Below, piece after piece: positions 1 through 64,000 of a stretch of 64,000 nucleotides of DNA; the first letter of the stretch is position 1; each line of letters opens with the position of its first letter. The translations under genes and the position numbers were made by a program. The notes beneath the pieces were generated by a model. That model was not told where the DNA came from. It was given only the letters and a program-made list of their open reading frames with translations, and ran no database searches. Origin of the DNA: Jeotgalibaca dankookensis (GTDB lineage Bacteria; Bacillota; Bacilli; Lactobacillales; Aerococcaceae); assembly GCF_002005405.1 (NCBI RefSeq), contig NZ_CP019728.1, positions 62,001 to 126,000 on the forward strand, read 5' to 3'.

Positions 1-1
1 A

Positions 2-472
2 GGGTTATCCTTTATTCTGGAGTCGGGTTACCGTTCGTTTGGGTACCAACAAGACATTTATAACTCTGTTTATAATAAAAACTTACAAGACAGTAGTACG
101 AGCGAAGAAGCGATTCAAAAAACAGAAGCTTATATTGCGATTCCAGGTTCAAGTGAACATATGACCGGGTTAGCTCTTGATATTACTGAGCCTAGTTTGC
201 ACCATATTGAAAACGGCTTAATCGAAGAATTCGAAGATACCACAGAAGGACAATGGCTACATAGCCATGCACCGGAGTATGGATTCGTGTTACGTTATCC
301 ACGCGATAAGGAAGACGATATCGATGTAAACTATGAATCTTGGCACTTTCGTTATGTAGGGGTTGAAAATGCAAAATATATGCAAGAGAATGACTTAGTT
401 TTAGAAGAGTATATTGAGCAATTGCAGCATAATGAAAGCATCCGGCAAGCAATTGCCGACCTAGAGGAGTAG
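2..472 (+). CDS. D-alanyl-D-alanine carboxypeptidase, VanY/peptidase M15B family (5' truncated by window)
   Basis: The reading frame is open from the first bases of the window, so the start lies upstream; 156 residues are visible. The sequence shows SGYRS near the left edge, then the zinc-binding motif SEHMTGLALDI (His and Asp ligands at about visible residues 53 and 60) and near the end ESWHFRYVG, whose His is the third ligand. This is the VanY/DdcY arrangement; the family trims the terminal D-Ala of peptidoglycan stem peptides outside the membrane. The glucosaminidase gene begins 18 bases after the stop, so the two wall enzymes are probably cotranscribed. Signal peptide and anchor are outside the window. 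Confidence 0.88.
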   Translation, partial: GLSFILESGYRSFGYQQDIYNSVYNKNLQDSSTSEEAIQKTEAYIAIPGSSEHMTGLALDITEPSLHHIENGLIEEFEDTTEGQWLHSHAPEYGFVLRYPRDKEDDIDVNYESWHFRYVGVENAKYMQENDLVLEEYIEQLQHNESIRQAIADLEE

Positions 473-490
473 TCGAGATGGGAGAAATAC

Positions 491-1129
491 ATGGCAAGAA
501 AGAAAAAGAGAAGAGTTTTCAAACGTCGTAAGCGTGGGAATGGCTCTCAAGTGACGAGTGTTTTATTCGCAATTACCGTTCTTTTGATGGCAAGCTATAC
601 CATTCGCGAGGGCTACTTAAACTCACTATCTGAAGACGAAGAAGTAGTGGTCTTTCAAGGTCCCAAAGAAGAATTTATTGCGTCGCTTTTACCCGTGTCG
701 CAAAAAATGTATGAAGAATATGGTGTGCGTCCAAGTGTTGCGATTGCTCAAGCCATCTTAGAATCTGACTGGGGAAAAAGTGAGTTAGCCGCTGACTATA
801 ATAATTTATATGGAAGAAAAAGTTCTGATTCACAACATTCAATTGCTATGCAAACCAGTGAGTTTACCAACGGGAAGTGGATTACAATAGAAGATACTTT
901 TAAGATTTATGAAAATGTTGAAGCATCCCTTGAAGATCATGCTAGTCTGATGGTAAACGGGACCGATTGGGACCCAACCCTTTATCACCCGGTTATTGCA
1001 GCCACTACTTATCAAGAAGCCGCGAAAGCTTTGGGAAAAGCAGGCTATGCAACCGATCCTACTTATCCAGAAAAATTAATTGAAATCATTGAATCATACC
1101 AACTGTATCAATTTGATACGACTAGTTAA
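491..1129 (+). CDS. Membrane-anchored glucosaminidase-type peptidoglycan hydrolase (GH73)
   Basis: A 212-residue protein. The N-terminus is very basic (Lys/Arg-rich residues 3-20), followed by one hydrophobic segment (about 24-40) that acts as signal anchor. The rest matches the GH73 (AcmA/LytG-like) catalytic domain, with VAIAQAILESDWGKSELA containing the catalytic Glu, then NNLYGRK and a C-terminal part ending in AAKALGKAGYATDPTYPEKL, both typical of the family. There are no LysM or SH3 repeats, so it is a short anchored form. It should cleave glycan strands at N-acetylglucosaminyl bonds outside the cell. It sits just after the VanY-type carboxypeptidase and is likely in the same operon. 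Confidence 0.85.
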   Translation: MARKKKRRVFKRRKRGNGSQVTSVLFAITVLLMASYTIREGYLNSLSEDEEVVVFQGPKEEFIASLLPVSQKMYEEYGVRPSVAIAQAILESDWGKSELAADYNNLYGRKSSDSQHSIAMQTSEFTNGKWITIEDTFKIYENVEASLEDHASLMVNGTDWDPTLYHPVIAATTYQEAAKALGKAGYATDPTYPEKLIEIIESYQLYQFDTTS

Positions 1130-1167
1130 ATAAATGAAAAATGTGTAAGAGTTGAGGTGGAACCAAA

Positions 1168-2184
1168 GTGGCAAATTACAATTTACCAGGCCAAACATTA
1201 GGAATTATTGGTAACACGGGGATAACGAACGAACTAGCACGTGCAGCTAAAAAAAGTGGTTATAAGGTTCGGGTTTATCCAAATCAAGCAAGTTTAATGG
1301 AACTAGCAGAAAAATCTGATTTGCTATTATTTGAATCAGCTCTCGTTGATACTGATTTACTCAAAAAAATTAAAAATTATATTGAAATTCCACAATTAGC
1401 AGATGTTTTAACCGTTGCGCAAGACCGATATATTCAAAAGGCTTTTTTAGAAAATCTAAACATAAACGTCCTTCCTTATACGACAATTACCTCTATTGCA
1501 GATATCGAACAATCAATCGCAGGTATTGGATTTCCATGTATTTTAAAAACAATTCGATTAGAAGAAGTCGGTTTAGACAATGTTATTCTTTATAGCAGAG
1601 AGGATTATCCAAAAGCTCAAAAATTATTAGAGACAGGTGCTTGTATTTTAGAAAGCTGGATTACTCTTGATAAAGAATTAGCAGTATCTTTTGTAATCGG
1701 TAAAAACGGTCAGATAGAAGCATTCCCGGTTACAGAAACTTTTTATCAATCGCAACATCTACGTGGTGTTTCAGCTCCTGCTAAAATAGATAAAGAAATA
1801 GAACAAGCAGTTTTAGAAATGGGTCATTCAATTGCAAAGGCTATGGCGACAACCGGGTTATTAACGATAGAATTTTTCCTCACCGCTATTGGCAATCTGT
1901 ATGTAAAACAAGTAATAGTTGGACCGCATCGATTACTAGATTACACATTAAATGCGACTAATATAAGCCAATATGATGCTTTTGTTAAAGCTGTTTGCGG
2001 ATTGCCTTTACCAAAAGTTATCATCACGCAAGCAATGACTAATTATTCTTTCAAAGCAGATCAAAAAGCAGAACTTTTCTACCAGTTGAAGGTTCAACCA
2101 AATTGGTATCTCCATATGAATGATGATCACTGTTTTATCAATACAAGTGATCAAGACTGGCAAGCGCTAAACGAATTATTATAA
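1168..2184 (+). CDS. PurK-like ATP-grasp protein
   Basis: 338 residues with a GTG start preceded by GAGGTGG (1154-1160). The layout follows 5-(carboxyamino)imidazole ribonucleotide synthase: an N-terminal nucleotide-binding half (LGIIGNTGITNELARAAKKSGY), a central ATP-grasp region (GFPCILKTIR, then CILESWITLDKELAVSFV) and a C-terminal part with LLTIEFFLTAIGNLYVKQV, where PurK has an ELFV...NE-type stretch. The usual GGGQLG loop reads GNTGIT and the terminal metal-binding Glu-x-x-Pro-Arg-x-His-Asn motif is degraded to VKQVIVGPHRLLDYT. No purE or other purine gene is adjacent. It may be a divergent paralogue with another substrate. True PurK activity is doubtful. Confidence 0.65.
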   Translation: MANYNLPGQTLGIIGNTGITNELARAAKKSGYKVRVYPNQASLMELAEKSDLLLFESALVDTDLLKKIKNYIEIPQLADVLTVAQDRYIQKAFLENLNINVLPYTTITSIADIEQSIAGIGFPCILKTIRLEEVGLDNVILYSREDYPKAQKLLETGACILESWITLDKELAVSFVIGKNGQIEAFPVTETFYQSQHLRGVSAPAKIDKEIEQAVLEMGHSIAKAMATTGLLTIEFFLTAIGNLYVKQVIVGPHRLLDYTLNATNISQYDAFVKAVCGLPLPKVIITQAMTNYSFKADQKAELFYQLKVQPNWYLHMNDDHCFINTSDQDWQALNELL

Positions 2185-2193
2185 CTGATAAGC

Positions 2194-2233
2194 GACAAAC
2201 ACTCCTTACCAAACCCGGTAAGGAGTGTTTGTC
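2194..2233 (+). terminator. Hairpin terminator after PurK-like gene
   Basis: A perfect 17-bp stem: GACAAACACTCCTTACC at 2194-2210 and its reverse complement at 2217-2233, separated by a 6-nt loop. There is no long T run after it, so termination may be weak, but it begins just 10 bases past the stop. Confidence 0.7.
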
Positions 2234-2283
2234 ATCATAAGCAGTGTAAATATGAGAAGTTATGATTAAAAAATGGTATTTTT

Positions 2284-2371
2284 CATCATTAAACCGAGAA
2301 ATAAGGTTTCTAGTGATGGTTTTTCTTATTTATTCATCACTAGAGATAAGCTTCAGGTTTCTAGTGATGAA
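2284..2371. repeat. Two tandem inverted repeats sharing a TCTAGTGATG core, upstream of pcrA
   Basis: The core TTTCTAGTGATG occurs at 2307-2318 and 2358-2369, and its reverse complement CATCACTAGA at 2335-2344. Arms 2333-2344 and 2360-2371 form an exact 12-bp stem. An imperfect copy, 2284-2296 with 2305-2318, forms a similar upstream hairpin. The middle arm could pair with either flanking copy, so two exclusive folds are possible. This occupies most of the 286-base gap before pcrA. Confidence 0.6.
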
Positions 2372-2470
2372 ATACATCTTTTACCCATAGAAAAACTTTA
2401 GTGTTTCATTGAAGCTGAGGGTTTAAAATGATAGACTAGAGCATGATGCTTAAGAAGCAAAATAGAAAGG

Positions 2471-4738
2471 ATGGCAGATGTGCAAGAACATAAATTAATT
2501 AAACATATGAATCCCAAACAAAAAGAAGCTGTTCTGGCAACAGAGGGGCCGCTCTTAATTATGGCAGGTGCCGGAAGCGGTAAAACGCGTGTATTAACAC
2601 ATCGCATGGCCTATTTATTAGAAGAAAAAAATGTCAACCCTTGGAATATTCTCGCCATTACTTTTACAAATAAAGCTGCTAAAGAAATGAAGAATCGTGT
2701 GACTCGACTTGTGGGGAGCCCAGGAAATGATATGTGGGTCTCAACCTTTCACTCCATGTGCGTGCGAATTTTGCGTCGCGAAGCAGAGCAGATGGGCTAT
2801 TCTCGTAACTTTACAATCTGTGACCAAAGCGAAACCGAAACCTTAATGAAACGAATTGTTAAAGAAAAAAACTTAGATAGTAAAAAGTTTGAGCCTCGTA
2901 TGATCTTAGGGAAAATATCTAATGCTAAAAATGAGCTCTTATCACCTCAAGATTACGCCAATTCAACAGGAAATTACTTCGATAATATTGTCGCTGAGTG
3001 TTACGACATGTACCAAAGACACTTAAAGAATGCGCAGTCAATGGATTTTGATGATCTGATTATGCAAACCGTTCGCTTATTCGAAGCGCATCCAGAAACG
3101 CTCGCTTACTATCAAAATAAATTTCATTATATCCACGTAGATGAATATCAAGATACAAACTACGCCCAGTATAAATTAGTCCAATTGTTGGCCGAGAAAT
3201 TTCAGAACATCTGTGTTGTCGGTGATGCGGACCAAAGTATTTACGGCTGGCGTGGTGCTGATATGGCGAATATTATGAATTTTGAAAAAGATTACCCTAA
3301 AGCTAAAGTAGTTTTATTAGAACAAAACTATCGCTCTACACAAATGATTCTAAAAGCTGCAAATGCTGTTATTAAAAATAACAATAATCGTAAAGATAAA
3401 AGGTTGTGGACAGATAACACGGAAGGAGAACAAATCACTTACTACCGCGCCCAATCCGAGCACGACGAAGCACGTTTCATTGTTGGAACCATGCAAGAAC
3501 AAGTACGCGAAAAAAACCGCAAGTACGGAAATTTTGCTATTTTGTACCGAACCAACGCCCAATCTCGTGTGATTGAGGATACCTTAATAAAATCTAATAT
3601 TCGTTATAAAATGGTAGGTGGTCATAAGTTCTACGACCGTAAAGAAATTAAAGATATTATGGCTTATTTACGCTTGATTGCAAACCCAGCTGATGATCTG
3701 AGCTTTAACCGTATTATCAACGTTCCTAAAAGAGGCATTGGTGGTGTCAGTGTAGATAGACTGTATCGCTTTGCTGAAGAATATGATTATTCCTATTTGG
3801 ATGCCGCAAAAAATGTGAGTTTATCTGGGTTAAAAGGAAAAGCAGCTACTGAAACAGCTAAGTTCGCTAAAATGATGACGGATTTGCAGAAGATGGCGGA
3901 ATTTGTTTCTGTGACGGAAATAGTAGAAGAAATGTTGAAACAAACCGGTTATATTGAAAGCTTAAAACAAGAAAACACGCTTGAATCAGAAACGCGTATT
4001 GACAATATCAATGAATTTTTATCTGTTACGAAAGAATTTGAAAAACAAGCAGAAGAAGATGTTGATTTAACAACCTTCCTAAGTGATTTAGCACTGGTAT
4101 CGGATTTGGATCAAGTCGAGGAAGAACCCGAAGCAGAAGTAACATTAATGACTTTACACGCTGCAAAAGGCTTAGAATTTCCCGTGGTTTTTATTATTGG
4201 CGTTGAAGAAGGAATCTTTCCATCCTATCGTTCCTTAATGGAAGAAGAGGAGATGGAAGAGGAACGCCGTTTGGCTTATGTTGGCATTACACGTGCTGAG
4301 GAAGAGTTATTTTTAACAAATGCCTATAGCCGTATGTTATACGGACGGACGCAAAACAACCCGCCTTCACGTTTCTTAGAAGAAATGGATCAAGACGTAT
4401 TAAATTATGCTAATCAAGCAAGTCAACCATTCACAAAACCAAGTGCAGCTCCAACTACTTATCGCCAGCGTTGGAAAAAAGATCGCTATAACCATGCAGT
4501 CTCTCAAACACATCAAAGTAAAACAGATGTGGAACCCCAATCAGTTACCCAAACAGGAAATAGTGGTGCTGATAAAGTAGGCTGGAACGTCGGTGACAAA
4601 GCACGCCATAAAAAATGGGGAACAGGTGTGGTTGTTCAAATAAGTGGCGAAGGAGACGGCCTGCAGTTAGATATTGCTTTTAAAGAAATAGGCATTAAAC
4701 GTTTGTTAGCTTCTTTTGCACCCATTGAAAAACAATAG
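2471..4738 (+). CDS. pcrA: ATP-dependent DNA helicase PcrA (UvrD/Rep family)
   Basis: 755 residues, full length for PcrA. It shows the SF1A helicase motifs in order: [14 protein letters not shown] (Q motif), [11 protein letters not shown] (Walker A), VDEYQDTN (Walker B), [35 protein letters not shown] and [16 protein letters not shown]-terminal Tudor-like region ([15 protein letters not shown]) matches the PcrA segment that contacts RNA polymerase. It unwinds DNA in repair and replication-transcription conflicts. The start is uncertain: AGAAAGG ends directly against ATG 2471, whereas GTG 2480 lies 9 bases after it and may be the real start. ligA follows 15 bases after the stop, the usual pcrA-ligA pairing. 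Confidence 0.97.
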
Positions 4739-7919
<3,181 letters not shown>

Positions 7920-7924
7920 TTGAT

Positions 7925-7952
7925 TTGAGAATAGTGAGAGTTGTGCTAAAAT
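7925..7952 (+). promoter_or_regulatory. Sigma-A promoter of gatCAB
   Basis: TTGAGA (7925-7930), 16-bp spacer, TAAAAT (7947-7952) with an extended -10 TGC immediately before it. It lies between camS and gatC and explains separate transcription of the amidotransferase operon. Confidence 0.65.
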
Positions 7953-7985
7953 TGATAAGTGAGAAAATGGAAAGAAGGTATAGAG

Positions 7986-8294
7986 ATGGCAGTGAGTGAA
8001 GAAGAAGTTCGCCATGTTGCAAAACTGGCTAAACTTGAATTAGAAGCAGATGAAATTACAACCTTTACAAAAAGAATGGGCGAACTCCTTGATTTAGCCG
8101 ACCAATTAAGTACGGTCGATACGATAGGTATTCCCGTTACAACCCATGGTTATCCATTAAAAAATGTGATGCGACCAGATGTGCCCGAGCCAGGAACGGA
8201 TCGGGAGTTATTATTCAAGAATGTGAAAGCTGAGATTAAAGATGGTATGATTCGAGTACCTGCAATCTTAGATAACGAGGTGGAAGGTGCATGA
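7986..8294 (+). CDS. gatC: Aspartyl/glutamyl-tRNA amidotransferase subunit C
   Basis: 102 residues from ATG 7986, which has AGAAGG 7 bases upstream; an upstream in-frame start at 7959 lacks a ribosome binding site. It begins AVSEEEVRHVAKLAKLELEADE, the characteristic GatC N-terminus. GatC wraps GatA and GatB and stabilises the GatCAB complex, which converts Glu-tRNA(Gln) and Asp-tRNA(Asn) to the amidated forms in bacteria without GlnRS or AsnRS. The stop overlaps gatA by 4 bases (ATGA), showing translational coupling. Confidence 0.95.
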   Translation: MAVSEEEVRHVAKLAKLELEADEITTFTKRMGELLDLADQLSTVDTIGIPVTTHGYPLKNVMRPDVPEPGTDRELLFKNVKAEIKDGMIRVPAILDNEVEGA

Positions 8295-9745
8295 GTAAAT
8301 ACAACGAAACACTGAAGTCCTTACACGAAGGGTTAGCCAATAAGGAATTCTCTTCTGTTGAATTGACAAAGGAAGCTTTCAAACGTATTGATCAAACCGA
8401 CTCTAAAGTTGGGGCTTTTTTAGCGCTAAACGAAGCAGAAGCAATCAAACAAGCAGAAGCAGCAGATGCGCGGGGCTACCAAGATAGCAATGTGTTAAAC
8501 GGAATCCCTCTAGGAATTAAAGATAATATTATCACGGACGGGTTAACAACAACGGCAGCAAGTCGGATGTTAGAAGATTTCGTACCGATTTATGATGCAA
8601 CCGTTGTTTCAAAACTAAAAGAAGCCGGTGCAGTGAATGTTGGAAAATTAAACATGGATGAATTTGCCATGGGCGGAACAACTGAGACTTCTTATTTCAA
8701 AGAAACAAAAAACCCTTGGGATTTAAATAAAGTACCGGGTGGCTCATCAGGTGGCTCAGCAGCAGCCGTTGCATCGGGACAAATTTTAGCTTCCCTTGGT
8801 ACCGATACAGGTGGCTCGATTCGCCAACCGGCTGCTTTTAATGGCATCGTTGGGATGAAACCTACATACGGGAGAGTTTCTCGTTACGGACTGATTGCCT
8901 TTGCATCAAGTCTCGATCAAATCGGACCTTTTACACGGACTGTCACAGATAATGCTTTGATGCTAGAAGCAATCAGTGGACACGACAAGAGAGACTCCAC
9001 TAGTGCAAAATTAGAAGTACCACAATTTAGTGCCAACCTAACCGGTCAAATAGCTGGAATGAAAGTGGCGCTTCCTAAGGAATATTTCCAAGCGGGGGTA
9101 AGTCAAGAAATTCAAACAGCTGTGCGCAAAGCTGCTCAGCAATTTGAAGAAATGGGTGCCATTGTTGAAGAGGTAAACTTACCAACGCTATCCTATGGTA
9201 TTCCTGCTTATTATATTATTGCGTCGTCGGAAGCATCATCAAACCTACAACGTTTTGATGGTATTCGTTATGGGTACCGTGCTGAAGGTGTAAATAGTTT
9301 AGATGAACTATATATTCGTACCCGTTCAGAAGGCTTTGGTATGGAAGTAAAACGTCGTATCATGCTAGGAACCTTTTCTTTAAGTTCTGGTTTTTATGAT
9401 GCTTATTTCAAAAAAGCCAGCCAAGTGCGGACATTGATTAAACGCGATTTTGAACGAATTTTTAATGATTATGATTTCATACTGGGACCAACTACAACAA
9501 CGACCGCTTATAACTTAGGAACTAAGGTTGAAGATCCGATTCAAATGTACGTGTCTGATCTATTGACTGTAACAATTAACTTAGCAGGTGTACCAGCTAT
9601 CACAGTTCCAGGTGGTTTTTCATCAGAAGGTCTCCCAATCGGTATTCAATTGATTGGAAATTATTTTGAAGAAGCAAAACTATATCAAGCAGCATTTGCC
9701 TTTGAACAAGCAAATGACTACCATACCAAACACCCAAACTTGTAG
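8291..9745 (+). CDS. gatA: Aspartyl/glutamyl-tRNA amidotransferase subunit A
   Basis: 484 residues, normal for GatA. The amidase-signature catalytic triad is visible: Lys in GIPLGIKDNI (about residue 79), the cis-Ser in PGGSSGGSAAAV, and the nucleophile Ser in GTDTGGSIRQPAA. GatA hydrolyses glutamine and passes ammonia to GatB for transamidation of misacylated tRNA in the cytoplasm. It is coupled to gatC by a 4-base overlap and is followed 12 bases later by gatB, with GGAGG before the gatB start. Confidence 0.98.
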   Translation: MSKYNETLKSLHEGLANKEFSSVELTKEAFKRIDQTDSKVGAFLALNEAEAIKQAEAADARGYQDSNVLNGIPLGIKDNIITDGLTTTAASRMLEDFVPIYDATVVSKLKEAGAVNVGKLNMDEFAMGGTTETSYFKETKNPWDLNKVPGGSSGGSAAAVASGQILASLGTDTGGSIRQPAAFNGIVGMKPTYGRVSRYGLIAFASSLDQIGPFTRTVTDNALMLEAISGHDKRDSTSAKLEVPQFSANLTGQIAGMKVALPKEYFQAGVSQEIQTAVRKAAQQFEEMGAIVEEVNLPTLSYGIPAYYIIASSEASSNLQRFDGIRYGYRAEGVNSLDELYIRTRSEGFGMEVKRRIMLGTFSLSSGFYDAYFKKASQVRTLIKRDFERIFNDYDFILGPTTTTTAYNLGTKVEDPIQMYVSDLLTVTINLAGVPAITVPGGFSSEGLPIGIQLIGNYFEEAKLYQAAFAFEQANDYHTKHPNL

Positions 9746-9757
9746 GAGGCGAAAGAG

Positions 9758-11188
9758 ATGAATTACGAAACAGTTATCGGATTAGAAGTCCACGTAGAAT
9801 TAAAAACTGAATCAAAAGTGTTCTCCCCATCTCCAGCACATTTTGGGGCAGAGCCGAATACGAATACAAATGTGATTGACTGGGGCTACCCAGGCGTTTT
9901 ACCTGTCATTAATGAAGGGGCAGTTGAATTTGCAATGAAAGCAGCACTCGCTTTAAATTGCCAAATCAATCGCGAAACATATTTTGACCGTAAAAATTAT
10001 TTTTATCCAGATAATCCAAAAGCTTACCAAATATCACAACTAGATAAACCGATTGGGTATGATGGATGGATTGAAATTGAAGTAGAAGGTAAAAAGAAAA
10101 AAATTCGGATTGAACGTGTCCATTTAGAAGAAGATGCGGGTAAAAATACCCATGGATCCGACGGCTATTCCTATGTCGATTTAAACCGTCAAGGAACACC
10201 TTTAATAGAAATTGTTTCTGAAGCAGATATGCGTTCACCAGAAGAAGCATATGCATATCTAGAAGCAATCCGCGAAATTGTTATGTATACAGGTGTATCA
10301 GATGTAAAGATGGAAGAAGGCTCTATGCGTTGTGATGCCAATATTTCTATCCGTCCATACGGACAAGAAGAATTTGGTACTAAAGCAGAGATAAAGAACT
10401 TGAACTCATTTAACTATGTGCGACGTGGACTCCTTCACGAAGAAAAACGTCAAGCACGTGTTTTAAATTCAGGTGGCGAAATTCAACAAGAAACCCGCCG
10501 TATTGATGAAACAACGGGCGAAACAATCTTGATGCGTGTAAAAGAAGGAGAAAGTGACTACCGCTATTTCCCTGAACCAGACTTACCAGAATTTGAAATT
10601 TCGCAAGAATGGATTGACCGGGTTCAAGCTAGTCTACCCGCTCTTCCGAAAGAACGCCGTTTAAAATATATTAAAGACTATGACTTACCAGAATACGATG
10701 CAATGGTATTAACCTTATCTAAAGAGATGTCAGATTTCTTTGAAGATACAATTGCAGCAGGAGGCGATCCGAAACAGGCTTCTAACTGGTTAATGGGTGA
10801 AGTTTCGGCTTATTTAAATAGTGAAAAACTAGAATTAGCTGATACAAAATTAACACCAGAAAACTTAGCAGGCATGATTATGCTAATTGCTGACGGTACC
10901 ATTAGTTCTAAAATGGCGAAAAAAGTTTTCCGTCTCCTTGCCACTAAAGGTGGGGTAGCCAGAGAAGTAGTTGAAAAAGAAGGATTAATCCAACTTTCTG
11001 ATCCAAGTCAATTGCTACCAATTATCAACAGTATTTTAGATGCAAATCAACAATCCATAGATGATTTCAAAGCAGGGAAAGACCGTGCTAAAGGATTCTT
11101 AGTCGGACAAATTATGAAACAAACCAAGGGTCAAGCTAACCCAGGTGTTGTTAATAAATTATTATCAGAAGAACTAGCTAAAAGATAA
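9758..11188 (+). CDS. gatB: Aspartyl/glutamyl-tRNA amidotransferase subunit B
   Basis: 476 residues, standard length. The N-terminus [21 protein letters not shown] is the GatB signature, the middle has [13 protein letters not shown] and [12 protein letters not shown], and the C-terminus has the YqeY-like tRNA-binding tail ending [21 protein letters not shown]. GatB activates the misacylated aminoacyl-tRNA by phosphorylation and completes transamidation with GatA-delivered ammonia. It ends the gatCAB operon. The terminator that should follow has been split by an insertion sequence. Confidence 0.98.
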
Positions 11189-11191
11189 TTC

Positions 11192-11203
11192 AAAAAGAAG
11201 CAC
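11192..11203 (+). terminator. Left arm of the gatB terminator, separated by an IS
   Basis: AAAAAGAAGCAC begins 3 bases after the gatB stop. Its exact complement GTGCTTCTTTTT lies at 12760-12771 on the far side of the insertion sequence. The two arms were once one hairpin. Confidence 0.75.
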
Positions 11204-11219
11204 TGACTAGGTTAAACTG

Positions 11220-11270
11220 GACCCTATAAAGTAGACTCTTTAAAAAAGAGACCCTTTATAGGGTCTTTTT
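11220..11270 (+). terminator. Terminator hairpin inside the IS left end
   Basis: GACCCTATAAAG (11220-11231) pairs exactly with CTTTATAGGGTC (11254-11265), followed by TTTTT. It overlaps the left inverted repeat and would stop read-through from outside into the transposase gene, a known self-limiting device in insertion sequences. Confidence 0.65.
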
Positions 11271-11386
11271 ATGTCTTGTACGAGAATTAGTCTCCCTTTC
11301 CTGATAAACTGGAGGAAAGGAACGGGAACCGCGACCGCTCCCCCAAGAGAGCCTTACAAAAAATACATTTTTAAGAGGAGGAACCC

Positions 11387-12712
11387 ATGTCAAAACGAAC
11401 ATTCACGGACGAGCAGGTTACAGACCTATCCCACAACCCCTATGTTCAGAACGTCTCCCCCAAAGCCATCACCTACTCGGACGAGTTCAAGGTCCACTTC
11501 CTTGCGGAGTGGAAAAAGGGAAAGACTGCCCGACAGATTTTCATGGAGGCGAGTCTCCCAGTGGAGGTCCTAGGCGAGCGGCGAATCCACACCGCTGCCA
11601 ACCGCTGGAAGAAGGCCTATCAGGAGAGCGGGATCACGGGCGTACGAGATCAGCGCAAGGGCGCATCGGGGCGCCCCCGCCTCACGGAGCTTTCGACCGA
11701 AGAGCAGCTCCGCCGGGCCAAGCAGGAGAATGTCCTCCTCAGACAGGAGAATGAGCTGTTAAAAAAAATCGACTTCGCAGAAAGGAGGGGAAATGAGTTA
11801 AGCAAGCAGGAGCGGTTCGCCCTCATCCAACAGGTGACGAGTCGCCCCGGCTCGCTCTCCGTCAGGAGAGCTTGTCTGATTCTGGAAGTATCCAATTCCG
11901 GCTACTACGCGCATTTCTCCCCCGAGAACCAATGCAAAAGGCAGGAGAAGGAAGAGGAGGACCAGAGGTGGCGCGACCGTGTTCTGGAAGCAATGGCCTA
12001 TAAACGGGTGGCGAAAGGTTCCCGTGCCATTGTCATGTACTTCCTCAACACGAAGAAAACTGTAGTGAACCGCAAGAAAGTCCAGCGGATCATGCGAAAG
12101 TATGGACTCCAGTGTCCTATCCGCCGTGCGAACCCGTACCGAAAAATCGCAAAAGCCACACAAGAACATCGCACCGTTCCGAACCGGCTCCAGCGGCAGT
12201 TTGATCAGTCAGCGCCGAAGAAGGTGCTCCTGACTGATATTACCTATCTCCGGGGAAAAGACGGCTTCCTAGGCTACCTCTCTACCATCTTGGATGGCGC
12301 CACAAAGGAGGTTTTAGCCTACGCCGTCGCCGACCGAATCACCTTGGACATAGCTCTCGATACGGTGAAAGATCTAGTGGCAAAACATGGAGAGGACCTC
12401 CCTGCGCAAGCCCTCCTCCATTCCGACCAAGGGTCGCACTACACTAGCCCCATCTTCCAGAAATTGGTGCAGAAGAATGGCCTAACCCAATCTATGTCCC
12501 GCCGTGGGAACTGCTGGGACAACGCCCCACAGGAGAGCTACTTCGGCCACCTAAAGGACGAAATTCCTTACGAGGAGTGTCATTCACTGAAGGAGTTACA
12601 GTCTGTCATTATCAACTATATGGACTACTACAACCACGAGCGCGGCCAATGGAAACTGAAAAAGCTGACCCCGGTTTCCTACCGGGATCAGCTCTTGAAA
12701 CAAGTAGCCTAG
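11387..12712 (+). CDS. IS3-family transposase, single open frame
   Basis: 441 residues from ATG 11387, preceded by AAGAGGAGG. The N-terminal part (about 25-130) is an HTH_IS3-like DNA-binding region ending in a leucine-rich helix (LRRAKQENVLLRQENELLKK). The C-terminal part is an rve/DDE integrase core with Asp in LLTDITYL, Asp in LLHSDQGSHYTS and Glu in PQESYFGHLKDE. Most IS3 members use two frames joined by a programmed -1 shift; here the A8 run at 11761-11768 is read straight through, so orfA and orfB are fused. Codon use is GC-rich compared with neighbours. It appears intact and possibly active. Confidence 0.92.
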   Translation: MSKRTFTDEQVTDLSHNPYVQNVSPKAITYSDEFKVHFLAEWKKGKTARQIFMEASLPVEVLGERRIHTAANRWKKAYQESGITGVRDQRKGASGRPRLTELSTEEQLRRAKQENVLLRQENELLKKIDFAERRGNELSKQERFALIQQVTSRPGSLSVRRACLILEVSNSGYYAHFSPENQCKRQEKEEEDQRWRDRVLEAMAYKRVAKGSRAIVMYFLNTKKTVVNRKKVQRIMRKYGLQCPIRRANPYRKIAKATQEHRTVPNRLQRQFDQSAPKKVLLTDITYLRGKDGFLGYLSTILDGATKEVLAYAVADRITLDIALDTVKDLVAKHGEDLPAQALLHSDQGSHYTSPIFQKLVQKNGLTQSMSRRGNCWDNAPQESYFGHLKDEIPYEECHSLKELQSVIINYMDYYNHERGQWKLKKLTPVSYRDQLLKQVA

Positions 12713-12775
12713 ATTCTCTCTTTTTTAAACTGTCCTTGACTTGGGATCCAGATTAGGTCGTGCTTCTTTTTTATA

Positions 12776-12803
12776 TTACACGCATTTCTATCTGTGTTAT
12801 AAT
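12776..12803 (+). promoter_or_regulatory. Promoter of first dagK
   Basis: TTACAC (12776-12781), 16-bp spacer, TATAAT (12798-12803) with the extended -10 TGT before it. It lies just right of the IS, so dagK expression does not depend on gatB read-through. Confidence 0.65.
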
Positions 12804-12849
12804 AGCTTCCGAAACCAAATGGAAGTTTTGAAAGTAGAGGCACGAATTT

Positions 12850-13830
12850 ATGAGAGCAAGGGTTATTTATAATCCGTCATCCGGGCGGGAACAACTAAAG
12901 AAGAATATGCTAGACATTTTAGCGGTTTTAGAAGAAGCCGGCTATGAAGCCAGTGCTTTCGCAACAAAAGCTGAACCCAATTCCGCAGCAAACGAAGCTA
13001 GAAGAGCAGCGAAAAATGGCTTTGATCTGATTGTTGCAGCTGGTGGAGACGGAACTGTGAACGATGTTGTTAATGGAATTGCCAATTTAAAAAAACGTCC
13101 GACGATAGGGATTATTCCGGCCGGTACAACCAATGACTATGCCAGAGCGTTAAAAATCCCACGAACAAATTTAGTGGAAGCAGCCAAAGTGGTTGCTGAA
13201 GGACAGGTTGTCCCTATGGATATCGGTCAGTCTAATGAACAATACTTTGTTAACATTGCAGCAGGTGGTTATTTAACCGATTTGACCTATCAAGTGCCGC
13301 CTAAATTAAAGACGGCTTTTGGCTATTTAGCTTATTTGGCTAAAGGGGCAGAAAAATTGCCAGGTATCAGACCGATGCACATGAATATTAAATATGATGG
13401 CGGAGAATTTAATGGCTTAGCATCGATGTTTTTTATTGTAATGACGAATTCAACCGGCGGCTTTGAAATGCTGGATCCTAATATTAAATTAGGAGATGGT
13501 AAATTCTCACTATTTGTTCTCAAAACAGCGAATGTATTTGAAATCTTGCAAATTATCGGCGCTGTTTTAAATGGCGGCAAGCACTTGAATCATCCACAGG
13601 TTCTTTATGCTAAAACAAACTTTGTGAAAGTGAGTTCGCGGGATCAACAACCCTTGATGCTAAATTTGGACGGTGAATATGGTGGCGATGCGCCAGCTAC
13701 TTTCGTGAACCATCAACAACATATTAACTTTATAGGTAATCACACGGAAGTCTATGAAGAGATAGATGCTGAAGCAAAACGAGAAGCTTTCATGCAGAGT
13801 ATCGAACAATTAGGACAAGACTCTCCATAG
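12850..13830 (+). CDS. dagK: Diacylglycerol/lipid kinase, YegS/DagK family (copy 1)
   Basis: 326 residues with the DAGK catalytic domain. It begins MRARVIYNPSSGREQL, has the GGDGTVNDV nucleotide-binding motif (about residues 65-73), GIIPAGTTNDYARAL, and LNLDGEYGG near the C-terminus. In Gram-positives DgkB/DagK phosphorylates diacylglycerol released by lipoteichoic acid synthesis, returning it to phospholipid synthesis at the membrane. A second copy at 33156-34139 is about 60 percent identical by eye. In related genomes a single dagK usually lies between gatB and rlmD; this copy keeps the gatB side. A clear terminator follows. Confidence 0.93.
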   Translation: MRARVIYNPSSGREQLKKNMLDILAVLEEAGYEASAFATKAEPNSAANEARRAAKNGFDLIVAAGGDGTVNDVVNGIANLKKRPTIGIIPAGTTNDYARALKIPRTNLVEAAKVVAEGQVVPMDIGQSNEQYFVNIAAGGYLTDLTYQVPPKLKTAFGYLAYLAKGAEKLPGIRPMHMNIKYDGGEFNGLASMFFIVMTNSTGGFEMLDPNIKLGDGKFSLFVLKTANVFEILQIIGAVLNGGKHLNHPQVLYAKTNFVKVSSRDQQPLMLNLDGEYGGDAPATFVNHQQHINFIGNHTEVYEEIDAEAKREAFMQSIEQLGQDSP

Positions 13831-13832
13831 TA

Positions 13833-13868
13833 AACAGGACTGAAAGCTTTGGCTTTCAGTCCTGTTTT
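13833..13868 (+). terminator. Terminator after dagK copy 1
   Basis: AACAGGACTGAAAGC (13833-13847) pairs with GCTTTCAGTCCTGTTTT (13852-13868), a near-perfect stem with a 4-base loop and a short T run. Confidence 0.85.
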
Positions 13869-13889
13869 GCTTAACGAAACAGATAGCCC

Positions 13890-13918
13890 TTACAAAAAAG
13901 CAATATTTTTGGTATAAT
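13890..13918 (+). promoter_or_regulatory. Promoter of the CarD-like gene
   Basis: TTACAA (13890-13895), 17-bp spacer, TATAAT (13913-13918). The downstream leader is about 70 nt and ends in AAGGGGG ahead of a TTG start. Confidence 0.7.
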
Positions 13919-13995
13919 ATATATACAAGTGCATTTTCAAAAACAAGTACAGGTTTCTTTTGTACGCGGCACCGATTTTATAAGGGGGAATTCCA

Positions 13996-14508
13996 TTGTA
14001 TCAAGTTGAAGATTACATTATTTATGGTAATGAGGGTGTCTGTCAAATAGAAGCAATTGAGATGTTGGATTTATTAAAATCTGGCAAAGAAAAAGCTTAC
14101 TATGTCCTTCAGCCCGTCTATCGCAATGGTACGGTTTATACGCCTGTTGATACTAAGGTCTTTATGCGTCATGTCATTACAGAAGAAGCTGCAAACGATT
14201 TGATTGATCAAATGCCATCAATCCGCGCAGAAGCAAGTGGTCCAACGAATGCATCTATCTTAAAAAATAAGTATACCGCAGCAATCCAAGAGAATAATGC
14301 GACTGACCTCATTCAATTAATCAAGAGCATTTACAAGAAAGCTGCCATCGCTCAAGAAAAGAACAAGAAAATGGGGCAAACTGATAAGTTTTTCTTACGA
14401 AAATCGGAGGATTTACTATATGGTGAGTTGGCAGTTGCTTTAGATATGCCTCGTAATCGCGTTAGAGATCATGTTGAACAGCGTTTGGCAGATTTAGCAA
14501 GAAAATAA
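13996..14508 (+). CDS. CarD/CdnL-family transcription regulator
   Basis: 170 residues with a TTG start, AAGGGGG 7 bases upstream. The N-terminal 60 residues (YQVEDYIIYGNEGVCQIEAIE... YYVLQPVYRNGTVYTPVD) match the CarD/TRCF RNA-polymerase-interacting domain, which binds the beta subunit. The helical C-terminal half (KSIYKKAAIAQEKNKKMGQTDKFFLRKSEDLLYGELA) matches the CdnL DNA-contacting domain. CarD-type proteins stabilise promoter open complexes, commonly for ribosomal and stress genes. It is a single-gene transcription unit with its own promoter and terminator. Confidence 0.88.
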   Translation: MYQVEDYIIYGNEGVCQIEAIEMLDLLKSGKEKAYYVLQPVYRNGTVYTPVDTKVFMRHVITEEAANDLIDQMPSIRAEASGPTNASILKNKYTAAIQENNATDLIQLIKSIYKKAAIAQEKNKKMGQTDKFFLRKSEDLLYGELAVALDMPRNRVRDHVEQRLADLARK

Positions 14509-14514
14509 AAGATT

Positions 14515-14549
14515 CAAAAAACCTGGATATCACATTCCAGGTTTTTTTT
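14515..14549 (+). terminator. Terminator after the CarD-like gene
   Basis: AAAAAACCTGGA pairs with TCCAGG followed by eight T residues (14536-14549); a canonical rho-independent terminator. Confidence 0.9.
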
Positions 14550-14568
14550 ATCGAAAGGTCTTTAAAAT

Positions 14569-14578
14569 TTGCTATAAT
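14569..14578 (+). promoter_or_regulatory. Extended -10 promoter of the zinc-ribbon/barnase/barstar operon
   Basis: TTGCTATAAT, i.e. TATAAT at 14573-14578 with TGC directly before it; no good -35 hexamer is visible, as expected for an extended -10 promoter. The start codon is 33 bases downstream. Confidence 0.55.
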
Positions 14579-14610
14579 AGATAAGAAAATAGAAGGTAGG
14601 AGATAAAATT

Positions 14611-15036
14611 ATGAGTAAGCTCGTCAGTTGGGTACAAAATATTATGCGACAAGCCAATGGTTTTGATGATTTATCACGATTCTTATTGAAAACAGGTGCC
14701 ATAACTGGCATTATCGGGATGTTATTTAGGGTCAATCTCTTTCTTTGGCTGGGATTTATTTTAATTCTATTCATGTATATCCGAACTTTTTCAAAAGACA
14801 GGCAAAAATACTATCAACAAAACCGTTTCTATCATAAACAACGAAATAAAATAATTAATTTTTTTAATGGACAAAAAAATCTTGTTTCAAAAAAGCAAGA
14901 CCAATTTAAACAGCATAAAACGTACCGCTTTTATAAGTGTCCAAACTGTGGACAAAAGGTACGCGTTCCGAAAGGAAAGGGTAAGATCGCAATTACGTGC
15001 CCCGCATGTTCAGAAAAGTTTGTGAAGAAAAGTTGA
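14611..15036 (+). CDS. Membrane protein with C-terminal zinc ribbon
   Basis: 141 residues. Residues about 30-55 form a hydrophobic stretch (ITGIIGMLFRVNLFLWLGFILILFMYI split below 20 here as two adjacent segments), followed by a long basic region rich in Lys, Gln and Arg, and a C-terminal zinc ribbon CPNCGQKVRVPKGKG...CPACSEKF with four Cys. The family is widespread in Lactobacillales but without known function. Its stop (TGA) overlaps the probable TTG start of the barnase gene by 4 bases, so it is the first gene of a three-gene unit with barnase and barstar. Any role in RNase secretion or control is only inferred from that linkage. Confidence 0.75.
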   Translation: MSKLVSWVQNIMRQANGFDDLSRFLLKTGAITGIIGMLFRVNLFLWLGFILILFMYIRTFSKDRQKYYQQNRFYHKQRNKIINFFNGQKNLVSKKQDQFKQHKTYRFYKCPNCGQKVRVPKGKGKIAITCPACSEKFVKKS

Positions 15037-15497
15037 AAAAATTTAAGAGACTTTTATTCTTACTTTTCATTTTATTTTCCGTATCTGCTTGCACGTATAG
15101 TGATATTCTAGAAGGTTCAACAAACAATCAACCAGATTTAAATACAGTCCAATATGGAAATGCGTATTCAGATAAAGAAGAAGTAGCCGATTACTTGCAT
15201 CAATTTGAAGAATTGCCGCCTAATTTTCTAACGAAAAGTGAAGCACGGGCATTAGGGTGGGATAATGCAAAAGGGAACTTGTGGGAAGTAGCGGAAGGGA
15301 TGTCTATTGGTGGTGATTATTTTGGGAATAGAGAAGGCTTGCTGCCAGAAGAAAGAGACCGTGATTATTTCGAAGCAGATATCAACTATCAAGGTGGTTA
15401 TCGCAATAGCGAACGGATGATTTTTTCGAACGATGGCTTGATTTTCTATACAGAAGATCACTATCAGTCTTTTGAAACTTTGTATGGGGAGGAATAG
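15033..15497 (+). CDS. Barnase-type guanyl-specific ribonuclease, predicted lipoprotein
   Basis: 154 residues from TTG 15033. The start is chosen because it gives a standard signal peptide (KKFKRLLFLLFILFSVSAC) and a 4-base TTGA overlap with the gene before; longer starts at 14997 and 15006 add a non-signal extension. Cys at about residue 20 fits a lipobox (SVSAC). The mature part parallels barnase: VADYLHQFEELPPNFLTKSE, ALGWDNAKGNL, IGGDYFGNREG, FEADINYQGGYRNSER (general base Glu and catalytic Arg) and EDHYQSF (catalytic His). All active-site residues are present. Barnase cleaves RNA 3' of G. A lipid anchor would hold it on the outer membrane face, unlike freely secreted barnase. The barstar gene follows 2 bases later. 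Confidence 0.9.
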   Translation: MKKFKRLLFLLFILFSVSACTYSDILEGSTNNQPDLNTVQYGNAYSDKEEVADYLHQFEELPPNFLTKSEARALGWDNAKGNLWEVAEGMSIGGDYFGNREGLLPEERDRDYFEADINYQGGYRNSERMIFSNDGLIFYTEDHYQSFETLYGEE

Positions 15498-15499
15498 TC

Positions 15500-15787
15500 A
15501 TGGAAAAAATACTATTAGATGGCGCTGACTTTACTAGCCGTGAGATTCTCCATACCATTCTACAAGAAAAATTACACCTTCCAGACTACTATGGTCGTAA
15601 TTTAGATGCTCTTTGGGACCTATTAACGACCGACTTTTCCAAAAAAATGATTGTAGTTCGTAATCCACAATCCATTAAAGACAATTTGGGTGGCTACGGA
15701 GAAACACTATTAGGTGTTTTTAGGGAGTTGGCTATTAAAAACCGAAATATTACCTTTGTTTATTCTTATCCATTTCCCTTGGAATAA
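15500..15787 (+). CDS. Barstar-family ribonuclease inhibitor
   Basis: 95 residues with GGGGAGG just upstream. It matches barstar along its length: LPDYYGRNLDALWDLLT corresponds to the barnase-binding helix with the conserved Asp residues (the NLDALWD stretch), and the end reads RELAIKNRNITFVYSY. Barstar binds the barnase active site in the cytoplasm and protects the producer before export. Adjacent placement after the ribonuclease gene, as an immunity partner, is the expected order. The protein has no signal peptide, in keeping with a cytoplasmic role. Confidence 0.92.
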   Translation: MEKILLDGADFTSREILHTILQEKLHLPDYYGRNLDALWDLLTTDFSKKMIVVRNPQSIKDNLGGYGETLLGVFRELAIKNRNITFVYSYPFPLE

Positions 15788-15800
15788 TTTTAACAAAGCA

Positions 15801-15829
15801 TGGACAAAGAGGGGTATTCTTGCTATATT
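15801..15829 (+). promoter_or_regulatory. Promoter of argS
   Basis: TGGACA (15801-15806), 17-bp spacer, TATATT (15824-15829) with extended TGC. It gives a leader of about 120 nt before argS that lacks T-box hallmarks. Confidence 0.6.
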
Positions 15830-15880
15830 AATGTAGATATGGACTTAAATTTAACGAACGATTAAATCCGAAGGGGTGCC

Positions 15881-15967
15881 ATGAAACGTTTTGAAGCAGA
15901 CAACAGTAGTTGCCAAGCGCAGATGGCTCTTATAAACAAGAAAAGGGAGACAAATAATGGATTATAA
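15881..15967 (+). CDS. Possible leader peptide upstream of argS
   Basis: A 28-codon frame ([18 protein letters not shown] then [10 protein letters not shown]) starts at ATG 15881 with AAGGGG 4 bases upstream and stops 11 bases inside argS. It contains two Arg codons, one of them the rare AGG. It could couple translation into argS or act as a leader peptide, but there is no clear attenuator hairpin. It may equally be chance. Confidence 0.3.
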
Positions 15968-17648
15968 AAAATTAGTTGCTGATGAATTACACAAACACGT
16001 TGCTGAGTATATGAGTCAAGAAGAAGTATTAAACTTACTGGAAAAACCTAGACACGATGAACATGGAGATGTTGCATTCCCAGCGTTTTCACTTGCTAAA
16101 GTCTTACGTAAAGCACCGCCTGTAATCGCTAAAGAGTTAGAAGGAAAGATTGATCATCCAGCAATTGAAAAGGTAGAGACAGTCGGACCTTACTTAAACT
16201 TTTTCTTAAATAAAGAACTTATTTCTGCAGAAATACTAAAAGAAGTGATGACACAAGAAGCTGATTTTGGTAGTTCTGATTTGGGACAAGGTCGAATGGT
16301 TCCGATTGATATGTCTTCACCTAATATTGCCAAACCTATTTCTATGGGACACCTGCGTTCAACCGTTATTGGGAATGCTTTAGCGAACATTGTTGAAAAA
16401 GTTGGCTATAAACCATTCAAAATCAATCACTTAGGTGACTGGGGAACGCAATTTGGTAAGTTAATTGTAGCTTACAAAAAATGGGGGAACGAGGAAGCAG
16501 TTTTAGCTGACCCTATTGCAGAATTACTTAAACTTTATGTGAAGTTCCATGAAGTTGCGGCAGAAGAAACTGAATTAGAAGACGAAGCCCGTGCTTGGTT
16601 TAGAAAACTAGAAGATGGCGATGAAGAAGCAAAAGGTTTATGGACTTGGTTCCGTTCTGAATCCTTAAAAGAATTTATGAAAATCTATGATATGTTAGAT
16701 ATTACCTTTGATTCCTTCCATGGTGAAGCTTTTTATAATGACAAAATGGATGAAGTTATTTCATTGTTAGAAGAAAAGAATCTTTTAAAACAAGATCGTG
16801 GCGCTTCTGTAGTAGAACTAGAAAAATATAATTTAAATCCGGCTTTAATTAAAAAGTCAGATGGTGCAACACTTTATATTACCCGTGACTTGGCAGCGGC
16901 TATTTACCGTAAACGTACGTATGATTTTGCTTTATCACTGTACGCAGTTGGAAACGAACAATCTCACCACTTCAAACAACTAAAAGGTGTTTTAAAAGAA
17001 ATGGGCTATGATTGGGCCGATGACATGTACCACATTCCATTTGGTTTAATTACCCAAGGTGGTAAAAAATTATCAACACGTCAAGGTAAAGTTGTCCTAT
17101 TAGAAGAGGTTCTAAACGAAGCACGCTCATTGGCGCTGGAACAAATTAACGAGAAAAACCCAACTTTAGAAGATAAAGAGGGCGTTGCCGACCAAGTAGG
17201 TATTGGCGCTGTTGTTTTCCACGATTTGAAGAATGAACGCCTTAACAACTTTGACTTTGTACTAGAAGAAGTGGTGCAATTTGAAGGTGAAACAGGTCCT
17301 TACGTTCAGTACACAAATGCACGTGCATTAAGTATCTTGCGTAAAGCAGATCAACCAATTGAACTAGATGCGCCACTAACAGTGGGCGATGACTACGCAT
17401 GGGACGTCTTGAAATTGATTAATAGTTTCCCAGATGTTGTCATGAATGCTTTCAACCGATTCGAACCGTCCGTCATTGCGAAATATGCTTTACAATTATC
17501 GCAAGCTTTCAACCGTTATTATGGAACCACTAAAATACTAGTGGATAATGAAGACCGTAATGCTCGTTTGGTTTTAGTGAAAGCAACCAGTCTGATTCTG
17601 CAAGAGAGTCTTCGCTTACTAGGCGTTAAATCACCAGAAAGAATGTAA
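15957..17648 (+). CDS. argS: Arginyl-tRNA synthetase
   Basis: 563 residues, standard for bacterial ArgRS. The N-terminal Add-1 domain is followed by the class I HIGH-type motif ([20 protein letters not shown]), then DWGTQFGKL, the KMSKS-equivalent [13 protein letters not shown], and the DALR anticodon-binding C-terminus ending [13 protein letters not shown]. It charges tRNA(Arg) with arginine. AAAGGGAG precedes the ATG. Its own promoter lies behind the barstar gene, and an inverted repeat follows the stop. Confidence 0.98.
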
Positions 17649-17662
17649 AAAAATAGATAAAC

Positions 17663-17697
17663 AGCTAGAGGTTGGAGATAAATCCAGCCTCTTAGCT
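17663..17697 (+). terminator. Hairpin after argS
   Basis: AGCTAGAGGTTGGA (17663-17676) pairs with TCCAGCCTCTTAGCT (17683-17697) around a 6-base loop. No T run follows, so termination may be partial and may allow expression of the next gene. Confidence 0.55.
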
Positions 17698-17723
17698 ATT
17701 GGTAAAATGAAGGGAGGTTCCGG

Positions 17724-18773
17724 ATGCGTAACCATAAAGTAAAGAAAAAAAGCAAATGGTTTTTGAGAAATACATTCTTGGTGCTAATCGTTTTGTTTGG
17801 TACTTCTTTGGTTCAAGACCAAAAAAACAGTGAATTAACCGATTCAACAGCAGTGATTGAAACAGTCTCATCTCCTAAAACAGTAGAAGCACTAACTTTA
17901 AAACCAAACGTGATAGAAGAAAATAAAGAGTTAGAAAAATTAATTCCAGATACCATCAAAAGTCCCAACGTTATCTTGTTTGACTATGAGACGCAAGAAA
18001 TTATAGCCGAAAAAGCGAGCCACGAAACGGTTTACCCGGCTTCTCTAACGAAACTAATGACGGTTCTAATTGCTTTAGATTATATACCTGACCTTAATAA
18101 AGAAATTGTTATGGAGGAAGAGTATTTTGAAGGCCTCTTTGAGCAATTGGCTTCGATCAGTGGTTTTATCGAGGGAGAAAAAGTTCAGATGCGCGATTTA
18201 CTTTATGGCGCCATGTTACCTTCTGGTGCGGATGCTTGCTTAGCTTTGGCACATTTAATCGCTGGTTCAGAAGAAGCCTTTGTTGATTTAATGAATCAAA
18301 AAGCAGAAGAGCTTGGGCTTCAACAAACCCATTATGCAAACTCAACTGGGCTCCACCACCGAACCAATGTTTCAAGTGTAGCTGATATTTCAAAAATCGT
18401 GATGGCAGGCTTAGAAAACCCTATATTTTACGAAGTTTTTACAACGCTACAATATCAAGTGCCTCCAACTAATATAAATGAAGAAGGCTTTGTTATGAAG
18501 AGTACTGTATTTAAGAACTTACTAAAATCGCCGGGTTTAATGGGAACAATTATCGGTGGTAAAACAGGATTTACCGAACAAGCGGGACTATGTATGGCTT
18601 CTTTGGCTGTAATTGATGGGCATCGGTATCTTTTAGTAACGGCTGGAGCAGATGCGATACCCGATTTCCCAGTTGGACAAGATCGTATTGTTGCACAACC
18701 TTACCATATGCAAGATGCCACAGCTATTTACCGCCGTTTAACAAAGGAGCAATCCAATGTATTTAACCATTGA
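17724..18773 (+). CDS. Serine-type D-Ala-D-Ala carboxypeptidase (peptidase S11, DacA-like)
   Basis: 349 residues. A basic N-terminus and hydrophobic segment (about 13-30) form a signal anchor. The PBP5 core has SLTK (Ser107-Lys110) in YPASLTKLMTVLIALD, the second motif position SGAD (about 167-170), where the classical family has SxN, and KTG (about 280-282) in IIGGKTGFTEQAG. It removes the terminal D-Ala from peptidoglycan stems outside the cell. The Ala in place of the SxN Asn is a feature to note; I recall similar SGAD variants in Firmicutes, but this was not checked. The small HTH gene overlaps its end by 17 bases. Confidence 0.88.
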   Translation: MRNHKVKKKSKWFLRNTFLVLIVLFGTSLVQDQKNSELTDSTAVIETVSSPKTVEALTLKPNVIEENKELEKLIPDTIKSPNVILFDYETQEIIAEKASHETVYPASLTKLMTVLIALDYIPDLNKEIVMEEEYFEGLFEQLASISGFIEGEKVQMRDLLYGAMLPSGADACLALAHLIAGSEEAFVDLMNQKAEELGLQQTHYANSTGLHHRTNVSSVADISKIVMAGLENPIFYEVFTTLQYQVPPTNINEEGFVMKSTVFKNLLKSPGLMGTIIGGKTGFTEQAGLCMASLAVIDGHRYLLVTAGADAIPDFPVGQDRIVAQPYHMQDATAIYRRLTKEQSNVFNH

Positions 18774-18987
18774 TCAAACTGCTGAATATTTGAATTTACC
18801 GGTACACGAGATACAGCGTCTAATTAGAGAAAATCAGATTCGGATTGTGACAGTTGATGATGAAATACTTATTTATCAAGAACAATTTAACTTGTTTCTT
18901 AAAGAAATGGAGAAAAAGAAACGGGAACGCGATGAATTTTTATCAACACCAATTCCAGAAGATCCTGATATAAAAGATGAAGACTAA
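18757..18987 (+). CDS. Small excisionase-type (MerR-like HTH_17) DNA-binding protein
   Basis: 76 residues. The start YLTIDQTAEYLNLPVHEIQRLIRENQIRI is a helix-turn-helix of the excisionase/HTH_17 class, with a conserved LT..TAEYL pattern. The tail is charged (KEMEKKKRERDEFL, then PIPEDPDIKDED). The start overlaps the carboxypeptidase gene by 17 bases and AAAGGAG lies upstream of ATG. No integrase is nearby, so an excision role is unlikely; it is probably a small regulator of unknown target. Confidence 0.7.
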   Translation: MYLTIDQTAEYLNLPVHEIQRLIRENQIRIVTVDDEILIYQEQFNLFLKEMEKKKRERDEFLSTPIPEDPDIKDED

Positions 18988-18995
18988 ATAAAAAA

Positions 18996-19589
18996 TTAGC
19001 GTGGCGTACCAAAAATTTGTACGAGATATAGGTTTTCACCATCATAATGAACGCCAATTCCTAATTCTTTATAATCCGGTTCAACCATATTTTCGTAATG
19101 GCCAGGACTTTCAACCCAGCCCTCAAATAAAAAATCTGCCATTTCAACTTCTGATAGGTGATAGGTTCCCATTGCCAGGTTTTCTCCTGCTAACTGGTAA
19201 TCGTAACGGTCATCTAACACAGTGTGAAATGGCTCTTCGTTTGGTCGCGTATGTGAAAAGCGCTCTTCTGTTTCGTAAGCGCGAATAGTTGCTACTTCAA
19301 TGAGAACCGTGTTATTCTCTAAGGATGAAAGGCCTTGTTGCACTCTTAATTCATTTGTACGTTCAAAAATCCGGTTTCGGATTTTTTCTTGGTCAATTTC
19401 TTCAGGCTTTGTTTGGTTTTGAGTAATTATAAAAGACTGACGAATGGGCTCTTCTGATGAGTTAGTCTCGACGAGAACCGTTTCAAGTTCAGATTCGATA
19501 CGCGAATAGATGGTTTCAAAGTTGACGGCGATTCCTATAATCGCTATAATGATTAATCCTGTGAATAGACGTTTTATCAATCGTAACAT
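18996..19589 (-). CDS. CAP-domain (SCP/YkwD-like) extracellular protein
   Basis: 197 residues on the minus strand. Residues about 7-23 form a signal anchor (LFTGLIIIAIIGIAVNF). After a variable linker, the CAP domain runs from about 75: FERTNELRVQQGLSSL, ERFSHTRPNEEPF (conserved His), AGENLAMG (GEN motif) and WVESPGHYENM with the second His, ending GVHYDGENLYLVQIFG. Bacterial CAP proteins of this type are secreted or membrane-linked with unclear biochemical function, often tied to the cell wall or sporulation in Bacillus. It converges with the small HTH gene; only 8 bases separate the stops. An extended -10 promoter (TATAAT on the minus strand) lies at 19616-19621. Confidence 0.85.
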   Translation of the reverse strand: MLRLIKRLFTGLIIIAIIGIAVNFETIYSRIESELETVLVETNSSEEPIRQSFIITQNQTKPEEIDQEKIRNRIFERTNELRVQQGLSSLENNTVLIEVATIRAYETEERFSHTRPNEEPFHTVLDDRYDYQLAGENLAMGTYHLSEVEMADFLFEGWVESPGHYENMVEPDYKELGIGVHYDGENLYLVQIFGTPR

Positions 19590-19693
19590 AGTAGGTAACC
19601 CCTCTCTGTTGGTCTATTATAACAAAAATAAATGTCAGAGCCTTATTTGTAGAATAGCATTTTTTAAGTTAATCGTGAAAGGAGATGATAGCC

Positions 19694-20176
19694 ATGCCAC
19701 GAATAAGTGACTGGCAAATCGTTAAACGTCCCAGTGTTCCTAGTTTATCAATCACATCCACTGTTGCCTTAAAAGATTTAAATAAGGAAATAAGAAATCA
19801 AAAGGAAAAATTAAGTCAGTATTTAAATGCGCAGCATATTTATCCTGCAGATCATTTTTATGTTCGCTATCACTCTTTTAGCAAAACGAGTGTCGATTTA
19901 GAAGCTGGTTTCCCACTGTTTCAAGCGGTTGAAGGGCAGGCTTTGATTGAGTCAAAAGAAAAAGAAGCGGGGTTATACTTAACCTGTCTCTTTCAAGGAC
20001 CCCACAAAAAGATTCCGCCCGTCTACCGCGAAATGGAAGACTGGCTAGTTGAAAACCATTACCAAACGAATGGACAATCAGAAGAAATTTATTTAAATGA
20101 AAAAGTTTTGGACGAGTTACTTGTAACACAGATACTCATACCAATCTCGGAGGTAGTAAATGGAAAAAGAAAATAA
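19694..20176 (+). CDS. GyrI-like/AraC effector-binding domain protein
   Basis: 160 residues from ATG 19694, which has AAAGGAG 9 bases upstream; ATG 19685 is too close to it. The fold pattern fits the GyrI-like small-molecule binding domain: a first repeat with VALKDLNKEIRNQKEKLSQYL and DHFYVRYHSF, then VDLEAGFPLFQAVEG and YLTCLFQGPHKKIPPVYREM, ending YLNEKVLDELLVTQILIPIS, which is the usual end of these domains. No DNA-binding part is attached. It overlaps the MATE transporter gene by 17 bases, which suggests that it senses or delivers a compound linked to export. Confidence 0.7.
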   Translation: MPRISDWQIVKRPSVPSLSITSTVALKDLNKEIRNQKEKLSQYLNAQHIYPADHFYVRYHSFSKTSVDLEAGFPLFQAVEGQALIESKEKEAGLYLTCLFQGPHKKIPPVYREMEDWLVENHYQTNGQSEEIYLNEKVLDELLVTQILIPISEVVNGKRK

Positions 20177-21521
20177 AATGGGTGTCATGCCTATTAATCG
20201 TTTGCTGATTAATATGTCTGTACCTATGATGATATCAATGTTGGTACAGTCATTGTATAACATTGTGGATAGTATCTTTGTAGCAAGAATCAGTGAGGAA
20301 GCTTTGACAAGTGTCAGTTTAGCTTTTCCGATTCAAAATTTAATGATTGCTCTATCAGTTGGTGTAGGGGTAGGGGTAAACGCATTAGTATCACGTCGGA
20401 TCGGTCAAAAGCGTTATGATGATGCTAACCTGACTGCTGAAAATGGTGTGTTTCTTAATATTTTGCACTCCTTTTTCTTTGTCATTATTGGAGCCTTCTT
20501 AGTGCCACTATTCTTTTCATCACAAACATCAAATGCTGATATTATTTACCATGGAACAAATTATTTAAGAATTATTACTTTTTTTAGTCTAGGAAGTTTT
20601 CTTCAAATAACCTTTGAACGCTTATTGCAATCAACTGGATTAACCTTTTACGCAATGATATCGCAAGTAGTCGGGGCTGTAACGAATATTATCTTAGACC
20701 CTATCTTTATTTTTGGTTGGTTCGGCCTTCCAGCAATGGGAACGATGGGTGCAGCATGGGCAACCGTTACGGGTCAGGTGTTAGCTGCTTCTTTAGGGAT
20801 TTATTTCAACTTCCGCCATAATAAAGAGTTAACCCTCTCTGTTAGAGCTTTCCGACCTAAGTTAAATATTATTAAAGAAATATATGCTATTGGTTTACCT
20901 TCTATTATTATGATGGCAATTGGTTCAGTTTTAAACTTAGCCATGAACAATATTCTGATTGCTTTTAGTACGACTGCAACAGCCGTGTATGGCGTTTACT
21001 TCAGATTGCAAGGATTTGTCTTTATGCCTGTTTTTGGGATGAATAATGGTTTAATCCCTATTATCGGCTACAATTATGGTGCTCGCTATCCAGATCGTAT
21101 TCGTGAAACAATCAAGCTATCGGTTCGTTATGCAACAGTCATTATGACGGTTGGTTTAATAGGATTCCAAATTTTCCCAAGCTTCCTATTGTCTCTCTTC
21201 AATCCCTCACCTGAAATGTATAAAATTGGGATTACCGCTTTGCGGATTTTGAGTTTGCATTTTGTACCGGCGGGAGCAAGTATCGTTTTGAGTTCAGTCT
21301 TCCAAGCATTTGGACTTGGAAAATACAGTTTAGCTATTTCGATGATTCGCCAAGTTGTGTTACTATTACCGATTGCTTACCTGATGTCTTTGACCGGTAA
21401 TATTAACAATATCTGGTGGGCGTTTCTTATTTCAGAAACCGTATCTTTACTACTCTGCCTTTACTTTATGAAAATAATCAACAAAAATCATATTGTTCCT
21501 TTATACAAATTAGCAATTTAA
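20160..21521 (+). CDS. MATE family efflux transporter
   Basis: 453 residues, about 12 hydrophobic segments, beginning with GVMPINRLLINMSVPMMISM and VQSLYNIVDSIFVARISEEA, the signature of the DinF/NorM-like MATE branch. MATE proteins export cationic drugs or metabolites using Na+ or H+ gradients across the cytoplasmic membrane. The internal pseudo-repeat is visible in the second half (MNNILIAFSTTATAVYGVYF and later). GGAGG lies 7 bases before ATG. It forms an operon with the effector-binding gene and ends at a strong terminator. Confidence 0.92.
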   Translation: MEKENKMGVMPINRLLINMSVPMMISMLVQSLYNIVDSIFVARISEEALTSVSLAFPIQNLMIALSVGVGVGVNALVSRRIGQKRYDDANLTAENGVFLNILHSFFFVIIGAFLVPLFFSSQTSNADIIYHGTNYLRIITFFSLGSFLQITFERLLQSTGLTFYAMISQVVGAVTNIILDPIFIFGWFGLPAMGTMGAAWATVTGQVLAASLGIYFNFRHNKELTLSVRAFRPKLNIIKEIYAIGLPSIIMMAIGSVLNLAMNNILIAFSTTATAVYGVYFRLQGFVFMPVFGMNNGLIPIIGYNYGARYPDRIRETIKLSVRYATVIMTVGLIGFQIFPSFLLSLFNPSPEMYKIGITALRILSLHFVPAGASIVLSSVFQAFGLGKYSLAISMIRQVVLLLPIAYLMSLTGNINNIWWAFLISETVSLLLCLYFMKIINKNHIVPLYKLAI

Positions 21522-21522
21522 G

Positions 21523-21554
21523 AAAAAGTTGGGATCAAACTCCCAACTTTTTTT
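21523..21554 (+). terminator. Terminator after the MATE gene
   Basis: AAAAAGTTGGGA pairs with TCCCAACTTTTTTT (21541-21554) around a short loop. Confidence 0.9.
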
Positions 21555-21630
21555 CTTAATAGGTGGTATTATATTAGCTAATCTTATCCATATCGCATAG
21601 AATACAGATATAGTAAATGGGGTGAAGGGT

Positions 21631-22305
21631 ATGGATAAAAAAGGAGTGGTCGAAACGCTTCAAAAAATGAGTGGACTTGTTGGATTAGTTGATCGTGAGA
21701 CCACATTAATTGCTTACTATGAAGGTTCTATTGAACCACCAATCATGTCTACGGAAATTATCTGGCGAGATATCAGTGAAGTCAAACAGAGCATAAACGC
21801 TTGTTTAGTTGGAAATATTGACTATCAAGAGCATGTGGCTTCTTCATTCAGTCCAAAACAAGTTGTTTATGCAGGTGAAATTCAAACAGGTTTTGTCGTA
21901 TGGGAAGCAGCCAATAAGCCACTTTTGCGTTTAAAAAAAGAATTGTCTCTTTTTCCACAAGAAATGAAAGAGGGTCTTCTAAACTATTATCGTGAGCAAG
22001 TAACTCTGGAATTAAAACCAGCTCAGCAAGCTGCTCTTAAAGGAGACAGTCATGCTCTAGTTGGAAATTTTTTTAAAATCGTTAGCTATTGGAACCATTT
22101 ACTGTTTACTTTAAATGACCGTTATTTGCTAGATCAATTAGGAGCCGTTAAACAAATAGCTAGCTTCAGTTTAAAGCCGGTTTATTATCTCGTTCGCGTT
22201 GAACAAGCTTATCAGTATTTTGCTTCTCACAACACTAAGCTTGGTTTTGAAGAGTATAATGCCATTCAAGAAGAAATCAATCACTTATTAAAAGAAAACA
22301 GTTGA
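21631..22305 (+). CDS. Conserved hypothetical protein
   Basis: 224 residues from ATG 21631, with GGGGTGA 5 bases upstream; a GTG at 21622 is the longer alternative. I do not recognise it with certainty. The protein is soluble: an N-terminal alpha/beta part (LVGLVDRETTLIAYYEG) and a mainly helical C-terminal part (FFKIVSYWNHLLFTLNDRYL) that recalls the helical half of DUF4037-type nucleotidyltransferases. The catalytic GS...DxD motif of that superfamily is not seen. It stands alone between the MATE terminator and the lysine riboswitch. Confidence 0.6.
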   Translation: MDKKGVVETLQKMSGLVGLVDRETTLIAYYEGSIEPPIMSTEIIWRDISEVKQSINACLVGNIDYQEHVASSFSPKQVVYAGEIQTGFVVWEAANKPLLRLKKELSLFPQEMKEGLLNYYREQVTLELKPAQQAALKGDSHALVGNFFKIVSYWNHLLFTLNDRYLLDQLGAVKQIASFSLKPVYYLVRVEQAYQYFASHNTKLGFEEYNAIQEEINHLLKENS

Positions 22306-22351
22306 AATCATCCGACATTCACGTTACGATAAGACACAATAAAGACAGTCA

Positions 22352-22492
22352 ATTTTGAAAGAGGCTGCGTTAATCATAAGTAGGAAGCGAAAGGGATTAA
22401 CGCCGAAGTATTAGAAATAATGCTGGGGTACGTTTAAATAAGACGTTCACTGCTAGGTAAGCAAGCCCATTGCTTATACTGGAGTACTTTCA
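22352..22492 (+). promoter_or_regulatory. Lysine riboswitch (L box) aptamer
   Basis: Conserved L-box elements occur in order: AGAGGCTGCG (22360-22369), AGTAGGAAGCGAAAGGGAT (about 22379-22396), CGCCGAAG (22401-22408), GCTGGGG, TTCACTGC (about 22446-22453) and GGAGTA near the end. P1 can pair GAAAG at 22357-22361 with CTTTC at 22487-22491, and P2 pairs CGTTAATC with GATTAACG. A terminator follows at 22509-22546. The arrangement predicts repression of the downstream transporter when lysine is abundant. Confidence 0.88.
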
Positions 22493-22508
22493 TAATTGCG
22501 GGCAGAAG

Positions 22509-22546
22509 GACCTCTCGTTAGCCTTTTGCTAACCAGAGGTCTTTTT
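22509..22546 (+). terminator. Riboswitch expression-platform terminator
   Basis: GACCTCT (22509-22515) pairs with AGAGGTC (22535-22541), with inner GTTAGC/GCTAAC pairing, followed by TTTTT. It lies between the lysine aptamer and the transporter start and is the expected lysine-bound off state. Confidence 0.85.
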
Positions 22547-22582
22547 GTTTGTAGGACTGACATATAGAAAAGGGGAGTCGTT

Positions 22583-23971
22583 TTGGAAAAAAAGAAGTTT
22601 AACTTTAAAATTCCACATACGTACGTATTATTAATTAGTGTCATGTTAATCATGGCTGCTTTAACTTGGATTATCCCAGCAGGGCAATTTGATCGAATCG
22701 AGCAAGCGGGTCGAACGATTGCAGTGCCAGGTTCTTGGCATTCAGTAGACGCCAATCCACAAGGTTTTTTTGCGATTATCAATTCTATTCCACGTGGGTT
22801 ATTGGAATCAGCTGAAATTTCATTCTTTATCTTCTTAATCGGTGGTGCCTTTACTGTTATTAATGAAACCGGAACAGTAGAAGCACTTATCTATAAGCTG
22901 TCACAAAAAATGGCTGGTCGCGAAATTCTGGTTATTCCGATTTTCTTATTTATATTTGGGATTGCTGGTGCGACTTTAGGCTTTTCTGAAGAAACGATTG
23001 TTTTTATTCCTATGGGAATTTCACTCGCGCTTGCTCTTGGCTATGATTCGATTGTTGGAATGAGTATTATCGCATCTGGTGCAGCAATTGGATTTAGTGC
23101 TGGATTTTTGAATCCTTTTGCAGTTGGGGTTGCCCAAGGGATAGCTGAATTACCAACCTTCTCTGGGATGGGCCTCCGAATTATATTATTTATTGTTCTT
23201 TGGATTGTTACTTCTATTTATATTATGCGTTACGCAACGATGATTAAAAAAGACCACACGAAGAGTTTGGTTTACGATGGTATTCCTAAAAATAAAGATA
23301 CTAGTGATGAATTCATAAAAATGAATAAACGTCACATCATTGTTGGACTGATTTTCTTAGGAGGTATCTTAACGATTGCCTTTGGAGTTATCCAATATGG
23401 ATGGTACATTCAAGAAATTGGTGCTATTTTTATGATAACAGGGATAATAGCAGGCTTTTCATATGGCTACGGACCTAGCAAAGTAGCGGATTTATTCGTT
23501 CTAGGGGCAAAAGAGATGATTTTTGCAGCCTTAATTGTTGGGGTTGCCCGTTCAATCGTAATTGTAATGGAAGATGGACTCATTATTGATACTATTGTAA
23601 ACGGATTAGCTGGAACGGTAGAAGGCGTACCAGGCGCTTTCTCAGCTATCGCGATGTATATGATTCAAATCTTAATTAACTTTGTTATTCCGTCAGGAAC
23701 AGGACAAGCAGCAGCAACCATGCCGATTATGGTTCCGTTAGCAGATGCAGTAGGGCTTACCAGACAAACTGCCGTTATGGCGTATCAATTAGGAGCTGGG
23801 TTTATGGACTCTATCATGCTAACTTCTGGCGTCTTGATGGCACAACTGTCAATTGCTAAAATACCATACAATAAATGGGTACGTTACTTAGGACCTTTAA
23901 TGATCATTTGGTTATTGATTGGGGTCGTTTTCCTAGTCATTGCTTATTACACAAATTATGGACCCTTTTAA
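22583..23971 (+). CDS. YfcC/DcuC-family transporter under lysine riboswitch control
   Basis: 462 residues with about 12 membrane segments, matching the YfcC family (Pfam DcuC), which includes arginine/ornithine antiporter-like and C4-dicarboxylate-like carriers. Visible family stretches are FKIPHTYVLLISVML, WIIPAGQFDR, GTVEALIYKLSQKMAG and INFVIPSGTGQAAATMPIM. A TTG start follows AGGGGAG. The upstream lysine riboswitch makes lysine, or a lysine-linked amino acid or amine, the most likely substrate. Direction (uptake or exchange) is unknown. It is a single-gene unit with its own terminator. Confidence 0.85.
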   Translation: MEKKKFNFKIPHTYVLLISVMLIMAALTWIIPAGQFDRIEQAGRTIAVPGSWHSVDANPQGFFAIINSIPRGLLESAEISFFIFLIGGAFTVINETGTVEALIYKLSQKMAGREILVIPIFLFIFGIAGATLGFSEETIVFIPMGISLALALGYDSIVGMSIIASGAAIGFSAGFLNPFAVGVAQGIAELPTFSGMGLRIILFIVLWIVTSIYIMRYATMIKKDHTKSLVYDGIPKNKDTSDEFIKMNKRHIIVGLIFLGGILTIAFGVIQYGWYIQEIGAIFMITGIIAGFSYGYGPSKVADLFVLGAKEMIFAALIVGVARSIVIVMEDGLIIDTIVNGLAGTVEGVPGAFSAIAMYMIQILINFVIPSGTGQAAATMPIMVPLADAVGLTRQTAVMAYQLGAGFMDSIMLTSGVLMAQLSIAKIPYNKWVRYLGPLMIIWLLIGVVFLVIAYYTNYGPF

Positions 23972-23975
23972 AGTT

Positions 23976-24004
23976 AAAAACCAGACAAAATTTGTCTGGT
24001 TTTT
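23976..24004 (+). terminator. Terminator after the YfcC gene
   Basis: AAAAACCAGACAAA pairs with TTTGTCTGGTTTTT (23991-24004). Confidence 0.9.
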
Positions 24005-24093
24005 TGGTACGCTAAAAAAGAACAATTTTCATTTCGCTTAATCTATTAAATGTGCTATATTTTTATAGAGAGCTAGAAAAAGGAGTGAATAAA

Positions 24094-24306
24094 ATGGCTG
24101 ATATAAAATTTGAAATAGTTGCACACATTGGGATTTTAAGCACCTCAGCTAAAGGTTGGACAAAGGAGCTAAATGTGGTGCGCTGGAATGACGGTCAGGA
24201 GAAATACGATATCCGTGACTGGAGTCCTGACCATAACAAGATGAGTAAGGGCATTACCCTGACAGAGGAAGAACTGGGACAACTCAGATTGTTCCTAACA
24301 AAATAA
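24094..24306 (+). CDS. YdbC-like PC4 family ssDNA-binding protein
   Basis: 70 residues from ATG 24094, with AGGAG 8 bases upstream; an upstream ATG at 24052 has no ribosome site. The protein ADIKFEIVAHIGIL...KGWTKELNVVRWNDGQEKYDIRDW matches Lactococcus YdbC and the PC4 coactivator-like fold, which dimerises and binds single-stranded DNA. Its cellular role in these bacteria is not settled. It is the first of three genes (with the zinc-ribbon and DUF975 proteins) that run closely together. Confidence 0.85.
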   Translation: MADIKFEIVAHIGILSTSAKGWTKELNVVRWNDGQEKYDIRDWSPDHNKMSKGITLTEEELGQLRLFLTK

Positions 24307-24325
24307 AGGAAATGAGTGTACCGAC

Positions 24326-24700
24326 ATGTTTATATTTTTAGATGTTCATCCTTTTGAAAAGAAATTGGACTACTATCAAACTATAACGTGCGACCAATGT
24401 GGACATTTTGGACGCTACGAAGTTTTTCAACTGTCAAATCGAATGCGCTTATTTTTCATTCCTGTTTTTACTTTTGGAAAGCAGTTCATTGTCCGAACGA
24501 CATGTTGTGGTACGGTATATCAACTAGCTGATGAAGTTGGAAAAGCGATTACTAAAGGTGAATCAGTCACTATCGAGCTAGAGGATTTAACACGAATCGA
24601 ATCAGGAGTTGCTCATAAAGTCGAAGAGGTTTGTCCTCATTGCGGCTATCATTATGCGCATGGTGCGAACTATTGTCCTAATTGTGGGCAAAAATTATAA
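24326..24700 (+). CDS. Zinc-ribbon protein of unknown function
   Basis: 124 residues. Four Cys pairs or clusters are seen: CDQCG (about 22-26), CC in TTCCGTVYQL, and a C-terminal double ribbon CPHCGYHYAHGANYCPNCG. The middle has RMRLFFIPVFTFGKQF, a pattern of zinc_ribbon_15-type proteins of Firmicutes. It has no membrane anchor of clear length, though that hydrophobic stretch might be membrane-associated. Function unknown. It is downstream of the YdbC-like gene by 19 bases. Confidence 0.75.
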   Translation: MFIFLDVHPFEKKLDYYQTITCDQCGHFGRYEVFQLSNRMRLFFIPVFTFGKQFIVRTTCCGTVYQLADEVGKAITKGESVTIELEDLTRIESGVAHKVEEVCPHCGYHYAHGANYCPNCGQKL

Positions 24701-24721
24701 AGAAAAGAAAGAAGGTAGATT

Positions 24722-25477
24722 ATGGATAATCGTGAAATACGATTAAATGGAAAAAGGAGTTTAAAAGGTAATTATCTGGTGGCGATTGCTAATTTAGTTG
24801 TGATTACCATTATCAGTTATGCGTTTCAAATGCTCTTTACAGGTTCAACCGTTGATGTCCAAAATTTTAATACAGTATCGACTATTTCAGGCGGAACCTT
24901 ACTCTTAAATTTTTTAATTAGTATTGTGAGTATGCTGGTGATGTCACTACTCAACTTAGGTTATAATTGGGGGTTTTTAAATATTCAAGAAGGAAAACAA
25001 ATGACAGTGAGTTATCTATTTGCACCCTTTAAGTACCAAGCTCAAAAAGCGATTGCTTTTGTATTTAGAAGAGATTTATTGATTCTTCTATGGTCCCTCC
25101 TATTAATTATTCCAGGTATTATCAAATCTTTTGCCTGGGCGCTGACAGATTTTATCTATCATGATGAACCAGACTTATCTAACCGTGAAATTTTAGAGAA
25201 AAGTGAGCAAATGATGCAAGGAAATAAGTGGAAACTATTTCGTTTGGAATTTTATTATGTCCTCTTCTACCTTATTCCAATAATTATTTGGATGATTAGC
25301 GCTTTGTTTATAGCAAATAACAACACAAATATGAACGATCAAGTAACGGGTGCGCTGTTCTTAGGATTGTTTGCTGGGTTTATGCTAGTCATTGGGGTCT
25401 CCGTTCTGCTTACCTTTGTCATTGAGCCCAAAAAACGTGCTGCACGGGCTGCTTTTTATAAAAGTCTATTGTATTAA
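24722..25477 (+). CDS. DUF975 family membrane protein
   Basis: 251 residues with about six hydrophobic segments and the N-terminal signature NREIRLNGKRSLKGNYLVAI of DUF975. The central ...LILLWSLLLIIPGIIKSF and ALTDFIYHDEPDLSNREILEKSEQMM are typical of this family, with the EKS..MMQGNKWKLF stretch strongly conserved. The molecular function is unknown. GAAAGAAGG precedes ATG 24722. It ends the small operon and is followed by a terminator. Confidence 0.88.
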   Translation: MDNREIRLNGKRSLKGNYLVAIANLVVITIISYAFQMLFTGSTVDVQNFNTVSTISGGTLLLNFLISIVSMLVMSLLNLGYNWGFLNIQEGKQMTVSYLFAPFKYQAQKAIAFVFRRDLLILLWSLLLIIPGIIKSFAWALTDFIYHDEPDLSNREILEKSEQMMQGNKWKLFRLEFYYVLFYLIPIIIWMISALFIANNNTNMNDQVTGALFLGLFAGFMLVIGVSVLLTFVIEPKKRAARAAFYKSLLY

Positions 25478-25481
25478 AAGG

Positions 25482-25516
25482 AAAATCGCTATCTTATTTT
25501 TGATAGCGATTTTTTT
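25482..25516 (+). terminator. Terminator after the DUF975 gene
   Basis: AAAATCGCTATC pairs with GATAGCGATTTTTTT (25502-25516). Confidence 0.9.
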
Positions 25517-25589
25517 ATTTCTAACCGCTTATATAGTGTTCAGTATGGTATTATCAAGATAAGAGTAATAGATAAAGGGGGTCTTGTTT

Positions 25590-27563
25590 TTGGACAAGCA
25601 CGTAAGTATATATGATCAAATATTAGAAAAACGCGAAGACCAGCCAAGCTTACCCTATCTTTTCCAAAATATAGAGATAGCTGGAAGGGAAGATACACTT
25701 TACAGTCTCTTAACGGAGGGCCTCCCTTATAGTAAAAAGCAAGATTTAGCTGATTTATGTTGTAAAAAAATTCGCGAGGCTGTTGACCATAATCAAGAAA
25801 ATTTATTAGAGGAATTTCTAGTAAAACAACCTTTACACCAATTTTTTATGGAACTACGTGAGCGTATTCGCGTTCTAATCGAAGTGGAATATTTCACTCA
25901 AAAAGAGTTACATAAATTAGGCATGAACTTAACGAGAACGAGCGCTCATCCCGAGATGGTTAAATTAGGAATTATTTTACTTGGCTTTTACCCTCACGAC
26001 TTAACTCTGAAAATATTTAAACTCCTAGGTTATCACAGTGAATTTACAATGTATGTGTCTGAGAGCATTCAACATGGACATTTTCGTCAAAATGAAATTT
26101 TATTCGACTTAGTCCAACATACATCTGGTTATGGACGTTTAGCAGCTCTGTTCTCTTTAAAGCCTGTCACCCGTGAGCAACAAAAATGGGTACTTAAATA
26201 TGCAATCAAAAGTCATTATTTATCAAGTATTTATGTTAATGTGAGTCTTCAAAAAGTAGACATCCGCAACTACCTTTTTAGTAGTGAGCTTGATGAAATG
26301 AACTATCACGACTTTATGTATGTTGTTTCCTATCAAGAATTAGTGGATGTAACGGCCTTGTCTGAACAAGCGCTCACCTTTATGGAGAAACTAGTCGATA
26401 AAAAAATACTCGCTGACCGGTTTATTGACCTAGCCGGACTAGTGACCATGTGGTTAAAAATAATTGATAGTTGGGAAGAAGATTATCAGTATGTCGATCG
26501 CCATCTACAAGCATCTAATAAACTAGATGACGAATGGGATAAACGTTTTAACCGGTATGAAAAAATAACGCAAACAATTGAGGAGTTTTTAAGTAATTCT
26601 AAGTGGCAACACTTAGTAGTAAAAGAAATGCTGAATCCAACTGAAACAGACATTTTAATCGTAAATGTGTTGCAATTTTTAGAAATAAAACCGGATTTTC
26701 AAGCGTTTACTCCGCTCTTGAAGCGAAACCCATTAGGGTTGAACTTGTTGGAATTCTTTTTAGGGCAAGAAGCGGAAACATACTTTCACGCAACAAGTGA
26801 TTATTTATTTAATTTGTTGAGTGAACAACTCTTTCAATTCCCACTTCAGTTTGAACAGAAAACAGAAAATGGAGAGAGCTATTTAGCTAAAGTAAATGTT
26901 TGGTTAGAAGCACTATTGGAAAATATGTTGAGAAGAGATTTTCTTGATCTTGAATGGTGTATCAAACTGTTGTCATACTATAATCCTTACCTCAGACAAT
27001 TAGCCTTGCAAGTATTAAAAAAAAATAAAGATGAGTGGGAAGATGATGATACAGTTTTAACTGCTTTGGAAAGGTTACGTGACCGAGAAGAGAATCGTAA
27101 AAATAAGCGTTTAGTATTTGATTTATTAGATATGAATAATCACCCTTTAAAAATAAGAAAGTACTTAGTCGTGGAACATTTAGTCCAATACTCTCTAGCG
27201 ACTGATAAAAAATTATTAGAAACCAATTTGGTAGGAATGGAATATTATGACTACCCAATTCCAGAAACGCCTCTTAAAAAGGGTAAACTGTTCCAGTTGG
27301 CAAGGGAAAAAGACAATGAATACGATAAAAATGCTATTGGAGTTACGCTAGAAAATGGCTGTCTCTTAGGCTATATTCCACGGATGGATAACCGTATACT
27401 AGCGACTTTAATCGATAATGGGGAAACACTTTTTGCTCGTTTAGAAAGTGAAGACATGGATGAAGAAGAAATACTTCTGCAAGTATTTCTTCGCCAGAAA
27501 AATGGACCGATATCTGTACCTGATTCAAAAACAGACAATATTGTACCTTTTCCACAAAAATAA
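25590..27563 (+). CDS. Large helical protein with C-terminal HIRAN domain
   Basis: 657 residues from TTG 25590, 8 bases after AAAGGGGG (TTG 25584 is too close). About 540 residues are helix-rich and unfamiliar, resembling a helical-repeat scaffold. The C-terminal 100 residues fit a HIRAN domain: KGKLFQLAREKDNEYDKNAI, GVTLENGCLLGYIP and NRILATLIDNGE. HIRAN domains bind single-stranded DNA ends and usually accompany helicases or nucleases such as HLTF; none is attached here. It is a single gene with a shared bidirectional terminator at its end. A DNA-repair or defence role is possible but unproven. Confidence 0.7.
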   Translation: MDKHVSIYDQILEKREDQPSLPYLFQNIEIAGREDTLYSLLTEGLPYSKKQDLADLCCKKIREAVDHNQENLLEEFLVKQPLHQFFMELRERIRVLIEVEYFTQKELHKLGMNLTRTSAHPEMVKLGIILLGFYPHDLTLKIFKLLGYHSEFTMYVSESIQHGHFRQNEILFDLVQHTSGYGRLAALFSLKPVTREQQKWVLKYAIKSHYLSSIYVNVSLQKVDIRNYLFSSELDEMNYHDFMYVVSYQELVDVTALSEQALTFMEKLVDKKILADRFIDLAGLVTMWLKIIDSWEEDYQYVDRHLQASNKLDDEWDKRFNRYEKITQTIEEFLSNSKWQHLVVKEMLNPTETDILIVNVLQFLEIKPDFQAFTPLLKRNPLGLNLLEFFLGQEAETYFHATSDYLFNLLSEQLFQFPLQFEQKTENGESYLAKVNVWLEALLENMLRRDFLDLEWCIKLLSYYNPYLRQLALQVLKKNKDEWEDDDTVLTALERLRDREENRKNKRLVFDLLDMNNHPLKIRKYLVVEHLVQYSLATDKKLLETNLVGMEYYDYPIPETPLKKGKLFQLAREKDNEYDKNAIGVTLENGCLLGYIPRMDNRILATLIDNGETLFARLESEDMDEEEILLQVFLRQKNGPISVPDSKTDNIVPFPQK

Positions 27564-27565
27564 AC

Positions 27566-27613
27566 AATAAATAGCAGATCAGGTGGAAACAACGACCTGA
27601 TCTGCTATTTATT
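27566..27613. terminator. Bidirectional terminator between HIRAN gene and degV-like gene
   Basis: An exact 19-bp stem: AATAAATAGCAGATCAGGT (27566-27584) and ACCTGATCTGCTATTTATT (27595-27613). It serves the convergent genes on both strands. Confidence 0.9.
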
Positions 27614-27614
27614 T

Positions 27615-28460
27615 TTATTGGTCCATAAAGAAAACTCCAATGGTACCCATACCTGTGTGAGCGGAAATGACAGCTCCAATTGGGTAGGCAATTACTTCTT
27701 TTGGATGGAAGGTTTCTTGAATATGGTCCTTTATTTCGGCAACTAGTTCGGTCTCATTTGTATGAACGATAAGAATTGTTTGTTCGGTAACCTTGCTGGC
27801 TTCATTAGCCATACGTTCATAAATCTTATTTAAAACTTTTTTACGACCACGGAAGCGATCAATGGCTTGTAAGCGCCCATCAATAACCTCTAGGAGGGGG
27901 TGAATATTTAGTAAACTTCCTAAGAAAGCGCCTGATTTAGAAAGTCGTCCACCTTGGGCTAAATAATTCAGATCTTCCACAGTAAAGAGTGAAACAAGGT
28001 GCTCCACCATAAAGTGAAGGTGATTTACAATTTGGTCTTTTGAGGTATTGGCTTCGTTCATTTGAACCGCTTCTCTGGCTAAGAGTCCAATTCCTAAAGA
28101 AGCAGCACGAGAGTCGATAATCTCTAAATCAAAATCCGGATAGTCTTCTACTACTTGTGCTTTTGCTAAGAGGGCAGCTTGAAAACAGCCCGATAGTTCA
28201 GAAGAGAGGGCAAGGTAAATGGCACTTTCCTCTGCTTGTGCAAGACGTTGAAAAGTCTCTACATATTTACTTAAAGGAACTTGACTAGTTTGCGGGCGTT
28301 TCCCTTCATTAATAAAAGCATAGATTTGCTCATTAGAAATTTCATACATATCCACATACTCGGTTTGGTCGACAATCACTCTTAAAGGTAAAACAACTAC
28401 GTCATGCTCTTCTAGATAAGACAGGGGTAAATCACAGGAACTATCTACAATTATTTTCAT
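27615..28460 (-). CDS. DegV family fatty-acid-binding protein
   Basis: 281 residues, standard for DegV. It begins MKIIVDSSCDLPLSYLEEHD, has TSQVPLSKYVETFQRL, then ALSSELSGCFQAALLA and IDSRAASLGIGLLA, and ends AHTGMGTIGVFF. DegV/FakB proteins bind one fatty acid and present it to the kinase FakA for phosphorylation and membrane-lipid use. No fakA is seen nearby. It lies 24 bases after uvrC on the same strand, so the two may be cotranscribed. Confidence 0.93.
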   Translation of the reverse strand: MKIIVDSSCDLPLSYLEEHDVVVLPLRVIVDQTEYVDMYEISNEQIYAFINEGKRPQTSQVPLSKYVETFQRLAQAEESAIYLALSSELSGCFQAALLAKAQVVEDYPDFDLEIIDSRAASLGIGLLAREAVQMNEANTSKDQIVNHLHFMVEHLVSLFTVEDLNYLAQGGRLSKSGAFLGSLLNIHPLLEVIDGRLQAIDRFRGRKKVLNKIYERMANEASKVTEQTILIVHTNETELVAEIKDHIQETFHPKEVIAYPIGAVISAHTGMGTIGVFFMDQ

Positions 28461-28484
28461 TTCTTGCTGACTCCTTTTTATATC

Positions 28485-30257
28485 TTACTTATCAGTAAAA
28501 TTTTCCTTAATTCGTTCTGCTACCTTGACAGGAACACCTATCTTCTTAAATTCTTCTAAATCCGCATCGCGAATTTTTTTCAAAGTTTTAAATTGCTTTA
28601 AAACTTTATTACGCGTTTTGGGACCTACGCCTTCAATTTGATCTAATTGTGAAGAGAAACTGTTTTTACCTCGTACCTGTCGATGAAAGGTAATGGCAAA
28701 ACGGTGAACTTCATCTTGAATACGTTGAACTAAATGAAAAGCTTGGCTTCGTGGATCTAGCTCAACAAGTTCGTTGTTAAATAATAAAGAAGATGTGCGG
28801 TGTTTATTATCCTTCACCATACCAGCAACTGGGATGTCTAAGCCTAATTCATCTTCTAAAACCTCTTTTGCAGCTCGTACTTGAATTTTTCCACCATCCA
28901 TCAAGATAAGGTCTGGCAGACGTGCCCCTTCTCGTAAGAGCCGAGTATAACGGCGACGAATCACTTCTTGCGTTGTCGCAAATTCATGACTCCCTTCAAC
29001 GGTCTTAATTTTAAATTTACGATAGAGTTTTCGATCCGGTTTTCCATCTCTATAAACAACCATAGCGGAGACGGGATTTGTTCCTTGAATATTTGAATGG
29101 TCAAATGCTTCAATCATTTCAATATAATCAATGCCCAGAGCCTCTGATAATTCTCCGATGGCCCCAACCGTTTTATGTTTAGAGCGCTCAATCATCATGA
29201 ATTTTTCAGTCAATGCGAGTTCACTATTGGTTGTTGCAAGGTCAAGAATACTTTTTTTGTTTCCACGCTTGGGAACACGAACTGCAGTGTTTAATGTTTC
29301 TGCTAATAGAGCAGTATCAATACCTTCTGGAACGAGTATTTCTTTAGGCAAAATATGATTCTGTTGTTCGTAAAATTGTACAATAAAAGAGAGTAATTCG
29401 TCTTCAGCCGTTCCGTAGCAAGGGAAAAGGGCTGCTTCACGTTTAATAACTGTAGATTGCCGTAGCAAGAAGACTTGAATGGATAACCATCCTTTATCTA
29501 AATGATAAGCGAAGACATCTCGATTCGTAAAGTCTCGCGACATAATGGTTTGTTTTTCAACCGTTTCTTCAATATAGCGAATTTGATCGCGATATTCAGC
29601 TGCTAATTCAAAATCCATTTTTTCTGCTGCACTGTGCATTTTTTCGACTAACTTTTGTTTGATTTCTTTTACTTCACCATTTAAAAAACGTGAAATTTTA
29701 TTTATTTGTGCGGCGTACTCTTCTTTTGAAATGTCATGGTCGCAACAACCGATGCACTGACCCATAGAATAATAAAGGCAGGCACGTTTGGCATTTTTTG
29801 CGCATTTACGTAAAGGGTATACTTTTTGAATAAACTGTTGAGTTTCTGTAGCCGCATACACGTGTGGATAAGGACCGAAATAAATACCCCCATCCTTTTC
29901 GACGGTGGAGGTAATAACTAATTGAGGATCCTTTTCGTTGGTTATTTTCAAGTAAGGATACATGGTCCCTTGTTTTAGTTTGATATTGTATTTCGGTTGG
30001 TACTGCTTAATTAAACTGATTTCTAGTATTAAAGCTTCTTTATCTGTTTTGGTTACAATAAATTCAAAGTGATCAATATCAGCCACTAACAAAGCTGTCT
30101 TGCCTTCATGTTTTTGCTGGAAATAGGATTTAACACGATTTCTTAAGTTTTTGGCTTTACCAATGTAGATAATCTCATTATCTATATTCCGCATGATATA
30201 ACAGCCAGGTAAGTCAGGAAGTAGGGCTAATTTATTTTTGATTTCTTCTGGTGTCAT
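28485..30257 (-). CDS. uvrC: Excinuclease ABC subunit C
   Basis: 590 residues, full length. The N-terminal GIY-YIG nuclease is seen in LPGCYIMRNIDNEIIYIGKA and NLRNRVKSYF. A UVR motif (AAEKMDFELAAEYRDQI) binds UvrB. The C-terminal RNase H-like half has LILMDGGKIQV and the helix-hairpin-helix end (IEGVGPKTRNKVLKQFKTLKKI). With UvrAB it makes the two incisions in nucleotide excision repair. Read from the minus strand; GGATTGGGATAA provides the upstream region. Confidence 0.98.
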   Translation of the reverse strand: MTPEEIKNKLALLPDLPGCYIMRNIDNEIIYIGKAKNLRNRVKSYFQQKHEGKTALLVADIDHFEFIVTKTDKEALILEISLIKQYQPKYNIKLKQGTMYPYLKITNEKDPQLVITSTVEKDGGIYFGPYPHVYAATETQQFIQKVYPLRKCAKNAKRACLYYSMGQCIGCCDHDISKEEYAAQINKISRFLNGEVKEIKQKLVEKMHSAAEKMDFELAAEYRDQIRYIEETVEKQTIMSRDFTNRDVFAYHLDKGWLSIQVFLLRQSTVIKREAALFPCYGTAEDELLSFIVQFYEQQNHILPKEILVPEGIDTALLAETLNTAVRVPKRGNKKSILDLATTNSELALTEKFMMIERSKHKTVGAIGELSEALGIDYIEMIEAFDHSNIQGTNPVSAMVVYRDGKPDRKLYRKFKIKTVEGSHEFATTQEVIRRRYTRLLREGARLPDLILMDGGKIQVRAAKEVLEDELGLDIPVAGMVKDNKHRTSSLLFNNELVELDPRSQAFHLVQRIQDEVHRFAITFHRQVRGKNSFSSQLDQIEGVGPKTRNKVLKQFKTLKKIRDADLEEFKKIGVPVKVAERIKENFTDK

Positions 30258-30312
30258 TTATCCCAATCCTTTTCTGTCTAATACTTATAGTATACCATGA
30301 TTTATAGTTCTT

Positions 30313-30358
30313 ATTAAAAAAAATGAATGACCTCTGTCTCAAAGAGACGAGGTCATTC
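30313..30358 (-). terminator. Terminator of nrdJ (minus strand)
   Basis: GAATGACCTC (30325-30334) and GAGGTCATTC (30349-30358) form a stem with an inner GTCTC-AAA-GAGAC helix. On the minus strand it is followed by a run of T (30313-30323). It lies 10 bases past the nrdJ stop. Confidence 0.9.
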
Positions 30359-30367
30359 TAGTTTAGA

Positions 30368-32941
30368 TTATAAACCGCATTTTAATTGCGCTGCACAGTT
30401 GTTGCAAGTGTTACAGCCGCCTAAATCTTCAACCGTCCCAATTCGACAAATCGGGCAAGTATCGCCAATTTCATTACCAATTGTGACATCGGTTGATTCT
30501 AAATTAACAATTGATTCTACTAAAAAGGTTTTATCTTTATTTACTTTGGCAGCTTCTTTAGCATGATCTTGGTATTGATCATCCATTAAGTTTTCTTCTG
30601 CTTTTAAAGTTAAGACTTGAGAATCACGACTGCCATCAACGTAAACCGTCCCACCTTTAGCACCACCATCATAGAGACGTTCGTAAATCTTTTGAACCTG
30701 GTCAACGGTATATCCTTTAGGAGCGTTGACGGTTTTAGAAATCGAACTATCTACCCAACGTTGAATGGTTGTTTGAACATCAACGTGTTCTTCAGGAGAA
30801 AGGGTCATCGCAGTTGTAAAGAAGTCTGGTAAGTTATCTGGATCTGCATCTGGATGACGTTCTAAGTATTCTTGAACAATCTCTGCCTTCACCTCAATAA
30901 ATTTACCTAAACGGCCAGAGCGGAAATATGAGAAACTGAAATATGGTTCCAGCCCAGTTGAAACACCCGCCATGGTACCCGTTGAACCAGTTGGAGCAAC
31001 AGTCAAGAGATGAGAGTTACGTATCCCGTATTTTAAAACGCCTTGACGAACATGTTCTGGCATACCACGCATAAATCCAGAATTGACAAATTTTTCGCGC
31101 AGTTGTTGGGTTTCACGACCGGTTTCACCAACTAGGAATGGGAAACTACCACGTTCTTTAGCTAATTCAATACTTTCTTCATAAGCTGTTACAGCGATCG
31201 TTTTGAAAACTTGATCAATTAATTGATTTCCTTCTTCAGAACCATAGCGAACACCACAGTAGATAAGCATATCTGCTAATCCCATAATTCCCAGACCAAC
31301 ACGACGTTCGCCAAGCGCTTGAATGCGATTTTCTTCTAAGAAGTAAGGTGTGGAATCAATAACGTTGTCTTGCATATGAACACCCATGCAGACAGTTTTT
31401 TCTAATTTTGAAAAATCAACCATTTGTAAATCTTTATTGACCATTTCAGCCAAGTTAACTGCAGCCAAGTTACATACCGAGTAAGGAGCCAAAGGTTGTT
31501 CACCACAAGGGTTCGTTGCGACAACTTTTTGACCGTAAGCTTGTGCGTTCGTCATGTTGTTAGCATTATCAATAAAGAAGATACCTGGTTCCGCAGCGTA
31601 AGTTGCACAAACATTAATTAGTTTCCACAGTTCACGTGCTTTGATTGTGCGGTAGACACGAACGGCATGACCAGCTTTTTCCCAATCACGCACATCCCCA
31701 ACGTTACCCCATTCTGCATCATAATAAGCCATTTCTTCTTTACTATAGTTTTCCACATCTGGAAAACGTAAGTCATATTCAGCATCAGCTTTTACCGCAT
31801 CCATGAAATCATCGGTAATACAAACAGAAATATTTGCACCCGTTAGGAAGTCAGGGTCGTTAACGGTATAAGTCCCACCATCGCGCAGCTTCATTTCAGC
31901 TTCACGGATAACTGATTCATCAAAGCCACCAAATCCAGGACTATTTTTGTAATTGACAATCCCAGTATACATATTGATTTCTTTTGCAGTAAAGGGTGTG
32001 AACTTCAATTTATTATGTGCTAACGTACGAATTTGCTCATCTTCAAAGTTTTCAATGATATAACGCAAAATACGTGGATTTTGCATTTTTGAAATAATAA
32101 ATTCAGCAATGTCAGGATGCCAATCAGTTAACATAATCATTTGCGCACCACGACGGGAGCCACCTTGTTCAACTAAATGCGTTAGTTTAGCAATGTCATC
32201 GAGCCACGAAACAGAACCAGAAGAACGGCCGTTTACACCACGCGCTAAAGCATGACGCGGACGTAGCGTGGAACCATTGGAGCCAACACCGCCACCACGA
32301 CTCATGATTTCCATCACTTTCTTACGGTGGTCCGAAATACCCCCGCGAGAGTCAGGGACCATTGGCATAACGTAACAGTTAAAGTATGTAACATCCGTTC
32401 CAGAACCCGCTCCGTATAGGACGCGACCTGCTGGGATAAAGTTTTTATTTTTTTGTTCTTCATAAAATTCAAGAAAAGCATCCGCACGTTTTTCTGGAGA
32501 AATTTCTACTTGAGCAAGACCGTGCGCATTTCGCATGGCAATTTGTTCATAAAAAAGTTCGAGTGGTTTGTCTAAGGTAATAATATCACGTTTGACAATC
32601 CCGTCTTCAGAGTCACTAAAGGCATCAATACTTAGAAGATATTCATCAGAAACTTGGATAGTAGCTGTTCCTTTTTCCCAATCTAGTGATTGAATAGTAC
32701 CCGTACCGCGTGCTGGATATTTAGGATCTTCTTTGATTGTTAAAAGGACAAAGTCACCAACCTTTAGGGAATCCTTTTTGGTATCTTTAAAAGAATAGCG
32801 GTCAAGCATCACTAAACGGGCTACACCGGAATAAGTAATATGCATATCCTCAGTTATAGGAAAAACAGCATCAAATTGCTCAATGTCTTTATTTATTTGT
32901 TCGAAACCTTGTTTCAAAGTGGAATTAATTTCAGTAGCCAC
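30368..32941 (-). CDS. nrdJ: Adenosylcobalamin-dependent ribonucleotide reductase (class II)
   Basis: 857 residues from a GTG start at 32941, with AAAAGGAGTG 9 bases upstream; an upstream in-frame ATG would add 17 unlikely residues. The core shows FNCYVMPMVPDSRGGI, GGGVGSNGSTLRPRHA, the active-site stretch NPCGEQPLAPYSVCNLAAVN and APTGSTGTMAGVSTG. The C-terminus has a four-Cys zinc ribbon (CPICRIGTVEDLGG then CNTCNNC) as in class II enzymes; no nrdB or nrdG is adjacent. It reduces ribonucleotides with B12-generated thiyl radical, with no oxygen requirement. NrdR-like boxes lie upstream. Confidence 0.93.
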   Translation of the reverse strand: MATEINSTLKQGFEQINKDIEQFDAVFPITEDMHITYSGVARLVMLDRYSFKDTKKDSLKVGDFVLLTIKEDPKYPARGTGTIQSLDWEKGTATIQVSDEYLLSIDAFSDSEDGIVKRDIITLDKPLELFYEQIAMRNAHGLAQVEISPEKRADAFLEFYEEQKNKNFIPAGRVLYGAGSGTDVTYFNCYVMPMVPDSRGGISDHRKKVMEIMSRGGGVGSNGSTLRPRHALARGVNGRSSGSVSWLDDIAKLTHLVEQGGSRRGAQMIMLTDWHPDIAEFIISKMQNPRILRYIIENFEDEQIRTLAHNKLKFTPFTAKEINMYTGIVNYKNSPGFGGFDESVIREAEMKLRDGGTYTVNDPDFLTGANISVCITDDFMDAVKADAEYDLRFPDVENYSKEEMAYYDAEWGNVGDVRDWEKAGHAVRVYRTIKARELWKLINVCATYAAEPGIFFIDNANNMTNAQAYGQKVVATNPCGEQPLAPYSVCNLAAVNLAEMVNKDLQMVDFSKLEKTVCMGVHMQDNVIDSTPYFLEENRIQALGERRVGLGIMGLADMLIYCGVRYGSEEGNQLIDQVFKTIAVTAYEESIELAKERGSFPFLVGETGRETQQLREKFVNSGFMRGMPEHVRQGVLKYGIRNSHLLTVAPTGSTGTMAGVSTGLEPYFSFSYFRSGRLGKFIEVKAEIVQEYLERHPDADPDNLPDFFTTAMTLSPEEHVDVQTTIQRWVDSSISKTVNAPKGYTVDQVQKIYERLYDGGAKGGTVYVDGSRDSQVLTLKAEENLMDDQYQDHAKEAAKVNKDKTFLVESIVNLESTDVTIGNEIGDTCPICRIGTVEDLGGCNTCNNCAAQLKCGL

Positions 32942-32967
32942 TTGCTTCACTCCTTTTCTATCTGTAA

Positions 32968-33014
32968 ACACAACATATTGTGTTAGCGACAATGAAATCT
33001 ACTACATATGTTAA
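32968..33014 (-). promoter_or_regulatory. Putative NrdR boxes upstream of nrdJ
   Basis: The 16-mer ACACAACATATTGTGT (32968-32983; ACACAATATGTTGTGT on the minus strand) matches the palindromic NrdR-box pattern ACACWATATATWGTGT closely. A degenerate second copy is at 32999-33014, 31 bp away, the spacing usual for paired NrdR boxes. nrdR itself is not in the window. Confidence 0.55.
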
Positions 33015-33155
33015 AACAACTGGATGATAAAAGCCACCATTTAATTTTTTGAAAATATATAAAAACAGGTGACAAAGCTGTTTATAAGTAAAATTAACCA
33101 ATATATAGACCAAGTGTAGTACAATAGATGTAGAAAAAAGTTGAGGAGGGATCAG

Positions 33156-34139
33156 ATGCGAGCGAGAGTCATTTACAATCCATCTGCTGGTCGCGAGCAA
33201 TTAACCAGACACATGCTAGCTATTTTAGAAATTTTAGAAAATGCTGGGTATGAAACAAGTACCTTTCAAACGAAGCCAGAACCTCAATCAGCTGCTCATG
33301 AAGCAAAACGTGCTGCCTTAGCAGGCTTTGATTTGATTGTTGCAGCGGGTGGTGACGGAACAGTTAGCGAGGTCATTAATGGAGTGAGTGGGTTAGAAAA
33401 ACGCCCCCTTATTGGTATCATACCGGCTGGAACCACTAATGATTTAGCACGTGCTCTTAAAATTCCACGTGCTGATTTACTTGAAGCAGCTCATGTGATT
33501 GCTCGAGGATGGACGATTCCAATGGATGTTGGAAAAGTTAATGATTCCTATTTTATTAATATAGCAGCAGGTGGATATTTATCGGATGTGACTTATGAAG
33601 TTCCGGTCCGCTTAAAAACAATTTTCGGTTATTTAGCCTACCTCATTAAAGGTGCCGAAAAATTACCACAAATCAAACCAATTTCGATGCGCATTACTTA
33701 TGATGGTGGTGTTTTTGAAGGAGAAGCATCGATGTATTTTGTAGCACTGACTGAATCAGTTGGGGGTATTCAAAATATTGATCCACATATGCTAATGGGA
33801 GATGGTAAATTTACTTTACTTATTATCAAAACAGCAAATCTATTTGAGTTAGTGCAAATACTTTCCCAACTCATCCGAAACGGCACGCACATAAATCATC
33901 CCAAAGTCACTTACTGCCACACCTCTTCTGTAAAGGTAGAAAATTTAGATGAACATCCTTTACTTTTAAATTTAGACGGTGAATATGGTGGAGAAGGTTC
34001 CGTGGAATTCACGAATTTACAACAACACATTCAAATTATAGGCAATACGAGCGATTATGCTACGCCTCTACCATCTGAAATAACTGAAAGCACTAGCAAA
34101 TTGTTAGAAGAAATTGACAGTTTAGACTTGGAAGAATAA
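33156..34139 (+). CDS. dagK: Diacylglycerol/lipid kinase, YegS/DagK family (copy 2)
   Basis: 327 residues from ATG 33156, with GAGGAGGG 5 bases upstream; a TTG at 33141 lies in that ribosome site. It is a paralogue of the 12850-13830 gene, sharing MRARVIYNPSAGREQL, GFDLIVAAGGDGTVSEV, GIIPAGTTNDLARALKIPR and LNLDGEYGG, about 60 percent identical by eye. It has the same predicted role in recycling diacylglycerol. This copy keeps the rlmD side of the typical gatB-dagK-rlmD order. Its C-terminal tail (TESTSKLLEEIDSLDLEE) differs fully from copy 1. Confidence 0.92.
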   Translation: MRARVIYNPSAGREQLTRHMLAILEILENAGYETSTFQTKPEPQSAAHEAKRAALAGFDLIVAAGGDGTVSEVINGVSGLEKRPLIGIIPAGTTNDLARALKIPRADLLEAAHVIARGWTIPMDVGKVNDSYFINIAAGGYLSDVTYEVPVRLKTIFGYLAYLIKGAEKLPQIKPISMRITYDGGVFEGEASMYFVALTESVGGIQNIDPHMLMGDGKFTLLIIKTANLFELVQILSQLIRNGTHINHPKVTYCHTSSVKVENLDEHPLLLNLDGEYGGEGSVEFTNLQQHIQIIGNTSDYATPLPSEITESTSKLLEEIDSLDLEE

Positions 34140-34282
34140 AAAGTGGGCATTATCCTCAGATAATGACTAGATTTGCCATTCATAATTCGCAGAAGTAGGC
34201 ATTAATTAAGCATAATACCCACAATTCACTTTTTAATAGGATTAAAGTGGTAATTAAGGATGGGATTTGACTCTTGTCGTGT

Positions 34283-34288
34283 TATAAT
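34283..34288 (+). promoter_or_regulatory. Extended -10 promoter of rlmD
   Basis: TATAAT preceded by TGT (34280-34282). No good -35 at 16-18 bp. The 196-base gap between dagK copy 2 and rlmD also holds an AAAAGTG (34140-34146) / CACTTTTT (34227-34234) long-range pairing that may terminate dagK transcription. Confidence 0.5.
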
Positions 34289-34335
34289 GCAAACTTATGG
34301 TAATCGGAAATCTAGGCACCTAACAAGGAGAAAAC

Positions 34336-35724
34336 ATGAAAACAAATTATGAAGCAGCACCCGTAACAAAAAATGAAAAATTAACCGTCTCATTTGAAGA
34401 CTTAACGTCAGAAGGTATGGGCGTTGCTAAAGTCGATGGCTACCCGCTATTTGTCGTTGATGGTTTACCAGGTGAGTCAGCAATTGTCAAAGTCACAAAA
34501 GTCGGCAAATCATATGGATTTGCTCGTATGGAAGAACGTCTAACTTCTTCTCAAGATCGTGTTCCAGCAATTGATGTTTTGGGAACTCGCGTTGGTACCA
34601 TGCCACTACAACATTTACGTTACAGCGCTCAATTAGATTTTAAACAAGATTTAGTGAAACGTGATTTAAACCGCATTGCTAAACTACCTGAGATTAAGGT
34701 TCTTCCTACTATTGGGATGAGCAATCCTTGGGGATATCGTAACAAAGCCCAAATTCCTGTTCGAGCAGACAAAAATGGCAAATTGGTAACAGGATTTTTC
34801 CGCAAAGGAACCCATGAGTTGGTTCCAATGGAAAATTTCCATATTCAAGATCCTAAAATCGATGAAGCAATCGTTAAAGTACGTGATATTCTTCAAGAGT
34901 ATGGCGTTAAAGGCTACGATGAAAAAAGAAATACGGGAAATATTCGCCACATCATGATTCGCCGTGGTTATCATACTGGTGAAATGATGGTAGTCCTAGT
35001 GACGCGTACTGCTAAGCTATTTCCAATGAGTAAAATTATTCCAGATATTCGTGAAGCACTACCAGAAGTCGTCAGTATTGTTCAAAACGTCAATCCAAAA
35101 CGGACGAATGTTATTTTGGGCGACGAAAATATTGTCCTTTATGGTGAAGATGTTTATCACGATACCTTATTAGGTCATACTTTTGCGATTAGCTCAAAAT
35201 CTTTCTATCAAATCAATCCAGTTCAAACCGAGCGTCTCTACCAAATTGCACTGGATGCTGCAAAATTAACCGGTAAAGAAACAGTTATTGATGCTTTCTG
35301 TGGTATTGGGACGCTCTCAATTTCCTTAGCTGAAAAAGCACAACACGTTTTTGGTTTAGAAATTGTTCCGGATGCGATTGAAATGGCTGAACGGAATGCA
35401 AAAGAAAACAATATCACCAATATTACCTTTGAAGTCGGCGCAGCAGAAGAACTATTGCCAAAATGGGTTGAAAATGGTCGTAAAGCGGATGTTATTCTAG
35501 TTGACCCACCACGTAAAGGATTAGAAGCAGCCTTTATTGATGCAGCGGTTGAAATGAGTCCAGAACGCATCGTTTATGTAAGCTGCAACCCATCAACACT
35601 AGCGCGTGACCTAGCCCTTTTTGATGAAAAAGGTTATCAAGCTAGAGAAGTACAACCTGTCGATATGTTCCCGCAAACATTACATGTTGAGTGTATAGTA
35701 TTGATGGAAAAGGTAGCTGACTAA
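34336..35724 (+). CDS. rlmD: 23S rRNA (uracil-5-)-methyltransferase, RlmD/RumA family
   Basis: 462 residues. The N-terminal TRAM domain (SFEDLTSEGMGVAKVDGYPL) binds RNA; the catalytic part has KSFYQINPVQTERLYQ, a SAM-binding VIDAFCGIGTLSISLA, ILVDPPRKGLE and the nucleophile Cys in VSCNPSTLARDL. Gram-positive relatives (RlmCD) methylate U747 and U1939 of 23S rRNA. The end reads PQTLHVECIVLMEKV. Its 3' end (HVECI codons, 35683-35700) is a known integration hotspot for streptococcal ICEs and prophages, and accessory genes follow here immediately. Confidence 0.93.
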   Translation: MKTNYEAAPVTKNEKLTVSFEDLTSEGMGVAKVDGYPLFVVDGLPGESAIVKVTKVGKSYGFARMEERLTSSQDRVPAIDVLGTRVGTMPLQHLRYSAQLDFKQDLVKRDLNRIAKLPEIKVLPTIGMSNPWGYRNKAQIPVRADKNGKLVTGFFRKGTHELVPMENFHIQDPKIDEAIVKVRDILQEYGVKGYDEKRNTGNIRHIMIRRGYHTGEMMVVLVTRTAKLFPMSKIIPDIREALPEVVSIVQNVNPKRTNVILGDENIVLYGEDVYHDTLLGHTFAISSKSFYQINPVQTERLYQIALDAAKLTGKETVIDAFCGIGTLSISLAEKAQHVFGLEIVPDAIEMAERNAKENNITNITFEVGAAEELLPKWVENGRKADVILVDPPRKGLEAAFIDAAVEMSPERIVYVSCNPSTLARDLALFDEKGYQAREVQPVDMFPQTLHVECIVLMEKVAD

Positions 35725-35778
35725 AAGCTTGTTCCAACAAGGTTCTTAATGAAACTAGCATTTGGGTATGGTAATATT

Positions 35779-35820
35779 AAAAGGAGTAAACTTGATTTTT
35801 AGATTAAGTGACTCCTTTTT
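35779..35820 (+). terminator. Terminator after rlmD
   Basis: AAAAGGAGT pairs with ACTCCTTTTT (35811-35820), with an inner AAACTTGAT/ATTAAGTG helix. Confidence 0.8.
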
Positions 35821-35879
35821 ATTATGCTAAAAGGAGTAGGTCTGTGGAAACAGATCAAAGAGAGTAAGGGGATGTTAAG

Positions 35880-36563
35880 TTGGAAACGAAGATTATGAAG
35901 ACGTTAAAGGATATATTATCATCGTTCGGAGATAAGTATTTTATCGGCAATGAATTAAATAAAGCAAAAGTCATTCAGGATATTGACCGTTATGATGAAG
36001 AACTTATTCTAGCTTTATTAAGCAATGAGTTAGTGAAGAAACATTATGCCAAACAAATTGGGGAGTATACGCTTATAGAAACAAATAAGCTCATCGAAAG
36101 CTTTGAAATGGATGACTATTGGATGGACTCCTATACAAAGTATTCTAAGAAAATTGGTTTAACTGTAAATGGCAGATTCTTAGATGAATCCACAGAGGCG
36201 GTCTTAGATTTTCCATATAAAGATACAGTATTGAAGGCAGGGATGTCTAAAGAAGATGTTGAGAAAGAGGACTTGTTACCAAATGAACCATTCTACAATG
36301 AGGTGGTTGCGGCAGAAGAGATAGATACATTATTGGATAAAAAGATTTTGGTGAATGCAAAGAGATATACGGCGGAGGGTGTTGAGGATACCGCTGAGTT
36401 TTCTGAAGAAGATAATTTAATTCTGAAAGGGAATAACTTGTTAGCATTACATAGTTTAAAAGAAAAATATTCAGGAAAAGTGAAGATGATTTACATAGAC
36501 GTACCTTATTATTTTATTACAAACAAAGAATACGATGCTTTTAAATATTTTGATTTGTCAATT
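35880..36563 (+). pseudogene. mod: Type III modification methylase mod, 5' part, broken by IS30
   Basis: 228 codons from TTG 35880 (AAGGGGATG upstream). The sequence DNLILKGNNLLALHSLKEKY and VKMIYIDVPYYF is the region around motif IV of type III Mod proteins. The catalytic DPPY is DVPY here (codon GTA in place of a Pro codon). After 36563 the frame runs into the IS30 element, whose first codon is TAA. Rejoining to 37601 gives one open frame of about 660 residues, the usual length of Mod. Mod would supply both DNA recognition and N6-adenine methylation, and Res depends on it. Confidence 0.88.
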
Positions 36564-37517
36564 TAAGCTAGACAAAGTAGATTCATTTATGTAACTCAAA
36601 AATACTTCCAGCGGCGTCTGGTATGCCAAGGATTTTCGTGGGATATTATTTCGCTTGTTCGCAACCGATGAGACAAATGTTTGGTCCACTTGATTGAAGT
36701 CCATTTCTTTTGGCAACCCATCTTTTCGCAGCAATCCGTTGGAGTTTTCATTTAATGCGCGCTGTGATGGCGTTCCAGGATCGGCAAAATAGATGGCGAT
36801 ATCATGTTGGTTGCTTAGGTTTTTCCAATTGGAGAATTCTTTTCCACAATCAAAGGTGATGGACTTAAATAGATGTCTAGGAATCGATTCAAACCACTGA
36901 TTCAGTGTATTCTCGATATCGTTTGCCTTTCGCCCATGGGGCTTCAAGGTGATAATGACTTTGGAAAGTCGTTCTACCAAGGTGATGACGGCACTTTTGT
37001 GATGGACACCAACAATAGTATCACCTTCGATATGACCAAATTCTTCCTTGAATACCGGATAATCCTTTTCCCTTTCAACGATATTCCTCTTGAAAGCCTG
37101 TTTTCCCCGACGTTCTTGATGGCCGTTTGGTTTCCGCTTTCCCTTCATGGGTAAAGTTGTTTCATCGAATATCTTTTCTTTGAAGCGACGATAGAGCGTC
37201 CGCATGGAACATGCGATTGGCATTTCTTGGCGACCAATGATGACATCTGGCGTCCATCCCTGTGCAATTTTTTTATTGATGTACACTTGTTGTTCCTCGG
37301 GCAGGATTATCTTGTGCCGTCCACAACGCGCCTTGTTTTTCTTATATTGTCGGTAATAATCCAAGGCCGTATGGCCTTTCTTCAGGAAGTTGATGACGTT
37401 GTAGATGGTCATTCTAGAACGTTTTAACTGAGCCGATATTTTTGTTACAGCGATATTTTGGTGGTAGTAAGCCTCTATCATCACTAGTTCATCCATGGTA
37501 AGATGGGTGTAGGTCAT
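36558..37517 (-). CDS. IS30-family transposase
   Basis: 319 residues on the minus strand. The N-terminal HTH (LTMDELVMIEAYYHQNIAVT then ISAQLKRSRMTIYNVI) resembles the IS30 repeated helix. The DDE catalytic core has HIEGDTIVGVH, TFDCGKEFSNW and the C-terminal ALNENSNGLLRKDGLPK with the Glu, the typical IS30 spacing. The frame appears intact. It reads opposite to mod and lies wholly between the two mod halves. Confidence 0.93.
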   Translation of the reverse strand: MTYTHLTMDELVMIEAYYHQNIAVTKISAQLKRSRMTIYNVINFLKKGHTALDYYRQYKKNKARCGRHKIILPEEQQVYINKKIAQGWTPDVIIGRQEMPIACSMRTLYRRFKEKIFDETTLPMKGKRKPNGHQERRGKQAFKRNIVEREKDYPVFKEEFGHIEGDTIVGVHHKSAVITLVERLSKVIITLKPHGRKANDIENTLNQWFESIPRHLFKSITFDCGKEFSNWKNLSNQHDIAIYFADPGTPSQRALNENSNGLLRKDGLPKEMDFNQVDQTFVSSVANKRNNIPRKSLAYQTPLEVFLSYINESTLSSLN

Positions 37518-37597
37518 TCGTGATCACTCCTTTGTATTCTTTGGTAGGAATTACAATTTGAGTGTACCACGAATGGCTTATTTATTTGTCTAGCTTA
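36564..37597 (-). mobile_element. IS30-family insertion sequence, about 1.03 kb, in mod
   Basis: The ends are TAAGCTAGACAAA (36564-36576) and its inverted copy TTTGTCTAGCTTA (37585-37597), flanked by the direct repeat ATT at 36561-36563 and 37598-37600. It carries one transposase gene in reverse. The target reads TTGTCA-ATT-TTACAA, nearly palindromic, as IS30 relatives prefer. Removing the element plus one ATT restores the mod frame. Confidence 0.93.
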
Positions 37598-37600
37598 ATT

Positions 37601-38899
37601 TTACAATCGGCGTATAATTCGAATTTCAAATTATCAACATGGTTATTATTTTTAAAAAATCGACTTGAAATAGCAAGTGAATTAATTACAAATGATGGCA
37701 CGATTTGGATTCATGTTGGAGAAGATGGTATGCACTATTTAAAGGTTTTAGCAGATTCAGTTTTCGGCCAAAATAATTTTGTAGGAACATTACCACGGAA
37801 GACTAGGGAAGGCAAAAATGATGTACCCTTTAATTTTAGTCAAGATTTTGATTTTATTTTAATATATAGTAAAGCTGATAGAAAAGATTCTGTAATTCAA
37901 CGGAAAATATATAGAAGTTATATAGAAACAGATGATTTTCCTAATAGACCATGGAGAAGGGGCGACATAAAGCAACAAAAGAATTATAAAGAAAGACCTA
38001 ACTCATATTTTGACATGGTTAATCCAAAAACTGGAAAGGTCTATGAAGTAGATAAAAATGCAGTATGGCGAGTTACTAAAGATACTTTTCAGAACTGGTA
38101 TAATAATGGGTATATAGGATTTCCTGATGATTATGACTTTATGAATGGGGAAGTACCTTTTAGAAGATCATTTAAAGATGAAGATGATATAAAAGATAAA
38201 GAAAAAGGACCTGCTGTATTTTCCGATTATTTATTAAAAGATTTTACCAAGCAATTAATGGGGAAAGGCAGAACTGCGAAGAATGATATTATCGAAGATG
38301 GCGAGTTTAATTATGCAAAGCCCGAAAGCTTAATGCAGCAAATTATTGAGGTAGGAACATTTGAAAAAGACATCGTCCTCGATTTCTTCATGGGATCCGC
38401 CACCACACAAGCAGTAGCCATGAAGATGAATCGCCGTTTTATTGGCATCGAACAAATGGACTATATCAATACCGTTTCTGTGCCTCGTCTACAAAAAGTG
38501 ATGGAAGGCGAACAAGGTGGTATTTCTAAAGATGTTAATTGGCAAGGTGGAGGATCATTCGTCTATGTCGAGCTTATGGAAAAATCTAAAGGTTATTTAG
38601 AATCTGTATTAGAAGCCAAGGATACAGACAGCTTGAAACAAATTTATCAATTAATGTTAGATAATGTTGACTTGGATTTCCGTGCGGATTCAGAACAAGT
38701 TCAGGAGATGCTGATTGATGCCATTTCATTGGCAGATAAGAAGCGTTTGTTAGTAAAGGTAATCGATAAAAATCAACTCTATTATAACTACTCTGAGATT
38801 GATGATGCTAACGTGCGAGACTTAATTAGCGATACTGATTATGCTTTTAATCAGTCATTCTACAAGGAGGAAGAATACCATGGCCAAGAAGACCAGTAA
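37601..38899 (+). pseudogene. mod: Type III modification methylase mod, 3' part
   Basis: 433 codons from the IS border to the stop. Sequence resumes with LQSAYNSNFKLSTWLLFLKN, then GTIWIHVGEDGMHYLKVL, and ends with the SAM-binding motif I: IVLDFFMGSATTQAVAMKMN. The order IV-then-I is the beta class expected of type III Mod. The in-frame reading starts within the IS end (GTG 37562), so a fragment could be made, but it would lack the DVPY half. res overlaps its last 20 bases. Confidence 0.88.
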
Positions 38900-41600
38900 T
38901 AAGACTTTGCCACTTCCTTTATACGATGAATTACTAAAACTTGACCAGGATGTCTTTGTCAGTGCGACCGCTTATGATCATCCTACTTATTTGACAGACA
39001 ATATGGTTCATACCTTTCGTTATTATCAAGAAGACGCCTTAAGATTCTTCCATAATTCGCAGACCCTAGATCAATTTCAATACCGTCATCCCAACCATGT
39101 GTTATTCAATATGGCAACGGGGTCAGGAAAAACAGATTTAATGGCTGGTTTGATGCTTTATCTTTTTCATGAACATGGTTATCAGAATTTTTTGTTTGTG
39201 GTGAACACCAATTCGGTTTTGAACAAAACCATCGACAACTTAACCAATCCTCAGTCAGATAAGTATCTCTTTCAACAATCTATCGAGATTGAAGGAGAGC
39301 GAATCAGAATAGAAAAAGTCAGTCAATATCCACGTCAACCTCAAGAAAATGTTATTTATTTGAAGTTAGCGTCTATTCAATCAGTCTTTAATGACTTATT
39401 TACTCAACGGGAGAATACAATGGGTTTAACGGATTATTCCCGTCATAAAGTCGCAGTTTTAGGAGATGAAGCCCATCACTACTCTGCCTCAACCAAGAAA
39501 GAGAAAGAGGAAGAAAAATCATGGGAACGAGCGATTGATTTAATTCTAGCAGCCCACCCTGATAACCGTTTATTGGAATTTACTGCTACGATTGATCTGG
39601 ATAATAAAAATGTCTATGCCAAGTATAAGGATAAGATTATTTATCGCTACACCCTAGACCGGTATATTAGTGATCGCTTTTCAAAAAATGTCAAGCGAAT
39701 CCAGTCGAGTAATACCGATTTAGACAATATGATGAATGTCGTCCTCTTAAGTGAATTTCGTCGGCGCTTTGCTTTAGAGTATCATGGCAGTCAAATTAAA
39801 CCGGTGATTTTATTTAAATCTCCTAAAATTGTTGATTCTAATGAAGCAGAAGTTAAATTTAAAGAGTTAATTATTCAGCTCTCTGCGGAAAAGGTGGAAG
39901 ACTTTATCCGTTTCCGTTCTCGTATCAGCGATGATGAACAAAGCGAAACCTTAAGTCGAGCTTATCAGTATTATTTAGCTAATGAAGACGACCTCCCTCA
40001 AATCGTTCGCGAAATGAAGCGTCAGTTTTCTCCGAGCCGGATCATTAATGCCAATGACAGCGACCGCGGCGCAGGTATGTTAGAGAAAGGACAGTATGAA
40101 GCCTTAAATAGTTTGGAAAGTCCCTCTAATCTCTATCGGGTTGTATTCGCCGTAGCAAAACTGACAGAAGGTTGGGATGTACTCAATCTCTATGATATTG
40201 TCCGTATTTCTGATACTGAAAATGCTAAAGGAACCAAAACATCTACCATGGCAGAGGCTCAGCTGATAGGGCGAGGGGCTCGGTATAATCCCTTTGAACT
40301 TGAAGGGGAAATTAGTTATCAACGACGGTTTGAAGATGATGGTCGAGACAGCTTGTTATTAGAAACCCTTCACTACCATACAGTCAATGAACCCCAATAC
40401 TTGAAGAACTTAGTCGCTGCTCTTAACGAGATGAACTTGCCGACAGGAGAAGATAAGAAAAACCCGTTATTAGAGGTTAAAATAAAACCATCCTTTAAAC
40501 GCACCAAACTGTGGAAAGAGGGTGCAATCTACTATAATGAGAAGGTTGAAGTAGATGACACCTATTATGATAACTTAGCCAAGTACGGTATTGACAATCA
40601 ATCGGATATCACCCTCAACTGGAAATTTACTGCGAAAGAAGTGACATATCGATCCAATCAAGTATATGAAGACTACAGAGACACCCATGTGGTCGCGGTT
40701 GAATTGGACAAACGATATTTTGTGAAAGCAATGAATCGTCTAACGTTTTATCATTTTAGTAATCTCAAAAAGTATCTGCCTCAACTTGAATCTCGTGAAG
40801 CCTTTTTAGGCGAGCAATGGCTGAATATCTCTAACAGAACGCTCTATGCGGTAGTGCCGGCTATGTTTTCTAGAAAAGATTTCAAAGCAGAAGAAAAACT
40901 TGAAATATTAGAGCAGTATCTAATGGAAGTCGCTAAGAAAATTCAAACGGGGTATCAAAAAGCGATTGGAACCAATAAATTTATCGGTTATCCTATCAGA
41001 GAATATGTGGCTGATTACCGCAAACGCATACCCAATTATGATACCAGTTCGATGCGATTACTTGATAAACCTGATCCTCAACAAGTAAGCCGTCATATTA
41101 TAAAAGAAGATTTCTTTGTTTATGATTCTACGATTGTTAATCTAACTGAAAAGCAGTTGATTGATCGTATTGCAGAAAGAGTGAGTGAGCTTAAAGAAGA
41201 ATATGAGCATGTATACTTAATTCGTATGGATGAGAATATGCATCGGGAGTCTGTGAAAAGCGATGCTTTAAAGCTTTATCAATTTGGTGAAAAAGTTCGA
41301 GAGCGTCGTTTTGAAGCTTTTCAACCTGACTTTATTCTTTTGTTGGAGAATACTGACCAGTATCTGCAGATTTTCATTGAACCAAAAGGCATCAATTTAT
41401 TAGAAAAGGAACAATGGAAAGAAGATTTATTAATGTACATCAATAGCCATCAAGCTGATTTAGTATTTGAAGATCAAGTAGATGGATTAGCAATAAAAGG
41501 ACTAAGATTCTATACCATGAATGATGGCAGGTCGACAATGAATCAATTGAGTAAAATGACATTAGGTAAGTCATTTAAAAGTCTTTCTTTAGAAAATTAA
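38880..41600 (+). CDS. Type III restriction endonuclease subunit Res
   Basis: 906 residues from ATG 38880, with AAGGAGG 9 bases upstream. The SF2 helicase part has MATGSGKTDLMAG (Walker A), LGDEAHHYSAST (DEAH) and QLIGRGARYNPFEL (motif VI). The C-terminal nuclease has QPDFILLLENTDQYLQIFIE then PKG, a PD-...-ExK-like arrangement. Type III Res cuts DNA 25-27 bp from the site only in complex with Mod. With mod disrupted the enzyme should be inactive but harmless. It overlaps mod by 20 bases and is followed by a terminator. Confidence 0.92.
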   Translation: MAKKTSNKTLPLPLYDELLKLDQDVFVSATAYDHPTYLTDNMVHTFRYYQEDALRFFHNSQTLDQFQYRHPNHVLFNMATGSGKTDLMAGLMLYLFHEHGYQNFLFVVNTNSVLNKTIDNLTNPQSDKYLFQQSIEIEGERIRIEKVSQYPRQPQENVIYLKLASIQSVFNDLFTQRENTMGLTDYSRHKVAVLGDEAHHYSASTKKEKEEEKSWERAIDLILAAHPDNRLLEFTATIDLDNKNVYAKYKDKIIYRYTLDRYISDRFSKNVKRIQSSNTDLDNMMNVVLLSEFRRRFALEYHGSQIKPVILFKSPKIVDSNEAEVKFKELIIQLSAEKVEDFIRFRSRISDDEQSETLSRAYQYYLANEDDLPQIVREMKRQFSPSRIINANDSDRGAGMLEKGQYEALNSLESPSNLYRVVFAVAKLTEGWDVLNLYDIVRISDTENAKGTKTSTMAEAQLIGRGARYNPFELEGEISYQRRFEDDGRDSLLLETLHYHTVNEPQYLKNLVAALNEMNLPTGEDKKNPLLEVKIKPSFKRTKLWKEGAIYYNEKVEVDDTYYDNLAKYGIDNQSDITLNWKFTAKEVTYRSNQVYEDYRDTHVVAVELDKRYFVKAMNRLTFYHFSNLKKYLPQLESREAFLGEQWLNISNRTLYAVVPAMFSRKDFKAEEKLEILEQYLMEVAKKIQTGYQKAIGTNKFIGYPIREYVADYRKRIPNYDTSSMRLLDKPDPQQVSRHIIKEDFFVYDSTIVNLTEKQLIDRIAERVSELKEEYEHVYLIRMDENMHRESVKSDALKLYQFGEKVRERRFEAFQPDFILLLENTDQYLQIFIEPKGINLLEKEQWKEDLLMYINSHQADLVFEDQVDGLAIKGLRFYTMNDGRSTMNQLSKMTLGKSFKSLSLEN

Positions 41601-41608
41601 TAAAATTG

Positions 41609-41646
41609 CTCTTTTCTATTCAAGTAATAGAAGAGAGTTTTTTTTG
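41609..41646 (+). terminator. Terminator after res
   Basis: CTCTTTTCTATT (41609-41620) pairs with AATAGAAGAGAG (41626-41637), followed by eight T residues. Confidence 0.85.
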
Positions 41647-41655
41647 TATACGCCC

Positions 41656-41703
41656 TTGAAATTAAATATAAAGTAATGTACAATAAAAATAAGCTAATTA
41701 GCT
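41656..41703 (+). promoter_or_regulatory. Promoter and palindromic operator of the XRE-ImmA pair
   Basis: TTGAAA (41656-41661), 17-bp spacer, TACAAT (41679-41684). A perfect 12-bp palindrome AGCTAATTAGCT (41692-41703) lies just downstream, placed to let the XRE protein repress its own promoter. Confidence 0.65.
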
Positions 41704-41745
41704 AATTTGTATTAAGGGGAGGTGCCCATCGAAAGGTGGGAAGTC

Positions 41746-42117
41746 ATGGATAATTTCGGAGACTATTTGTCAAAACTACGAAAGGATAAAAAAATTACAT
41801 TAAAATCAATGGCTGGATTGCTAGGAATCACATCACCATATCTCAGCGATGTTGAGAAAGGACGTAGAGATTCATTTGATATTGATAAACTTAACCAAAT
41901 TGTTGATATTTTAAGCTTAACAGAAGATGAGGCGAATAAATTAATGAATCTTGCAGGTGACCAAAGGCATAATATAGCACCAGATCTTCCTGAGTATGTT
42001 GCAGGTAAAGACTATATTAATGCTGCTTTGAGAAGAGCAAAAGATATGGGGGCTGGAGAGGCTGAGTGGTTCGAATTTATTAAAAGTTTAGAAAATAAAA
42101 GCAATAAGGATGTTTGA
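41746..42117 (+). CDS. XRE-family regulator paired with ImmA protease
   Basis: 123 residues from ATG 41746, with AAAGGTGGG 5 bases upstream; an upstream GTG at 41722 is less likely. The HTH_3 domain (FGDYLSKLRKDKKITLKSMA then GLLGITSPYLSDVEKGRR) is followed by a helical tail (WFEFIKSLENKS). The next gene, 3 bases on, encodes an ImmA/IrrE metalloprotease. In ICEBs1 of Bacillus, ImmA cleaves the repressor ImmR to induce the element. This pair may control the adjoining prophage or the restriction block; which is unclear. Confidence 0.85.
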   Translation: MDNFGDYLSKLRKDKKITLKSMAGLLGITSPYLSDVEKGRRDSFDIDKLNQIVDILSLTEDEANKLMNLAGDQRHNIAPDLPEYVAGKDYINAALRRAKDMGAGEAEWFEFIKSLENKSNKDV

Positions 42118-42120
42118 TTT

Positions 42121-42897
42121 ATGTTAGACAAAATTGGATATGTTTTTCCTCATAAGAAAGATAATGTACCGGTACTGAGCTTAAGTAATATCGAGGACCT
42201 TACTAGTATGATTGTTGCTGATTACAATTCTGAATTATTAGAAACCCCTACTCCATTTGATGTAGATGATTTCATTGAATTCTATTTAGAATATAATATT
42301 GAAGAAGTTCATTTGTCCAAGAATCAGTGTTACTTAGGTAGGTGTGTTTTTAACGATAGCGACGTTATACCGATATATTTACCTGAGAAAGATGATGTTA
42401 CTTGGTTAACCAATAGATCTAAAACGATTTTATTGGATGCCCGTTTATCTGAACAACCAAATATGAATCATTTACGAAGATTTACTTTAATGCATGAAGC
42501 TGGTCACGCAGTGCAGCATCAAAAATACTACTCTGATACACAGAACCAGCTTGCTCTTTTTGATGTTGATGATTATACATCTGAAAAATTAAATAAAAAC
42601 GCATCATCAAGACCAGAGAATGTTTTAACTTTCGGTGAAAGAAGGAGACTAGTTACAGAAGAAGATTGGTTAGAGTATCAAGCGAATACTTTTGCTTCAT
42701 ATATGTTAATGAATAAAAGAAGTTTTTCAAAGTTTTTAGAGAACCAGTCGTACTCAAAATCGTGTTCACGACTCCAAAGACTATTAATAATTCAAGAAAT
42801 TTCATCGGTTTATCAGGTATCGAATGATGCTGCTGCCATTAGACTCTCTATACATGATAAGCAATTGGAAAATGAACAACAAGTGAGCTTGTTTTAA
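42121..42897 (+). CDS. ImmA/IrrE-family metalloprotease
   Basis: 258 residues. The zinc protease motif HEAGH is in RRFTLMHEAGHAVQHQ at about residues 125-129, and a later Glu-rich stretch EEDWLEYQANTFASYMLM is the third-ligand helix typical of this family. Members cleave XRE repressors in response to DNA damage or cell density. The upstream XRE gene is its natural partner. The family also includes stress regulators such as IrrE/PprI; here the pairing favours the anti-repressor type. Confidence 0.9.
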   Translation: MLDKIGYVFPHKKDNVPVLSLSNIEDLTSMIVADYNSELLETPTPFDVDDFIEFYLEYNIEEVHLSKNQCYLGRCVFNDSDVIPIYLPEKDDVTWLTNRSKTILLDARLSEQPNMNHLRRFTLMHEAGHAVQHQKYYSDTQNQLALFDVDDYTSEKLNKNASSRPENVLTFGERRRLVTEEDWLEYQANTFASYMLMNKRSFSKFLENQSYSKSCSRLQRLLIIQEISSVYQVSNDAAAIRLSIHDKQLENEQQVSLF

Positions 42898-42979
42898 AAT
42901 ATGCAAGTTCATATTTTTTTAAACTAAAAGTTAGCAAAAAAGCTTATTTGACTTAGTTGGTAAGGCTTATATTTTGTTA

Positions 42980-43069
42980 GTTTTACACAAGTGTCAATAA
43001 AGTAAAATCATTTTACGTTAAAGTCAATTAAAATATATGTTTGACATCTGAGTAAAGTTTTTATATAAT
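42980..43069 (+). promoter_or_regulatory. Consensus promoter and candidate operator array before the prophage HTH gene
   Basis: TTGACA (43041-43046), 17-bp spacer, TATAAT (43064-43069): a perfect sigma-A promoter. Upstream, TTGAC-like half-sites occur in both directions (GTGTCAATAAAGT near 42990, AAAGTCAATTAAAA near 43020, and the -35 itself), with TTTTAC repeated twice. These could be repressor sites. The 200-base gap otherwise holds AT-rich sequence only. Confidence 0.6.
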
Positions 43070-43097
43070 GTATTCGAAAGGGTAAAGAGGTGGTTTA

Positions 43098-43895
43098 ATG
43101 GACACAAGATTTAATTCAAAAATGTTTTTTGACAATATCTATTTTTTAATTAAAAAGCGTAACGAAAAAATTGGTGATCTAGAGTCTACTGCAGGCGTCA
43201 GTACAGGATATATTTCCAGAACCAGTAAGGAGAGTGGTGCCAAGCCAGGTATTGATTTTATCATTAGTGTCGCTAGTTACTTAAAAATAAGTATAGACAC
43301 TCTATTGACAGTCGATTTATCTTCATTGACTCCTACTGAATTGTATCTTGTTTCTTTCTTTGAAAAGCTTAAAAGTGACACGGTAAATGATAAGTTAGGT
43401 TGGGAGAAAAATTCCTCTGATTCTTTAAATTACGAAGAGCCTGACTTGAATGGCGTATTATCACACCCATTGATGAATTATGAGACTTTTTATGATTTAT
43501 CAGAATCTGAATATCCAGAAGAAGTTACACGTAACGTTATGGTTTCTAATGCTTTTGGTCATCATACCGTCATAGCTGGGGATTGTTTTAGCTTGAATAT
43601 GGCTAATAATACGACGCTACATCTTATGAATATTTGTAAGACAATCCATAAAGTGAATGATCCAAATGCCAGAGCAGTAGAAGTTTGGATGACTAATAAC
43701 TCAGGAAGTCAAGTGTATATTGGAAGTAATATGGAGGGGATGAATCTCAAATATATAATTGATGATTTGTATCAAACAATCGTTGAAAATTTAAAGTATC
43801 CCAAATTAAATGATTCAATTCGTTTTGCTATTGAATCTTATATGGAAAAGGGTATACAACCAAATGACATTGATTATAGTGATTTACCATTTTAG
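43098..43895 (+). CDS. Phage-type HTH regulator (XRE)
   Basis: 265 residues with AAAGAGGTGG upstream. The N-terminal helix-turn-helix is seen in FFDNIYFLIKKRNEKIGDLE and TAGVSTGYISRTSKE; the remaining 190 residues are unfamiliar, with SPLMNYETFYDLSESEYPEE and a GDCFSLNMANN stretch. The strong promoter and place at the start of the early region suggest a repressor or early activator. It reads in the same direction as the lytic genes, unlike the usual divergent layout of lambda-like phages. Confidence 0.7.
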   Translation: MDTRFNSKMFFDNIYFLIKKRNEKIGDLESTAGVSTGYISRTSKESGAKPGIDFIISVASYLKISIDTLLTVDLSSLTPTELYLVSFFEKLKSDTVNDKLGWEKNSSDSLNYEEPDLNGVLSHPLMNYETFYDLSESEYPEEVTRNVMVSNAFGHHTVIAGDCFSLNMANNTTLHLMNICKTIHKVNDPNARAVEVWMTNNSGSQVYIGSNMEGMNLKYIIDDLYQTIVENLKYPKLNDSIRFAIESYMEKGIQPNDIDYSDLPF

Positions 43896-43905
43896 GAGGG
43901 AGTAA

Positions 43906-44088
43906 ATGATTAAACAGCCAATTAGAAATTTAAGTAGTAGTAAAACTGTACCAGAAAGATTGTTTGATGCTATTGTCCATGAAGATGGGAAAGTGGAAAT
44001 TGAAATTAAACAGAAGAATAATCTATTAAAAGTCCCATGGGAAGACATCCTTTATCAAATCGACAAAGCAGTAAAACATAATAAGTAA
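43906..44088 (+). CDS. Small prophage protein
   Basis: 60 residues, with TAGGAGGGAG upstream of ATG 43906. It is charged (VHEDGKVEIEIKQKNNLL) and unrecognised. It is 10 bases after the HTH gene and probably cotranscribed with it. Confidence 0.55.
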   Translation: MIKQPIRNLSSSKTVPERLFDAIVHEDGKVEIEIKQKNNLLKVPWEDILYQIDKAVKHNK

Positions 44089-44133
44089 GAAGTTATCTTA
44101 AAAATACCCCCACATTGGTGGAGTATAAAAAAG

Positions 44134-44177
44134 AAGCTATCTATTGACCGATTAGGGTTCAATGGATAGCTTTTTTT
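44134..44177 (+). terminator. Early-region terminator 1
   Basis: AAGCTATCTATTGA pairs with TCAATGGATAGC (44159-44170) with one mismatch, followed by seven T residues. Confidence 0.85.
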
Positions 44178-44198
44178 ATTTTTCTAAGGAGAATGTAA

Positions 44199-44339
44199 AT
44201 GGATGAAATTAGAAATAAGAACGGCAAGAAAGTATGCGCTATTGATAAGAAAGCAAAAACCATTGAAATTGTAAAAGGTAAAGCAATTACAATCATTCAA
44301 ATTTTAGCAAATGGTGAATTTAAAGTCTTAAATAAATAA
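44199..44339 (+). CDS. Small prophage protein between two terminators
   Basis: 46 residues: MDEIRNKNGKKVCAIDKKAK followed by a beta-rich end (TIEIVKGKAITIIQI). AAGGAG lies 6 bases upstream of the ATG. I do not recognise it. It is enclosed by terminators at 44134-44177 and 44362-44424, and I see no promoter inside. Confidence 0.55.
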   Translation: MDEIRNKNGKKVCAIDKKAKTIEIVKGKAITIIQILANGEFKVLNK

Positions 44340-44361
44340 TTTAATAATCCGCAGAACCGCT

Positions 44362-44424
44362 AGACGGGCAGGATTCAATATCAAAGCAAGTTAGAGCTTT
44401 GTTATTGAATTGTGCCCGTCTTTT
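44362..44424 (+). terminator. Early-region terminator 2, very strong
   Basis: AGACGGGCA (44362-44370) pairs with TGCCCGTCT, continued by ATTCAATA/TATTGAAT and CAAAGC/GCTTTG, an interrupted stem of about 24 bp followed by TTTTT. The gap 44340-44481 holds this hairpin and nothing else visible. Confidence 0.85.
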
Positions 44425-44481
44425 TCGTTCTACGGATTAAGGCGTCCTCTGCGGATTAAACATCCAAGGAGGAGCAAAAAA

Positions 44482-44979
44482 GTGAAACAGTATAAACCGT
44501 TAACAGTGAAGTATATAGGGAAAAGTGGCAAAGAAATTGAGTTAATGATTGAGGAGTTCCCAGATGACCAGGAATTAATAATAGCTGTGAGTGATTCGAA
44601 CTATCAGGCTGAGTGGAAAACAGAGCTACTAGATTTTTATTATGAAGAAAAGCTGAATGATAGGAAACAATCCAGAAGTGATCGACATAGGTCTTATGAA
44701 GATATAAGTCGTGAGGATTATAAAAATCGTAAATTACAAAAAAGAGTTATTGAATCGAATATTGATGTGGAGTCCCAGGTATTAAGCAGAATATGGATGA
44801 ATGAGTTAACGAGTATCTTATCTGACCGGCAGATATATTTGATACAAAGATGCCTAATTGATGGAGAAAGTTACTCAAGTATCGCACGAGAAGAAGGCAA
44901 AGATGAATCTGCGATACGAAAAGCAGTCAATAGAGCAAAAATCAAATTAAAAAAATATTTTCAGGACCGTCCGAATTAG
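44482..44979 (+). CDS. Phage sigma-70-like factor
   Basis: 165 residues from GTG 44482, with AAGGAGG 9 bases upstream; the longer frame to 44410 lacks a ribosome site. The C-terminal half is sigma region 4-like: LTSILSDRQIYLIQRCLIDG then ESYSSIAREEGKDESAIRKA ending in basic helices. The N-terminal part is unfamiliar, with YKPLTVKYIGKSGKEIELMI. Such proteins in Lactobacillales prophages are annotated as sigma-like late or early regulators. It heads the replication module. Confidence 0.75.
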   Translation: MKQYKPLTVKYIGKSGKEIELMIEEFPDDQELIIAVSDSNYQAEWKTELLDFYYEEKLNDRKQSRSDRHRSYEDISREDYKNRKLQKRVIESNIDVESQVLSRIWMNELTSILSDRQIYLIQRCLIDGESYSSIAREEGKDESAIRKAVNRAKIKLKKYFQDRPN

Positions 44980-45043
44980 GTCACCCAGGTGGCTAATAGT
45001 GAAGGGAAAGAAAAGAGATTCCCTCAGAGAGGAGGAAACCCAA

Positions 45044-45259
45044 ATGTCGAACCAGTTAAATATCAAGACACTACGTTCACCAACGGATCATGCGGTGCAA
45101 GTAAAAAAGGCGACCTTTCGTCAACGCTTATTAAAGAAGCTACTGGGAGATAGTCAGCGAGTCACGATTATTGTTCCTGGTGATCAAGTATCCAATATAA
45201 CAATTGAAGAAACGGAGGAAAACAAACATGGCGATGATGAAACAGCTTTACCAGTTTAA
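45044..45259 (+). CDS. Small prophage protein
   Basis: 71 residues from ATG 45044, with GAGAGGAGG upstream. Basic in its middle (KKATFRQRLLKKLLGD) and acidic at the end (ITIEETEENKHGDDET). Unrecognised. It overlaps the next start by 32 bases, in a tight early operon. Confidence 0.55.
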   Translation: MSNQLNIKTLRSPTDHAVQVKKATFRQRLLKKLLGDSQRVTIIVPGDQVSNITIEETEENKHGDDETALPV

Positions 45260-45545
45260 TGAGGAATTTCAAAATTTATACGATTCTTGGCAACACTTTT
45301 ATAACCAGATGCAAACAGATAACCCAGATCAAATGACACTCGATGATTATTCAATTCCTGATGAGCAAGAAGTGGTTAGTCCTATTAGCTTTGATGCCAT
45401 TCAGGGACATTTAGTAGAGAAAGCACGAGATGGATTTGGTTCAGAAATTCGAGACCTAATTGTAGCCCATGGCGCAAACAAGTTGAGTGATATCCCTGCT
45501 AAAGACTATCCAAAATTATGGCAGGAGGTTGATGCACTTGGGTAG
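45228..45545 (+). CDS. Prophage protein upstream of the Cas4-like nuclease
   Basis: 105 residues from ATG 45228, with CGGAGG upstream. It has a helical start (MMKQLYQFNEEFQNLYDSW) and the tail GANKLSDIPAKDYPKLWQEV, reminiscent of the small proteins that accompany DUF2800 genes in Firmicute phages. It overlaps the DUF2800 start. Function unknown; a recombination or replication accessory role is likely from position. Confidence 0.55.
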   Translation: MAMMKQLYQFNEEFQNLYDSWQHFYNQMQTDNPDQMTLDDYSIPDEQEVVSPISFDAIQGHLVEKARDGFGSEIRDLIVAHGANKLSDIPAKDYPKLWQEVDALG

Positions 45546-46668
45546 TAAGAAACACGCGCTACTCTCTGCATCAAGCTCCCAGAAGTGGTTAAACAATCCA
45601 AAGATTGCACGGCTTGAAGAAATTGCAACTGAGGAATATAGGGTGGATGATTCTAATGTCTACGCTGAAAAAGGAACAATTGCTCATGCCCTTGCAGAGG
45701 CAAAGCTACAAAGCGCATTAGGGAAACAGGTGTCTACTCCCAAATCTTCTTATATTGATGAGGACATGGAGATGTATACAGATGACTATGTTCAATTCGT
45801 TCAGGAACGGATCTATCAATTTAAGCATAAACCGCTCGTGCTTATCGAACAGCGTCTCGACTTCACTGAGTATGCGCCTGAAGGATTTGGTACTGTCGAC
45901 TGTGTATTAGTGGGAGATGGAACTATTCAAGTCATCGACTTTAAGTACGGAAAAGGCTACGTGAAGACCGAAAATAATACTCAAATGATGTTATATGCCT
46001 TAGGAGCTATCCAAATGTTCGATGGTATCTATGACATTCAAGAGATTTACATGACCATCTATCAACCTCGAATTGGAAACATCGATACTTGGGTGATTGA
46101 TAAAGAGGCTCTTCTTGATTGGGCTAATGGTGAGTTAAAAGAAAAAGCACAATTAGCCTATGAAGGAAAGGGTGATTTTGAACCTGGACCATGGCTTCGC
46201 TTAACGAAATTGAGAGCTATTTCTAAAGATCGAGCAATTCAACTATTAATGCTTCAAAAGTACGAATTGAAGAAAGCTCATCTATTGACCGATGCAGAGA
46301 TTACAGAGATTCTGCCAAAGTTAGATGATTTGATTGATTGGGCTAAGTCATTAAAAGAGTACGCTGAACAACAAGCCATCGACCATCAAAAGCAATGGCC
46401 TGGTTTTAAGTTAGTGGAAGGCCGAACCACTCGAAAATATATGGATGTAGCTTTAGTGGAGCAACGAGCAAATGAAAAAGGTATTCAAGATATTCATGAA
46501 GTGAAATTAAAGGCTCTAACTAAATTAGAGAAACAAATCGGTAACAAGAAATTTAATGAAATATTTGGTGATTTGATAATGCGCTCAGCAGGTAAAATAC
46601 AGTTAGTCCCAGATAGTGATGGACGACCAGCCATTGTCAGACACGATGTTAAAGAAGACTTTAAATAG
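45538..46668 (+). CDS. DUF2800 (RecB/Cas4-like nuclease) prophage protein
   Basis: 377 residues counted from TTG 45538, 9 bases after AGGAGG and giving the usual start GSKKHALLSASSSQKWLNNP; ATG 45532 is only 3 bases from that site. The PD-(D/E)xK pattern is seen in EKGTIAHALAEAKL, LIEQRLDFTEYAPEGFGTVD and QVIDFKYGKG. DUF2800 is related to Cas4/RecB nucleases and is common in phage replication modules, where it probably acts in recombination. It is followed by the DUF2815 partner. Confidence 0.88.
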   Translation: MGSKKHALLSASSSQKWLNNPKIARLEEIATEEYRVDDSNVYAEKGTIAHALAEAKLQSALGKQVSTPKSSYIDEDMEMYTDDYVQFVQERIYQFKHKPLVLIEQRLDFTEYAPEGFGTVDCVLVGDGTIQVIDFKYGKGYVKTENNTQMMLYALGAIQMFDGIYDIQEIYMTIYQPRIGNIDTWVIDKEALLDWANGELKEKAQLAYEGKGDFEPGPWLRLTKLRAISKDRAIQLLMLQKYELKKAHLLTDAEITEILPKLDDLIDWAKSLKEYAEQQAIDHQKQWPGFKLVEGRTTRKYMDVALVEQRANEKGIQDIHEVKLKALTKLEKQIGNKKFNEIFGDLIMRSAGKIQLVPDSDGRPAIVRHDVKEDFK

Positions 46669-46684
46669 AAAAGGAGAAAAATTT

Positions 46685-47239
46685 ATGTCAAATATGAATT
46701 CAACGAAAGTCGTTACAGGTGAAGTGAGATTAAGCTATGCAAACGTCTGGGAACCACGTGCTGCCATGAATGGCGGAAAAGAAAAATATTCTGCATCATT
46801 AATTATTCCAAAGTCAGATACCAAAACTATTGAGGCTATTGAACGAGCCATTGATGCCGCGATTGAACAAGGAATTGGAAAGTTTGGAGGCAAGAAGCCT
46901 AATAAAGCAGCTTTAAAATTACCATTACGCGATGGGGATATCGAGAAAGAGGATGTAGCATATCAAGAAGCTTACTTTGTGAATGCCAATGCTGTACGTG
47001 CACCACAAATTGTTGATGAGTTGGTGAATCCAATCCTGGATCGTTCAGAAGTTTATTCTGGTGTTTATGCGCGAGTGTCTATCCATTTTTATGCTTATAA
47101 CGTGAACGGCAATCGTGGTGTAGCCTGCGGTCTAGGGAATATCCAGAAAATTCGTGACGGAGAACCATTAGGTGGTGGATCCTCTGCGAGTTCAGATTTT
47201 AAACCACTTTCTGATGCAACGGATGATTTCTTAGCATAG
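46685..47239 (+). CDS. DUF2815 ssDNA-binding-type protein
   Basis: 184 residues from ATG 46685, after AAAGGAG. It has VVTGEVRLSYANVWEPRAAM, YSASLIIPKSDTKT and VSIHFYAYNVNGNRGVACGL, the pattern of DUF2815, predicted to be an OB-fold ssDNA-binding protein and always next to DUF2800 in these phages. It probably coats phage replication intermediates. Function comes from family and position. Confidence 0.85.
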   Translation: MSNMNSTKVVTGEVRLSYANVWEPRAAMNGGKEKYSASLIIPKSDTKTIEAIERAIDAAIEQGIGKFGGKKPNKAALKLPLRDGDIEKEDVAYQEAYFVNANAVRAPQIVDELVNPILDRSEVYSGVYARVSIHFYAYNVNGNRGVACGLGNIQKIRDGEPLGGGSSASSDFKPLSDATDDFLA

Positions 47240-47249
47240 GAGGGAATAA

Positions 47250-47402
47250 ATGGGTGAATTGATTTTTTGGGTAATTATCGGAGTAATTTGGTTAACCATT
47301 ATTTTAGATATGGGAACGGACATAATAATCTCAATTCTTAGACGTTGGAATGAATACAAACTAGAAGTAAAGAGGATGAAAAATGAGGACAATCAGTATT
47401 GA
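47250..47402 (+). CDS. Small prophage membrane protein
   Basis: 50 residues: MGELIFWVIIGVIWLTIILD forms one membrane segment, followed by a basic tail (ISILRRWNEYKLEVKRMK). AGGAGGG lies 5 bases upstream of ATG. Its stop lies 17 bases inside the DNA polymerase gene in another frame. Unrecognised. Confidence 0.6.
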   Translation: MGELIFWVIIGVIWLTIILDMGTDIIISILRRWNEYKLEVKRMKNEDNQY

Positions 47403-49326
47403 TATAGAAACATATTCGTCTGTAAATTTATCGAAATGTGGAGTTTATAAATATGCCGAGAGTCAGGACTTTGAGGTCCTGCTCTTTGGCTATTCGATTG
47501 ATAGTGGACCGGTTGAGGTGTTGGACATAGCTTTAGGCGAAGTAATACCAGACCATGTACTTAATGCTTTATTAGATGAGACTGTGGAAAAGTGGGCATT
47601 TAATGCAAATTTCGAACGTATCTGTTTAAGTCGATTCTTGGGATACCCACCGGGACGATATTTGGAACCAAGTGGATGGTATTGCTCTATGGTGTGGTCG
47701 GCTTCTCTAGGTTTACCTCTGTCATTAGAGAAAGTTGGTGAGGTACTAGGACTAGAACATAAAAAGATGCAGGAAGGTAAGCGGCTGATTCGATACTTTT
47801 GCACACCCTGTAAACCCACGAAAGTGAATAAATGCCGAACAAGGAATCTCCCAGGTCATTCTCCACAAGATTGGAAATCTTTCAAAGAATATAACTTCAG
47901 AGATGTTGAAGTGGAATTAGCAATCCAGCGTCGTCTGTCTAAATTTCCTGTCTCAAGTGAGGAATGGAACTACTATCACCAAGACCAGAAAATTAATGAT
48001 TTAGGTATTGAGGTTGATATGGATTTGGTAGAAGGAGCAATTTATTGCGGCAGACAAACGAGAGAGCATCATCTTCAAGAAGCTAAAGATTTAACAGGCT
48101 TAGAGAACCCAAACTCACCCCTTCAATTAAAAGAGTGGCTCAATCAACAAGGGTGTCCCATCGAATCTATGGCAAAAAAAGCAGTGAAAGAGGCTTTAGA
48201 AACTTCAAAGGGAAAGAACAAGCAAGTGCTCGAACTCCGGCAAGAACTTTCGAAGTCGAGTGTGAAGAAATATGATGCGATGCTATCAGTGACGGGATTG
48301 GATTCCAGAGCACGAGGACTTATCCAGTTTTACGGAGCCAATCGAACCGGGCGTTATGCTGGCCGCCTGATTCAAGTACAAAATCTCCCGCGTAACTACC
48401 TAACTAATCTAAAGGAAGCTCGTAATTTAGTAAAAATGAAAGATACCAAAAGTTTGGAACTATTATTTGGTTCAGTATCTAATACCTTATCGGAATTGAT
48501 CCGAACAGCTTTTATTCCCAAGAAGGGTCATCGATTTATCGTAGATGACTTTTCTTCCATCGAAGCACGAATCTTAGCATGGCTATCCAAGGAACAATGG
48601 CGACAACAAGCTTTTAAAGCAGGGAAGGATATTTACTGTGAGTCTGCTTCCCAGATGTTTGGTGTTCCCGTTGAAAAGCATGGAGTGAATAGCCATCTCC
48701 GTCAAAAAGGGAAAATTGCTGAATTAGCTCTCGGTTATGGGGGTTCTGTCGGCGCACTTAAAGCCATGGGAGCCATTGAGATGGGGATAGAAGAAGGAGA
48801 CCTAAAACCACTAGTTGATGCCTGGCGTCAAGCGAGTCCCAACATAGTCGATTTCTGGTGGTCAGTGGATCGCTGCACAAAAGAAACAGTGAAAGGACGG
48901 ATGCTAACTGAAACGCATGGGCTTCGTTTTATCTATGAATCGGGAATTTTATTTATTGAGTTACCTTCCGGACGTCGGTTAGCTTACTGCAAGCCTCGCA
49001 TCGGAACCAATCGTTTTGGAGGAGAATCAGTTATTTATGCGGGAATAGGGACTGGCAATAACTGGCAAGAAATTGAATCCTATGGAGCTAAGTTTGTCGA
49101 GAATATCGTACAAGGCATTGCACGAGATATTTTAGCTGAATCCATGTATCGACTAAAAGATTATCGCATCGTAATGCACGTCCATGATGAAATTGTCTTG
49201 GAAGTTCCAGAAGACCAATCTAGTATTGAAGAAATATCAACCATCATGAGTAAACAGCCAGAATGGGCTCAAGGTTTAGAACTTGGAGCCGATGGTTTTG
49301 AATGTCACTTTTATCAAAAAGATTAA
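47383..49326 (+). CDS. Phage DNA polymerase, family A
   Basis: 647 residues, ATG 47383. The N-terminal 3'-5' exonuclease has RTISIDIETYSSVNLSKCGV and FNANFERICLSRFLGYPP. The polymerase domain has motif A (DDFSSIEARILAWLSKEQ), motif B (RQKGKIAELALGYGGSVGAL) and motif C (VMHVHDEIVLEVPED). It is the replicative polymerase of this phage type, working with the primase-helicase downstream. Length and motif spacing fit phage-type pol I proteins in Streptococcus and Clostridium phages. Confidence 0.95.
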   Translation: MRTISIDIETYSSVNLSKCGVYKYAESQDFEVLLFGYSIDSGPVEVLDIALGEVIPDHVLNALLDETVEKWAFNANFERICLSRFLGYPPGRYLEPSGWYCSMVWSASLGLPLSLEKVGEVLGLEHKKMQEGKRLIRYFCTPCKPTKVNKCRTRNLPGHSPQDWKSFKEYNFRDVEVELAIQRRLSKFPVSSEEWNYYHQDQKINDLGIEVDMDLVEGAIYCGRQTREHHLQEAKDLTGLENPNSPLQLKEWLNQQGCPIESMAKKAVKEALETSKGKNKQVLELRQELSKSSVKKYDAMLSVTGLDSRARGLIQFYGANRTGRYAGRLIQVQNLPRNYLTNLKEARNLVKMKDTKSLELLFGSVSNTLSELIRTAFIPKKGHRFIVDDFSSIEARILAWLSKEQWRQQAFKAGKDIYCESASQMFGVPVEKHGVNSHLRQKGKIAELALGYGGSVGALKAMGAIEMGIEEGDLKPLVDAWRQASPNIVDFWWSVDRCTKETVKGRMLTETHGLRFIYESGILFIELPSGRRLAYCKPRIGTNRFGGESVIYAGIGTGNNWQEIESYGAKFVENIVQGIARDILAESMYRLKDYRIVMHVHDEIVLEVPEDQSSIEEISTIMSKQPEWAQGLELGADGFECHFYQKD

Positions 49327-49339
49327 CAGGAGGGAAAAG

Positions 49340-51574
49340 ATGAATTTATATTGTTCAGTCACGATTGGAAATCATCGGGCTACCGTATTTCCACATCAAG
49401 TCAGTGTCGATTCAAAAGAAAAATTAGAACAAGCAGCAGCTTATGATCATGTTGCTGCTGCCTATGAAAATAACTATCGATCGGTGGGAAATTTTAAGGT
49501 GTCAAATGTTGTTGTACTAGATTTAGATAATGATCACTCTGATAACTCAGAGGATTGGATTGAGATGAGTGACTTTATTACCTACTTTCCTGATGTCAAA
49601 TGTTATTTAGTAACGAGTCGAAACCATCAAAAGAAGAAAGGTAGTTTATCAGCTCGGCCTCGCTTTCATGTGTATTTTCCGATTGAGGAAGTTTATGATG
49701 CGCAAGATTATAAACAGTTAAAAGAATCCATTGTCGATTACTTTCCCTACTTTGATCGCAATGCTTTAGATAGCGCGCGTATGACATTTGGGGTGGCCAA
49801 TCCTGAAATAGTCCACTGCGCCGGCAATCAAAAGGTCTGCAGCTTTATCCGACTATTTCCTTCATTTGAGTCATGGGCTCATGACCAGACTTCGATACCA
49901 GAAGGGTCTCGGAATAGTACGATGAGCCATTATGCTGGACGACTTTTAATTCGCTTAGGAAATACCAAGGAAGCACGAGAGCAGTTTGAACAAAAAGCAT
50001 TAGATTGTTCACCACCTTTATCGGAAGAAGAATTGAATAAGATTTGGCAGTCTGCTTTGAATTTTGGAGAGCGTGTGTCTCAGGATCCTAATTACATTCC
50101 ACCGGACCAATTTAATGTGACCTATCAATATAAACCCACAGACTATTCAGATGTGGGCCAAGCTTCTGTATTGGCAGAACACTTTTCTCATCAGCTTTGC
50201 TATTCTCCTTCAACGGACTTTCTAGTGTATAACGGGAGTTATTGGGACGAGTCAAAGTCTCAAGCTGTTGGGGTTGTAAAAGAACTGACGAATAAACAAC
50301 TTGAAGAAGCAGGAAATAAAATCAATGAATACAGACAGCTTCTTGAAAATAACGGCGGAATGCAATTGCTTGCTTCCATGAGTAAGAAAAAAGCCCAAGA
50401 AGCCATGACGAAAGAGCAGGCTGTTATCATGCGAAATCTCGAAGGAGCTTTAGCGTATGAAGATTTTGTGCTCAAACGACGTGATAATCGATACATTCAA
50501 TCCGCATTAAATGTGGTACGTCATCTTGTAGAAATTGAACAAGGTGAATTAGACCAGGGTGAGTTTTTACTTAATACACCTTCTTATACGATTGATTTAA
50601 AAACAGGAGAGCTGTTAGCGCACCGGCCAGAAGACTTTATTACCAAACAAACTTTAGTGGACGTATCGGACAAAGGAGAGAAATATTGGTTGGATGCTTT
50701 AGATACTTTTTTCCAAGAGGATCAAGAATTGATCGATTATGTTCAGAAAATTGTCGGACTGGCGGCGAATGGCAAGGTATACGTGGAAGCCCTTATAATT
50801 GCCTATGGAGATGGCCGCAATGGGAAGTCTACCTTTTGGAATGTGATTGCCAAAGTCCTAGGTAGCTATTCTGGGAATCTATCGGCGGATTCATTGACGA
50901 TGAAGCAACAAGGTAATGTGAAATACGAACTGGCAGAAGCAAAAGGAAAACGCCTCTTAATCTCTGCCGAACTTCAAGAAGGGATGCGACTCAACACGTC
51001 TGTCGTCAAAAAGTTATGCTCCACTGATGAGATTTTCGCGGAGAAAAAGTTTAAGGATCCCTTTTCTTATACGCCGAGTCATACATTGGTCCTTTACACC
51101 AATCACCTTCCAAAAGTAGGCGCCTTGGATGAAGGAACATGGCGACGATTAATTGTTATTCCCTTTGAGGCAAAGATTGAAGGAAACAGTGATATTAAAA
51201 ACTACGCGGATTTTCTTTATCAAGAAGCCGGCGAAGCTATCTTAGCTTGGGTAGTTGAAGGGGCACAGAAGGTCATTGCTGAAGATTATAAAATTTCGCA
51301 GCCTCAAAAGGTAAAAGATGCGGTTGCTTTTTATAAGGAAACGAATGACTGGTTCCATCATTTCATAATGGATTGCTGTGATGTTAAAGAAGGGCTCATA
51401 GAAAAATCAGGAAGAGTCTACGAGGAATATAGAGCCTATTGTCACCGTTCTGGAGAATTCCCTAGAAGCACGACTGATTTTTATACAGCTCTTGCCTCAG
51501 CGGGATTTGAACGGAAGAAGACCAATCGTGGTACTTTCATCCATGGATTGAAATTACAAAGTGAATTTTTATAA
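49340..51574 (+). CDS. Phage primase-helicase (P4/D5-type, SF3 helicase)
   Basis: 744 residues from ATG 49340 with CAGGAGGG upstream; the longer frame overlaps the polymerase. The N-terminal part (VVVLDLDNDHSDNSEDW, SARPRFHVYFPIEEVYD and NALDSARMTFG) is an archaeo-eukaryotic-primase-like or related domain. The C-terminal SF3 helicase has IAYGDGRNGKSTFWNVIAKV (Walker A), then RLLISAELQEGMRLN and LVLYTNHLPKVGALDEGTWR. It primes and unwinds phage DNA at the origin. An inverted repeat that may be the origin follows directly. Confidence 0.92.
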   Translation: MNLYCSVTIGNHRATVFPHQVSVDSKEKLEQAAAYDHVAAAYENNYRSVGNFKVSNVVVLDLDNDHSDNSEDWIEMSDFITYFPDVKCYLVTSRNHQKKKGSLSARPRFHVYFPIEEVYDAQDYKQLKESIVDYFPYFDRNALDSARMTFGVANPEIVHCAGNQKVCSFIRLFPSFESWAHDQTSIPEGSRNSTMSHYAGRLLIRLGNTKEAREQFEQKALDCSPPLSEEELNKIWQSALNFGERVSQDPNYIPPDQFNVTYQYKPTDYSDVGQASVLAEHFSHQLCYSPSTDFLVYNGSYWDESKSQAVGVVKELTNKQLEEAGNKINEYRQLLENNGGMQLLASMSKKKAQEAMTKEQAVIMRNLEGALAYEDFVLKRRDNRYIQSALNVVRHLVEIEQGELDQGEFLLNTPSYTIDLKTGELLAHRPEDFITKQTLVDVSDKGEKYWLDALDTFFQEDQELIDYVQKIVGLAANGKVYVEALIIAYGDGRNGKSTFWNVIAKVLGSYSGNLSADSLTMKQQGNVKYELAEAKGKRLLISAELQEGMRLNTSVVKKLCSTDEIFAEKKFKDPFSYTPSHTLVLYTNHLPKVGALDEGTWRRLIVIPFEAKIEGNSDIKNYADFLYQEAGEAILAWVVEGAQKVIAEDYKISQPQKVKDAVAFYKETNDWFHHFIMDCCDVKEGLIEKSGRVYEEYRAYCHRSGEFPRSTTDFYTALASAGFERKKTNRGTFIHGLKLQSEFL

Positions 51575-51590
51575 AGCTTGATACAAAGGG

Positions 51591-51695
51591 AAAGTGACAC
51601 CCAGTGACGGCTATTTCTATACCTATTTTATATAGAGCAAAAATTAAAATTATATATAAATAAGAATAGATACAGCCATCACTCACCGTCACTTT
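51591..51695. repeat. Long imperfect inverted repeat, candidate phage replication origin
   Basis: AAAGTGAC (51591-51598) pairs exactly with GTCACTTT (51688-51695); AGTGACGGCT (51603-51612) pairs with AGCCATCACT (51674-51683) with one mismatch; the arms end in TTTCTAT / ATAGATA. The centre (51620-51665) is almost pure A/T. AGTGAC-type words recur in the arms. No T run follows. Position next to the SF3 primase-helicase suits an origin. Confidence 0.55.
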
Positions 51696-51725
51696 ATTGA
51701 TTTATCAAACTATTGAGGGGGTAAC

Positions 51726-52013
51726 ATGAGAGAAAAGGAAATTGAACAGCAATTAATTAGAGCAGTCAGATGTCTTGGAGGATGGTGTTTAAAGTGGACG
51801 AGTCCAAGTTTAACTGGGATTCCTGACCGAATAGTATTGCTTCCAGGAGGTAAGCTGGCTTTTGTTGAAGTGAAAGCACCCGGTCATAAACCTCGTAAAC
51901 TTCAACAGAAACGGATTAACCAACTTCAATCCTTAGATTTTAAATGCTTTGTACTAGATAGCACAGAAGATATATCAAGAATACTTGAGGAGGTGATTCG
52001 TGATGGAGTTTAA
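51726..52013 (+). CDS. VRR-NUC domain nuclease
   Basis: 95 residues. The VRR-NUC (PF08774) nuclease core is seen in TGIPDRIVLLPGGKLAFVEV with the ExK in EVKAPGHKPRK. Members are small structure-specific nucleases; in phages they sit with the SNF2-type helicase that follows. AGGGGG lies before ATG. The stop overlaps the helicase start by 11 bases. Confidence 0.93.
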   Translation: MREKEIEQQLIRAVRCLGGWCLKWTSPSLTGIPDRIVLLPGGKLAFVEVKAPGHKPRKLQQKRINQLQSLDFKCFVLDSTEDISRILEEVIRDGV

Positions 52014-53352
52014 ACCACATGGTTATCAACAACAGATGATTGAATACATTGATACTCATCCTGTCGCGGCTCTGTTTTTAGATATGGGACTTGGAAAGAC
52101 AGTCATTACTTTGACAGCAATTAAGAATTTGATGTACGACTCTTTTGAAGTAAAGAAAGTCTTGGTGATAGCTCCGTTGAGGGTAGCAAGAGATACCTGG
52201 CCCAATGAAATAGAAAAGTGGAACCATCTACAGGATCTTCGTTATTCTGCCGTAGTTGGTAATCAAATAGAAAGACAGTCAGCCCTTAAACAAGAGGTCG
52301 AAATATATATCATTAATCGTGAGAATGTCACATGGTTGATCGAAAAGAGTGGTTATCAATTTGATTTTGATATGGTCATCATTGATGAACTCTCTAGTTT
52401 TAAGTCACATGCCGCAAAACGTTTTAAATCATTGCTAAAAGTTAGACCTTTTATCAAACGAATTGTCGGACTAACTGGGACGCCATCGAGTAATGGTTTA
52501 ATGGATTTATGGGCACAATTTCGAATCTTAGATAAGGGAGAGCGTCTTGGACGGTTTATCACTCACTACCGCCAGCGTTACTTTGACCCCGATCAACGGA
52601 ATGGTATGGTCATTTATTCTTATAAACCTAAGCCTGAAGCAGAAGAAGCAATCTACAATCAAATTGAAGACATTACAGTTTCCATGAAGGCAGAGGACTA
52701 TTTAGATTTGCCAGACTTTATAACCAATGAAGTAGTTGTTAGGCTATCAGATAAGGAACGCAAAGTTTATGACGAGATGCGAAAAGAAATGATTGTGGAG
52801 GTAAAAGACAAAGAAATTGATGCGATTAATGCCGCCAGTCTTTCCAATAAGTTACTCCAAATGGCCAGTGGATCCGTTTACGATGAGCAAAAAGAGAGTG
52901 TCTGGCTTCATGACCGTAAGTTAGATGCCCTAGAAGATCTTGTCGAGGCTGCGAATGGAAAACCACTTCTGGTAGTCTATTGGTTCAAACATGACTTAAC
53001 TCGTATCACCCAACGATTTGATGTGAAGGTATTAAAGACGCAACAAGACTTTCAAGATTGGAATAAAGGATTAATTCCAATCGCTTTGATTCATCCAGCT
53101 AGTGCTGGTCATGGTTTAAACTTACAAGCAGGAGGCTCTACTTTAGTTTGGTTTTCATTAACTTGGTCCTTAGAACTTTACCAACAAACCAACGCGCGGC
53201 TCTATCGGCAAGGACAAAAGGAGTCAGTTGTAGTCCATCACATTATCACTGAGGATACGATTGATGAGGATGTTATGAAAGCATTAAGGTTAAAAGATAA
53301 ATTTCAAAATCAATTAATGGAAGCTGTCAAAGCGGAATTGGAGGTAAGTTAG
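52003..53352 (+). CDS. SNF2-type DEAD/DEAH helicase (phage)
   Basis: 449 residues from ATG 52003, 8 bases after AGGAGGTG; GTG 52000 is the other choice. Motifs: FLDMGLGKTVITLTAIKNL (Walker A), MVIIDELSSFKS (Walker B), RIVGLTGTPSSNGLMDLWAQ, TLVWFSLTWSLELYQQTNARL and YRQGQKESVVVHHII. It matches the phage helicase usually paired with VRR-NUC, thought to process recombination intermediates. Exact function unproven. Confidence 0.93.
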   Translation: MEFKPHGYQQQMIEYIDTHPVAALFLDMGLGKTVITLTAIKNLMYDSFEVKKVLVIAPLRVARDTWPNEIEKWNHLQDLRYSAVVGNQIERQSALKQEVEIYIINRENVTWLIEKSGYQFDFDMVIIDELSSFKSHAAKRFKSLLKVRPFIKRIVGLTGTPSSNGLMDLWAQFRILDKGERLGRFITHYRQRYFDPDQRNGMVIYSYKPKPEAEEAIYNQIEDITVSMKAEDYLDLPDFITNEVVVRLSDKERKVYDEMRKEMIVEVKDKEIDAINAASLSNKLLQMASGSVYDEQKESVWLHDRKLDALEDLVEAANGKPLLVVYWFKHDLTRITQRFDVKVLKTQQDFQDWNKGLIPIALIHPASAGHGLNLQAGGSTLVWFSLTWSLELYQQTNARLYRQGQKESVVVHHIITEDTIDEDVMKALRLKDKFQNQLMEAVKAELEVS

Positions 53353-53353
53353 A

Positions 53354-53767
53354 TTGAATGCTAAAGAATATTTACAACAAGCTTTTTACTTAGATCAACT
53401 TATTAATTCAAAACTAGAACAAGTCGACCAATTAAGACTTTTAGCGACTAAAGCAACGTCTACTTTATCAGACATGCCAAAGCATCCTCATTCCAAGCAG
53501 TCTAGCTTAGAAGAAACTGTTATCAAAATAATGAGCCTCCAAGAAGAAATCAATATCGATATCGATAAGCTAGTGGACTTGAAACGAGATATCATGGTGA
53601 AGATAAAGATAGTAAAAGATTCAGAAGAACAAATGGTACTAGAGAAACGTTATCTATGCTTTCTCCCTTTTGAACAAATTGCTATCGACTTAAATTATAA
53701 TATCCGCCATATCTATCGGTTACATAATAAAGGATTAGATGATGTGACTAAACAATTTAAATCTTAG
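53354..53767 (+). CDS. DUF1492 family phage regulator
   Basis: 137 residues from TTG 53354, GGAGG 10 bases upstream. It begins NAKEYLQQAFYLDQLINSKL and has the C-terminal HTH-like LEKRYLCFLPFEQIAIDLNY followed by IRHIYRLHNKGLDDV, the DUF1492 signature. These proteins are placed at the end of the phage early operon, likely activating late transcription (ArpU-like). A terminator follows. Confidence 0.88.
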   Translation: MNAKEYLQQAFYLDQLINSKLEQVDQLRLLATKATSTLSDMPKHPHSKQSSLEETVIKIMSLQEEINIDIDKLVDLKRDIMVKIKIVKDSEEQMVLEKRYLCFLPFEQIAIDLNYNIRHIYRLHNKGLDDVTKQFKS

Positions 53768-53836
53768 CAGTAAATGTCATTGAATGTCAGTTAACTCTTT
53801 TGTTAATGTTAAGCTAGGAAAAAAAGATAAGACACG

Positions 53837-53872
53837 AGCCTATGCAAGCTGAAAACTTGTATGGGCTTTTTC
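53837..53872 (+). terminator. Terminator after the DUF1492 gene
   Basis: AGCCTATGCAAG (53837-53848) pairs with CTTGTATGGGCT (53856-53867) with one or two wobble pairs, then TTTTTC. It separates early and packaging genes. Confidence 0.75.
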
Positions 53873-53891
53873 TATGTGGAGGTGAAAGACT

Positions 53892-54266
53892 GTGCCAAGA
53901 CAACCCAAGAAACCTTGTTCTTATCCAGGGTGTCCAGAGTTAGTAGATGGACGGTACTGTGAGGCGCATCGAAAGGAAAGCCATCAAACTTACAATCGAT
54001 ATCAGAGAGACCCTGAAAGTAACAAACGCTATGGAAGACAGTGGCGAAGGATACGACAATTGTATCTGCATCAGAATCCTTTGTGTGAGCAGTGTCAAGC
54101 AGAGGGAAGACTGACTGCTGGTCAGGAAGTGCATCACATCTTACCGCTGGGACGAGGTGGAACGAATGACTTTACTAACCTCCAAACATTATGCAAACCC
54201 TGCCACTCCAAGCAATCGATATTAGATGGGGATCGATTTCCAAAGGGTGTTGAGTATAAATACTAG
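53892..54266 (+). CDS. HNH endonuclease of the packaging module
   Basis: 124 residues from GTG 53892 (AGGTG upstream). Two Cys pairs (CSYPGCPE, CEQCQAEG) and the HNH core EVHHILPLGRGGTNDFTNLQ followed by TLCKPCHSKQ are visible. In cos-type phages such as HK97-like relatives, HNH genes beside the small terminase are needed for specific cos cleavage. Adjacent gene order supports that role here. Confidence 0.93.
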   Translation: MPRQPKKPCSYPGCPELVDGRYCEAHRKESHQTYNRYQRDPESNKRYGRQWRRIRQLYLHQNPLCEQCQAEGRLTAGQEVHHILPLGRGGTNDFTNLQTLCKPCHSKQSILDGDRFPKGVEYKY

Positions 54267-54305
54267 AAATAGGTTTTAGTGACGTCGATATGGTGGAAAT
54301 ATATA

Positions 54306-54380
54306 AGGGGAGGGGGAGGTCGAATCTCTCTGAAGGTAAGGCGTTCAGCGGGCGGGGACCCTCGCGTAAATTTTTTTGAA
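54306..54380 (+). other. Candidate cos site between HNH and terS
   Basis: AGGGGAGGGGGAGGTCGAATC (split here at 20) lies near 54307-54326 and GGGCGGGGACCCTCGCG near 54350-54366, followed by A/T-rich AAATTTTTTTG. G-rich strings of this type, GGGGGAGGTC then a CGGGGACC block, recur between HNH and terS genes in Firmicute cos phages, where the terminase nicks. The 183-base gap contains no gene. The cut position cannot be read off. Confidence 0.55.
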
Positions 54381-54449
54381 TTCAAACAGGGTATTACCCC
54401 CTTCCTATTTGCCTGACAGTGGGGTTAGTTGAGATGAGGTGAAAGGTGG

Positions 54450-54983
54450 TTGGCAAAAGATGGTACTAGGCGCGGTGGCGCACGTATTGGTGCAGGACGA
54501 AAGAAGAATGCTTTAGTGGACAAGATAAATGATGACCGGTTGAAGGATACTTATGTTCTACCCACACCAGAAGGTTTGGAAGCGACCGATATGCCACCCA
54601 TTAATGATTATTTAAAACAAGAACAAAAAAACGGTGAAAAGTTTTATGTGGAAGAAATTTATGAGGAGATGTGGAATTGGCTCAAAATGCACGAATGCGA
54701 AGCCTTTGTGAATCAGCAACTCATTGAACAGTATGCAATGACGGTTTCCAGATGGATTCAGTGCGAACAAGCTATTTCAGAATTTGGCTTTCTGGCTAAA
54801 CACCCGACGACGGGGAATGCAATTGCTTCTCCCTATGTTTCTATGTCGAAAGACTACATGAAACAAATTAATACACTGTGGTATCAGATTTATCAAATTG
54901 TCCGAGAGAATGCGAGTGTGTCCTATGATGGGCCAATACCTAAAGATGATTTGATGGAAAAACTACTTAGAAAAAAATCTTAA
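54450..54983 (+). CDS. Terminase small subunit, P27 family
   Basis: 177 residues from TTG 54450, with GAGGTG upstream. The N-terminus AKDGTRRGGARIGAGRKK is the hallmark of P27-type TerS. Later helices (FVNQQLIEQYAMTVSRWIQC and EFGFLAKHPTTGNAIASPYV) fit the family. TerS binds cos DNA and directs TerL. The large subunit lies about 4 kb further, with metK, the methyltransferase and small genes between the two. Confidence 0.9.
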   Translation: MAKDGTRRGGARIGAGRKKNALVDKINDDRLKDTYVLPTPEGLEATDMPPINDYLKQEQKNGEKFYVEEIYEEMWNWLKMHECEAFVNQQLIEQYAMTVSRWIQCEQAISEFGFLAKHPTTGNAIASPYVSMSKDYMKQINTLWYQIYQIVRENASVSYDGPIPKDDLMEKLLRKKS

Positions 54984-54997
54984 TTGGAGGATAGACA

Positions 54998-56167
54998 ATG
55001 ACAATAATTAAAACAGCAGAGAGTGTTTGTGAGGGGCACCCTGATAAACTCTGTGATCAAATATCGGATGCTATTTTAGATGAAGCACTATCGCTAGATA
55101 ATCAATCGCGGGTGGCCTGTGAAGTAATGATTACGAAAGGTCATGTATTTATAGCTGGGGAAATAACTTGTAATACAAAAATAGGTATCCGCCAAGTTAT
55201 TAGACGCGTATTGGAGTCATGTGGGTATGACGCGCGAAAATTAAAAATCCACGTGCATATTCAAAAACAAAGTAAAGACATTCAAGATGGTGTTGATATA
55301 GCTCTGGAAGTTCGAGAAGGAAGTCAACATGACGAGTTGGGTGCCGGAGACCAAGGGACAGTCTATGGTTATGCGACGAATGAAACCTATGACCGCTTAC
55401 CCATGCCATTATCTTATGCCCATCAATTATGTCAGCGATTAGATTCAGCAAGATGGTTAGGAACGATTGAAGGAATCCACTCAGATGGCAAGTCCCAGGT
55501 CAGTGTAGAATACAAAGATGGAAAGCCGAAAAGGATTGCTGCGATTGTCATTTCGATTCAACATGATGAGGCTAAAAATATCGACCAATTAAAACAAGAA
55601 GTTAAATCTCATGTTATTCTACCAGTTGTCCGTCAAGACTTACTGGATGAAGATACATTGATATTAATTAATCCGTCTGGTCGGTTTGTTATTGGAGGGC
55701 CTGACGCAGATACCGGACTAACAGGTCGTAAAATTATGGTGGATACATATGGTGGTTTAGGTGCTCATGGTGGAGGAGCCTTTTCAGGAAAGGACCCCAC
55801 AAAAGTTGACCGGTCGGGTGCTTATATGGCAAGACATATCGCAAGACAAGTGATTGATGAGAACTTAGCAGAAAAATGTGAAATCGCCATATCCTATGCG
55901 ATAGGTAAAGCAGAGCCAGTTGCCATTTCAGTAAATACGTTTGGAACCGGTAAATTATCGGACGACAAACTAAAAGAGATTATTTTAGTATCATACGATT
56001 TAAGTCCGAAGGGAATTATCGACTATTTAAATTTAAGGTATGTTAAATATCAGCGAACAGCTTGCTATGGCCACTTTAATTCGAGTCGGTTTACCTGGGA
56101 ACAAACAGCTCATAAGAAATTAACGAAGGAGGGGATTATCAATGGAGATGAGGCAATTATCTCTTAA
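54998..56167 (+). CDS. metK: S-adenosylmethionine synthetase carried by prophage
   Basis: 389 residues, standard MetK length. Motifs: TAESVCEGHPDKLCDQISDA (metal and ATP binding), GAGDQGTVYGYATNE, DTGLTGRKIMVDTYGG and GGGAFSGKDPTKVDRSGAYM. All look intact, so it should make SAM from methionine and ATP. It is set between terS and a DNA methyltransferase, overlapping the latter by 26 bases, so it probably supplies SAM for methylation of phage DNA. The host chromosome should hold its own metK elsewhere. Confidence 0.96.
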   Translation: MTIIKTAESVCEGHPDKLCDQISDAILDEALSLDNQSRVACEVMITKGHVFIAGEITCNTKIGIRQVIRRVLESCGYDARKLKIHVHIQKQSKDIQDGVDIALEVREGSQHDELGAGDQGTVYGYATNETYDRLPMPLSYAHQLCQRLDSARWLGTIEGIHSDGKSQVSVEYKDGKPKRIAAIVISIQHDEAKNIDQLKQEVKSHVILPVVRQDLLDEDTLILINPSGRFVIGGPDADTGLTGRKIMVDTYGGLGAHGGGAFSGKDPTKVDRSGAYMARHIARQVIDENLAEKCEIAISYAIGKAEPVAISVNTFGTGKLSDDKLKEIILVSYDLSPKGIIDYLNLRYVKYQRTACYGHFNSSRFTWEQTAHKKLTKEGIINGDEAIIS

Positions 56168-57380
56168 AGAATTAACTCCTGCTGAGTATAATCCGCGAAA
56201 AAATTTACAGCCAGGTGATGCAGAATATGAAAAATTGAAACGTTCGTTAGGAACATTCGGTTACGTTGATCCAATTATTTGGAATCAAAGAACGGAACGG
56301 GTAGTAGGTGGGCACCAGCGACTCAAGGTTTTAGAAGACTTAGGTTACGAAACGATCGATTGTGTGGTGGTTGATTTAGATGAGGACAAGGAGAAAGCTC
56401 TCAATGTAGCCTTAAATAAAATCAGTGGTGATTGGGATAAAGATAAATTGGTCATTCTCATTTCAGATTTAGAGGCTACTGACTTTGATGTATCACTCAC
56501 CGGATTTGATCCAGAAGAACTCGACGACTTATTTAAAGATGATTTGAAGGATGGGATAGAAGATGATGATTTTGATGTGGATGAAGTCCTAAAAGAGCCC
56601 ACCATGACACAGCAAGGAGATATTTGGCAATTAGGTCGTCATCGTTTAGTCTGTGGCGACAGTACCAAAATCTCAACCTTTGAAGCCTTAATGGAAGGGC
56701 GACTAGCGAATTTGATTGTGACAGACCCTCCTTATAATGTGAACTATGAAGGTAAAGCAGGAAAAATTCAAAATGATAATCAAAGTGATGTCGACTTTTA
56801 TCAGTTTTTATTAGATGTGTTTCAATTGTCTCATGATGTACTAGCTGACGATGGTTCTATCTATATGTTTCATGCGGATACTGAAGGTCTGAACTTTAGA
56901 AGAGCATTTAAAGAGGCGGGTTTCTATCTGTCAGGGACTTGTATTTGGAAGAAACAATCCCTGGTCTTAGGTCGTTCTCCTTATCAATGGCAACACGAAC
57001 CGATTCTATTTGGATGGAAGAAAAAAGGGAAGCACCTATGGTATAACGGACGAAAAGAGTCAACAATTTGGGAATTTGATAAACCCAAGAAAAATGGCGA
57101 CCATCCAACGATGAAACCCGTACCTTTAATTGCATATCCAATTCTAAATTCTTCATTAACCAATGGGATTGTACTGGACCCCTTTGGAGGATCCGGGTCA
57201 ACGCTTATAGCTTGTGAACAAACGGATCGAGTTTGTTACACGATTGAACTAGATGAGAAATACTGCGATGTGATTGTCAAACGGTACATTAAACAAGTTG
57301 AAAACAGTACCGAAGTAACATTAATACGTAAAGGGAAAAAATATACTTATTCTGATTTACTATCAAGTGTTTCTGAATAG
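56142..57380 (+). CDS. ParB-like / DNA methyltransferase fusion (phage)
   Basis: 412 residues, GGAGGGG 9 bases before ATG. The N-terminal 130 residues are a ParB/Srx-like nuclease-fold domain: LTPAEYNPRKNL, GYVDPIIWNQRTERVVGGHQ and RLKVLEDLGY. The C-terminal part is a beta-class N6/N4 DNA methyltransferase with LIVTDPPYNVNYEGKAG (motif IV) and VLDPFGGSGSTLIACEQ (motif I). The target recognition part is short (residues about 200-330). It probably protects phage DNA from host restriction. Coupled with metK. Confidence 0.93.
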   Translation: MEMRQLSLKELTPAEYNPRKNLQPGDAEYEKLKRSLGTFGYVDPIIWNQRTERVVGGHQRLKVLEDLGYETIDCVVVDLDEDKEKALNVALNKISGDWDKDKLVILISDLEATDFDVSLTGFDPEELDDLFKDDLKDGIEDDDFDVDEVLKEPTMTQQGDIWQLGRHRLVCGDSTKISTFEALMEGRLANLIVTDPPYNVNYEGKAGKIQNDNQSDVDFYQFLLDVFQLSHDVLADDGSIYMFHADTEGLNFRRAFKEAGFYLSGTCIWKKQSLVLGRSPYQWQHEPILFGWKKKGKHLWYNGRKESTIWEFDKPKKNGDHPTMKPVPLIAYPILNSSLTNGIVLDPFGGSGSTLIACEQTDRVCYTIELDEKYCDVIVKRYIKQVENSTEVTLIRKGKKYTYSDLLSSVSE

Positions 57381-57896
57381 TTCCTCAAGAGTTAAACGTT
57401 TAGGTAAGGAGACAGGATGAAGCTTCTCTTTACCAAAAAAAACTAAAGAAATATTAGCCTGCGTTTCGTCAAGCAACTCTGGTATTTCATTTTCAAAGTC
57501 ATATCTTACCCAAAATCGATCACAACCTAGCGGTGGAATTGTTATTGGAAAGTCAGTAATATATGTAGCTTCTTTAAATCCTTTTGCTACCTCTTGGGTT
57601 TTCATAATCTGACGAGCGTCATATAAACTGCCAAAATGTTCGTTTTGAATAGAAATTTTAGTTCGTTGGAGTACAGTTTGTTTTCTGGAATGATTGGTAA
57701 TAGCTAATTCTAGAAAAAGAATGTTTGATGCTAACCGATAAGTGTTTTTAACTTCAACGGTTACATGAGTCCGATTATCTAACCACTTTGAGATTAAGTT
57801 CCAAATTGACAAGAAAAATCCTATGATTGCAATCCATAAAGTAATCGAATCTTTGCTATTGATAAACCAGGTATTGAAAGTTGTTAACCATTGCAT
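57363..57896 (-). CDS. Inverted membrane-anchored moron gene of unknown function
   Basis: 177 residues on the minus strand from ATG 57896 (AAAGGAG upstream), against all neighbours. One membrane segment (SITLWIAIIGFFLSIWNLIS) is followed by a beta-rich cytoplasmic domain with TRTHVTVEVKNTYRLASNIL-like and LFLELAITNHSRKQTVLQ stretches and a PLGCDRFWVRYDFENEIPEL. No known domain recognised. A TATACT box at 57918-57923 (minus strand) may be its promoter. Inverted single genes within late operons are often expressed in the lysogen and give superinfection exclusion or other fitness effects. Confidence 0.75.
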   Translation of the reverse strand: MQWLTTFNTWFINSKDSITLWIAIIGFFLSIWNLISKWLDNRTHVTVEVKNTYRLASNILFLELAITNHSRKQTVLQRTKISIQNEHFGSLYDARQIMKTQEVAKGFKEATYITDFPITIPPLGCDRFWVRYDFENEIPELLDETQANISLVFFGKEKLHPVSLPKRLTLEELFRNT

Positions 57897-58021
57897 AAAA
57901 TCAGCTCCTTTATTCCTAGTATATCCTATCATGTGTAATAAAAGCTATCTAATCACTGATATGACTGGACTTCCACTCCGTTTAGAGTGATATATGTACA
58001 TGAAGAAAAGGAGGGGAAATC

Positions 58022-58603
58022 ATGCAGATAATGTATGAGTTAGAAGGTCGTAAACGTAAAGCGTTGTGCAAAGTCATATCAAGGGAAACTGGTGAGGCGA
58101 TAAAATATCTTGGCACCCCCACATATGCTTATCAAATTGGGGAAATAAAGGTTGAACGAGATGCGACAGTCATTGGTTTAAACGAAAAAGTCCATCAAGC
58201 GATTCTGGAAGCCGGATTTAGTGTGATGAATCAAAAAAATGAAACAGGCTTTAGTATTTCAGTGCCATTAATTGAAGCCACAGAATTGGTAAAATTAGAA
58301 AAGCTATTAACTGCCAAAAGGGTGCTAATTGAAAAAGCCTTAAATGCAAACAGGGTTTGTTTTGAAGTGAAGAGCGATCATTTAGAATTTCCTTGGTTTG
58401 ATGAACAACCGGATCAAGAAGTCATACAAGCCACAGTCATATTCATTGAAAAAACCATTCAGTACGTAAAAGAACGGAAATTTATTTCAGCAAAAGAAAC
58501 GCAAACGGATAATGACAAATATACTTTTAGAACGTTTTTACTGGCAATTGGCAATTGGGATGATAGGACCGGACTACAAAGACGTAAGAAATATCTTACT
58601 TAA
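58022..58603 (+). CDS. Phage protein of the so-called virulence-related type
   Basis: 193 residues after GGAGGGG. It begins MQIMYELEGRKRKALCKVIS (a second ATG lies 9 bases in) and has GEAIKYLGTPTYAYQIGEIK. Proteins of this form are found in Firmicute prophages next to terminase genes, annotated as virulence-related without evidence. No catalytic motif is seen. Position between methyltransferase and terminase is the only hint. Confidence 0.65.
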   Translation: MQIMYELEGRKRKALCKVISRETGEAIKYLGTPTYAYQIGEIKVERDATVIGLNEKVHQAILEAGFSVMNQKNETGFSISVPLIEATELVKLEKLLTAKRVLIEKALNANRVCFEVKSDHLEFPWFDEQPDQEVIQATVIFIEKTIQYVKERKFISAKETQTDNDKYTFRTFLLAIGNWDDRTGLQRRKKYLT

Positions 58604-58650
58604 AGAGTTATCCGGAAATAGTGCTTTTAGATTTCCAAAGGAGGCTCAAA

Positions 58651-58863
58651 ATGGATAAGCGAATTTTAGAAACTATCAAAAAACAATACCCTATTGGCAG
58701 TCGGGTTGAATTAGTTCAAATGGATGATGTTCAAGCACCTCCTGTAGGCACATTAGGAACCGTTGTAGGAGTCGATGATATTGGTTCCATTATGGTTTCT
58801 TGGGATAACGGTTCTTCATTAAACGTACTATATCAAAAGGATAAAGTTAAGAATATATATTAA
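58651..58863 (+). CDS. DUF4314 phage protein
   Basis: 70 residues from ATG 58651, after AAAGGAGG. The core is a small SH3-like barrel: YPIGSRVELVQMDDVQAPPV, GTLGTVVGVDDIGSIMVSWD and NGSSLNVLY, matching DUF4314. Function unknown, common beside phage terminases. Confidence 0.85.
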   Translation: MDKRILETIKKQYPIGSRVELVQMDDVQAPPVGTLGTVVGVDDIGSIMVSWDNGSSLNVLYQKDKVKNIY

Positions 58864-58926
58864 CTTCTATTTTCATATAAGATATAATATATATAACAAA
58901 AAATCATATATTTCTAGGAGGTTAAT

Positions 58927-59118
58927 ATGAATTGTGCAAATTGTGGTAATGATGATCAAGAATGGCTTTGTGATGAAGGAGACACAGTGTACTGTCAAAA
59001 ATGTTATCATAGGACGCTTCTATCGACCGGTGAGTTGGATGAAATCGAGTGTAAATATTGTCATAATATGAGAGATAGAACAGCCTATTATTGTCGACAT
59101 TGTAATATGGATCAATAA
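58927..59118 (+). CDS. Small zinc-finger phage protein
   Basis: 63 residues after AGGAGG. Four CxxC-like pairs (NCANCGN, YCQKCYH, CKYCHN, YCRHCNM) suggest one or two zinc sites. Unrecognised beyond that. A terminator follows. Confidence 0.65.
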   Translation: MNCANCGNDDQEWLCDEGDTVYCQKCYHRTLLSTGELDEIECKYCHNMRDRTAYYCRHCNMDQ

Positions 59119-59123
59119 TTTCT

Positions 59124-59160
59124 AAAACCAGAGGACTCATAAAGAGTTTTCTGGTTTTTT
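59124..59160 (+). terminator. Terminator before the large terminase
   Basis: AAAACCAGAGGACTC pairs with GAGTTTTCTGGTTTTTT (59144-59160). Confidence 0.85.
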
Positions 59161-59174
59161 GGGGAGGGAGACGA

Positions 59175-60773
59175 TTGAGAAAACTTAAAAAGTATGTACC
59201 TACACAATTCAAGGAAAAGACATCAGTATATGATAAAGAAAAAGCGGATTACGCAGTAGATTTTATTGAATGTTTAACGCACACCAAAGGTCAATGGGCA
59301 GGCAAACCATTTGAATTAATTGATTGGCAAGAACAAATTGTTAGAGACTTATTTGGAACCATCAAGCCTAATGGATATCGCCAATTTAACACAGCTTATG
59401 TTGAGATACCTAAAAAACAAGGGAAGTCAGAACTTGCAGCAGCGTTAGCGCTATTACTCACTTGTGGGGATGGGGAAGAACGAGCCGAAGTATACGGTTG
59501 TGCAGCAGACAGACAACAAGCTTCAATTGTTTTTGAAGTGGCCGCTGATATGGTGCGGATGTGTCCTGCCTTAAATAAACGCGTAAAAATTCTTGCCTCA
59601 CAAAAAAGAATCATTTTTCATCCCACTAATAGTTTTTACCAAGTTTTATCGGCAGAAGCCTACTCGAAACATGGGTTTAATATTAGTGGGGTTATTTTTG
59701 ATGAACTCCATACACAACCTAATCGTAAATTATTTGATGTTATGACGAAAGGTTCAGGGGACGCGAGGACACAGCCTTTATATTTTTTAATTACAACAGC
59801 AGGTAACGATACTCAAAGCATTGGTTATGAGGTTCATCAAAAAGCGGAGGATATTATAGAAGGTCGCAAAACGGATCCTACTTTTTATCCAGTCATTTAT
59901 GGAGCGAAGGAAGATGAGGATTGGACCGATCCAGAGGTTTGGAAAAAAGCGAATCCCTCCTTAGATATTACTGTAGCTATGGAAAAAGTCGAAGCAGCCT
60001 TTGAAAGTGCCAGACAGAATCCGGCGGAGGAAAATTCATTTAGACAGCTTAGATTGAACCAATGGGTGAAACAAGCGGTGCGATGGATGCCAATGGATAA
60101 ATGGTCCGCCTGTGATTTTCCAGTAGACCCTGAGCGCCTGAGAGGCAAGGTATGTTATGGCGGATTAGATTTATCTTCTACGACAGACTTATCGGCATTT
60201 GTCTTAGTCTTTCCTCCAGAAGATGAAGAAGATAAATATGCAGTGCTACCTCACTTTTGGATGCCGGAAGATAATGTGGCACTTAGAGTAAGTCGAGACC
60301 ATGTACATTATGATCAATGGATACAAAGTGGAGATTTATTAACGACTGAAGGTAATGTCGTTCATTATGGGTATATTGAAAAGTTTATAGAAGAACTCGG
60401 AACGCAATTTAATATTCAGGAAATAGCCTTTGACCGTTGGGGAGCAATTCAAATGTCGCAAAACTTGGAAGGAATGGGTTTTACTGTGGTTCCATTTGGG
60501 CAAGGATTTAAAGACATGAGTCCTCCGACCAAAGAATTAATGAAACTGGTTCTTGAAGAAAAAATTGCTCATGGTGGTCATCCAGTTTTACATTGGATGG
60601 CGGATAACATCTTTATTAAGAATGATCCAGCTGGAAATATTAAACCAGATAAGGAAAAATCATCTGAAAAAATTGATGGGATAGTCGCAACGATTATGGC
60701 ATTAGATCGAGCCATTCGAAATGCTGGGAAACATGGTTCGGTGTATGAAGACCGAGGTATTTTACTGTTATAA
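59175..60773 (+). CDS. Terminase large subunit
   Basis: 532 residues from TTG 59175, GGGAGGGAG upstream. The ATPase motif EIPKKQGKSELAAALALLLT (Walker A-like) and VIFDELHTQPNRKLFDV (Walker B) are visible, with a nuclease part in GGLDLSSTTDLSAFVLVF and FDRWGAIQMSQNLEGMG. It matches the HK97-type TerL of cos phages. It packages DNA into the prohead with the portal, which follows 13 bases later. Confidence 0.94.
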   Translation: MRKLKKYVPTQFKEKTSVYDKEKADYAVDFIECLTHTKGQWAGKPFELIDWQEQIVRDLFGTIKPNGYRQFNTAYVEIPKKQGKSELAAALALLLTCGDGEERAEVYGCAADRQQASIVFEVAADMVRMCPALNKRVKILASQKRIIFHPTNSFYQVLSAEAYSKHGFNISGVIFDELHTQPNRKLFDVMTKGSGDARTQPLYFLITTAGNDTQSIGYEVHQKAEDIIEGRKTDPTFYPVIYGAKEDEDWTDPEVWKKANPSLDITVAMEKVEAAFESARQNPAEENSFRQLRLNQWVKQAVRWMPMDKWSACDFPVDPERLRGKVCYGGLDLSSTTDLSAFVLVFPPEDEEDKYAVLPHFWMPEDNVALRVSRDHVHYDQWIQSGDLLTTEGNVVHYGYIEKFIEELGTQFNIQEIAFDRWGAIQMSQNLEGMGFTVVPFGQGFKDMSPPTKELMKLVLEEKIAHGGHPVLHWMADNIFIKNDPAGNIKPDKEKSSEKIDGIVATIMALDRAIRNAGKHGSVYEDRGILLL

Positions 60774-60786
60774 ATGAGGTGATAAA

Positions 60787-62061
60787 TTGAAAATGTTTGA
60801 ACAATTAAAAATGTTATTTCGATCGAGAGATAAGCCGACCAATTTTACAAATAGTCGCTTATCTTTTTTATTTGGCTCAACCCCTTCTGGCCAAAAGGTT
60901 AATGAAAGGACGGCCATGCAGTCAACAGGAGTGTATGCCTGCGTTCGTATTCTGTCCGAGTCTGTTGCGAGCTTACCTTTGCATTTATATCGTTATGAAG
61001 ACAATGGCAGCAAAGTTAAAGCACGAGAGCACCCTCTCTACTTTCTATTACATGATGAGCCCAATGAAGAAATGACGAGTTTTACTTTCAGAGAAACGAT
61101 GATGTCACATCTGCTCCTATACGGAAATGCCTATGCTCAAGTGATTCGCAACGGCAGAGGTGATGTGTTAGGAATGTACCCATTGATGCCTAATCAAGTA
61201 GAAGTTCAAAGAGCGAAGAATAATGAATTGATTTATGTTTACACCAAAACCTCTGATGGCTCAGGTAGAGAAGAAAAAATATCACTAACTAGATCAGAAG
61301 TGCTTCATATTCCGGGTTTGGGCTTTGATGGGTTGATGGGGTACAGCCCCATTGCGATGGCTAAAAACGCGATTGGTATGGCGTTGGCTACAGAAGATTA
61401 TGGGGCTAGGTTTTTCGCGAATGGTGCAACACCCGGAGGCGTTTTAGAGCATCCAGGGATTGTCAAGGATCCAGAACGGTTAAGAGAAACGTGGCAAGCA
61501 CAATTTTCTAAAGGGAATGTTCATCGTGTCGCAGTATTGGAGGAAGGAATGAAATTCCATCAATTAACGATTCCACCTGATCAAGCCCAGTTTTTAGAAA
61601 CAAGAAAATTTCAGTTGAATGAAATTGCGCGAATATTTCGAGTGCCGCCACATATGATTGGAGATTTAGACCGCTCTAGCTTCAATAATATCGAGCAACA
61701 ATCCATGGAATTTGTGAAATACACACTAAATCCTTGGCTCGTTCGTATTGAACAAGCAATTCACCAATCACTGTTTTTTAAAGATGAGAAAGATACCTAC
61801 TTTGTAAAGTTTAATGTAAGTGGACTTTTACGAGGTGATTATGAGACGCGAATGAATGGTTATGCTGTAGGACGTCAAAACGGTTGGCTTTCAGCAAATG
61901 ACATTCGAGAGTTAGAAGACATGAACCATATCAGTGATAAAGAGGGTGGCAATCAATATTTAGTGAATGGCAACATGCTTCCACTGGATCAAGCGGGGGC
62001 TTTTTATAAAGAGAGGATAGATGCAGATGACCGTATTTTGGAATTGGAAGAAGACAAATAA
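60787..62061 (+). CDS. Phage portal protein
   Basis: 424 residues, HK97-type portal: KVNERTAMQSTGVYACVRIL, SESVASLPLHLYRYED and NEIARIFRVPPHMIGDLDRS. GAGGTG precedes a TTG start; ATG 60793 is the alternative. The portal forms the ring through which DNA enters the capsid. It overlaps the protease gene by about 35 bases, which is usual for this gene group. Confidence 0.93.
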   Translation: MKMFEQLKMLFRSRDKPTNFTNSRLSFLFGSTPSGQKVNERTAMQSTGVYACVRILSESVASLPLHLYRYEDNGSKVKAREHPLYFLLHDEPNEEMTSFTFRETMMSHLLLYGNAYAQVIRNGRGDVLGMYPLMPNQVEVQRAKNNELIYVYTKTSDGSGREEKISLTRSEVLHIPGLGFDGLMGYSPIAMAKNAIGMALATEDYGARFFANGATPGGVLEHPGIVKDPERLRETWQAQFSKGNVHRVAVLEEGMKFHQLTIPPDQAQFLETRKFQLNEIARIFRVPPHMIGDLDRSSFNNIEQQSMEFVKYTLNPWLVRIEQAIHQSLFFKDEKDTYFVKFNVSGLLRGDYETRMNGYAVGRQNGWLSANDIRELEDMNHISDKEGGNQYLVNGNMLPLDQAGAFYKERIDADDRILELEEDK

Positions 62062-62698
62062 TGAAAGTGTAAGGGAGTTGGTCATGGATGGAGTCATTGC
62101 AGAGAATTCCTGGTTAGACGATGAGGTTACACCTCAACTATTTAAAAATCAATTAGATGAAGGAGATGGGCCTATTATTATCTGGTTGAATTCTCCCGGT
62201 GGTGACTGTATTGCAGCCAGTCAAATTTATACGATGTTAATGAATTATCCCAATGAGGTAACAGTTCGAGTAGATGGGCTTGCTGCTTCTGCTGCCAGTG
62301 TGATTGCAATGGCCGGAACAACTGTGGAGATGGCACCAACCTCTCTCATGATGATTCATAATCCATTAACAGCGGTGATGGGAAGCAGTAAAGAAATGAG
62401 TCGAGCGATTGTTATGTTAGAGGAAGTGAAAGAATCAATTATTAATGCCTATGAACTAAAAACTGATTTATCAAGAGAAGAATTGTCTAAGATGATGGAT
62501 GCTGAAACTTGGATGAATGCGAATAAAGCCAAAGAACTCGGCTTCTGCGATGTGATTTATCAAGGTGATAAAGAGCTTGCGTTATCAAATTATTCTTTTT
62601 CAACGAAGCAATTAGCTCTTGAATTTGTCGCGAAGTTAGAAACTAAATACACACCGATTCAATCATTTTATGATCGCTTAGAGCGATTGAAATATTAG
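62027..62698 (+). CDS. ClpP-like prohead protease
   Basis: 223 residues from ATG 62027 (GAGAGG 10 bases upstream; ATG 62021 is closer), giving the start TVFWNWKKTNNESV. The ClpP-fold signature is seen in IIIWLNSPGGDCIAASQIY (oxyanion loop), VDGLAASAASVIAMAG (catalytic Ser) and LMMIHNPLTAVMG (His). It trims the capsid protein's N-terminal delta domain during head maturation. Confidence 0.93.
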   Translation: MTVFWNWKKTNNESVRELVMDGVIAENSWLDDEVTPQLFKNQLDEGDGPIIIWLNSPGGDCIAASQIYTMLMNYPNEVTVRVDGLAASAASVIAMAGTTVEMAPTSLMMIHNPLTAVMGSSKEMSRAIVMLEEVKESIINAYELKTDLSREELSKMMDAETWMNANKAKELGFCDVIYQGDKELALSNYSFSTKQLALEFVAKLETKYTPIQSFYDRLERLKY

Positions 62699-62710
62699 GA
62701 GGAAAATTTA

Positions 62711-63907
62711 ATGAATAAATTACAAGAATTAAGACAAAAACGTGCTAAAGCCTGGGATCAAACCAAGGCTTTTTTAGATGATTGCTATAAAGTGTCAGAT
62801 GTCTTATCAGCAGAAGATACGCAGCGCTATGAAGCGATGGAGGAAGAAGTTATTTCTTTAGGTCATGAAATTGAACGTTTAGAAAAACAACTAGAAATGG
62901 ATAAAGTGATGAACCAAGCTACTTCACAAGGTATTGTCACATCACCGCAGAGTACAAAAGAAATTGCGTCAGGGAAAGCCAGCCCAGAATATGAACAAGC
63001 ATTTTGGAATGTAATGCGCGGTAAGAATAGCGGTGTTATACAGAATGCACTGCAGGTTGGAACGGATTCAGAAGGTGGGTATTTAGTCCCAGATGAATTT
63101 GAACGACAATTAATAGAAGGATTAGAGTCAGAAAATATCTTCCGCCGCATTGCGAAAGTCATTCAAACGAGTAGCGGTGAACGAAAAATTCCAGTGGTCG
63201 CTTCAAAAGGAGATGCTTCTTGGATGGATGAAGAAGGGTCCTATGTTGAGAGTGATTTGAATTTCAATCAAGTTTTATTAGGAGCTCATAAATTGGGGAC
63301 TTTAGTAAAAGTATCAGAGGAATTATTAAACGATTCTGCGTTTAATTTACCAAGTTATATTGCGCGTGAGTTTGCTCGCCGATTAGGATCTAAGGAAGAA
63401 GAGGCCTTCTTAGTAGGGGATGGGGTTGGAAAACCATTAGGGCTCCTTTCTGATAATTCTGTGGAGGTAGGAATTACTACTACTTCTGATAAGGCAATCA
63501 CTTTCGATAATCTTATTGATTTATATTATTCCGTTAAAGAACCTTACCGTAAAAATTCAGTATTCATTATGAATGACCAAACGGTCAAAGCCATTCGTCA
63601 GCTAAAGGATGCTAATGGCCAATATATCTGGCAGCCATCTTTAGTGGCCGGTACACCAGATAAAATTTTAAACTGTCCTGTCCTAACCTCTCCTTATGTT
63701 CCGGAAATTGCAGCTGGAGCAACCACTGTGATTTTTGGTGATTTCAGTTACTACTGGATTGCGGATCGAGAAGGACGCAGCTTTAAACGATTAAATGAAT
63801 TATATGCGACGACAGGTCAGGTTGGTTTTTTAGGGTCACAAAGAGTGGACGGAAAGCTGATCTTACCAGAAGCTGTTAAGTTATTGAAACAAAAAGCGGG
63901 TGCTTAA
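62711..63907 (+). CDS. Major capsid protein, HK97 family
   Basis: 398 residues. The first 100 residues form a coiled-coil delta region (NKLQELRQKRAKAWDQTKAF and YEAMEEEVISLGHEIERLEK) that acts as scaffold and is cut off. The HK97 fold follows: SEGGYLVPDEFERQLIEGLE, ENIFRRIAKVIQTSSGERKI, VKVSEELLNDSAFNLPSY and IFGDFSYYWIADREGRSF. It is the main head protein. The order portal-protease-capsid is canonical. Confidence 0.96.
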   Translation: MNKLQELRQKRAKAWDQTKAFLDDCYKVSDVLSAEDTQRYEAMEEEVISLGHEIERLEKQLEMDKVMNQATSQGIVTSPQSTKEIASGKASPEYEQAFWNVMRGKNSGVIQNALQVGTDSEGGYLVPDEFERQLIEGLESENIFRRIAKVIQTSSGERKIPVVASKGDASWMDEEGSYVESDLNFNQVLLGAHKLGTLVKVSEELLNDSAFNLPSYIAREFARRLGSKEEEAFLVGDGVGKPLGLLSDNSVEVGITTTSDKAITFDNLIDLYYSVKEPYRKNSVFIMNDQTVKAIRQLKDANGQYIWQPSLVAGTPDKILNCPVLTSPYVPEIAAGATTVIFGDFSYYWIADREGRSFKRLNELYATTGQVGFLGSQRVDGKLILPEAVKLLKQKAGA

Positions 63908-63926
63908 TAGTTAGTAGGTGAATGTA

Positions 63927-64000
63927 ATGGTAGTTAGTTTAGAAGAAGCAAAGCTATTTTTAAGGGTAGAGAATGAAGTTGAAGATAGTCTGATTACTCA
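63927..64000 (+). CDS. Head-tail connector (gp6-like), cut by the window end
   Basis: ATG 63927 with TAGGTG upstream. The visible start VVSLEEAKLFLRVENEVEDS is that of phage gp6-like connector proteins (LEEAK.FLRVE...D). Only 24 codons are present. Confidence 0.75.
   Translation, partial: MVVSLEEAKLFLRVENEVEDSLIT

What the first reader, a model, noticed from the sequence alone, without database searches (positions are those of the whole stretch)
14611..15787. Lipid-anchored barnase with barstar, coupled to a membrane zinc-ribbon gene
Barnase is normally free in the medium. Here the TTG start at 15033 gives a full lipobox (SVSAC) and all three catalytic residues are present. The zinc-ribbon gene overlaps it by 4 bases and barstar follows 2 bases later. 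A surface-tethered RNase with cytoplasmic immunity could serve contact-dependent competition, RNA scavenging or phage defence. The upstream zinc-ribbon protein may be an undescribed partner.
Basis: partly seen in the sequence, partly recalled or inferred. Interest (0 to 1): 0.65.

Follow-up and report, generated by a model that had tools for sequence, protein, structure and literature searches.

The report
Surface-anchored barnase with its barstar inhibitor
The genes are real: an RNA-cutting enzyme of the barnase family, predicted to be tethered to the outside of the cell by a lipid, beside the gene of its inhibitor barstar; this tethered form turns out to be common in related bacteria, while the zinc-ribbon gene next to it looks like a neighbour of one genus rather than a general partner.

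Summary
A zinc-ribbon membrane gene (14611-15036), a barnase with a lipoprotein signal peptide (TTG 15033; VSA|C, Cys codon 15090) and a barstar (15500-15787) lie in one direction, with a 4-base overlap and a 2-base gap. The nearest relative can start its barnase at the same overlap with GTG. The barnase active-site residues align at one constant offset. The triad sits at one chromosomal locus in 6 of 6 genomes of the genus. Two things change the reading. First, a lipobox is not unusual for barnase: 54 of 87 family members examined have one by a simple rule (44 of 884 control genes do), and 73 of 87 have barstar next door. Second, the zinc-ribbon gene is not a general partner: of 27 genomes of the order with both genes, adjacency was seen only in the three of this genus, and 0 of 66 zinc-ribbon locus records (49 places) outside it hold barnase or barstar. 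Searches for phage, defence or polymorphic-toxin links gave nothing. Most likely it is a cell-surface RNase with barstar guarding the cytoplasm; scavenging of outside RNA is inferred. My paper searches found no description of a lipid-anchored barnase.

The parts
14516..14547 (.). inverted repeat with T run (terminator-like) between the CarD-like gene and the zinc-ribbon gene
   Evidence: (reported on the - strand): stem of 12 pairs with 4 G-C pairs; 3 such sites found, 1.4 expected in shuffles, so weak evidence
14551..14578 (+). promoter-like site TCGAAA-16-TATAAT with TG before the second hexamer, upstream of the zinc-ribbon gene
   Evidence: 10 of 12 matches; 9 sites found in the region, 7.3 expected by chance, so only suggestive
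14611..15036 (+). membrane zinc-ribbon protein, 141 aa; most hydrophobic about residues 34-61, then a basic stretch and CPNC...CPAC
   Evidence: family widespread but not barnase-linked outside the genus
15033..15092 (+). lipoprotein signal peptide of the barnase up to and including the lipobox Cys (codon 15090-15092); TTG start overlaps the upstream stop by 4 bases
15033..15497 (+). barnase-family ribonuclease, 154 aa precursor
   Evidence: PF00545, PDB barnase E 3.4e-35, active-site residues conserved
15500..15787 (+). barstar, inhibitor, 95 aa, no signal peptide by eye
   Evidence: PF01337, PDB barstar E 2e-11; NLDALWD motif in 6 of 6 genus members

Best explanation
The zinc-ribbon gene, barnase and barstar are probably read as one unit. 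The barnase is exported by Sec, lipidated by Lgt on its Cys, cut by LspA, and stays on the outer face of the cell membrane through a spacer of about 28 residues, where it cuts RNA (after guanine, as known for barnase) close to the cell, so that the fragments can feed uptake of nucleosides and phosphate. Barstar has no signal peptide and stays inside, where it blocks any enzyme that folds before export. The zinc-ribbon membrane protein is an operon neighbour of this genus, not seen beside barnase elsewhere. Shown by sequence: gene identity, active site, lipobox, spacing, conservation. Inferred: lipidation, activity, surface location, RNA scavenging, co-transcription.
For: Family identity and active site. 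Lipobox in 6 of 6 genus members; lgt and lspA present in the window's genome. Stop-start overlaps TTGA and GTGA at the same place in two species. Barstar directly downstream in 73 of 87 barnase loci, and in 52 of 53 lipobox loci that could be judged. One locus in the genus (dgk upstream, argS downstream in 6 of 6; CarD-like gene in 5 of 6), with lineage-specific insertions. In the genus the barnase domain is nearly as conserved (mean 77.7% identity) as ArgS (81.4%), barstar 53.5%, which fits a constant substrate rather than diversifying warfare. No match in phage records, viral contigs (a pattern-based scan) or PADLOC. Precedent: balifase of Bacillus licheniformis is in one operon with its barstar orthologue and is induced by phosphate starvation (PMC5021464, passages read, part of the abstract among them).
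Against: No experiment. No PhoP-box-like repeat upstream (consensus recalled; no hit between 11272 and 18426, window total at chance), so the phosphate-starvation parallel is not carried by regulation here. Patchy distribution in the order: 53 of 295 genomes with a match, 38 of them with a close one (E below 1e-24), less than expected of a housekeeping enzyme. The barstar residue E76 (recalled) is kept in the window but, by eye, not in G214 and G262. Start codon not proven; the lipobox rule is simple, not SignalP.
Confidence: 0.6

Rival explanations
1. Surface toxin with immunity: the tethered barnase is delivered to neighbouring cells on contact and barstar protects siblings.
For: Toxin-then-immunity gene order; simple barnase-barstar pairs were said to be a possible incipient toxin-immunity order (PMC3482391, passages read). 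Barstar evolves faster than the barnase domain.
Against: No delivery domain found: the precursor is signal peptide, spacer and RNase domain. Barnase domain strongly conserved in the genus and fixed at one locus. No entry route known for a lipid-anchored RNase (recalled).
Confidence: 0.2
2. The zinc-ribbon membrane protein is a working partner of the barnase in this genus, for example helping export or tuning expression.
For: Adjacent in 6 of 6 genomes although the zinc-ribbon proteins share only 54.3% mean identity; stop-start overlap in two species.
Against: Of 27 genomes of the order with both genes (23 without four that have only distant barnase domains), adjacency is seen in 3, all of this genus. 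0 of 66 zinc-ribbon locus records outside the genus hold barnase or barstar; of 117 barnase locus records (window not among them) only the 10 of the genus hold the zinc-ribbon. The gap varies up to 38 bases.
Confidence: 0.15
3. The precursor is exported but the RNase ends up free (cut by another peptidase or shed), as for Bacillus barnase.
For: Some family members have cleavable-looking signal peptides; lipoprotein shedding is known in general (recalled).
Against: Lipobox in 6 of 6 genus members although the stretch after it varies; lgt and lspA present.
Confidence: 0.08
4. Phage defence by a surface or suicide RNase.
For: Only that it is an RNase with an inhibitor.
Against: No PADLOC match for the three proteins; the RNase is predicted outside the cell; the neighbours are housekeeping genes such as dgk and argS.
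Confidence: 0.03

Closest known systems
Balifase and its inhibitor YrdF, Bacillus licheniformis (PMC5021464)
   Same: barnase-family RNase in one operon with a barstar orthologue (passages)
   Different: described as an extracellular RNase with signal peptide and propeptide; no lipobox or zinc-ribbon gene is mentioned in the passages read
Barnase-barstar of Bacillus amyloliquefaciens
   Same: same RNase family and active-site residues, same inhibitor family
   Different: extracellular enzyme (PMC8294519 passages); its gene is said not to form an operon with the inhibitor (PMC5021464 passages); by my HMM no barstar within about 1.5 kb in the Bacillus-like loci L177, L179, L180, L182 ('Bacillus-like' is recalled from their sequence)
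Polymorphic toxins with Tox-Barnase and Imm-Barstar (PMC3482391)
   Same: toxin-then-immunity order and same two families (passages)
   Different: no delivery domain found here
Lipobox barnases of other Bacillota (e.g. Holdemania L062-L063, Pelotomaculum L064, Velocimicrobium L065, unnamed f12 g101 genomes)
   Same: lipobox, spacer, RNase domain, and barstar next door
   Different: no zinc-ribbon gene in the stretches held

Membership tests
Barnase / N1-T1 RNase family (PF00545) | profile match above curated cut-off | tested here: met
   64 bits against a cut-off of 24
Barnase / N1-T1 RNase family (PF00545) | catalytic Glu, Arg, His (barnase E73, R87, H102; numbering recalled) | tested here: met
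   E114, R128, H143 with constant offset 41
Barnase / N1-T1 RNase family (PF00545) | guanine-preferring RNase activity | not testable with these tools
   needs the purified enzyme
Barstar (PF01337) | profile match above curated cut-off | tested here: met
   70.7 bits against 23.4
Barstar (PF01337) | barnase-binding residues (D35, D39, E76; recalled) | tested here: met
   window keeps all three in the alignment; NLDALWD in 6 of 6 genus members, the Glu not in G214 and G262 by eye
Bacterial lipoprotein | basic n-region, hydrophobic stretch, lipobox Cys | tested here: met
   rule hits 44 of 884 control genes
Bacterial lipoprotein | host has Lgt and LspA | tested here: met
Bacterial lipoprotein | lipid on the N-terminal Cys | not testable with these tools
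   needs labelling or mass spectrometry
Polymorphic toxin | N-terminal delivery domain with exchangeable C-terminal toxin | tested here: not met
   only PF00545 found in the 163-aa reading at E up to 1
Known anti-phage defence system | match to a defence model | tested here: not met
   0 matches at E up to 0.01 for three proteins
Conserved three-gene system Zn-ribbon/barnase/barstar | co-occurrence in more than one genus | tested here: not met
   seen only within the genus among the genomes sampled

The most novel reading that the evidence does not exclude
Across Bacillota the usual form of barnase is a cell-tethered RNase encoded together with its barstar, and the free enzyme of Bacillus with an unlinked inhibitor is the exception; lipid anchor and signal anchor have replaced each other several times, so staying on the cell matters more than how.
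Probability: 0.4. Interest if true: 0.55.

Novelty: new variant of a known kind. Interest (0 to 1): 0.36.

Why it matters
Barnase-barstar is a textbook protein pair whose natural role is poorly settled (recalled). If much of the family sits on the cell rather than in the medium, the role is local: feeding on or clearing RNA at the cell surface, or contact effects. It also bears on the published remark that the RNase-inhibitor operon of balifase is unique (PMC5021464): the same pairing is seen in 73 of 87 loci here.

Tried and rejected
Start codon: ATG 15006 and GTG 14997 considered; TTG 15033 preferred because G296 has a GTG at the same overlap. Rfam at gathering threshold, 9000-21000: no match. 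PhoP-box-like repeats (consensus recalled, up to 1 mismatch): none near the operon, window count at chance. Mobile origin: no phage match, no viral contig (one stretch matched a pattern, none confirmed), 4 records of the plasmid collection at under 60% identity, three of them 2.6-4.1 Mb long.

The barnase tree is weakly resolved (9 of 82 inner branches starred; fewest changes of the lipobox label 10 on the best tree, 4 forced by starred branches; the six genus rows as one clade are not rejected, p-AU 0.66). The first tree held two bad rows (L031 wrong ORF, L080 broken frame) and was replaced.

Rows left out of the 87: the window's own copies L001 and L002; duplicates L097, L103, L104, L149, L161, L173; the four Aquabacterium loci L082-L085 (distant; one of them, L082, passed the lipobox rule, as did L080); L080 (frame broken); L181 (no ORF by my motif); G188 (not fetched); the 16 weaker places at the end (G272 and below), mostly in long open frames; the places that got no locus. 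My motif test for the active site passed 78 of 87 rows; the other 9 (L138, L174, L071, L074-L079) were not resolved further.

Full report
Observation. The finding is accurate in its coordinates. The zinc-ribbon ORF runs 14611-15036, the barnase from TTG 15033 to 15497, the barstar from 15500 to 15787. The overlap is TTGA, the gap to barstar is 2 bases. Pfam finds PF00545 (E 1.9e-17) and PF01337 (E 1.1e-19) above their cut-offs; the zinc-ribbon protein has only sub-threshold matches in Pfam and in NCBIfam. Barnase and barstar are the best solved relatives. The genome holds a single PF00545 match.

Active site and signal. K68, E114, R124, R128 and H143, counted from the TTG, are invariant in the seven-sequence alignment and lie 41 positions beyond barnase K27, E73, R83, R87, H102 (barnase numbering recalled). 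The precursor begins LKKFKRLLFLLFILFSVSAC. The rule I used for a lipobox (small or hydrophobic residues before Cys, few polar residues just before it, a basic residue upstream) is a simple one, not SignalP; it marks 44 of 884 control genes of at least 100 aa in the fetched loci and 34 of 243 with an N-terminal hydrophobic segment. The control contains some spurious ORFs and repeated places. Lgt and LspA are encoded. In G296, the nearest relative, a GTG overlaps the zinc-ribbon stop by four bases (GTGA): two different non-ATG starts at one place argue for real stop-start coupling, though its longest ORF begins further upstream (overlap of 40).

Conservation of the triad. All 6 of 6 genomes of the genus hold both barnase and zinc-ribbon, side by side with barstar next. 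The gap from zinc-ribbon to barnase is -4 in the window and 6, 8, 14 and 38 bases in four others; barnase to barstar is -13 to 5. A diacylglycerol kinase gene lies upstream and argS downstream in 6 of 6; the CarD-like gene is found in 5 of 6; other genes are inserted in some species.

The zinc-ribbon gene alone. Its family is found in 93 of 295 genomes of the order and 29 of 299 of the phylum. Comparing the lists by hand, 27 genomes have both genes (23 without G158, G242, G252 and G272, which have only distant barnase domains); the three of this genus have them adjacent, and in the other 24 they lie on different contigs or more than 100 kb apart. Different contigs alone would not exclude closeness in draft genomes, but the flanks held do not show it: of 66 zinc-ribbon locus records outside the genus (27, 20, 19; 49 different places, flanks of 1.5 to about 7 kb where the contig allows) 0 hold a barnase or barstar by my HMMs, and of 117 barnase locus records the zinc-ribbon occurs only in the 10 records of the five other genus members. 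Elsewhere it sits beside varied genes (19 loci shown). So the association is a trait of the genus; partnership there is possible but not supported by wider evidence.

How common is a tethered barnase. I examined 87 barnase proteins: 6 of the genus, 36 other Lactobacillales, 26 other Bacilli and 19 from named contigs. A lipobox is present in 6, 17, 19 and 12 of these, 54 of 87 in all (duplicates and rows dropped are listed under Tried and rejected). The other Bacilli lean towards one unnamed genus (f12 g101, 16 of 26 rows), so the percentage is not a fair census; in the class-wide search 38 of 398 genomes had any PF00545 match. Among the 33 without a lipobox, several have a hydrophobic N-terminus in which my script found no signal-peptidase-like site (for example L009, L013, L028, L030, L098) and may be signal anchors, while the Bacillus-like ones (L177, L179, L180, L182) and some Clostridia (L074, L077, L078) show AxA-like sites. 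On a weakly resolved tree the label needs at fewest 10 changes on the best tree, 4 if only starred branches count.

Barstar linkage. By my HMM barstar is downstream on the same strand in 73 of 87 loci, mostly within 20 bases. It is not found beside the four Bacillus-like barnases, three g111 loci (L174, L176, L178), five Clostridia loci (L074-L078; the contig of L077 ends 460 bases on), L081, and L068, whose contig ends after 160 bases. Lipobox loci have it in 52 of 53 cases judged, other loci in 21 of 33; the contrast is strong by Fisher (p 2.2e-5) but vanishes when kinship is allowed for. A paper of 2016 calls the RNase-inhibitor operon of balifase unique (PMC5021464; passages, part of the abstract among them); these loci show the same pairing widely.

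Function. Within the genus the barnase domain is conserved almost like ArgS (77.7% against 81.4% mean pairwise identity), the whole barnase 67.1%, barstar and zinc-ribbon less (53.5% and 54.3%). Together with the fixed locus, the lack of a delivery domain, and no match in the phage collection, viral contigs or PADLOC, this favours a surface enzyme over a weapon or a defence gene. Scavenging of RNA is my inference, by analogy with phosphate-starvation induction of binase and balifase (PMC5021464); no PhoP-like box is seen here, and the patchy distribution (53 of 295, 38 close) speaks somewhat against a housekeeping role. Simple barnase-barstar pairs have been proposed as a possible incipient toxin-immunity arrangement (PMC3482391, passages), and this remains the main rival.

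Novelty. My searches of the paper library for a lipid-anchored or membrane-anchored barnase (listings) showed no title or abstract start that describes one; of the listed papers I read passages of two (PMC3482391 and PMC8294519), and of PMC5021464 from the listing. Most subscription papers are outside the library. I rate it as a variant of a known pair, modest in itself; the family-wide tethering is the more interesting point.

Noticed in passing
window 11387-12712: IS3-like transposase gene (by eye) between gatB and the diacylglycerol kinase gene; similar proteins cluster in L103 and L107 and L133.
   Followed up: no
window 13996-14508: CarD-like/TRCF RID protein directly upstream of the zinc-ribbon gene in 4 of 6 genus members, with two genes between in L132 and not found in L134.
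   Followed up: partly
L109, L114, L117, L118, L119: The zinc-ribbon membrane gene lies directly upstream of genes that look like pth and mfd (by eye); in L110 and L112 it follows mutS-mutL-like genes. No settled neighbourhood or function was seen.
   Followed up: partly
L074-L078: Clostridial barnases with a lysine-rich, Thr/Pro-rich linker, no lipobox and no adjacent barstar by my HMM: a different, perhaps free or wall-binding form.
   Followed up: no
G272, G226, G119, G252, G242, G083, G201: Weaker barnase-domain hits in longer open frames (232-1445 aa), perhaps C-terminal toxin domains of larger proteins.
   Followed up: no
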